From contig NC_134680.1 of the NCBI RefSeq assembly GCF_024713945.1, forward strand, positions 2,318,001-2,382,000: DNA of 64,000 nt, read 5' to 3'. Positions 1 through 64,000 of the stretch are shown here, in pieces (position 1 is the stretch's first letter; each line of letters opens with the position of its first letter). Origin of the DNA: Dermatophagoides farinae (lineage: Eukaryota > Arthropoda > Arachnida > Sarcoptiformes > Pyroglyphidae). Under the pieces are notes generated by a model. The model was not told the DNA's origin. It searched no databases and saw only the letters and a program-made list of their open reading frames with translations. The position numbers were made by a program, and so were the translations under genes.

Positions 1-583
1 CCAACCGATCAAACTTCGGACGTGGAAGTAAAGCAATTGTGATGACACAACGTGAACTTTCGTTGAGAGTAATCCACTCGGACTCGAGGTCCTCAAACCG
101 AGCGTTTAATTTCTCGATCCACTGTCTAAGTTCACCACCAGTATAAGATGTATTCAACATCTGGGTGAATTTTCGAACAGAAGATGCGAATGAATCTTTT
201 TCAAACCTCACCATGTAAGTCCATATGGAAAAGACAGACTTACAATGTTGGATCAGTTCGATTGTTTTCGGAGCAAACGTGAAAATCATCAGACCGAAGT
301 ACCGACAATATTCAGCATACTCAGCTTCCGTCGGTTGGATTTCTCTCTCAAGAAAGTGTGATTTTCCGCAAGCATTGAATGCTGAACGAACCGTACTTAT
401 CCAAGCTTTGACATTACTCCCATCATACTTCACCACTTGTCCGAAAACAAATGTTTCAGTAACTTTGGTTTCTGTCTCAACTGGTGTTCTGATTGACGCT
501 GCATTCATGTTCGTTATCGCATTCGATAATTGGAGCAATACTGCAGAAAGATCACCATCACTCTTGGCTTTATTATTCGACAT
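1..583 (-). CDS. Copia-type retrotransposon gag, 5' part (runs off the window)
   Basis: The frame starts at ATG 583 and stays open for 194 codons to the window edge. The N-terminal half reads like a Copia/Ty1 Gag: a short polar leader, then a block with 'VVKYDGSNVKAWISTV' (the W-containing substrate-like motif of the gag/UBN2 family), a later 'IWTYMVRFEK' segment and an 'LNARFEDLESEW...LLPRP' segment that matches the usual L..L..LP pattern. Gag would form the particle shell that packages element RNA. It lies 81 nt downstream of a primer-binding site and an LTR on the same strand, which fixes the element's polarity. There are no internal stops or frameshifts in the visible part, so the copy may be recent. 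Zinc knuckle, protease, integrase and RT would lie outside the window. The family assignment comes from overall pattern plus context, not from a search. Confidence 0.72.
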   Translation of the reverse strand, partial: MSNNKAKSDGDLSAVLLQLSNAITNMNAASIRTPVETETKVTETFVFGQVVKYDGSNVKAWISTVRSAFNACGKSHFLEREIQPTEAEYAEYCRYFGLMIFTFAPKTIELIQHCKSVFSIWTYMVRFEKDSFASSVRKFTQMLNTSYTGGELRQWIEKLNARFEDLESEWITLNESSRCVITIALLPRPKFDRL

Positions 584-663
584 GTTGAAGAGCGAAAAAA
601 AAAAATTAAAAAACACAAATTGAAAAATAGACAAGAGACGTGTTGATGTTCAATCGTAACCAC

Positions 664-675
664 GCTCTGCTACCA
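664..675 (-). other. Primer-binding site, initiator tRNA-Met type
   Basis: Minus strand TGGTAGCAGAGC. The plus strand GCTCTGCTACCA matches the 3' end, including CCA, of metazoan initiator methionine tRNA as I remember it. In LTR elements this site, just inside the 5' LTR, primes minus-strand DNA synthesis. The position 2 nt from the LTR end is as expected. Confidence 0.7.
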
Positions 676-677
676 AT

Positions 678-830
678 TGTAGATTTTAATAATCATCACA
701 ATTTTATTCAATGAAAAAACATTTATATATAAGCATATTAACAAACAAACATGAAAAACAACATTGAATGACCATGACAAAAAACCAGCCACTCATGGTG
801 TCATAGTGTTATAGTCAACTTGATGCAACA
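678..830 (-). repeat. 5' LTR of the Copia-like element
   Basis: On the minus strand the segment begins TGTTGCATCAAG and ends AATCTACA, giving TGT...ACA ends. Inside, in the right order, are a TATA-like stretch (minus strand TATATATAAATG, 731-720) and a polyadenylation signal AATAAA (708-703). The 3' boundary is well supported because the primer-binding site starts 2 nt later. The 5' boundary at 830 is chosen from the TGTTG start and has not been confirmed by a second LTR. Confidence 0.62.
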
Positions 831-3800
831 GATTTCAATAAATGTCAATGAATATTGGATTAAATTTATTCACAAAATGATAATGTTCATCATGATACCT
901 ATTTCATCTATCAAATATTTACCTTCGAATCTTATCGTGATCGAATGATCAATATTATTGTTACCGTTGTTACATTGTTTGTATTCATCTCATTCATGAT
1001 GATGGTCTTTTAACATATCATTATTGTATATTCAAAATAATCATATTCACAGCATGAATAATCACGAAATCATTTTTGAATTATTGGTGAAACATATCAC
1101 ATTGAAATATCATATATGATCAGAGGAAAAAGAACAAAACAAAACAAAAAAAGAGTTCGAATCGATTGTATCGCGATTTTATTTTGCAAAATTTTTTTTC
1201 GAATGTCAATGTCGAAAAACGAATAGAACGTTTTTCGAAAATCGGATTTGATTGAAATTTGATATTGAAACAAAAAAAAAATTATATTCTGTCATGATGA
1301 TAAAAAATTTACACAAAGAGGATTATCATCATTTAAAAATTATTATATATATCATAGTGTAAAATACGGTAATGACGATAGAAAATATTCAAAGAGAACT
1401 AATAAAAAAATATATTATCATTATTTAAATCATAAACAACATTGTCAATCGTTAATGAATCGAAAATTCAAATTAAACAACAGAAAGTGGAATTAGAAAA
1501 ATCCAAAAGAAAAACAACGATTTGTCATCAAATTATTCGAATGAACGAGAAAAATTAAAATTTGCTATTTATGGTATGCATCAAAACAAATTGTCATTAA
1601 TGTAGGTGGACGTTTGTGTGTCATTATTTAATTTCCATCAATGATGATGCTTGATGTCATTAACCATCATCATCACCCGCAACAAATTCATTAGAATCAA
1701 TAAGTGAATGGATCATTTGTATAATTGATACATCATCATCATCATCCTAATCATAAGTATGGTAATCCATCAATGTCAACCAACCATCAAATAAATCTAT
1801 GGATTTCAATATGTGTGTTTCCGGATGGATAGTATTGTTAATTGTAAATGACAACATCCATATTGGATGGCTGAATTTCAAAACTCGAAACGGTAAAATT
1901 TTCGTTTCATTGAATTACTTGTAATTAGTAACCGTTAGTATTAAATTCTTAGATAATAAATCGTCAAGGCGAACCAGAAATAAATTGATGTTTACATCTT
2001 CAGAACTGCCCAGAAAAATTCCGAAAGACCAAAATTTTCGCCACTAAATAATTTTAGATTGTTAAATTATTAAATACCATTGTTATAGTTGTATGTGTGG
2101 TGGAATTGAATTTGTCATCATCATCAACATAATTGAAATTAATTTTTTTTTTTTCGTTATCATTCATGTTGTTTATAATGATGATGGACCATTTCATTTT
2201 TGTGCATTTCTTATTTGTTTAGATAGGGAATGAGAAGTTTGTTGTTGATAGAATGGTCATTTTTTTGCAAAAACATTTTATTTTCATTTATCACTCAAGT
2301 CCCTTGGTCAATTTCCGTTAGAATTTTCTTTTTTTTTGGTAAAATTCTGGAACAATGTATGTGCGTGGGTGTACATACAATCTAATGGGAAACGAGTAAG
2401 AAAAAAAAGGTAACCCTGAATTTTTCCGTCTGCCCAAATTACTTGTCTTATTCATTCATTCATTCTAATGATGATCATGATGATGATTACCACCATCGAG
2501 TAATCATCATTTTATACAGTTGTTGTTGTTGTTTATTATGACCAAAAAAAAAGAAAAAAGGTTTTTCGATGTCAAATCAACAAACGATAATAATAATGAT
2601 AATGGCCAAGTTGAAAATGAAATTTCTTCTTCTTCAAAGATTTTTATTCTGGTCCAAAATGTAGATGTTAATAACATGTATAATCGAGAGTAATGGAATG
2701 GAAATATGTTATTGTTTGCCATTGAAATCAACATTCATTCATGAAGATTCTTTACCCAATACTATAATATGAATGGCAAAGCAATCATGAATGTTGAATA
2801 TTTTTTTCCATGGCTCGTTAAGTTGATAAAATTGTTTTTTTTTAAATATTTTCATGTTTGTTTTGTAAAAGTTTTTGGCACAAAATGAAACGATGTTTCA
2901 AACGGAATCCGAAAAACAAACACAAACCGGTTCGGTTATCATTATTTTAGATGGATTCCGTATTTTAATTTTCAATAACCGAAAAAAATTTATAATAAAT
3001 AAAATGAAGAATCGTTTGTTAGTTGTTGGTGACCTGAACAATTTTTAACCAACACAAACACACACACGCACACAAAGTGGAATTATGCATCAATCAATGA
3101 ATCAATAAAAAAAACATTTGATGACGATGAAAACATCCGTTTCGCATCATTATACTTACATGTATACATTCACATTCACATACACAGATGACAAGATTTT
3201 TAAAAAAAAGAAGATAGTAAGTAGTTTATCATCATATATCCATCATTGAAAAATGGATCGGAAATGTTTTGATTTTATTTTCTCTCTTTCTCTTTCTCAT
3301 TCTTCGGTTATTTCAATATAAGAATAAGGTTTGCACTTTCATTAATAATGATGATATGACGATGATGACGTTTCGTTTCAATGTTTATTGGCGGTACATA
3401 ATAAAGTTTTTTTTTCATTTTTTTCGGGTCTAACTCAGTCATTCATCCATTTCATTCTATTCAGAAGCTAAATCTATAAGAGAATTTTTGCCGTTTGAAT
3501 CAGTTATGAAAAAGTAATGAAAAAAATCGATCAATCATTGTTCGATTATTGTGAGAAAATATGGCGGGCCATCTTAGTTTTTTTTCTCAATATTTTCTTC
3601 GATCAACTATATGATATATCATACTTTTTTGACAATGAAAAAAAAGAATTTCTGTTTTTTTTTCTTGAAATTTTCTGTTGTTGTTGTCGATAAAAGGTGT
3701 TTAAATTTTTTTTGTTGAAAATTTTGCCTCGGAAAAAAGCCATTTAATCAGCCCACCCATTTGAATTTGATTGAATTTTCTTGGAACACACAGTTTTCGA

Positions 3801-4165
3801 TCCGATAAGATGATTGGCTATGTTGGATGTTTTCATCCATCACAATTTTTTCTTTGTTGCTTTTCTGTTATTATCCTTTGATATATGTAAATTGATTGGG
3901 CGTGAATAAAATTGGCAATGACAATAATCATAGTATACTAGATGGGTGTGAATGATGGACCGTTATAATATTCAAATTGACCTAAGAATATAATAAAAAA
4001 AAAATTCAAATTAATAATTTATTCAAATTCAAATGATAATAATGATGATGATGATGCGATTAACATCATCAATGGATGGGATCTAATTTATTGATTGTTA
4101 AGGCCGACGATTATCATCATATCATGTCGATGTTTACATTGTTGTTGAATACAATAATAATATTA
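831..4165. other. AT-rich spacer, no gene seen
   Basis: About 3.3 kb of AT-rich DNA dominated by poly-A/T runs, ATG/CAT trinucleotide strings and short CA runs (for example 3055-3075). Frames here are short and low in complexity. I see no splice-bounded coding stretch, RNA gene or recognisable mobile element. Confidence 0.6.
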
Positions 4166-4170
4166 TTACC

Positions 4171-4500
4171 AGCCCGGTACAGGCGCTTCGCGCCTGCCCC
4201 AGGCTGGCCCTGCGGGGCTGACTCCTGACAGTCAATATAGCTGGATACCCGCAGGTGTGGCGGCTGCGCCGCCCCCCCTGCTTGGTACCCAGCCAAAGGT
4301 ATCAATCCTTGACGGTCAATATAACTGGATGCCCGCAGGTGGGGACGGCTGCGCCGCCCCCCTGCTTGGCATCCAGCCAAAGGTGTCAATTTTAACGCTT
4401 CGTGCCTGACGGTGGATTTCTATGCACGGCGTTTTGCTTCCGGCTTTCGGTTTGGAACCGCAGGCTCAGCCATGACTTTTGTATTGTACCTGACACCTTT
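4171..4500. repeat. GC-rich repeat island with two tandem 84-bp units
   Basis: This is an abrupt GC-rich patch in AT-rich DNA. Two adjacent 84-bp units (4226-4309 and 4310-4393) share TGAC(A/G)GTCAATATA(G/A)CTGGAT, a CCCGCAGGTG block, a palindromic GGCTGCGCCGCC core and CAGCCAAAGGT(A/G)TCAAT. The island starts with a short palindrome around GGCGCTTCGCGCC and ends with an 11-bp inverted pair, CAAAGGTGTCA (4378-4388) and TGACACCTTTG (4490-4500). The minus strand is open across part of it, but the translation only reflects the repeat. Blocks from this island recur near 26251-26274. It could be a non-autonomous element or a DNA-structure-forming repeat; I cannot name a family. Confidence 0.6.
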
Positions 4501-4524
4501 GAAAATGTTACGTAAATCCAACAT

Positions 4525-4578
4525 CAACTTATCGATCAAACAGCATACTTATTATTGTTCATCGATATCGATAAGTTG
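4525..4578. repeat. 12-bp inverted repeat
   Basis: CAACTTATCGAT (4525-4536) and its exact reverse complement ATCGATAAGTTG (4567-4578) are separated by 30 nt. It sits directly before a much stronger hairpin (4589-4672), and both follow the GC-rich island, so they may be parts of one element. Confidence 0.6.
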
Positions 4579-4588
4579 GCGGAATACG

Positions 4589-4672
4589 ATATTTTTGGTG
4601 TAGATGCTGCGATCGTTGTTGACCTTCAGCAAAATAGGTCAACAACGATCGCAGCATCTACACCAAAAATAT
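4589..4672. repeat. Perfect 37-bp inverted repeat (hairpin), 10-nt loop
   Basis: The left arm 4589-4625 and right arm 4636-4672 are exact reverse complements over 37 bp with a 10-nt loop (TCAGCAAAAT). The arms contain the smaller palindrome CGATCG. Transcription would give a long stable hairpin. The absence of any mismatch points to a young fold-back element, a hairpin RNA source or an assembly fold-back artefact, rather than an old microRNA gene, whose stem would normally carry mismatches. Confidence 0.8.
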
Positions 4673-4680
4673 TTGACGAA

Positions 4681-6660
4681 AATCTCCCCCAAAGATGATT
4701 AATTTACCACCAAAAACTTCTTGCGATTTTTTTTTTTTTTTTTTTGAAAATGCATGAGATCTTTGAGCAATAAGTCAATTATGTTAATCACATGAATCGA
4801 CATCACTATAACAATACAATACTCACTTTTCAATACTTATAATAATACAAACATACTCATCAAATACTCATATACATTCACACAAAATGAAAATCACGTG
4901 GTCGCTATCAAAATTCGAATTCGACGATTCGAACTCTTTCTATGTTCTATTGAATGACTGCACCATCTATGGGATGCAAAATCTGCAGCAAAGTGTGCGG
5001 AGCTAGAACAATGAAAAAATGCTTTGTCAAAGCTACATACCACAGAATGCGTTTCTTTGGAAGCGACTTCTACTTCTGAGCTGGACGAACTGTTCAGAGG
5101 CATTCAAAAGTTTTCCCGCATGCTCAGACACACACACACACAACACACACTTAGTAGCTCATACCAAATAGTTATGTTTGTACTGAAAATAAGTAGGAAT
5201 GGCCGGCTCAGCTTCGCCGCAGTTTACAGACATCCTTAGCGTCATAGAATAGTAGATTATATATTCATAATAACAACAACAACAATGGCTAATGTGTATT
5301 ATTGGGAAAAAAAATAATGAAAAAAAAACAAAACAAAAATCACCGAAAAAGGAAACAATTGTTTTCGTTCGTTCGTTTGTTCGTCTCCTTCGTTTAGATG
5401 GCACTAAAAACATTGATTGATTTGACAGGACAATATATGATCATATGTGTGTTTTGTTTTGTTTTGTTTTGTTGTTGTTTTTGGCATCTTTATTTATTTT
5501 TTTGGCCATTCTTTTCTTTTATTTCTCTGTTGAAACTGTTGTTTTTTTTTATTAGAATTTAGAAGAAATAAAATTATTATTGAGACATTCCACCATTTTT
5601 CATATATTTGAATATTTGATTATATTAATAACGGAGATATTAATGTCATTGAATCATCAGCATCATCATCATCATTATCATTGTGGATCGAATATATTTG
5701 TCAATCGAATGAGCTGTGTGTGTGTGTGTGTGTTGGTCGGTTGATAAGTTGTGAAATCGATGATTTTTTTTTGATGATGATTTAAAATAAAACATTTTTG
5801 TTGAAGGAAAATAATTGTTTTTTTATAGATGAGAAAAATACCACAAGGATGTTCATTATCATGATGATGATCATCATCATTATTAAAATAATCATAATTT
5901 ACAAAACAGAGAAAAAAAATATGATTATGATTATTTTGGCCAAAATTATAATCAAAATGGTAAAAGGTGGTTTTAATTTTATTCATGATGATGATGATGA
6001 TAATCATTGTTATCCTAAAAACATTGAAATAATGATATCAATGATGGTCATCATCATATCATCATTTAGCAACAACAATAAAAAGTACGAATTCTTTCCA
6101 CGAAAAAAATAATTGATAAAATGGAAATCATAACAATCATCATACGACTATTCTCACCTGCAATGATTCTATTATGTCTATTTCGGCCCCCTATATTATT
6201 CGAATTCATTTTCCATCGTTTTGCTCTATTCCAAAAAAAAAAAAAAAAATAATTATATGTTTTGAATGAATTTTTGAAGAAAAAAAAATGATTCATCATC
6301 ATTCACATATTTTTATGTTTATTCGCTTAATATGGAACAAACAAACAGACCAAATGAAAAAAATGGCCATTTCACTGACATACAACACACATGCATCACA
6401 TCAACTTTCCCATAGTAAACAAAAATGGATCCATTGAAAAATTTATTAAAATCTAACTTTTTTTTTCTCTTTATCTCGTTATATTTTCAGTAAATCAACA
6501 ACAACAAATTCAATGTCGCTCCGTTCGTTTTTCACTTGTTTTCGTTTCCAAACAAGCCTTTTTAGGGTTGATCCCCCTTATTAACTAACTAAACAACGAT
6601 TATATCCCCCATTCATATCCACAATCCATTGATCATCAGGATGATGTTGTTGTAGGTGAG
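4681..6660. other. Spacer upstream of the cuticle gene, no gene seen
   Basis: AT-rich, with a T(20)-class run near 4726-4745, CA and TG microsatellites (5132-5150, 5711-5731) and ATG/CAT strings around 5850-6060. A patch at about 4894-5240 has more balanced base composition and open frames on both strands, with no recognisable domain. It may be a decayed mobile element next to the GC-rich island. Confidence 0.5.
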
Positions 6661-6671
6661 AAGCCTATGGC

Positions 6672-6678
6672 TATAAAA
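6672..6678 (+). promoter_or_regulatory. TATA box of the cuticle protein gene
   Basis: TATAAAA within GGCTATAAAATG lies 122 bp upstream of the start codon. This spacing suits a TATA-driven arthropod cuticle gene with a roughly 90-nt leader. The start site itself cannot be fixed: a TCAGT initiator-like motif occurs at 6732, but it is too far for the usual 30-bp spacing. Confidence 0.55.
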
Positions 6679-6793
6679 TGTCCATATTTTTCATCAAAAA
6701 AGTTTCGTACAAAACTTCATTATTTACAGTGTCAGTGTTTGCGTGTAGTGTATGTGTTTTATCGTCATCATCATAAATAACAAAAAAACGAAA

Positions 6794-7489
6794 ATGAAAT
6801 CGGTTCGTGAATTTTGTGATCATATTCTGGTGTTTAATTTATTTTTTGTTTCGTTTTTCCGGTTTCTTTGACTTAGTTTGTCACAATATTGTTCATCAAT
6901 AGTTTTGCTATGATAATAGCGTTTCCATTGGAACAACCAATACATTATCTACCATATGCATTTGGTTATCAAACAGCCGATGGTCAAACCAGACAGGAAC
7001 AAGGTAGTCAAAATGGTGTTATTACCGGTTCGTTTAGCTATACCGATGCTAATGGTGATCTACGACAGGTTTGACTTTGATTTTTTTCCTTCTTCCTCAC
7101 GTTCTACGAATTTAATTTTAATTTATTTTCAATCATAGGTTAAATATACAGCTGATGAACATGGTTATCGACCTGAAGGCGATATCGGTGTTGATCGTCG
7201 TACAGCTGAAACTGCTGCTGCAATGGCTGCATTAGCACCAAAAGGACCAGTATCATCAACATCATCATGGGCACCATTATCTAAACCTTCATTTCAAGCC
7301 TTTGATAAATTAATTGCATCACCACCCCCTGCTGCTGCTGTTCCGGCATTCCATGCACCAGCGCCAGCACCAGCTTCATGGAACCATTTTCCAGCCGCTG
7401 CTTCAACTACACATTTTGCTCCCCCAATCATAGGACCATCAGGCTATCAAGTTGATACGCCTACACATAAAATCTGGGTAAAATATTAG
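6794..7489 (+). CDS. Cuticle protein with Rebers-Riddiford chitin-binding domain
   Basis: Secreted structural protein that binds chitin in the exoskeleton. Exons: 6794-6802 (ATGAAATCG only), 6877-7068 and 7139-7489, with GT/AG introns of 74 and 70 bp, all phase 0, giving 183 residues. The tiny first exon encoding the first residues of the signal peptide is typical of arthropod cuticle genes. Spliced, the N-terminus is hydrophobic (MKSFVTILFINSFAMIIA), a good signal peptide. Residues about 30-85 form the RR domain: 'YAFGYQTADG', then 'GSFSYTDANGD' and 'VKYTADEHGYRPEGD', matching the G-x8-G-x6-Y-x-A-x-E-x-G-Y pattern. The C-terminal tail is rich in Ala and Pro, including a PAPAPAP-like stretch, as in flexible or hard-cuticle RR proteins. 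RR-1 versus RR-2 is not decided. Confidence 0.87.
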
Positions 7490-10400
7490 AGAGAAAAAGA
7501 TAAAAATCCACAGAACCAAAAGAAAAATATTTTCCATTGATCTGAATGGAAACAAGCAGAATTTTTTTTTCTTTTGAAATCCATTTAATTTGAAAAATAG
7601 ATTTTCCAGTCCCCATCCCTCATTCACATTATCAGTTGATTCCATTGTTCTCGGTTTTTTTTTGCCAACACACACACACACACTAAATTCAATTCAATCA
7701 TTTTAAACCCAAAGTAAACTCTTTCTCAGATGACAATGTAAAAAACATTTTTTTTTTGAAAATGTCAACTCACTATAATTTCCAAAAAAAAAAAACTTCC
7801 GTTCATAAGTTATTCGATTGATTATATGTCTAATCATAAATTCTGGTTGATTCAATTTTCGAAACTTTATTATCATTATTATTATTATTATTGATTCCAC
7901 GAACCAACATTATGCCATCATCACTAGGCCCAGAGGCTTAATATCTTCTTTCTAACCACCATCATCAATGTTACCACAGCCACAGACAAACTACATTGTT
8001 CAATGGATATGTGGCAAAAATTCATGTGGCCATTATTGTCTTTTTATTTTTCTGTGATCAAATAGAAATTATAATTGGATGATGAAAACGATGACAAAGA
8101 AGATTCCAATTATTATTCTTTCTTGTCGATCCTCATCATCATCATCATTATCGTTTGGTTGTCGAATGGAATTTTTATTTTTTTTTCATTTCGGAATAAA
8201 TTTATTTTTGGCAAAGAATTTTTATTTTTATTTTTATTGATGATGATGATGACTAGAAAGGAAAAATAAGGAAAACTTTTGTTTAAGCCTCAAGCTTCGA
8301 TAATTATTAACTTGGTGTGTGTGTGTGTGCGTGCGTGTGTATGTTTAATGGAAATCGAAAATCGAATGAATAAATGAATGAATGATGAACATACACATTA
8401 GTAGGTCAGAAGAATTTCAAAAGAATTTTTAAAAGAAATTATCATCTCCCACGCATTCACCACGATTGACAGTTGACACATAATTTAATAATGATGATCT
8501 AACAGTATCTTATTACAGCAAAAAAAAAAGAAATTTTTTTTTCTTTGTTTACAATTCACATTGTTAATAGAATTTCTATTTTCATACATTCATTCACATG
8601 ATGATTAACACATGATTATTCTTGCTGAATTGTCGAATTATTTTCGTTGTTTTTTTATGGTAAAAGTTCTTGATGATTGTATATGATAATTCGTTTTTGG
8701 TTTTTCTGGATGAATGACAAAAAAAATAATTTAAAAATTGGCTATGGTAATTTATTTGACTTTTACCACAGTTCCATCTCATTCTAGCTTCAATTTTGTT
8801 TCATTTTTGTCAAGGATCGATTAGTTTTTTTTTCCAAAAAAAAAAGTTTGTCCAAAAAAACCCAAAAAGTTTTTTTTCCCCATTTAAAGAATCGATTTAT
8901 TTTTTTTTTGTTTGTTCGTTTTTATTTCACAGTTTCACAAGCTAGTATTTGATCAGATTTCAGGTATGAATATAATGTGTTTGTGTGTCAATGACAACAA
9001 CCAATAATGTCAATTTGTTTCAATCTTGATTCCGTTATTCTTTTTTTTTTTTGCTATCTTGATAAAAATTCTTCCCTTTTTTTTGGTAATTCATTGATGT
9101 ATAGTCATTATCCGCACTGAAATTCGATTTGGATTCTTTACAACAGCATCAACAACAACAACAACAACAACAAAAATCGAATCAGACTTTTTAACACACA
9201 GAAAACTTCACTATGATAATGATCATTAAAATAAATCGATACAAATACTATTTCAACCGTGGAGAAAGTGAGAAAAAAAATCTTTATGAAAAGAATCAAT
9301 GAAATAAACATTCATCGAAGTCGATTAACATATGCCATCAACGTTATAATTCAAAACGTAAAAAAACTCCAATTTAAATTCAAATTTTTTTTTGTTTTGA
9401 ATATTCTGAAGAAGAAAAAAATTCTAATCGAACGTTTCTACTGTGTTTGTATGCCCTCCAAAAAAAACAGATTTTTTTTGATCAATCATTTAATGGAGAT
9501 TTGATCGTTGTCATCATCATGGATGTTGGTGGTGATAGCAAACCATTAACCATTTCATTTTTTTCTGGTTCTCTCTCTCTCTTTCGCATCTCAATAAATT
9601 CAAAAAAAAAATTCTTAAAAGATGTTTATTGTCGTTTAGCGTGCAATCATCATCATGAATACAAGAAATACATTTTCACAGAACCTTGTCAATCGAATTA
9701 TCGTTGACAGTCAACACACACACAATCATCAATGCTTCGAATCTAATATTTTTTTTTTAGATTCAATTATTGTGTCTTTGCGTGTGTGTGTGTGTGTGTG
9801 TGTATACATCCATCATCATGATAAAAAAAAATGTTTATTTATTTATTTATTCATTCATCTATCTACTCATCATGATCGCTTCTTGTTCTGGATCTGTATG
9901 TAGATAGATTCTTAATAAAATGAAATTGAGAAATGAGTGTTTTTACTTTGAAAAGAATACTATTCATCATTTCCGGAGGAAATTTCTTCTTTTTTTTTGT
10001 TCCGTTTATTTTCATTTTTTTTCACAGGAAATTTTTTTTCCATATAACCAAAAGATATTCGAATAATTCATAATTATAATTCTCATATACGTGTGTGTGT
10101 GTGTGTGTTTGTATGCGAACAAACGACCTTGACACCATTTGTTGTTGTTGTAGATGACCATTTTATTCCGGAGTTTTGTTTTTTAGCCTGAATAAAATCC
10201 CATCCCATAGTTATTTAACTTCATCTCTCTCCTCTTTTTTTTGATTATTTTTTTTTCAAAGAAAAAAAAATACCTAATCGAAATATGAACCCGATATATA
10301 CGCCAGGAATTTATATTTCGATTCAATTTTTTATCAATAATGGGAACCGTATTAATATTAACTACATATATGATACGGAACAATGAAACGAAAAAAAAAC

Positions 10401-10520
10401 AATTTTTTCGTTTGCTCAAAACAATTTCATCATTGTGTAATTGAATTTTTTTTCAAAAATAAATGAAAAAAACAACCAAAAAAATTGGTATTCGATTTCT
10501 TTTTTTTTTGAATCAATATA

Positions 10521-10605
10521 CAGTAAAACACCCTAGAATCTAGTGCCTAGATTAACGCTGTTTCGCTTTACGGTACAAAATTTTGGAACGTAACCCAAAT
10601 TACTG
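10521..10605. mobile_element. Pogo/Tigger-like MITE remnant, 85 bp
   Basis: Begins CAGTAAAACACCC and ends in the complement of CAGTAATTTGGG, with TA on both sides (10519-10520 and 10606-10607), which fits the TA target of Tc1/mariner-pogo elements. The inner segment (AACGCTGTTTCGCTTTACGG, then TTTTGGAACGTAACCC) matches the right half of the element at 21445-21643. Too short to encode a transposase. Confidence 0.6.
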
Positions 10606-13529
10606 TATCGTTATATAATAACAATCGATATTTTTTGTTTTCTTAATGATGATGATTATTATTATTATTGATGATATCGAATCATAACGGGCCTGTAGAT
10701 TTTAATTTATTATAATAATTATTATTACCAATAATCGCGGTAATTATTGGTTAATTAAATGTGAGAAATAATCCTGGATATTCGAATCGAATTCTATGGC
10801 TAGAATAAAACTTCTAATGATCAAATCGATTCAGATTTATCTTGTCGTTTTTGTTTTTGTTTTTGTTGTTGTTTTTGTTTTTTTGGTCCGGTAATTTTTT
10901 TTTTCGGACCAGATTATTTTATTTTTTGGATTTTTTTTTCGTTGCAAACACACACACACACACATACATTCATGATACACCATTAACCCATATTCATAAT
11001 GGTCATCATAAAAATAAATGAAACAAATTCCTGTCGTTTTTTTTTTCTCTTATTATTGTCGTTGTTCCTAGTTTTATATTATATTGGTTCTCGGGTTAAT
11101 TTCAATGTTATACAGTGGATTCATTCTGTTGTTTTATTTGTTTTTTTCGCTTTTTTTTATTACATTTCATCATCATCATCATTTCGAGTTGTTCCAGGAT
11201 CTCAGTTTTGTTTTGTTCATATGTGCGTGTTAAGCGATGCAGAAGATTGTGAAACGAAATTTCACATGAATAAATGGACCAATCATCGATGCACACACAA
11301 TACTGACACAAAAACACAATGACAAGGCTACAATTTGAGCGTAAAATTTACCACATAAAACTTTTTTTCTGTTGTGATCTAGTTGTCTATTTTCTCCATA
11401 TTGTATCCATTATTTTGATATTAAACCGAATACAAAAAATAAAAATAAAATCTCTGATCTAGGATCTCTTGAACAGAATTTAAAAAAAATATTCGAGAAA
11501 TTTCTACAAACTTTGAAAAGGCATGAAAAAAAATTCATTAGGAAAACAATAGCTTGATGTGGAAATTTTCCTTTTTTCTTGATTTTTGTACATAGAACTC
11601 AAAATATTTTGTATCAATTTCCAATGGAATCTATGGTATAGGTGTGGGTATGTTTGAAAATGTTCAACAAGATGCAGATGATAACCAGAAAAATAATAAA
11701 AACACCAATATTTCAATATGATTTATAACATCGAATATATTGACTTGAAATGACTAAACCAACAACAACAACAATAATAATAATGAAAAATATAATGATA
11801 ATGATGATGATGATGATGATATTAAAAAGGACGATATCTATTTTTTTTTTAAATGGTATCTCAGACCTTTTTATGACGTAAATTCCATTCATGCTCATTT
11901 GCTTTTGTGAATGTGTGTGATTAATTCTAGCTAATTTCTTTTTGTTTTCAAGTAATTTTCTTTTATTTCACTTCATTTTGAATGAATAAATGAATGAAAA
12001 AAAAGCTTTTTTTCTATCATCATCATCATCATCATCATCATTATGATTATCGTCATTTTCAATAGTAACAACAATGATAATGACGGTGTCTGTGTGAATA
12101 TGAAGTATTCGATAATTATGATCACAATACCCACACACACACACACACACACTCCTACCACCTATTACCTAGAGCATAACTTAGTAATCAACCATGAAAA
12201 ATAATCGATTCTGGAATAATAATAATAGAATGTGACTGTGTGTGAATAATAAAGAAAAAGAAAAGAGTTGCATTTTCTCGGAATTTTGTCATTTTTTTTC
12301 TCATTTTCATCATTTATTTTGAGTGTTTTCAATAATGAATGAATAAATAAATAAATAAATAAATGAATGGATGGATTGAATTGTATAAGTAAACATTGCC
12401 TATGAAACTTTTATTCATAGAATTTCAATGCTAAATTACAAGAGTAGAATGTCATAAAAAAAATTGAGATTCCGGCACAAAAATATAATGACGACCTGGA
12501 ATAAAGATCGAAATCGAAGAGAAAAGACAAAACCTGTATACTGAATGCGAGAGAGAGATAGGAAACCAGAATAATTCGGGCGTGGAAAATTTTTTTTTCT
12601 GTTCAAATTAATTTTGGCCACGATCATCATCACCATATATTCATTGAATGATTTTTATCTTCTTTTTTACATTCACTGAATTTGTTGAAAACATTAGCTA
12701 ACACTGATAATTCATTTGTAATTGGTTTTAATTTGGATTCTTTTTTTTCATGACAGTTATTTTTCTTGGCCAAAAAAAAAACACGAATACTTACATCGAT
12801 CCATTAGATCCGTTGTGCGTTACTATATATCATAATAATTGCCAACATTCAAGTGCGTGGTTTTGTTTTTTTTTTTTTATTTGTTGGTCGTTAAGCCATT
12901 AGAAAAAATTAAAGTTTTTTTTTGAAAAATACAAAAAAAAAAAAAATTTTTCATTCAAAGAATGACTGAAAAAAAACAGCCACAACAACAAGAATAATAG
13001 TGGAATTCATCATAAAGAATAATATATGTTCGATTCAAAATATGCTAGCAGCATAGTATGTATATATTTTGTAGGTAGCAATCGATTCTGTACAACATAT
13101 AAACCGTTAGATTATAATAGCAATATCATCATCATCATCATAGAATCATTCCACTTCCTTTTATTCATCATCATAATGATCATATACAAAGTTCAAGGAT
13201 TGAAATATTCAATTCAGAATATATGCTGTTAGTAGATGATTATAGAAGCAGCAACAACAACAGTTGAAGCAAAATCAGCAGCAGCAGCAGCATTTTAAAT
13301 AACCGACATCATCATCATGGAGCAGAAGCTAAAATCGAATATATAAATAATAAGGATAAATGGAAATTCAAACAGATATATGACGACAACAAAAACATTA
13401 TAACTGTGGCTACGATGACAAAGACAACAACAACAACAACAATAACAACAACAAACATTCTAAACATCAACATTAATTCATCAACGATGATGAATTCATA
13501 CAATCAAATTGTGGTCGTTCACATCAATT

Positions 13530-13570
<41 letters not shown>
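13530..13570. repeat. (ATC)n microsatellite
   Basis: About 41 bp of uninterrupted ATC/TCA units, one of the longest examples of the trinucleotide that recurs all through this window. It lies about 245 bp upstream of the PKC start codon, probably in the 5' UTR or promoter region. Confidence 0.9.
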
Positions 13571-13814
13571 TAATCGATGATGATGATTTTGGACAATTTA
13601 ATTGATACGATCAAATTAAATGTTTTAAAATCAGTGATTCTAATGATAGAAATATTCAACAAATAAATTAATAATTAATAGAAAAACATTGAAAAATTTA
13701 TCTAATGATGATGATTCAATAATCGTTATACCACCACTACTACCACCGTCAACATTGTTTATCCATGAAGATAATAATAATTCTACAAGTGTATTATATT
13801 AATTAGCAGCAAAA

Positions 13815-29932
<16,118 letters not shown>

Positions 29933-32727
29933 TTGATTGATGATATTTTGAATTTGATTTTTAAATATCGTTATGAAATGAATTTATCAATGTGATAGCC
30001 AATGTGGATTTGGTTTTGGGCTTGAAATTTTACAATTAAGAAGTCTTCCAGAAAAGCAAATGGATTTGAATTACGAAATCGATGAAAAAAACCGATAATA
30101 ATGATAACATTCGAACTATCATTGTGGCTAGAACGAAAAAAAATAATGTGTGCATTGGCGAAATTTTTCAAAGACAAATTGTTTTTTTTCCAAAAAAAAA
30201 AACCAAACCGGAATCACATTCGAAACTTTTTTTGTCCGGTTTTTCACTACATTTTCATGTGTGTGTGTGTGTGTGTTTATATTTGTTTGCGGTGTTTGAT
30301 TTTCTTCCATTCAAATACTCTTTTCTACTATGTGTTTCCTTGTTGTTTCTGGAACCGATTTTTTTCTGTTTTTTTTCTGGTGCTGTTTTTTTCTGTAGAA
30401 TAGAATAGGAAAAAAAATGTCATTGACAATATACATAACAAATTCGACAAAAGTCAAATCAAGCACGAATCTAAAGAAAAACAAAACAAAAAAACTTTTC
30501 TGTTTTTCCTGTTTTCTTTTTGTTGTTGTTGTTGTTGTTGTTGTTGTTATTTATGCCAACTTAGTTCATTTGTTTTAAATTCACACGAAATTCACCCATA
30601 CATTGATACACTTCCACCATTTTAGTGATGATGATGATGATGATATTCACCATTTAAATGTGAAAAGATATGCTCACTCTCTCACTCTCTTTTTTCTAAT
30701 TTAAAATCATCACCATAAAAACGGAAACCAAAAAAAAAAAAAGAAATAAAATGACAGAATCATAATGAAAAGATGATGATAAAATAAATAAATAAATAAA
30801 TGGCCATCCAAAAACAAAACAAAAAGAAAAATGAATAAATAAACAAACGACAAATGAGATGATGATTGTGATTATTATGAATATGGTGGAACGAAAATAA
30901 AAAAAAAATTGCCGAAAAAAATATCCATTATCATTGTTATTATTATTATTATTGGAATCCATCAAAAAAAAAAAAAAATGAATACGGCCATCATCATCAT
31001 GAGTGATAAACATTCTTATAATAGAATTCTGAAACGAATTATGAAAAATGATGATGATGATCATTTACCATTCTGTTCATGCAAACAACAACTCCCATTT
31101 TTATATTCGTTGTTGAATTTTTTTTTTGTTTCTTTCAACAGTAATAATCCATCTTGATAACAGTATGAACGCGCGAAATGAATATATCATTATTATTGCT
31201 ACATCAAAAAACCATGATGATGATGATGATGATGTTGATGAAATTCTCAAATAAAACAAAGATTAAATAATTCATTCATTCATCAACATAATAATTTTTC
31301 TGTTATAATGGATAATATTATGGTGAATGTGTGTGCGTGTGTGTGTGTGTGTATTTAGTAATTGATTGGCCACGAATGGTTATCATATCTCAAACACACT
31401 CAGGCATACACAAAAACAACAATATCAACAATTTTGGAATTTGAAAAATTTTCATTATATATGATGTTTATCGAACACAAAAAATGATGAATGTTAATAA
31501 AAAAAAAAATAATTCCGGTAAATATGATCAAAAAAAGAAAATTTCATAAAACTAAAAGAATCGTATCGAAGAATTTCACTAAAAACACATAAATATCGGA
31601 AATCAATTTTATGAACCTTGCGGGCCCATTATCGTTATTGATGATAATTTCAAACATCAGCCATCGGCCATCATCGTTATTGTTATTTATGAGATGACCA
31701 ACAGAAAAAAAAGGAATAATAAAATTGTAATTGCACCACCATTATCGAATCGACAACAAACAAACAAGAATCATTATCATTGGCCATCGCCACATATATC
31801 GGACATTATCATTAACTGCAGCGTAAATGATTCGAATGTTTTTTTTCATATATTTTGCATCTCTTGGAATGTTTAAAATCTCAACACAAATATCATTCGA
31901 ATCACATAATGATGATGATTATGGACAAACATTTTTATTTTATTTTTTTTCTGTCTCATTTGTTTGTTCTGTTTGTTGTTCACTTATTATGATGCTCCTG
32001 GTAAACAAAAAAAAAAAAATACACATCAAACATCAATTGAGAAAGAATGAAACAAAACAGCCATTATCATCATAATAATCATTGTCGCCATTGGCTATCT
32101 TATTGTGTGTCTGTGTGTGTGTGTGTGTTTATGTCAACGATAATATTTTTACATTATGATCTTTACGTATGATTATCATTATCATCAAGTACCAAGAGAA
32201 AAATTCTTTTTTACCGAAAAAATAATATTCGAAAATTTCGTTCCATTATTATCATCATCATCATCATTAACAACATCACACTATTATTTCACTGTACAAT
32301 ATACACTCACACCCATACACAGTCTTCACAACTATGAAATTTTGTTTTTTAATTTTTTTTTTGTTTTAAATAACAAATTCATTGTTATAACCTATTTTAT
32401 TGAAAATATTTATTTAAAAAAAAAATTTAAAATTTTTCTGAAATTTTAATCAAAAAAAAAAAAAAAAAATGTTCCAAATGAAAATCTAGTAAATCATCAA
32501 ATTGTCTTCCTTGCTCCTTTCGGTGAGAACAACAAAAAAAAAAAAAATATATGACAATTGAAAGAAATATAAATACAAAAATTTGTAAATAAAATAAATT
32601 AATCAACAATCATTATAATGAATGAATGAATTAAGATGATATGAAATTTGCAAATAAAGACAGAAAAAAAATATCACTTTAATCCGATGACGAAAGGAAA
32701 ATCATTATCAATGAAGATATAGATGCT
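29933..32727. other. Spacer between PKC and the CUT-homeodomain gene
   Basis: Holds the 3' UTR of PKC and, on the other strand, that of the CUT-homeodomain gene, but I see no close AATAAA after the PKC stop (the first clear one is near 30745). The rest is poly-A/T, (GTT)n at 30520-30548, ATG strings and TG runs (31332-31352, 32104-32130). No gene seen. Confidence 0.5.
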
Positions 32728-34822
32728 TCATGTGTTGGATTGTGATGGCATTTCTGTAACATCATCTTCACCATCACCGCCATCATCAACATTGACATTA
32801 TTAGAATCATTTTTTGTCATCGAACATTTAGCCAATCTCCGATTTGATCGTCGAACATTATTTTTATTATTATTATTAGTAATATTGTTATTACGTCGTT
32901 GGAATGCCATCAACATTGTTTGTTGCTGTCGGCCCATCATTGTTAAACGATTTCGTAATAATTTTTCCGTTTCTTTCTGTTTATCCTGTTGTTTTTGACG
33001 ATCGAAATCATTGAATATTTCGAATATCTGCATAGATAGTTGACAACCTTTTTGTATTTGATCATTAATGATAGTTAAACTGGGTGAATTAGTTTTTTTC
33101 ATTTGATGATTATCATCAACATCTGATTGTTGTTGTTGTTGATCATCCAATGTGGAAAAATTTTTTTCAATCAATTTTGAAACATTTAAAAATTGGCGAA
33201 TTAAATCACTATTTTCAGCCAAATTTTGTCGTATAAAACGTAATCGTTCACGAATGATTGTAAATTTTGGTGATTGTTGTTGCAAAATTTTCCGAACACA
33301 ATGTCCACGCCACCAACTCTATACCATATCATTGCAATGAAGAATTGTAAATCATTAACAAAAGTTTTTGAGAAAAATAATTGGGCCATACCTGTATCGT
33401 TGTGACACATTGTTCACGTTTCAATTGAATCCTAGTTGGTGCTTTCTTTTCTTTCGGTAATTTCACTGCGGTTGTTGCCGACTTAGTTGGTACATATAAT
33501 TGATCATGTTTGAATTTATTTCGTCGAGTATTGAACCAATTCTAATCATTTCGATGATGTTGTGTGCATTGATGAATATTAATTGTCAAATTATTTGAGA
33601 AAAAAGGTTAAAAAATAATTTAAAATTTTTGATTACTACTCACTCGTATCCTTTGCTCGGTTGTATCTAATTTCTTAGCTAAATCTCGCCGTCGTTCATA
33701 ATCTAACCATGGATTTTCCTGAAATGTTCGTTCCAGAAATTCAACTTGTTCATCATTAAACGCCATCTGTTTGCTGCGATTACGATATTGTCGTCCTTTC
33801 TTTCGAAAATTTTCAATCATCTCTTTATTATCACTATGCTGTTGACACCATTTTTTTCGACGTCCATGGAACCATTCCTGTTTGTTTAAAATGATAAAGG
33901 TCTTTTAAAGAAAAAATTTGTTTCAACCAAATTTCTTACATTAATTTTCGGTGGAGCTAGATTCAATTTTTCCACCAATTCGGTTATTTTATCCGATGTT
34001 AGATATGGATTTTCATTGAAATATTCTTCCAAAATTGTCAATTGCATTTGTGTAAATTTTGTTCGTTCACCACGTATACGATCTAATGATGGGCGTGGTT
34101 GTCCAAGTTCTTGTTCACGATTGGCAGCCAAATGTGCTAAAATAGAAACAATAAATTATCATCAAATGGAAAATGATCAAACAATTCGGGACTACATACA
34201 ATACCATTCATTCAATGCAATCAGTTCATCATGTCGTTGTTGTCGCGGTAGTTCTAACCATTTTTTCAATCGTAAATATGATTGCATTTTTTCCGAATAT
34301 TGTTTCGGATGTTTTAACATCATAGACCATGGTCGTGGTTTTCGTAATAGATTAAACATTTTTGTCGAACCACAATGTAATATATGACGACCAAATAATT
34401 GTCGTTGAATATTCATTGTTTCCAATTCTTTATTCACTTGTTCAGCGATTGCAATAGTATCAATATCCATTGTTTCATTCATTTCTTGTTCGGTTACTAT
34501 TAAAATTGTTGATGTTGGTGGTCCCATCGGATGTTGTTCATTTTTTGTCAAATCAACATTCGAATCAATATTATTATCATAGGAATTTTGATTTTGGCCA
34601 CCAGCCGTTTGTACTTCGACAACATATGGTGGTGTTTGAAGCTTAAATCAGATTATATGAATTAATTTATTATTATTTTTAAAGTTAAAAATTAAACATT
34701 TTTGTTAATCTTACAGGTGAAAATTTTGGATCAACATTATTGTCGAAAATTTCGACAGCTGTCGATTGATGATAATGATGATCAGCTCCGGATGGATAAT
34801 AACGATTTGAACGTAGATTCAT
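32728..34822 (-). CDS. CUT domain + two homeodomains + IQ motif protein
   Basis: Putative nuclear DNA-binding protein of the CUT homeobox class, of unusual make-up. Exons (minus): 34822-34715, 34641-34200, 34136-33940, 33877-33644, 33541-33392 and 33318-32728. All have GT/AG sites and consistent phase, giving 573 residues; an in-frame TGA lies 33 nt upstream of the ATG. Residues about 99-172 form a CUT domain (RQLFGRHILHCG..., FNLLRKPRPWS, KMQSYL; compare the FG..VL..S.G..S.LL.RPKPW of CUT proteins). Homeodomain 1 spans 204-263 and homeodomain 2 spans 282-341, each 60 residues by F8/W48 spacing. Helix 3 reads WFHGRRKKW and WFNTRRNKF, so position 51 is Gly254 and Thr332 instead of Asn. IQSWWRGHCVRKIL (376-389) fits the calmodulin-binding IQ pattern exactly. 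The C-terminus is helical and charged, then Asn/Asp-rich. It matches no family layout I know (ONECUT, CUX, SATB, Dve). Expression unknown. Confidence 0.82.
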
Positions 34823-35772
34823 AATCAATAAATAATTCGATTCAAATTTAAATCATAACATTAGATATTTATCATTTTTTTTCGATAAAAAAAACATTGA
34901 ATTCAAATCCAATATCGAGTTTTTGTTTTGATGCATGTGTACATGAATAACGTTTATTATAGTAGCATACAAATTAGTTTCGTTTCTTCTTCTGGAACTG
35001 CCACTACCACAGCAGTACTTTGAATCCCGTTCATTTAGTACATATAATCAAGTTTCAAAATTTAAAAATTTAATTTAACAACAAAAAAAAAATTTAAAAC
35101 CCAACAAAATAAACAATTTTTTTTATTAATCTGATAATCATAAAACGTTTATTATAACACATGAATATAAAATTTAGAATATGAAAATCTGATTGTTTGA
35201 TACTTGAAACACAGTGCTAGACAACAATAGCAAAAAAAGGAAAAAAAAATTGTATCAACAATAACATTCCAGCATTCTAGCACCTGCAAGTAAAAAAATC
35301 CAAAACGAAATCCGAATCGCGTAGCCCAATAGACCGAAATTTTCTTTAGGAAAAAGAGAAAAAATATAAAGATTAAATAAAAAAAATCGAATAAGAAACT
35401 TTACCGGAATTTAAGAATAAAATTTCCAAGCCATAGACCAATGATGATATATATTATGATGATGATTCGAACCAATTAATAAATCATGAAACGAATCTTG
35501 ATCAAAAAAAAAAAATTGTCTTGCCAATATGATTGAATGAATGATGAATATTTTTTAAAATGTATCCCAAATGAATCAAGTATTGAATATATGAAAATTA
35601 AATATTATTTGTCCATCCAAAATAAACGAAACGAGACGAAAATATTAATCTTGATAATGAACAAATTCGATGAATGAATATACGATACACACATTTGAAT
35701 GGTTTTTTGATGTTTTAAATATTATTATCGAAATAGTAACGAAAAAAAACGACAGGAGTACCAAAATTATCT
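34823..35772. other. Intergenic, between two minus-strand genes
   Basis: About 950 bp of AT-rich sequence containing the presumed promoter of the CUT-homeodomain gene and the 3' end of the membrane-protein gene. No coding stretch recognised. Confidence 0.5.
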
Positions 35773-36681
35773 TCACTCTGAATGCTGACGAAGACGACGT
35801 CTTTTTATTACACCCATTAGCCAACCACTGAATCCTAATGTGAACAAATTCATCATGGCCATCCATGTTAGATTACGTTTGATAAACATTTTAATATTAG
35901 CTATCCATTGACGAAATAATGATCGTATCCGTGTGATAAACCAATTCCATGATCGTCGTGGAAATGTTATCGTTTTTATCGTATAGAACACTATTCTTGA
36001 CCAAATATATTGACATGTACGAACGAAAATATTTGTCGTTGTTTCCGTTGTTTCAACAATACGTTCGATTGCTGTTGCAGTTATATGTGCCGATTTAACC
36101 ATACTAATACCGACATGATTAACATCTTCTAATTGTCGAGTAACATTGATGACTGCTTGTCCGGCAATAATTTTTGCACCAATTGTTAATGCCAATATAT
36201 TGATCATAATGAACAATATGCATAATTGTCTTACGAATGCAAATGTTTGTATACGTAATAGACAATCACAAATGAATGCTATAACAGCCAATGCTAAACA
36301 TATGGTGAATATATCGATCAATGCCGTTACGATGGCCGTCAGACCACGTTCACGAACTTGACGATATTTTTCACGATTTTTCAGCAGATCATTTTCATCA
36401 TCATCATCATAATCATCATCACCAACATTATCATTAAATTCATCATTAATATTTTCATTATTCAATGTTCGATGTCTTAATAATTGTCTTCGATTTGGAA
36501 AAAATGATCCACGCCATATTAACCATAATAGATTCAATGCATGGCCAGCATTGTATAATGGACCCAATAATGGTACATAATCAATAAATACGATTAAACG
36601 TATGTAATATTTTTCCCAATTAGCCAATAATTGTGGCCCATTTCGTGTTAGGAATTGTTGTGACCAGGATAATTCCGACAT
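35773..36681 (-). CDS. Orphan multi-pass membrane protein, 302 residues
   Basis: Single uninterrupted frame from ATG 36681; function not recognised. Hydrophobic segments at about 28-57 (with YVPLLGPLYNAGHALNLLWLIWRG), 113-142, 148-175 and 272-293 suggest three or four membrane passes. Between the first two lies an acidic loop (84-97, mostly Asp/Glu/Asn). A long amphipathic, Thr-rich stretch (176-260) follows the third, and the C-terminus is basic (KRRRLRQ), an arrangement often seen at an ER or inner-membrane cytosolic tail. Codon-level coherence over 302 residues and a clean start support a real gene. It lies 0.95 kb from the CUT-homeodomain gene and 1.35 kb from a P450, all on the same strand. 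No family could be assigned by eye. Confidence 0.75.
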   Translation of the reverse strand: MSELSWSQQFLTRNGPQLLANWEKYYIRLIVFIDYVPLLGPLYNAGHALNLLWLIWRGSFFPNRRQLLRHRTLNNENINDEFNDNVGDDDYDDDDENDLLKNREKYRQVRERGLTAIVTALIDIFTICLALAVIAFICDCLLRIQTFAFVRQLCILFIMINILALTIGAKIIAGQAVINVTRQLEDVNHVGISMVKSAHITATAIERIVETTETTTNIFVRTCQYIWSRIVFYTIKTITFPRRSWNWFITRIRSLFRQWIANIKMFIKRNLTWMAMMNLFTLGFSGWLMGVIKRRRLRQHSE

Positions 36682-38026
36682 TTTTTTTTATTATTATTAT
36701 TCAACACACAAACAAACAATAACAAAGAATAAATCAAAACAAAAGAGAAAAGAGTATACACGGAAAAAGAAATTAATTTTCAATAAAATCGTATATATTT
36801 TTTTTTTGCGAATAAAATAAATTAAACATCGCACACGAACACACACACAAATGTATCAACATTTGTCAACCAAATAATGAATAATGAATAATAATAATGA
36901 TGATGATGATGATGATGATCGGACGCCATCAATGAATTATCAATAGAGATATTTTTTTTCTCACTATTCAGCTAGTTGGCTAAATAATCAACAAACAAAC
37001 AACCAGCCATAATACGTACCATCATCATATATTGATTTTATTTATTTGGCCAAACACACCAATGTACCAATGTAATAAACATGACTAAATTCATTTTCAG
37101 TTTTTCTTTCTTTCTATGTTGGTTGGACCAATGATCGTTACGTTATGATAATCGCTAAAGTCAACGACGATTGATGAATGATTGTTGATGCTGATGATTA
37201 TACTTTGAACATTATCAATTGTCATTGAAAATGATAAAATGAACATCTTTTTTTTGACACAAAAAAAAGATTTGTTTTTTCCTCTATTCGTCGTTGATTG
37301 TAGTCGTTTTATCAAGAATCTGAACTTTAGACATTGATCATCATCATCATCATAAACAAAATTTGGTTGTTGTTGTCAAATTATGTTGTTGTTTTTTTGT
37401 AATAATAATTAATTTGCCTATATTTTAGAATATATTGAACAATGAATCAATCAATCAATCAATCAAAAAAAATGGAAACAGAAGTACCTCTCAAACATTG
37501 GTAAATAATTATCACATCAATCTTCTTGTTAACAAATTTCATCATTTGATAATGAATAATCTTGCAAGAATGGCATCAATAAGAGTACATGCATGTTTTA
37601 TTGTGATGATGATTAGGTTCAAATTTTGATTCGATAACCGATGGATGGAGCCATGAAACATTTTGTTTGTGTGTGTGTATTGTGATGATATTCGATTTTC
37701 AAATCAAATAGTAGATTTTGTGAAAAACAATGAATCCTAAAAATTGAAGAAACAAGAAGAACTGATCGAAATAATTAATAACAAAGAATTTAAGGTACAG
37801 TAAAAATAAATTTTTCCGGTGATGAATGATCATTGATTTTTATTCTCAAAATAGTTACTTTAACAGCAACAATTATCATTGCTGTCATCGAATTTAATCA
37901 AATATAAATAAAAGTTTGATAAATATGCCAAAAATAAAAGTGCTTTTTTAATATAAAAAAAAACCGCTATTGATTGAAGAAAGGAGAAAAATATGATCAA
38001 GGTCACATTTGCAACAAACATCAACA
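36682..38026. other. Intergenic, no gene seen
   Basis: Contains the upstream region of the membrane-protein gene, an ATG run at 36898-36920 and poly-A/T tracts. Near 37437-37465 is a short (AATC)n string. No recognisable coding or RNA gene. Confidence 0.5.
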
Positions 38027-39788
38027 TTATCGTCTTTCAACTTTTAGAAAGATATCACGTGGAGAAAGAAGACCGCCTTGATTATAAAATTCAACTGGAA
38101 TCTAATCAAAAGAAAGCAATAGAAAAAAAAGAATATGATAAGTGGAAAAAAAACATCAATCAAGTACCAAACAGCATCACTTACTTTGGTTTTATCACAT
38201 TTATTGAATTTAAAATTTTTAATCAACCAAATCAATGCTAATTTTGCTTCCATCAATGCTAAACTTTTGGCAACACAAGCTCGTGGTCCAGATCCGAATG
38301 GTAGATAGGCATAATTTGGATATTTATGATCATTATCCGGACCGAATCGTTCGGGACAAAATTTTTCCGATTCAGGAAAATATTCTTCATTATAATGTAG
38401 ACACCATATAGGAATCTGTATGATATCATCTTTACGAATCGAAACCGAAAATTGACCATCTTCAGTGGAAAGCAAACAATCATTCATACAACGACGTTCA
38501 GTGAATGGCGCCGGTGGTGTCATACGTAACGTTTCATTAACAACACCATTAATATAATCGAATTTTTTACCTATAGTTTCAAATGATAATGATTGTAATT
38601 TGTCATCATTTTGTTGACCATTTTCAAATTCCGAAACAATTCGTTCAACTTCTTCATAAGCTAGCTGTTGTTTATCCGGATTCAGGGCAAGATAATATAA
38701 CGCCATTGTGATTGTCGTTGCCGTCGTATCATAACCGGCCAAAAAGAATAATACACATTGTGCAATGATTTCATCATTGTTCATATATTTGATTGCTTTT
38801 TTATCATTATCGCCATTTTCCAATGAAATATTATTATTCGTATTATTATCAATTTTCTGTTGTTGATTTTCCAATTCATGTTCAGCTTCAAGTAAAAATT
38901 CAAGGAATGTTGATGCTTTTGAAAAATCTTTCTTTGCAAATTCTTTTCGTTTACGTTCAATTAAATCGATTGCAAATTTTCCGAAAAAATCCGTTACATC
39001 GCCATTTATCCGTATATTGAATATCTTTGAAAAAAATGGTGGGAGAAAAAAAGCGAATACAAATGCAATAATGTTTTTCAATGATAAATCCGTATTGAAT
39101 AGTCGTCTGGCCATAACGATAATCTGATTATTCGGTTCGATTAATGAATCAATTTTACAACCAAATGCTACCTGTAGAACAGTGTCCATTGTGAATGCAC
39201 CGGCGAATCGTTTAATATTCAATATGCTGTCATTCGAATTAGCCAATTCATTATTAATATTCTGGATTAATGTCTGACAAATTGAATCCATACATGGTTT
39301 CATTCGGCGAAGTTTTCCAGTAGCAAATGTAGGCGCTACAATTGCTCGAATACGTTTCCATTTATCCAATTCGACTGTAGACAGAAAGTTAGAAAAGAAT
39401 GGATCATCGGTATTTAGTTTCTTCGAAAAAAAAATCAATTTAGCATTTAGAATATAAATTCTCAAATTATAATTCTTACTCGTCTATTAGGAAAATTGGT
39501 GAATTCTTTGCTCAATATTAATTGAATCAATTCGGGTTCAGCAATGGTCAAATTTATTCCTCCAAACATCTCCCATCCATAAACTTTACCAATCTTTTTT
39601 ATGTTTTCTTGAGATATCAATTCAATACGTATATTATTCAATAAAGCATTGAAAAATGATGGCTGCTTTCCCACAGGAATATTACGATTTTGTAGATTCG
39701 AAATTGCCATTCTCGATTTATGGCGAAAATAAAGAAAAATTGACGAAAACGTCAAAATGATAACAGTCAACAAGAATATTCCAAACAT
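38027..39788 (-). CDS. Cytochrome P450, CYP3-clan-like
   Basis: Haem-thiolate monooxygenase anchored in the ER membrane; likely oxidises lipophilic endogenous compounds or xenobiotics with electrons from P450 reductase. Exons 39788-39480, 39420-38185 and 38101-38027 (introns 59 and 83 bp, GT/AG, phase 0) give 539 residues. The N-terminal anchor is residues 1-20 (MFGIFLLTVIILTFSSIFLY). I-helix AGYDTT 331-336, K-helix ETLR 399-402, PERF 459-462, haem loop FGSGPRACVA from 478 with Cys485 as thiolate ligand. The C-terminal exon adds IPVEFYNQGGLLSPRDIFLK, similar to the end of CYP3A-type proteins. The usual Gly two residues after the Cys is Ala487, a change seen in some P450s. Length is slightly above the typical 500-520, partly from an Asn-rich loop near 290-305. 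The CYP family number is not assigned. Confidence 0.93.
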
Positions 39789-40176
39789 TATTAAATCACT
39801 AAGAGTACGAAAACATACACAAATACAATAAATAAATTAAATTATGTTGATGTGCAACCAATTTATACGACAATAATTTATTTATCATAATCATCATTAA
39901 TTTTATCATTCAATTTTAACTTTTGGATTGATATCTTCAGTGTGTATTTATTATTACTATATAGTATATACCATGTATGGGTTGCAACTAAATGAAGAGT
40001 ATGCTTGTAAAAGAATTGTAAGAAATTTTTTTTTTCTTCTCATTATGTCTAAATAAATTTTTAATCATTGATTATAATTTTTATTAAAAATCACATGTAT
40101 ACACTTCTTTTTCAAGAACATATTACATGATTTTTAATTAAAATCAATTATTCTCATTGTAGATATTTGATACAAA
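39789..40176. other. Intergenic upstream of the P450
   Basis: Presumed P450 promoter region, AT-rich. No distinct TATA box stands out from the AT background. An 'ACTATATAGTATATA' stretch lies at 39956-39970. Confidence 0.4.
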
Positions 40177-40353
40177 CATTTCGATTTGTTTGGCCACCGA
40201 TTCCAAAGCTGCACCATCGCAACCGATAATTGTTACTTTAGCTACATATTGTGCAAATTGTACAGCAATCGCAGCACCGATCAATTGAACTAAACAGGAA
40301 CCTATAACCAGAGCAACTTTATCGTATTTTTTGCCATTTGATCAACAAGACAT
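40177..40353 (-). pseudogene. Inverted, broken copy of the SDR first exon
   Basis: Read on the minus strand from ATG 40353, it follows the N-terminal coding sequence of the intact dehydrogenase at 41848: both share AAAAAATACGAT, AAAGTTGCTCTGGTTA, GCTGTACAATTTGCACAATA and GATGGTGCAGCTTTGGAATC. It has an in-frame TGA at the fourth codon, a deletion after AAATACGAT, and the nucleotide motif TGxxxGIG is destroyed. Homology stops around 40177, corresponding to about residue 55 of the intact protein. It is therefore a degenerate partial duplicate in head-to-head orientation with the functional gene, with the solo LTR in between. Confidence 0.85.
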
Positions 40354-40600
40354 GTTTTAATGGATATGATGATATGATGATTTGTCAAATCGTCTTCTTT
40401 AAACTCGATTTATTATTGTTTATTTGTATGGAATTTATCATAGTAGCAATTATTATCAATGATTGTACATCTTATCAATATATGAACTTGAAGACATTTT
40501 CAAGACATTTTTCCACAGTGCAAAAGAGCCTTGTAACTGTTGAAATACACTAAATCCGGACGTTTTTCTTATTCAAGAAGTTTTTTTCTTAGTATATATA

Positions 40601-41773
40601 TGTGATGTTGGAAACATATGTTCGTCCTTTATGAAGGGGACCAGCCAAGATTTTGGACTGGAGGAGATCACGTGAGAAAGCTGCCAAAGTTTTATGACCA
40701 GGGAGTGCCCGAATTCGACATTTTGTGACCAGTTGGGCACCTAAAAGATTTTTGTTTATGTCGTGGGAGTGGGAATGTGGCCATAAAATAAAGGATTGGC
40801 TTGCAAATCGATCAAGAATCGATCAAGATTTGTCAACCGATTGTACCAATTCGATACGAGATCAAAGAACCGAAGACCGACGAATGGCTGAAATTGATTA
40901 TTGTCCTTTTATGGAACTGACCATAAATCGTTTGGTCAGGCTTGTTAAGACGAACCAAGGACCAAAGAAATGAGCCATGGCAGAGAAACCTTGGGATTGG
41001 AATGCCAGATAAGAACGATTCATTAGGAAAGGACCACATCTGGCCAGTCATAAAACAGGGTTGAAGTCGAGAATTGTCAAATGGACAATCGAGCAACGAT
41101 ACCCCGCGTAGAAAGCAGGAGAGGACATACTCCCTCCTAAGGACCATTAAGGATGGAAGGACAACCAACATAGCCGAAATTATAAAAACGAATGGAAAAC
41201 GGAGAATCAGGGGCAGTCGGTCAAAAAGGCAGAAGGAGATTAGAGTCGAACGATTGGTGAAGTAACGACGTAAGACAGTAAGAAGTGATTCAGAAGAAGA
41301 AAGAATTGGTGTTCCAACAACCGCGTGGGAATTAGATAGAAGACAAAGATTCCCATTGCAAGCAGCATCCGTAAGACAGAAAGCGGATGAAGAAGTTCGT
41401 TGCCGACACAGTCATAGATTTGACCTGTTGTCAAAGAAGAAGTGTGTGGAGTAAGAAGAACCTCCACTACCGAATCCCGATAAAGAGGTAGAAACCCGAT
41501 CGGTAGACAGTTGGAATAAAACCACCAATTAAGATCATCATCATCATTATTGCAGTAACAACGTCTTATAATTTTATTATAAGTGCTAAACGTCGTGTAT
41601 TAATATAATTTGTGTGTGCTTACTAAATTGTGTAAATAAAATCCTTTTCTTTTCGTTGTTGAGTTGATTATTTTCGGAAGGCCAGATATCATTTGGGCTT
41701 CCGGTCTACTATTTCCATCCAGTGGATCGGTCTAGGCGGCGGCTCAAAGTCAACCATAGTTTCGCACATGACA
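40601..41773 (+). mobile_element. Probable solo LTR, about 1.17 kb
   Basis: A block with clearly higher GC than its surroundings, starting TGTGATG and ending CATGACA (TGTCATG in complement, 6 of 7 matching). It is flanked by TATA on both sides (40597-40600 and 41774-41777), compatible with a 4-bp target duplication. An AATAAA lies at 41635-41640, about 130 bp before the right end, as expected for an R/U5 boundary. No RT, integrase or long frame is inside, so I read it as a solo LTR of a long-LTR element (Gypsy or BEL type). Because the flanks are AT-rich, TATA on both sides could be chance. It might instead be another repeat type. Confidence 0.5.
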
Positions 41774-41781
41774 TATAAATA
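41774..41781 (+). promoter_or_regulatory. TATA box of the SDR gene
   Basis: TATAAATA, 74 bp upstream of ATG 41848, immediately adjoining the right end of the probable solo LTR. If the LTR call is right, the target-site duplication lies inside this box. Confidence 0.5.
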
Positions 41782-41847
41782 GACAATGAATCAAATTTAA
41801 AGCAGACAATTTGACAATCAAATCAAAACTATACATTGAAAACAAAC

Positions 41848-42762
41848 ATGTCTTCATCAAGTGGTAAAAAATACGATTTCAGCGGTAAAGTTGCTCTGGT
41901 TACAGGTTCCAGTTCTGGGATCGGTGCTGCAATTGCTGTACAATTTGCACAATATGGTGCTAAACTAACAATTACCGGTCGTGATGGTGCAGCTTTGGAA
42001 TCGGTGGCCAAAAAAATCGAAATTGAAAGTGGACATCAACCATTGCAAATTGTCGGTGATCTTCTTGATCAATCTTTGCCAGCCAAATTGATTAATGAAA
42101 CTGTTTCCAAGTTTGGACGTTTGGATTTTCTTGTAAACAATGCCGGTGGTAGTACAGCTCATCGCGAACTCAACGATGAAAAATTGATGGAAGCTTTTGA
42201 TAAAGTTTTCGCTCTAAATGTTCGTGCTGTCCTTCAATTAAGTCAATTAGCTGCAATACATTTGGAGAAATCCAAGGGTAATATCATCAACATTTCAAGT
42301 ATTGTTTCTATGAAGCCGGTAAGATTATTTTTTTTATTACTGTGAATATCTTAATAATTTCATGAATATGTTCTAGTATGGACATGTATATAGTTCATCG
42401 AAAGCAGCACTGGATATGATTACCAAAACATTAGCTAAAGAGCTAGGACTAAAAGGTGTCCGAGTCAATTCGATTAAGTAAGCGAGTTTATTGACTATTC
42501 ACTTCGTCATTTATACTAACTTCGTTTTTGTTTCAAAAAATATTTTAGCCCCGGACCTGTTGCAACTGGTTTCCTCCGTTCGGTCGGAATGTCAGCTACA
42601 GCCTATACGGATTTAGCAGATACTATGATTAATCATACCTTGTTGAAATTCTTAGCACAACCTGATGAAATTGCAAATCTAGCTTCATTCTTAGCATCTG
42701 ATGATGCTCGTAACATGACTGGTTCAATTGTTGTTAGCGACACCGGATCATTGTTGGTATGA
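41848..42762 (+). CDS. Short-chain dehydrogenase/reductase (classical SDR)
   Basis: NAD(P)-dependent oxidoreductase of the classical SDR type; substrate unknown. Exons 41848-42318, 42377-42477 and 42549-42762 (introns 58 and 71 bp, GT/AG; phases 0 and 2) give 261 residues, the usual SDR length. Visible motifs: Rossmann dinucleotide site TGSSSGIG near residue 19, NNAGG near 96, ISSIVS with catalytic Ser, YGHVYSSSK with the catalytic Tyr-x3-Lys, then the NPGPV segment after the active site. It ends in [14 protein letters not shown], the common SDR C-terminus, with no signal peptide. The frame could be extended four codons upstream only from a TTG, so the ATG at 41848 is the start. A broken inverted paralogue lies 1.5 kb away, so the gene has been duplicated at least once locally. 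Confidence 0.93.
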
Positions 42763-42896
42763 AAAACCCAACAAAAATAACTACAATGAGAATAATAATT
42801 GATTTAAATCATGAATGATGAAATGTATTCTTGAACATATAATTGTATACGTGAACGTCATAAATGTTTAATTTTTTTAGCTTTTTCTTGTTAATC

Positions 42897-42902
42897 AATA
42901 AA
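42897..42902 (+). terminator. Polyadenylation signal of the SDR gene
   Basis: AATAAA, 135 bp after the SDR stop codon and 343 bp before the helicase start codon, on the coding strand. The best candidate 3'-end signal for this gene. Confidence 0.55.
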
Positions 42903-43244
42903 AATTTTTTCTTGATCAACAATTTATGGATCGAATTCTATTCGATAATTCAAAAGGCCCTTCTCATGACCGAAATCCTTTTAGCGACCATTGATTTCAG
43001 TCAAAATATAAAAGATAGCTAAATAAATTATGGTAAAAAAATATGCCTGTGGAATGCAATAACCGCTGGCTTCGAAAACTATGATGAAACTTTTTGCAAT
43101 GTGCGCACGAGTACAAAATCAAGCAATATTCTCTGTTAATATAACAACTTTTGATGATTGATCATTAGATTTCATATACTTTTTTATGACATATGGACAC
43201 GCGACACATTAATTGAACAAAACCAAATTAAAAAGTTCCTCGAA

Positions 43245-45946
43245 ATGTTTTGGAATAGCATTGATAAATTTTTTTGGACCTGTTTGGTATGTAAAAAATT
43301 ACAATTATTATAATCTGTTTACAATACTTCGTAAATTTTTTCTTTTCATTTAGAAATTTTTTTCTCCCGCTGAGAAAAATAACAAGACAGCAACAACCAA
43401 TAGAGATGAGTGGGACACCCCAGATTACCCAAATCCCATCTCTTACATTCCTCATAATAATTATACTGTATCAAACCAAAACCATTATGATGATGAATTT
43501 AAGCCAGATTTATCATCTGAATTTAAACCAGATGATAATGTTAAAAAATCACACTATAGACATTTACTTGACATTAAATGTCAATCAATGCCTATGCCGA
43601 GTTATCTATTGATCGATCTTGAATTGGAAAATAACTATGGATATGAATCCCGACCTTCTAAGCAAAAACTCCTCTCATTTTTCCATGAATTTAATGAATT
43701 TAATGATAAAATGTTCAAAAATGGCATTAATATTCTGTTATTACCAATATTGTCGATTGATTGGACCGTTTTTATTACTAAGTCAAACCAAGACCAAAGT
43801 GGTGAAGAATTTTACTTTCATTGTATTGAACAAAGTTGTCGTGAACTAATTCCTTTGTTAAAATCTGATATTAAATTACAATACGATTGCATCAGTCATT
43901 ATAAATATTCAAACATGGCAATGATCATCATCAATACGATGGCTCAAATCGAAAAGGAAATGACTACAAAATTACCTAATGACTATCTCAACATGAGTTT
44001 GCTTACATCAACCATCAATCATAATTCACATCTAGTCCATGTAATATTCGATTGTCGATTGTCACGTGAAGCAATCTTTGAGAAGAGACGGAAATTCATT
44101 AATCATATTGTTAGTATTCGTCTCAATGGAGATGCCAATTCGGATTCCTACTTGTTAAATATAGGATACATCGCCAATTCTGTATGGGACATACCTAGAC
44201 GCCATAGTACAGGTAGATTGTTTTTCTCGGTAATCATGACTTCGTCCTTTCATCAAAAGTTATCACGTTTTTCAAACAAAGAATGGATAATCAAGCCGTT
44301 ATTTTATTTGCGACCTGCTGTTCGATTAATCGAAACGCTTGCCTATTTAGAGCAGTATCGATCCCAATCGTTTCAATCGCTCATTCGTCTAGATCCGAAT
44401 CTTTGTCATAATCAAAATAAAATAATGACATTGGCGTGTAAACCATTACATAACCAGAAACAATATAATGAGAAGCAACAGGCTGCCATTGTAGCAGCAT
44501 GTGACCTTATCAATTTATCAACATCAACACTCCGAATTCTTATGGTACAAGGTCCCCCTGGCACCGGTAAGACTCACATATTGCTTGGCATCATCAGGAA
44601 TATCATGGCTGACTCAATAACCAAGTTTCAAATGGTTCCATTTCGCATCATGATTTGTGCGCCAAGCAATGGTGCTATCGATGAAATTGGACTGCGAATA
44701 GCTTCTGAGAAAACACAATTACTTCATGGCCGATTGATTAAAATGGTACGAATAGGAATGAAATCACGAATGCACACAGATTTGGTCCAATATGAACTGG
44801 AAACAATGATCGATGCTGTTCTTGGCGAAGAAGAAAAGAAACTCGGTTATAAACGTGCCAGTGTACGCCAAGAAATCATATCCAATGCTGACATCATTCT
44901 GACAACATTGTCAAGTTGCCAAAATTCAGCACTTGACATATTTCGATCCACTAAACAAGAAACAATACGCATAAGCAATAACGTTATAAACTGTCTCATC
45001 ATTGATGAAGCCTCACAATGTATAGAGCCAGAAATCCTTATGCCTTTAGTTTATGAATCCATAACAAAAGTGATTATGATCGGTGATCCATTGCAATTAC
45101 CTGCAACAGTCATATCTAGTACGGCTAAAAATGCCAATTATGGTCGCTCTTTGTTCGAACGTTTCGACACGTATTTCAGTGATATCAAAAGTGATAAACA
45201 ATCGCCAATCATACGTCTTACGCAACAGTTTCGTATGCACAAGGATATTTGTTCCTTTCCATCGAAACAATTTTATAATTCCACATTAGAAACCGCTAAC
45301 GGTAGCGGTTTTCATACCTCTGTCACAATTAATCCATACTTTATTTTCGACATTCTTGACTCACAAGAATCCAGCTCTCAAAGTTCTAAATCAAATCCAA
45401 CTGAAGTGATGTTTATATGCAAACTATTTCGTCAAATACTCGACAAAATTTGCTATAAACCATGGCAGCCTCTTCCGGCTTCTATCGGTATTATAACATT
45501 CTATCAGGAGCAGAAACAAGCTCTTATCGCGGAATTATCAGAGCAATTCAGCTCTGAATTGGTAAACATTATCAAGATAGACACAGTGGACGCATTTCAG
45601 GGACAAGAATGTGATATTGTCATCTTATCCTGTGTTCGAGCCCCTGACGACAAAGGCCGTTTCGGATCGATTGGTTTCGTACGTAGCCAACAACGAATGA
45701 ATGTAGCATTAACTAGGGCTCGTTGTTTGCTGTGTGTCTGTTTGCATAGCAGAACATTTTCACGAGCACCAATTTGGAAACAAATGCTATTGGATGCCGA
45801 ACAACGTAATCGATTGTTTTCGGTTTCATCTAAAATTCAAGATTCCGCACTCAAGGTATATTTGTTAAATTATTCTATCATTTTTTTTAAATTTAATTAA
45901 ATTGTTTTTCATTTTTTTTTTAAATATCTAGTCAATGCTTGTCTAA
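43245..45946 (+). CDS. Sen1/senataxin-like superfamily 1 RNA/DNA helicase
   Basis: ATP-dependent 5'-3' helicase of the Upf1/Sen1 type; relatives resolve R-loops and act in transcription termination. Exons 43245-43286 (14 codons), 43354-45855 and 45932-45946 (SMLV-stop) give 852 residues. Motifs: Q-like NEKQQAAI, Walker A GPPGTGKT (414-421), CAPSNGAIDE (Ia), Walker B DEAS (565-568), GDPLQLPATV (III), QQFRMH (639-643), DTVDAFQGQE (757-766) and NVALTRAR with the arginine finger (797-804). DEASQ plus LPATVIS and AFQGQE favour the senataxin branch over UPF1 or IGHMBP2. The protein is far shorter than vertebrate senataxin and lacks the long N-terminal region; residues 1-270 are unassigned. The short first and last exons are inferred from splice sites and phase; the main exon is certain. 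Confidence 0.9.
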
Positions 45947-46031
45947 CGAAAAATCCAACATTTGAATTGGCCAGTCGTCGAATTGTCGGAAACATTTTCC
46001 CTCATACATTTATTAATTTTGTTATTAAAAA

Positions 46032-46037
46032 AATAAA
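46032..46037 (+). terminator. Polyadenylation signal of the helicase gene
   Basis: AATAAATAAAA, 86 bp after the inferred helicase stop, on the coding strand. Likely 3'-end signal. Confidence 0.5.
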
Positions 46038-46486
46038 TAAAATGATGATTTTTAATTTTAATTTCTTTCACTGAATAATTTAAAATTTTCGTCGTCAGAT
46101 ATCGCCACATACAAATTGATAACTAAATTTTAGGCTACATATGTTGTTTTGATTTTCATCTGATCAACATTGATATTTACGACAATCACATCATACTTTT
46201 TTTTATCATTTATTTTGTTCATTACATTCATACAGGAATTTATCTTTTCCCTCTTTATATCTTCTTGAATTTTGTTCAACCTATATGTAACCGTTGTGAT
46301 GATAAATAAATTTCATTATTATTATACAAAAAGAAATTATGACTCACTGAGGATATAAATTTTGTATGGCTAAATAATAACTCAATTGTTTCTATTGAAT
46401 CTGAGTACCTAAAATCTTTCGATAATTTCTCATCATTTTTTCCCTTATAAATTGTGAATGCAGATTTGATTGATATAGCATTCATT

Positions 46487-48742
46487 ATGGCACAGCCGAA
46501 TAAACAATCGAATGAATCATTGAACAAGAATCAATCCGATTCCATATTGTTGAATCAAACGAATTTAGCTTGGTCACAACCAGCTGGATTTATGTTGGCA
46601 TCACCTGCACCAGCTTCTCAACCATCACAATCGACGATGGCTACATTGGCCAATGATCAATTATTAACCACCACAGAGTCTACCGTCGATGTACAGACGA
46701 CGATGCAGGAAACACAAGAAAGTCCACCTGCTACGAATACCAGCACTGTCGAATCGTCAATTGAATCATATTTCAAATCTGAAACTTCGCAACCTGAACC
46801 ATCAGAATTATCAAATCCAACACCACAATCAGCAACAACACCGGAACCCGAAACTTATAAAGAAGTTGATCATCATTGGTTTTATCAAAAAAATCCGGAA
46901 AATAATCCCGATGATTGGCAGGCATTTTCAATGTTGGACAGCTATCAATTAGAAAATGCATTTCAACAATGTCGTATGGATGAGCTGATTCCTACGAATG
47001 GTACACGATATGATGTTCGCATACGAGATCGATTACGTTGTCCGGTTTATTGGCAAGGTTCGTCAAGTATGGTTTCTCGTTGTTCATGGTTTTATAAACG
47101 TGAAACCGACTATCGTTATGTACCATATCCGGAATATATTGCCGAAATGTTGGAAGCTACATATCGGTTAGTATGAATTTCATAATAATTATCATAATTG
47201 AAATTATTCTCAAAAATCTATAGAGATTGTTTCTTAACACATCAATGGAATCGTCGATTAGATCTAACCGATACGGAATTTGTTGTTTTCTATGCTCATA
47301 ATTCCGTATATCATTATTTTAATGATCCAGTTCAATCATCACCATCGACTGGTTGGCAAACATTGATGACATCTGATCCAGGATCACAGCCTCGTTATTG
47401 TTACCGTGGACCATGGATGATTCAAACACAACCGGAACGTGATGAATCGGCCACGTCCGTGACACATTTAATCTTTTTCGTTCATGGTATCGGTGAATTT
47501 TGTGATTTCAGTTTTCGACCATTGAAAGATGTTGTCGATGATTTTCGTATGATCACTCATGATCTATTGCTTACACATTATGGTCATGAACAAGGTCGTG
47601 TTGAAGTATTGCCAGTTACTTGGCATCAAGCATTGCATACAAAATCTTTGGATGAACGTCTTCGTGAGATTACCTTACCATCGATTCAAAAGTTACGTTC
47701 ATTCACAAACGATACGATTCTTGATGCATTGTTCTATACATCACCTGTACATTCGAAATTACTATTGAATTATGTTGCCAATGAACTTAATCGATTGTTT
47801 GCGATCTTCCTCCAACGAAATCCATATTTTGGTGGTAGAATTGCCTTGGCTGGACATTCGCTCGGTTCGTTGATCTTATTCGATTTATTATCATATCAAA
47901 CACCACCAACTTCAGCCAGTAACGAGCCACAACAATCACAAGATGATCATCATAATACTGAACATTCAAATCAAATTGAACAACTTCATTTCAGACCTGA
48001 ATGCCTTTTTGCATTGGGTTCACCATTAGCCGCATTCATTACGATTCGTGGTTTGGATTTGGCACCGGATTTTCGTTTACCCACATGTCCGGCATTTTTC
48101 AATATATTTCATCCCTATGATCCAATTGCTTATCGTTTGGAACCGTTGATTAATCGAGAATTTGCCAAAATTAAACCAGTACTCGTTCCACATCATAAAG
48201 GCCGTAAACGATTCCATCTGGAACTAAAAGATTCATTACAAAGAGTCGGTACTGATTTGAAACAGAAATTTATGTCCGGAATACGAGGCGCATTAGATTC
48301 ATTGTATGGTTTCGCTAAAGCTCACGTTGAAGAACCAACAGCGGAAATTCAACAACAACAGCAGCATGTACAATTACAAACTCACACATCAATGGATAAT
48401 ATAGAAATAAAACGAGAACAACCGGAAATTGTTAATCAACAGCCACAACAGCTACAAGAGCCATCATTACCATCATCAACATCGATAACAAATTCATTAT
48501 CCGAATTAGCCATAAAACCCGATATGACGGAAACTGAATTGAATCGAATTTTATCATTGGATTTTGGTCAATTAAATCGTGGACGTCGTTTAGATTATGT
48601 ATTACAGGAAAGGCCATTTGAAATTGTCAATGAATATGTATTTGCCATTACATCACATGGTTATTATTGGTTTTCCGAAGATACGGCATTATTAATGTTA
48701 CGTGAATTATTTGGTCAACCACCACAATCAAATACTGTGTAA
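46487..48742 (+). CDS. DDHD-type phosphatidic acid-preferring phospholipase A1
   Basis: Intracellular PLA1 of the DDHD1/DDHD2/SEC23IP family, which hydrolyses phosphatidic acid and related lipids at ER/Golgi membranes and can act as a lipid-droplet lipase. Exons 46487-47166 and 47224-48742 (57-bp intron, phase 2) give 732 residues. Order: Ser/Thr/Gln/Pro-rich linker (1-128); WWE-like domain (129-227: HHWFYQ, W..FSMLDSYQLENAF, RYDVRIRDRLRCPVYW, SWFYKRETDYRYVPY); lipase core with FVHGIGE and the nucleophile motif GHSLGS (437-442, Ser439); DDHD domain from about 480 (FALGSPLAAF, FNIFHPYDPIAYRLEPL) to the C-terminal DYVLQERP...ITSHGYYWFSEDTALLML. The linker inside the DDHD region (about 565-645) is Gln-rich. 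Closest in pattern to DDHD2. The first in-frame ATG is at 46487; only a GTG lies further up. Confidence 0.93.
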
Positions 48743-48876
48743 TTGAGTGTAAAAATTAATTCTTATTATTATTATTATTGTATTTTTATTTAAAAATATT
48801 TTGAAATAATATTATAATGATGAATGTGTGCAATTATGACAATGATGTTATGTGAACAATGCCTTTGAAAAAAAAG

Positions 48877-48882
48877 AATAAA
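48877..48882 (+). terminator. Polyadenylation signal of the DDHD gene
   Basis: AATAAA, 135 bp after the stop codon. A second AATAAA-like signal follows at about 48892. The convergent Rab-like gene ends at 48964, so the two 3' UTRs may overlap. Confidence 0.55.
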
Positions 48883-48963
48883 TTTTTTCAAATAAAAAAA
48901 ACGAAAATTAATAACAAATTAAATAAATAGAATATAAATAAATTACAATTTTGTTTCTTTTGA

Positions 48964-50041
48964 TCAACAACTACAACCAGATTTTTTCTTCTCCTTATTT
49001 CTAGCTCGTTGTTCAAGATAATTTGGATCACGTGTTAATCGTATCGAACTTTGATGTATAAGAGATTTTTGTTGCTGTGATTTAGATTTTGTTGAATATT
49101 TTGATCTAGAATTTTTAGCTGCATTCTGTTGTTGTTGTTGTTGTTTTTGTTGTTGCCGATAATAATGTAGCTGCTTTTGTTCTAAAATATTACCAAATAA
49201 TTGTTGAAATGCTTCACGTACGTTTGTAGAATTTTTTGCCGATGTTTCTACATAGCTAGCAAGATGATATTTTTGAGCAAATTTTATCGCTTCATTACGA
49301 TCAATTTCACGTGCTTGGAATAGATCAATTTTATTGCCTACCAATATGATTGGTATATCACCGTTATCACCACCACAATCGCTATCGCCACCACCATCAT
49401 CATCATCATCATAATGATCTGTCTGGTGTTTATGTACATTACTGCGAATTTCTTGTAACCATCGCGGTAATGCCTGAAAATGATCACGTCTAGTTAGATC
49501 GAATACAAGTAAAGCACCATTTACATCACGATAAAATATTTTCGTTATTGATGATCGATATCTATTCAACAAAAAAGAAAATTCATATCATAAATGGTAG
49601 GGCGTGTTTTTAGCAATTTCAAAATCGATTATTCGAAATGCAATTTTGTTTTTTCAAAATAAAACAAAACACTAACCTTTCCATTCCGGCAGTATCCCAT
49701 ATTTGTGCATGATAAGTTTGATTTTGTTTCGAATCATATAATGAATTTGATTCAAATTCAAATAGTGCAAAATCGATACCGATTGTTGATGGTGAACGTT
49801 CATCAAAACGATCATTCACTAAACGTTGAATAAGATTTGATTTTCCCGAACCAGATTCACCGATAACGACTATTTTAATCAAATCTTTTTCTTGACAATT
49901 ATTACCATTTGAACCATATGATCGTGATGATGTTTCATTAATCTTTGTATTCGCTGATTTACGAATGATTCTATCAGGATTTTTTAATTGTGTAAAACGT
50001 TTACGAGAAACGTTTACATTATTATTATTATCATTATTCAT
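48964..50041 (-). CDS. Rab-like small GTPase with Met at the catalytic Gln position
   Basis: Ras-superfamily GTPase of Rab type, probably a vesicle-traffic switch at a membrane. Exons 50041-49677 and 49561-48964 (115-bp intron, phase 2) give 320 residues, against about 200-220 for a normal Rab. G-motifs: P-loop GESGSGKS (61-68), effector Thr86 in STIGIDF, DTAGMER (116-122), NKID (198-201) and ETSAK (227-231). The C-terminus is GCSC, a CXC double-prenylation motif. Met120 replaces the Gln that positions catalytic water (Ras Gln61), so intrinsic hydrolysis should be weak. Other oddities are a 50-residue polar N-terminal extension, an acidic Asp/Gly insert (171-189) between strand regions, and a long Gln/Lys/Ser-rich tail. 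It converges with the DDHD gene, stops 222 bp apart. I do not assign a subfamily; Rab39-like is one possibility. Confidence 0.87.
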
Positions 50042-51146
50042 TATGTATCAAAAATTTAATTTGTTTAAATTAATAACCATCAATTTGATCCATGTATTAA
50101 TATAGATGATGAATAATAAATTATTGAATTATCAAATCGACTAGTGATGATGATGATGATAATGAGAGTGAGAGAGATACAAGAATATAAAAAAAAATTC
50201 GGATGGATAGATAGATGCGTTTCGTTGTAGGAAAAAGAATAAAATGTTCACAACCTTAATACTTTCACCATCATCATCAACAAAAACATCATCTATACTT
50301 CAATGCGACAATAATCTGGATCCAATATAAATAGATAATGGCTTACAAGTAATACAATAAGAAGAAGTTAATAAAAAAACAGCAAATAAGCTGTGTCAAT
50401 TTTTCTCTTTTCTTTTCTCGTTTTTATCGTTGTTGTTTAGATCATTGAAACGGTTGATTATGATAGCAATTTCTAATCGAATTGTTGTTGGTAATGGTGA
50501 TGATGGTATTGGATTGGAAATGAATGTTTTAGACTTGTAGAATGTGTTTGTTATCATAATTCTTATTATTGTTGATGTGTTTTGTTGATTTGGCGACCGA
50601 TGTGTGTATTGACATTATTCATTAAAAAATTTTATGGCGACATTTTATATACTGTGATGACAAGAGGACAAATCTTATAATTAAGAGAAAAAAAAACAAT
50701 GGAAAATCATCATTAAATAAATTAGAAAGACATTGAAATTAAAAAAAAAAAACACCATTAATTACCATTTATTATTTTTTTTTTTAAATATTACCGTAAT
50801 TTATTGAGATATGATGATTTTTATATCATATATGAGATTTTATTTTACATTCACATTTGATTCGGCTCGTTTAGTTTCGTGATTTGTTGTTGTTCATTTT
50901 GATCGTCAACAAACGCACATAAACACACACACGCATATACATCAGCATTGCCAACAAGTCATAACAAAAACAGAAGAAAATCGTTTAAGCTTAAATCCAT
51001 GGTTCTAATGCCAAAACCACAACCATCATCATCATCATTAAAATCAAAGAGGTAGTTTTTATGAATGACATTGCATCAATAACAACAAAAAAAAAAAAAA
51101 ATAAATGTACTGGCGGAATGATTAAATGTGAACGATAATAATGACG

Positions 51147-51184
51147 ATGATGATGATGATGGTGATCACCATCATCATCATCAT
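51147..51184. repeat. Perfect 38-bp palindrome
   Basis: ATG/CAT strings meet at GGTGATCACC so that 19 bp on each side of the 51165/51166 centre are exact complements with no spacer. It arises from (ATG)n on one side and (CAT)n on the other and could extrude as a cruciform. Confidence 0.85.
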
Positions 51185-52848
51185 GGTGATGGTGTTAGTG
51201 GTGGTAGTAGCAGTAAAACATTATAAATGGCTCCTGTTGATCATCATAAAAAAATAATAACTAACCAACGATTTTATTTTTCTTATTATGACTATTCATT
51301 CAAATAATAAGTGGGTTTCATTTTTTTATTCTTTGTCATTCGTTTAGATTTCTGATTCAATTCAAAAATTATTATTAAGATGTACAATACGCCCACACAC
51401 ACACACACACACACACACTCACAGACACTCACACACAAATCAACATTGTGTGTGTGTGCGCCTTGAAAAATATGCAGCCAAAATAATGTCCGCGGACAAT
51501 TGGATAAATTAAAATTGAAATGTAACATATGGGATTTAAATGTTTGGAAAAGAAACGAAAAAAAAGAAAAATTCCAAAACAAACTCTTATTCCGATGAAT
51601 GATTGTTGTTTAGTTTTTCGAAAATCATTGTTCTGAATTCATTCCCTGATTGGAATGTTTCAATTGAAAATGTGATTATTTTGTATGTTTGACGTCGTCG
51701 TTCTTAATGAGAATATCAATAATGAATGGAACAATTTCGAAATTTTCTGGATTTAATTTTCGTCTTTATTCCTGAAAACATATGTCCATTTTAATAATCT
51801 TGTTATCACTGGAATGTTTGTGAGTGTGTACGACACAAAAAAAAGCCTGCAAAAAAGAAAAACGTAAACGAAAAATGAATAGAATGGACAATGGAAAACG
51901 ATATGATTGTTTTTGTTTGTTTTTTTTTTTTGGTTGTCAAATCGAATCGAATCGTAGACAAATCAAGAAAATCTTGCCACAATCTCGTTATCTCATAGTG
52001 ATATGTTAAACATGATAAACATTGTTCGAAACCAAATGAAAATTCTTGGAATATATCATCACTATCTAAACATGAAATTATTGTTATAGGAAAAATTTTT
52101 TTGTCATTTTGTTTGCATTTATCATCATAATCATAATATATAAATAATACCATCGAACATTGGAACAATACTTACACACACACACACACACAATCGATCG
52201 ATCGATTTGTTTCGATTCTTTTTGTTTGGAGAAAAGAAAAATTTAAACGAATAAAAAAAAAATACAACAAAACGTGACCAGCAAATCCAAATGAATCGTT
52301 CATTTTCATATATGGAAAATAACAACAACAAAAATCTTTCCATTTAATTTAAGTTGGGAATTTTTCATCTTTTTTTATAAAACCAAAAAAAAAATTTTGT
52401 TTGATCGAACACCAATAAAACTATGGAAATATTCGAAAATTACACAATTTTATTAGAATAACATAATATATTAGTTATTATTATTATTTTGAGAATAAAG
52501 ACAAAGAAAAAACATAGATATTGTATTTGTGAGTGTGTGTGTGTGAGTGGGTGTGTCGATGTGTTCGATACCATTAGTGGCGCCATCCATAAAATCCATC
52601 ACAATATATGATGATAATGATGATGATAGATTGAAAAAGGAATTTTTTTTTTTTTTTTTGAAAAATAATTTCAGCCAAAAAAAACAAAAAAAATTATAAA
52701 ATATTTAATTTTTTTCTCATAAATCAATGTTTGGTAATGGAAATTGCCATTCTTTTATCGTTGTAATCGTCATAATCATCATCGTCGTCATCATTATCGG
52801 GATCAAACATTGATTTTATTCGTTATTAGTTGAATATGATGAATGATT

Positions 52849-52878
52849 GAATGAATGAATGAATGAATGAATGAATGA
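52849..52878. repeat. (GAAT)n microsatellite
   Basis: About seven tandem GAAT/ATGA tetranucleotide units in intergenic DNA about 390 bp beyond the AstA stop codon, on its 3' side. Confidence 0.85.
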
Positions 52879-53265
52879 TAGTAAGAAGAATAGAGAAAGA
52901 GAGAATGATAAAATGAGAGGAAAAGGAGACCAGCAAGGAATGTTAAACATTTTGACCGCTACAACAACTATATCGAAAAAGAAAAGATGATTTTGTTATT
53001 CAATTTTATGAGAATTCACAATTTTTTTTCGTTCTGTATAATTTTTGTTTTTTCATGATGAAAATATAAATTGCAAAACAAACAAACAAAAAAAATGAGA
53101 TGATAAAATTCAATATTGAAATATGTTTTTGATCGAAAATATTTTTTTTTGTTTCAAATGTTTTTTTTATAGATATCGATTGTACTATTTGATGATTGTA
53201 TCGATACTTTGATCGTTGTTTTCGATTATTATTTGAGTTGTTTTGTTTAGGACAGGATATCCATT

Positions 53266-54490
53266 TCAAACGGAACGTTTACCCAGACCAAATGAATAAC
53301 GACGTTTGATGAAATCTTCGAAATTTGTTAGTTTTTTAATTTTTTTACCATTAATTTTTTGTTTGTTATTATAATTTTCATTATAATTGGTTATCATTCG
53401 TTTACCAAGTCCAAATCCATATGGTTGTATTTTTCGTTTTTCAGCTACATTCATCAAAACATCATCACCATTATCAATTGTTTGATCATTATTATCATCA
53501 TCAATAATATCATTGAACATAACCTGTTCTTTCGAACGTTTACCTAGTCCAAATGAAAATCGTTGTGGTCGTGAACGTTTAGTGGAATCAATAAATGAAA
53601 CAGACATTGGTATGAATGGTTTTTGTAATGCCGGTGCAAATGCTGGTATAACACGGAATTCAAAATCATTACCATCTTGATTGGTGGCAGATGATAATGT
53701 CGATGATGATGATTCTACATCATTAGCAATATTTGCCATATTTGGGTAATAGTATGATTGTAGATCTTGGATATTTGATGATGATGTGGGATTTTCAAAA
53801 AAATTCAATGATGACGATGGAACGATTTCAATGATTTCAGCCATATCAGATCTATATGGTGTACGTTTACCAAGACCAAAATTATATTGCATTCGCTGAT
53901 TGGCTCGTTTTTCAGCTAAAATTATTATTAATTATAAAACCATTAATTAAAAAAGATAAATAAAAACGACAAAAGCGAAAGAAAATATAACAATTATTGA
54001 AGAATAAACCAAATCCAAAAAATGACAAAAAAAAGAATATTAAAAACAAAAATAATTGAAATTGATCAGAAATGAAATGTTAAAACAAACAAACAAACAA
54101 ACCTAATAATGATGATGATAATGGTGATGGAATGAACGATGCCGACATTGGTGGTGGTACCAACAATGATGATGATGCGGCTGAAATTTGTGCTTGTTGC
54201 TGCTGCTGTTGTTGTTGTTGTTGTCCATTATTATTATTACGAATTGATGATGATGATGATGATGGCAATTGTTGTTGTTGTTGTTTATGTTTCAATGATG
54301 ATGATGATGAGAATGGTGTTAACATATTTGCCAATGAACATCCAATGAATAATGTTACAAACAATATGGACATTGTTATCGGATGATAATGATGATGATA
54401 AGAATAATTGGATGACATTGGAATGATTGATTGATGTTTTTGTTTATTATTATTATTATTATTATTATTGTTGATACTTAATTGATACAT
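53266..54490 (-). CDS. AstA: Allatostatin-A (FGL-amide) neuropeptide precursor
   Basis: Prepro-neuropeptide processed in neurosecretory or gut endocrine cells to C-terminally amidated FGLa peptides acting on galanin-like GPCRs. Exons 54490-54103 and 53915-53266 (187-bp intron, phase 1) give 345 residues from the first ATG. Four peptides, each followed by Gly-Lys-Arg (Gly gives the amide) and preceded by Lys-Arg: ANQRMQYNFGL, SRPQRFSFGL, KIQPYGFGL and RYSFGL. The spacer between the first two is long (about 97 residues) and acidic. The signal peptide MSILFVTLFIGCSLA begins at Met40 (ATG 54373), after a poly-Asn/His leader; translation may therefore start there, giving 306 residues. Between signal and first peptide is a Ser- and Gln-rich region with a Q10 run. 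Number and spacing are modest compared with insect precursors, which often have more copies. Confidence 0.93.
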
Positions 54491-56241
54491 CTTTATTTTG
54501 TATATGATGATAATTGTGATTTCAAATAAAGAATTTTTTCGATAAATTTTATTGTTAAATTAATTCTCGGTTTGTCCTTCGTTGTTGTTGTTGTTGTACG
54601 AAATTCTAAACCACGTGTTCAACATTCACTGATTCGTTGATTTTATTAATAATTTGTTCATTGATTGGAATTGTGTTCATCCACTACTGAATACAAAAAA
54701 ATATAAAATAATTAAACACCTGTTACAGCATAAGCAAAAGAAAATAATTTTTTCATTGTGGAAACAATTTTATTCCCGAAATACGAAAGAGAAAAAAATT
54801 GCAAATTATTCAATTACAATAATCCATTTTTTTTCTACAAGAAAACAAATATATCATTTAGCGACTACATACTAAAACGGAACATATATATTAAAAGCCC
54901 CCCCCCCAAAAAAAAAGAAAGAATTTCTGTGAAAAGAAATAAAGAAAAATGAATATATAAAAATATCATAGTGATGACAACCGTTTTTTTTGTGATAAAA
55001 CCAGATGTATTTAACAAATGACGATAATCATCTATCATCATCATATATGGAATATACACAAGATAGATATATGTACAGAATTGATGGATGAATGAAAATG
55101 ACTGGAAACAATTATAAACACACACAGTTGTCATCAATATCCGGTAACAAACATCATTTATGAATGCAACAAATAAACAAAAAATAACTTTTGCAATGAC
55201 CAAGTTTGTAAAGTGATATCTCTATTAGTAAATTAATTAATTTTTTTTATATATTCATTTTCATTTCATAAACAATATAGACAGAATAATCCTCTTTAAT
55301 AATAATATAATTGATGGGATAAATAAATAAAATTATTATATCCAACAACAAAAACCGAAATTATCATTACCGGATAACTAAAAAACGATGATCCAATGAC
55401 ACATGTTCATGTAAAGAATTTTGTTTGTCAATACATTATACTGTTTGATGTGTGTTTGTAATGTATGACATGAGTCAATATTATTGGATCAAAAGTGAAA
55501 AAAATAACCCAAAGATAAAAACAAAGATGTTATGTAATGAAATCTATTGGATAAACGGAACGAAAGAAAAAAACAAACAAAACGAACCTTTTCCCCACAC
55601 TTTTTTTTATCTATCTATCTATCTCTCTCTCTCTCCCTCTCATTCTTACAAAACAAACCAGGCACATATCTGTTTTCTTTATCAAACCTAAATATAAAAA
55701 AAACATTCACAAACAAATGTTTAAACAGGCATCATCATCAGCAGCAGATGATTATAATCAAACAGATTGAATGATAGTCGATGAATAAAAAACAAGGGAA
55801 TGATGTGTGAAAAAAAAATACATTTTGATCACAACAAATAATGCACAGAATCTTTAATAATAAATAATTGTCAATTTTTGATCCAGAATAAATGTTGTTG
55901 TTGTTGTTGTTATAGATATTTTCTTATATACGATGTTAACGCATACAAACAAACGCCATTTGGCTATTTGACAATATATATGTGGTCCCTGAAGACATTG
56001 TTTTTTTTTCATTATCATTATTATAATTATAAATGTCCCAATAAAAGAAAACCATTGAAAGGAACGGAAATATCCCGTAGGTATAAAGATTCATTGGCTT
56101 TTAGGTGGAATGAATTTTTCTTTTTTCTTTTTTTTGGCAGAAAAATCAATAAATCAATGATAAAATCATCATAATGATGAAGTTATACCTTCAATGATTC
56201 TTTCGTTTATTCAATTGTATTCACAGAATATTTATTCAATT

Positions 56242-56263
56242 AGATAGATAGATAGATAGATAG
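56242..56263. repeat. (GATA)n microsatellite
   Basis: About 22 bp of TAGA/GATA units in gene-poor DNA. Confidence 0.85.
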
Positions 56264-59200
56264 GCGGTATAGATTAATTGATTAAAAAAGACTGAATAGA
56301 CAAAAAAAAATCTTATTAAAATAAAGGTTTGGTTACGTTGGGCACTGCGCCACAGTTTTTTTTTGTTGTATTGCATTCTCGTTTTACTGTGAAAAATGAT
56401 AAATATGATAGACGTGTTTGTGATTGAATCAACTTACATTTTATCAAATGGAATCATCCTGTTGTATATGATTGTCTATTATGATGAATAAAAGATAGCA
56501 AAAAAAAATCTTTCCAAAAATAAAAAATGAAGAATAAATAATCGAAAAATGTGATAAATACACTCACACCTAATGTAATCCAAGCAAAAACCAAACAAAT
56601 GAGAAACCAGATAACTGAATTCAACAACAACTGCAACGGACGAAAAATTTTTTCATTCTTCACAAGTTTGAAATTCTTTTGCTTATCATACAGACTGATT
56701 GATAAAGAATACAGGAATCTGAATTTTTTTTCCAACAAAATTATGAAAAAATAATAAAACACATTTGTTTTATCTGCAAAGATTCACAATTCTCTTGTTC
56801 ATGTTCATATCATTAGTGTCAAATTATGATGATGATAAAAAGCTTTATGACCAAAAAAAAAAAAAAAAAAATGAAATAAAAATTAAAAAATTTTTTCTTC
56901 ATTCAACAAGAACAAAAAGAACATGAAGTTTTTGGTCTGTTTGAAAAATATTAGATTTCCAACCAAGATTTTCTTGCCGTCATTGAATGGAAACCCAGAA
57001 TTCAATTCATTTCACTTCAAATTGAAATCGAAATTCATTCCATATAAAAATGAATTTATCGATCGCTTACACATATATTACATATTCGTTGTTTTTGTCA
57101 TGATTATATGAGTATGATGGCTTGAAATTCTTGTGAAACAAAACAAAAAACTCAAGAATTTTTTGTTGCTGTAAATAATAATGCCAATAATCAACCAATC
57201 AATTCAATGCTTGGATATTTTTATTTTTTTTGGATCAATTTCAAGAATCATATTACCAATCAACCAACCAACTATTGAAGAATATCGAAGCAACCAAGCC
57301 AACCAAAAGAAAAAGAATCATTTATAATATAAACAAATATGGGCGCACCAGTACACAGACAACAAACGATAAATGGAAAAAAATATGAAATTTTTTTTTT
57401 GCTTTTTTCTCGAGAAAAAAAATGAGTTATTATCATTTTGATGACGATCATCGTATTCACAATGGTGGTTTCTCCTTTTACATTTCATTAATGAATGAAT
57501 GAATAATAAACACGTATATAATAATTCAAATTTGAAAATATCTAAACCAAAGAATAATAAGAACGAGAAAAAATAAAACCAGAATTGAAAGAATCATTAT
57601 TGAATTGAATAAATATTGAACAACAACAACAACTGGTTATAAACAACATGTAAGATGAATCTTGAATGTTGTCTCTTGGTGTGTGTGTGTGTGTGTGTTT
57701 CACTCGAAATCGATATTTTTTTTTTTTTTGAAAAATGTCTAATGTCTGCAAGAAATAAATGTGAGAGTTCTGTCTTTTGTCATCGTTTTTTTTGTCATAT
57801 TTTTTTCCTGTTTGTTTGTATGTTACGAATGAAAGCTAATAAATATTGTGTAATGAAAGAAGAAATAAAAAAAAGTTAATTGAAAATTATTGATGATGAA
57901 CAAGATGATGAACTACTTCTTGGAACATTTTCCTGTTTTATTTGGTCGATTTTTTTTTTTGTTTTTCTCTCACATATAATAACAAACACCAAATACGAAT
58001 AGATCATAATTTTTATATTTTAAATGATAATGTCATCTTTTGAACTTTCTTTCTCTGTACGTCGTCTACTAGGTTTTAATGTGAAAAATTGATTAACAAT
58101 TTCATAATATTATTTTTTAGGGTGTAGCTGAACTTTTTGTTAGTTTTTTTTCCTACTGAAAATTGAGTATTACAGTGTTGCATTGGAGATTAGAATTTAA
58201 AGTTTGGTTTATTTTTGTTTTTTTTTTAATTATTATTTGTTTTTCTTAGATAAACCAAAAAAACCAAGAAATGAGGTTACGATTCATTTTGGATTTACAA
58301 TTGGATTAATGTGACTACCTCCATTCATTTCATTTCATTTTATTTCATTCATCAAAGTTTCTTTGTTACGGTTGCCTTCCGGTCTATTCACACTTTTGTT
58401 AAATTTCATTAATCCTCTTATTCTTTTTTTATGCATTCATTTTTAATTTTTTTTTCTAACTTCTATTCATATCGATGGGCGTTGTTTTTTTTTCTTTAAA
58501 AAAAATCAGCGTTCGATTACCACATACAGAGTTTGGGGAATACACATAGCTTGGTGGGTGTAGGAAAATTCTTAGTTTTCTTTTGTTTGAATTTTGGTAA
58601 TTTTTTCATTTCGCCTTTGTGTAAATTTCGTTTAACTGTATTGTTAATCTGGTATATTATTTAGTTTTTTATTTTACCACCAAATTAAAAAAAAACGATA
58701 AGAAAAATGTCTGAATAAAACAAAAAATAAACAATGAACCTAGTAGGTGTCCATGGACCAAACAAAAAAACTAAAGGAAAGAGGGAGGAAAATGAAAATT
58801 TTATAATAAGAATAAATAGAAAAAAAAATCACAGGTCATTCACAGAAGATTATTTCAAAGGAAAAAAAATCTATCTTTTCAATCGATATAAAATATTTGT
58901 CTACACAAACACAAATGCACACATAATATTATCAGAATCTATATATCTAATTTGAAAATATTCGGCGAAAACGAAAAAAAAAACAATTAATATTATGTAA
59001 TAGTTCCCGAGCGAAAAGAAAATGAAAAATTTCAATTTTGAAAAAAAACAAACAAACAAAAAAAACATTTATGGTTAATGATCATCATCATTGAATGGAT
59101 GGATGGATGGATCATCAAGATTTTTTTTTCTACTTTTCTTTTCGTTCTGTTGTTGTTATTGTTGTTGTTGTTGTTGTTGATTGTTCACACTATTCCATAA

Positions 59201-60831
59201 GGTATTATGATGATGATGAAACCAACGGAATAATACAAATGGTAAACGGTAATTTTTTTTCGAAAAAAAAATAAATAAATAACAAACGGAAATTGAATAA
59301 CATTCAAGAAGGTGGAGAAAAAAAATGGCAATAATTTACATAAATTTTACCGTTTTTGTTTCAGCAAAATAACAAAAAAAAAATCATCATCATTTTGATC
59401 AAAATTATTATTATTACTATTATGATTATGATGAAACTGAATGAATGAATGAATAATAAAAAATGAAAATAATATTCCAATAATGATGAAAATGATTCCG
59501 AATTTTTTTTTTGTTGTTTCTACGTCATTTGTGTATTGTTTGTGTGTGTGTGTGTGTGGATAATAATGATGATGATGATGATAATAATAAAAATTCATAT
59601 TATATTTCATCATTAGTTTATTTTAGTTTGAAATAATGATGATGATGATGATGATGAAAGGCAGTATAAAATTTGGTATTAAAACAACCAACAACAATAA
59701 TAATAATCACCAGAGAACATAAAACGTGAATAAACAGCAGCAGCAGCAGCAGTAATCGAAAATAAATAAATGGATAGAATGAGATGGGATGGACAACAAA
59801 TTGTGTTAAACATATATAAATTCGCATATATCGGATAATAACAAAACGAAAAAAAAGAGAGAATTGAAAATTAATTGCCCATAGCCAACACATCTATTCT
59901 TCTGTAACTCATTAAAAATTGAAAAAAACGGAATTTTTTTTTATAGATTGTGTAATATTCCATGGAATAAATATTCCATAGAATATGATGATGATGATGT
60001 TGACCATCAAATCCATCATTTAATGAAAAAACAAAAGTTTTGGGGGTTGGCAAAAAGAAAAAAAAATTTGAATAATAATTTGCCATATCCAATTTCGCAT
60101 AAAATGATGATTATGATCTAATTGGAAATTAATTAGAATTTGATGTTAATTAATTAAAAATTTTTCTCATAACAGAAAACTATCAGAATAAAGTTACTGT
60201 CTCTCTCTACCCTCTCTCTCTCTCGTTCTCTTTCCTTTCACTTGTTTTTTATCTTCATCACTCAATTCAATTTCCGGAATATATAGAGAAACTTTTAAGT
60301 ATTTCAATTTCCTTATGTATTTTATCTGATTTGATTCTAAATTAAATTGCTATTAATGGAATAAATTGATTAAGTTATTCAAGTAATTTCTTATGATGAT
60401 GTATAACAGGAAACTTTTTTTTTAATTCACCAGTTTTCCCATTCACATTTCGCTCTATATAATAATATATGGGTCATCTTGATTTGAATCTATTTATTTT
60501 CAAAATGAAATCGGAAGAGATCAACGGACAAATTTTTTTTTTTTTTTTGATGACGTCCATATGTATGAATGATAATAAAGTAAAGTAAAAATATCAAATA
60601 ATATATGTAACATGTCTATTTATATAATACATATTGATGATATACTATTTGGATGAATGGACGAACGATTTCTTTCATCAGAATAATTCAGTTAAATTTA
60701 TTTAGCAAAAAATGTTTGATTTTTTTTTATCAAATTCACTGTGAACGATCAAATTTTTTATTCATTCATTCAGTCATCCATTCAAAACAGAAAATACCAA
60801 AAAAAAATAACAAACAAAAAAAAAAAACAAA

Positions 60832-60862
60832 CACTCATACCCCGCTTCCCGTTTAATCGATT
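60832..60862. mobile_element. Truncated end of the pogo-like MITE
   Basis: CACTCATACCCCGCTT is identical to the left end of the element at 21445. It is followed by CCCGTTTAATCGATTC, which matches CCCGTTTAGCGCTGATTC there after a 12-bp deletion. No right end is visible nearby, so this is a fragment. Confidence 0.5.
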
Positions 60863-63528
60863 CTAATCATCAAACAATCATGAAATTCAATTTGGAAATA
60901 CAAATATTCTTGAATTAATTTTTCAAGCATTCTTTGTATTCAACAAATGAAAGTTATCAAGGAGAAAAACAAGACAGAAAGACGAAAGATGAAGAAAAAG
61001 AATTCGAATTGAAAAAATTTAAATTTCGCTTCACAAAAAAAATCCAGAATCCAACTATTTTATCCCTATGATCATCATCATGATGGTTGGATTGATGGAT
61101 GTGATTGAAAAAATATGTTAATGATCATCATGGTGATAATTATAATAATGTATTTGTACCATTTACCTATCTATCTTCCTAACTGCAACATACATTTGAT
61201 AATGATTCAAAAAAAACCCCTTATAGTAGCCAATATCATCATCATCGTCATCATTATTTTTCAAAATGATGATTATGATGAATGGTTGGGTGGCAATAAA
61301 AGGCATTAAATCAGGGCTTGAATTCCAACAAAAAAAATAAATAATGATACAGTTCCTGGTTATTTGTCATTATTTAAATGAAAATTCCCAAATTTTTCTA
61401 TTATTATCATTATTATTCACAACAAAAAAAAAATGAAATAAAATAAAATAAAAAGTAACTTGATCCTTGCTGTGCTTACCAAACAAATTCATCATATAAT
61501 ATATTCATTAACCTTTTTTATTGTTCACTATTTTCTTTCAAAAATGTTTGTCTCCTGAAATTTACATAATTATATATTCATTTCAATTTTGGAATACATC
61601 TGAAAATGAGAAAAAGGAAACAAAAAACTCTCATCATCGACTTTTTGTGGATGGACGGCATGGACGAATGAAAGCAAATTTTTTTTTTTTTTTTTGGTTA
61701 TTCGAACTAATAGAAAATTATCGAAAAGAAAAAAAAACACTTGAAATTGATAAATAGTAATTCAGAGAAACAAAATAAATATACTTGAATATTCATTTCA
61801 ATTCAATTCAAATAATTTTTCATTTTTCATTTTTCATTTTGCGTTTATATTTAGATCACATATTCAGAATCGGATACTTGAAATTCAAATAAACTTACTG
61901 TTTTTTTTTGCTTGTTTGTTTATTATATTTTTCACTATTTCAAATTTTTTTCCCTCACAAGGCTATCATAAATGAATTATTTATTGCATTCAAAAAAAAA
62001 ACGGAAGTCAAATGATATATATAGTGTACATATATGTCGATCAAACAATCAAGACAATAAAATCAATGTAATTATTCGTTGATGATGATAATAATTTAGA
62101 TTTTCTTAAAAATTAACTATTCAATCAAATGATTATACAACAAGAAAAACATACAATTCCGGTTAACAATTAATGATAATGATGATACGATAATAATATG
62201 ATCGGGTCACCAATTTTTTGTTTGTTTGTTGTTGTTGTATGTTGTTGAATTCGAATAAACATTGATATAAATTCTGGCTTGAATGATGATGATGATTTTT
62301 TTTTTCTCGATTCATCAACCACGATTATATTCAATGACGATGATTATTCGTAGAATGAATGAAAAACAAAGAATTCTTTTTTCACCATTCCTTTATATAA
62401 AAATGTGATGAAAAAAACCTGACCACTTGTTTGTACTTTTATCGCGATTGCGTTATATATTATTATCATCATTATTATTAATCCATGAATAGGTGTAACA
62501 CTAAACTATTTCAAAAAAAGTTGCGCCGACATTGTCTATATATATACAATATATATCTGTAGATGATGGTTTTTTATTCTCTCCTATTCTCTATTTCTCT
62601 CTTTCTCTTTCGCTTTGGCTGGGTGGAGGGGTGTGTGCGTGTGAAATATGATAAAATTTTTCATCTAGAATTCATCATTCGTCATCATCATCATCATCAT
62701 GATCATCAAACAAACATCTTCACCGCCCATAACTTTTTAGGAATTCTTTTTTAATTTTTTCTCTCTTTCTCTCTCTTTCTGTGAACGACATTTAAGAATT
62801 TTTTCACATTTTTACATTGTTCATATTCTTGATAATTTTTGTCACTATTTTGTTGTTTTATTGATTTTTTGTAACTATAATTATCATCAATGTGTAATTT
62901 TGTTCATGGTCAAAACTTTCAAAGTAAAGAATATTTTTGTTTTCAAACATAATGAAAATGTCAAAAAAATTGTTACCACTTTCAATACAAAATAGTGGAA
63001 ACAAAATGTTAATGGTTATAATCTTTGAATCATCATTAAATCATAATCAACAACTTAATGATTGTTGTCTTGACTGTTGTTGTTTTATTTTGATGTAAGA
63101 AAAGAATTTAACCAAAGAAATGGATCAATAAAAAAGATGGTACTCTCATCGATTTAAGAATCTGTCAGGTTCATATATATGGCATAACCTTTTATAATCA
63201 GATTACAATCACATTCATGAAAGTGTGTGTAAACATTATGTACTTTCAATTTTTTTTTGGGGGGAGATACCATCCATCTATTCAATCATGGCAAACATCA
63301 TCTTCATCATTAGTAATAATGAAAAAAAATAATAAAAACTGATTATAGACCCGATCCCATTACCATTGCAATTACAAATGAACATTTTGAACAATTGAAT
63401 GAAGTGAAGGGAAAAGAAAGAGGGAAGAAATGATGTAATAAAAATCAGAATCAACAACAACAGCAACAACAACAACAATAAATAAAAAAGAAAATAAATA
63501 TAAAAAAGTAAATTGTCCACTACCATCA

Positions 63529-63662
63529 CTAATAGTAAAATGGTGAGGTAAGATCTTGATTGATGTATACATTAAGGCTTCGACGTTGGCTGGATATATT
63601 TCGCTGAATTTCAATTTGATGAACAAATTGTTGTTTTGTTATTTTGCCAAAATTGTCTATTG
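63529..63662 (-). other. Weak candidate coding exon
   Basis: On the minus strand, after an AG at 63664-63663, there are 43 open codons of mixed composition (containing ITKQQFVHQIEIQRNISSQR and SLNVYINQDLTSP) ending at TAG 63531-63529. The composition is less simple than the frames around it, but the acceptor lacks a clear pyrimidine tract and no family is recognised. It could be a last exon or chance. Confidence 0.2.
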
Positions 63663-64000
63663 CTAAATTCAATATGTTAACCTATGTTACACCTACAGAA
63701 TCACCGCCATCCCCCACTGCTATTTTATTATTTTATTTTTTTTTCTTGTACTATCTTTTTTTTATTTTGTTATCCATCACATCTCATTGAATCTCTTGAG
63801 ATTGTAATGGAAACATTTTTTTTTCGTTTCGTTTCGTTTATTCAACTGAATCCTCAATAGCATTCAATCTTTTGTTTATTTTTTCATTCATTTTAGCTAT
63901 CTAGCTGAGTTTTTCTTTATCTTTGGTTTGTTTCGAAATTCAACGATACAAAACTATTTTTGCTACCTATTATATTCGTACATACATACAAAGACAATTT

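Follow-up and report, generated by a model that had tools for sequence, protein, structure and literature searches.

The window, a stretch of 64,000 nucleotides of the Dermatophagoides farinae genome (C4:2318001-2382000), carries on its minus strand, from 34822 to 32728, a predicted gene in which one CUT domain, two homeodomains, an IQ motif and a helical tail follow one another. Spliced in silico, the window DNA yields six exons that form a 573-codon open frame ending in a stop. The five introns between them, 62 to 102 bases long, all have GT-AG ends, and each contains at least one stop when read through. The phases of exons 1 to 6 are 0-0, 0-1, 1-0, 0-0, 0-0 and 0-0, exon 4 being symmetric, and an in-frame stop lies upstream of the start codon (stop-to-stop frame 34685-34852). 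This is the frame of 573 residues that an earlier, sequence-only reading of the same DNA had proposed, and both the splice check and the Pfam profiles bear it out as a predicted gene. Its features are as follows.

34822-34715, minus strand: exon 1, residues 1-36, start codon at 34822, donor GTAAG
34641-34200, minus strand: exon 2, N-terminal region and the entire CUT domain, phase 1 at its end
34467-34231, minus strand: CUT domain, residues 95-173 (Pfam PF02376, 49.5 bits), ONECUT-like
34136-33940, minus strand: exon 3, linker and helices 1-2 of homeodomain 1 (HD1)
34074-33940 plus 33877-33842, minus strand: HD1 (Pfam, 58.4 bits alone)
33877-33644, minus strand: exon 4, helix 3 of HD1, linker, helices 1-2 of homeodomain 2 (HD2)
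33778-33644 plus 33541-33506, minus strand: HD2 (Pfam, 48.9 bits alone)
33541-33392, minus strand: exon 5, helix 3 of HD2, basic linker, first residues of the IQ motif
33412-33392 plus 33318-33286, minus strand: IQ motif IQSWWRGHCVRK, residues 371-388 (Pfam PF00612, 20.9 bits)
33318-32728, minus strand: exon 6, remainder of the IQ motif, conserved helical tail, C-terminus, stop
33270-32830, minus strand: helical tail after the IQ motif, helices predicted at exon-6 residues 17-35, 37-66 and 81-163

Several other candidate genes share the window. Upstream of the CUT gene lies an open frame of 304 aa (35773-36687, minus) whose best Pfam match is below cut-off, and a cytochrome P450 occupies one long open frame at 38044-39483 (minus). 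On the plus strand, a C1 domain (13803-14495) and a C2 domain with a protein kinase (27491-28750) perhaps belong to one conventional protein kinase C gene. An 848-aa AAA_11/AAA_12 helicase-like frame, which we take to be UPF1/SEN1-like, spans 43354-45900 (plus), and a pair of frames at 46451-48742 (plus) includes a DDHD domain in 47198-48742. An open frame with several FGLGKR repeats at 53266-53931 (minus) matches the Pfam Allatostatin profile (35.7 bits; cut-off, 33.5) as a neuropeptide precursor, presumably of the A-like type.

On the joined protein, the CUT, Homeodomain and IQ profiles all score above their Pfam cut-offs (24.4, 22.9 and 20.3 bits, respectively), the IQ only just. The assignment of the first block to the CUT family is thus upheld, with 49.5 bits against the 24.4 of the cut-off. 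Together the homeodomains reach 87 bits in two stretches, and they are identical to each other at 19 of 58 residues. Neither ULD nor CG-1 gives a Pfam match in the window protein. Modeled alone, the CUT exon piece is predicted to form five helices at low confidence (pLDDT 66.5); this is consistent with a CUT domain without being proof of one.

IQ motifs follow the consensus IQxxxRGxxxR. The 20.9 bits of the window motif were obtained on the full protein; when only three residues precede the motif, in a shorter piece, the score is 19.0 bits, below the cut-off. Since 118 of 20,000 shuffles of the window protein yield the strict pattern, the motif taken alone is modest evidence.

Stronger evidence comes from a second gene. 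Genome-wide searches covered the D. farinae assembly of 22 contigs and 62,435,336 bases. After the self-match, the 573-aa query finds C4:3700860-3701117 (CUT, 40%) and C4:3701241-3701429 (IQ motif and start of the tail, 52%), which belong to a two-exon paralog of 430 aa at C4:3700429-3701774 (L014, L053), 1.35 Mb from the window gene. Its CUT domain, IQ motif and tail all lie in the same 405-aa open frame, in one exon, to which a GT-AG intron joins a short 5' exon to give the 430-aa predicted protein. Both genes are compact, at 2.1 kb in the window and 1.3 kb for the paralog. Pfam scores the paralog at 60 bits for CUT and 28.2 bits for IQ, so that the consensus stands over its cut-off in both proteins, and finds no homeodomain in the paralog protein. 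Within 300 kb of the paralog there is likewise none of the genome's 125 homeodomain matches, the nearest on that contig being about 300 kb off; only about 42 residues separate its CUT domain from its IQ motif.

With BLASTP, the two proteins align over the CUT domain (E 8e-16, 34 of 84 residues identical) and over the IQ motif and tail (E 1e-13, 39 of 115). The paralog IQ is the fifth best among the 35 genome IQ matches listed, a list that does not include the intron-split motif of the window gene. Genome searches with either protein match the tail solely at these two genes. One further match, C9:2176088 (query 286-513, E 0.047), consists of a homeodomain and then a stretch containing stops. 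As far as these searches see, the combination of CUT domain, IQ motif and tail appears to be a family of two members in this genome.

The paralog also bears on the gene model. The sequence-only reading had argued that an IQ motif straddling the exon 5/6 junction speaks against a wrong join of two genes; that argument is sound but thin, and the paralog is a much stronger one. Because the CUT domain, IQ motif and tail of the paralog sit in one exon, the exon 5/6 join is supported without any splice model, and in the predicted window gene it is confirmed by a relative that lacks any junction there. By the same alignment across the junction, the IQ motif of the window protein, as predicted, is taken as settled. 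The proposal that a single gene combines one CUT domain, two homeodomains and an IQ motif therefore stands, given that the paralog, devoid of homeodomains, has CUT and IQ together in a single exon. We also considered a transcript skipping exons 3 to 5 as the source of the paralog layout and rejected it, since these exons total 581 bases and their removal would break the frame.

The tail has its own conserved features. Two stretches after the IQ motif are common to both proteins, FxIIRxRLRFIxQ and RQFLxxSxxIE ... LSxxIFEIxN. In an AlphaFold2 model made from the single sequence of exon 6, helices account for most of the chain as far as residue 163 (mean pLDDT 73.9, pTM 0.42), and a long predicted helix covers exon-6 residues 81-163, with pLDDT block means of 83-91 over residues 81-150. 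Searches of the window tail against Pfam and PDB sequences, and of the paralog tail against the PDB, gave no credible relative.

To place the CUT domain, we used an unrooted tree of ten rows. The window and paralog CUTs cluster (96/93), and the five rows made up of these two and the ONECUTs are split from CUX (98/97), with the window CUT on a long branch. The CUT phylogeny that the sequence-only reading had suggested thus sets the window CUT on the ONECUT side. Against PDB sequences, the window CUT is about equally near to ONECUT2 (31 bits) and Cux-2 (30 bits); the paralog CUT scores 43 bits with HNF6 and 25 bits with Cux-2. The tree, although unrooted, and the paralog score suggest that the CUT-IQ family descended from ONECUT.

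Descent from ONECUT raises the question of DNA reading. Passages of an ONECUT2 study (PMC11490551) give as base contacts S364, Q365 and D370 in the CUT domain and N476 (N51 in homeodomain numbering), R479 and R480 in the homeodomain. As reported there, binding is weaker and dissociation six to seven times faster for the S364A/Q365A and N476A mutants (0.0036 per second for the S364/Q365 mutant and 0.0030 for the N476 mutant, versus 0.0005), and neither mutant suppresses or upregulates the tested genes as the wild type does; the exception is KLK3, on which the N476 mutant had a stronger, opposite effect (PMC11490551). In gap-free alignments, the positions of S364, Q365 and D370 are occupied by G, S and N in the window CUT and by S, R and R in the paralog CUT. 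The SQG motif is kept in all four CUTs compared from the ONECUT (one) and CUX (three) of this genome. Helix 3 of HD1 reads WFHGRR, with N51 replaced by G and with R5, W48, F49, R53 and K55 kept; that of HD2 reads WFNTRR, with N51 replaced by T, R5 by Q, and W48, F49 and R53 kept.

We read all 125 homeodomain matches of the genome at this position. N51 is present in 68 of the 69 other homeodomain stretches covering position 51, a count with a bias, since a short helix-3 exon that lacks N51 more easily escapes matching, those of the window gene itself being absent from the list. In the sole exception, L046 (C1:6093713-6093868), a GTAAGA donor interrupts the match at residue 51, and an exon with NRRNKWKR lies downstream, beyond a stop-containing stretch; N51 is very probably present in that next exon. 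The intron of L046 apparently falls just before N51 (WFQ/NRRNKW), unlike the place between positions 46 and 47 described below. With the CUT base readers and N51 of both homeodomains replaced, it is less likely that the window protein is a conventional factor of the ONECUT kind.

Both homeodomains of the window gene are interrupted behind homeodomain position 46 by an intron in phase 0 (KIN/EWF in HD1, RIR/NWF in HD2). Among the 64 own-genome homeodomain rows that reach this place, 22 end in a GT codon resembling the same donor (window HD2, four LIM-like rows, 13 of 16 in the PRD-like clade, the ANTP-like L077, L081 and L087, and L096, all class labels being our own assumption), a count in which window HD1 is missing, its match ending one residue earlier, and in which the GT codon of L047 and L096 may be a plain valine before tryptophan and the donor of L077 may sit a codon or two before this place. 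The ONECUT and CUX homeodomains of the genome are unbroken at 46/47. The position of the intron thus points to homeodomains from outside the CUT class, not to any one class.

Ranked by nearness among the 69 others, ONECUT is 61st and CUX 43rd for HD1, and they are 54th and 36th for HD2. A homeodomain tree of 70 rows and 46 columns leaves both HD1 and HD2 unplaced. On the same 46 columns, AU tests do not reject a grouping of HD1 with HD2 (p 0.21), nor one of HD1 (p 0.31) or HD2 (p 0.33) with ONECUT and CUX.

One origin that may be entertained, with more doubt than confidence, is that homeodomains from outside the CUT class were captured or exon-shuffled between the CUT domain and the IQ motif and doubled by means of exon 4, the homeodomain-less paralog representing the older CUT-IQ state. 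Such an origin would be compatible with each of the mechanisms considered below. It draws on the shared 46/47 phase-0 intron, frequent in non-CUT homeodomains of this genome and absent from ONECUT and CUX, on the ranking of HD1 and HD2 nearer to many non-CUT homeodomains than to either of those, and on the symmetry of exon 4, since a symmetric exon inserted at the 46/47 intron of a single homeodomain would by itself yield two. Yet the AU tests reject neither the joining of HD1 or HD2 to ONECUT and CUX nor that of HD1 to HD2; the intron position is shared by more than one homeodomain class; long branches lead to ONECUT, HD1 and HD2 alike; and ONECUT itself consists of a CUT domain followed by a homeodomain, so that loss of the homeodomain in the paralog is equally possible.

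As to function, the reading we prefer, while judging it somewhat short of probable, is that the window gene is one of two mite CUT-IQ genes derived from ONECUT, coupled to calmodulin or a light chain and no longer engaged in DNA reading of the ONECUT type. The protein would be nuclear, and its CUT and homeodomain half would lack ONECUT-type sequence specificity, the CUT and homeodomain folds making weak, backbone-level contacts with DNA or serving as surfaces for protein contacts. The IQ motif would hold calmodulin or a related light chain and so stiffen or position the helical tail, possibly a dimerization rod, which together with the DNA- or protein-binding half would respond to Ca2+/calmodulin. 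Through the common IQ-tail half, the homeodomain-less paralog could act as partner or competitor. IQ motifs in a transcription factor have a precedent, since those of CAMTA are, in the text of PMC8428840, thought to bind calmodulin. The IQ of the window protein is barely above cut-off, and a lone motif of this kind may be constitutively occupied by a light chain instead of sensing Ca2+.

A new specificity would also be compatible with losing the ONECUT base readers, HD1 having kept R5, R53 and K55. An unlikely but serious alternative is a working sequence-specific transcription factor whose base readers were replaced after the ONECUT duplication, its CUT domain and two homeodomains reading an unusual long site and calmodulin modulating the binding. 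The CUT and both homeodomain scores lie well above cut-off, W48, F49 and R53 are kept in both homeodomains and R5 in HD1, and joint binding by CUT and homeodomain or by two CUTs is described for ONECUT2 and CUX1 in passages of PMC11490551 and PMC10515288. However, every one of the three base readers in the CUT domain is changed together with N51 in each homeodomain, and N51 is otherwise universal in the covering stretches of this genome.

We consider it rather improbable that the protein is an IQ-and-coil scaffold, bound to a light chain or the cytoskeleton and outside DNA regulation, with the CUT and homeodomain folds as structural or protein-binding modules. The IQ motif with its long predicted helical tail, the replaced DNA-reading residues and a paralog without any homeodomain would all suit such a scaffold; the basic residues that helix 3 retains in each homeodomain and the preserved CUT score do not. 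Finally, although the window gene is known here from genomic sequence alone, there is very little likelihood that it is an artefact, whether a pseudogene or two adjoining genes wrongly joined, because all six exons are open with GT-AG at every intron, the homeodomain core residues are kept, and the single open exon with CUT and IQ in the paralog, by which we reject a wrong join, means that the two flank the homeodomain block in one gene.

Building on the preferred reading of a calmodulin- or light-chain-coupled protein, a wider proposal, which we offer with considerable reserve, is that a separate CUT subclass, CUT-IQ, has its first members in the window gene and the paralog. In this subclass the CUT domain would be permanently coupled to a calmodulin- or light-chain-binding lever and rod, homeodomains would form a cassette that is optional, and base reading would have been given up. 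If true, CUT-IQ would be made of transcription-factor parts but serve as an architectural or partner protein that responds to calcium. It would show a developmental regulator rebuilt into something else, with an IQ motif added, homeodomains doubled or lost, and base readers replaced.

How does this arrangement compare with known factors? Passages of two reviews list CUX, ONECUT, SATB and COMPASS as CUT-class families and mention amphioxus Acut as a further CUT-class gene of "unique domain structure" (PMC10515288, PMC4901127). The claim that the layout fits no known CUT-class family agrees with the layouts given in these passages (PMC10515288, PMC4901127), Acut being compared by mention only. 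A literature search over titles, abstracts and passages, most subscription papers lying outside its reach, found no description of a gene with a CUT domain, two homeodomains and an IQ motif. By its predicted layout, then, the window gene would be a new variant of the CUT class relative to the families in these passages and to Acut as mentioned there. As an identity for it, ONECUT, CUX, SATB, COMPASS/Dve and CAMTA were each rejected for failing at least one defining feature.

The ONECUT proteins (HNF6/ONECUT1-3; Drosophila onecut) come nearest, with one CUT domain and then a homeodomain, a CUT that groups with that of the window gene in the tree, and an extension after the CUT (KKWL.P...R) that CUT-IQ proteins also have. 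The window protein differs in having two homeodomains, in W48 rather than F48 and in H50 (HD1) or N50 (HD2) rather than M50, in lacking N51 and the CUT base readers, and in the added IQ motif and tail; F48 and M50 are given as ONECUT marks in passages of PMC10515288 and PMC4901127, respectively. ONECUT marks occur at a separate locus (CUT at C9:1891568; homeodomain with FFMN at C9:1865187), which, like the CUX, COMPASS and CAMTA loci below, was seen exon by exon rather than as a full gene model. CUX/Cut is of the CUT class as well, but has three CUTs and one homeodomain where the window gene has one and two; the CUX-marked locus, with three CUTs and a homeodomain with WFHN, lies apart at C7:3288342-3291211.

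COMPASS/Dve likewise has two homeodomains in one CUT-class gene. It differs in its CMP/ULD domain, the lack of a CUT and a 10-residue homeodomain insertion, whereas the window homeodomains match the profile without insertion; COMPASS-like pieces lie separately within C3:3678294-3713362 (ULD at 3678294 and 3705549, inserted homeodomains at 3712233 and 3713195). SATB shares the CUT domain and homeodomain but consists of CMP, CUT-like, two CUTs and one homeodomain, and it is described as vertebrate-only in the text of PMC10515288. CAMTA is alike in being a transcription factor that carries IQ motifs, considered to be calmodulin-binding, and in C. elegans abundant calmodulin is suggested to repress its own promoter via these motifs, according to passages of PMC8428840; the CAMTA CG-1, TIG and ankyrin domains set it apart, as does the lack of CUT and homeodomain, and the CG-1 match that marks it is elsewhere, at C3:176375. 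Tandem homeodomains are also a feature of Caenorhabditis HOCHOB and of DUX4, for which the relevant passage of PMC4901127 mentions no CUT or IQ; the similarity to DUX4 in our PDB search is a generic two-homeodomain match. The doubling itself has parallels, in that lineage-specific double homeodomains are known to arise anew, as HOCHOB illustrates in that passage (PMC4901127).
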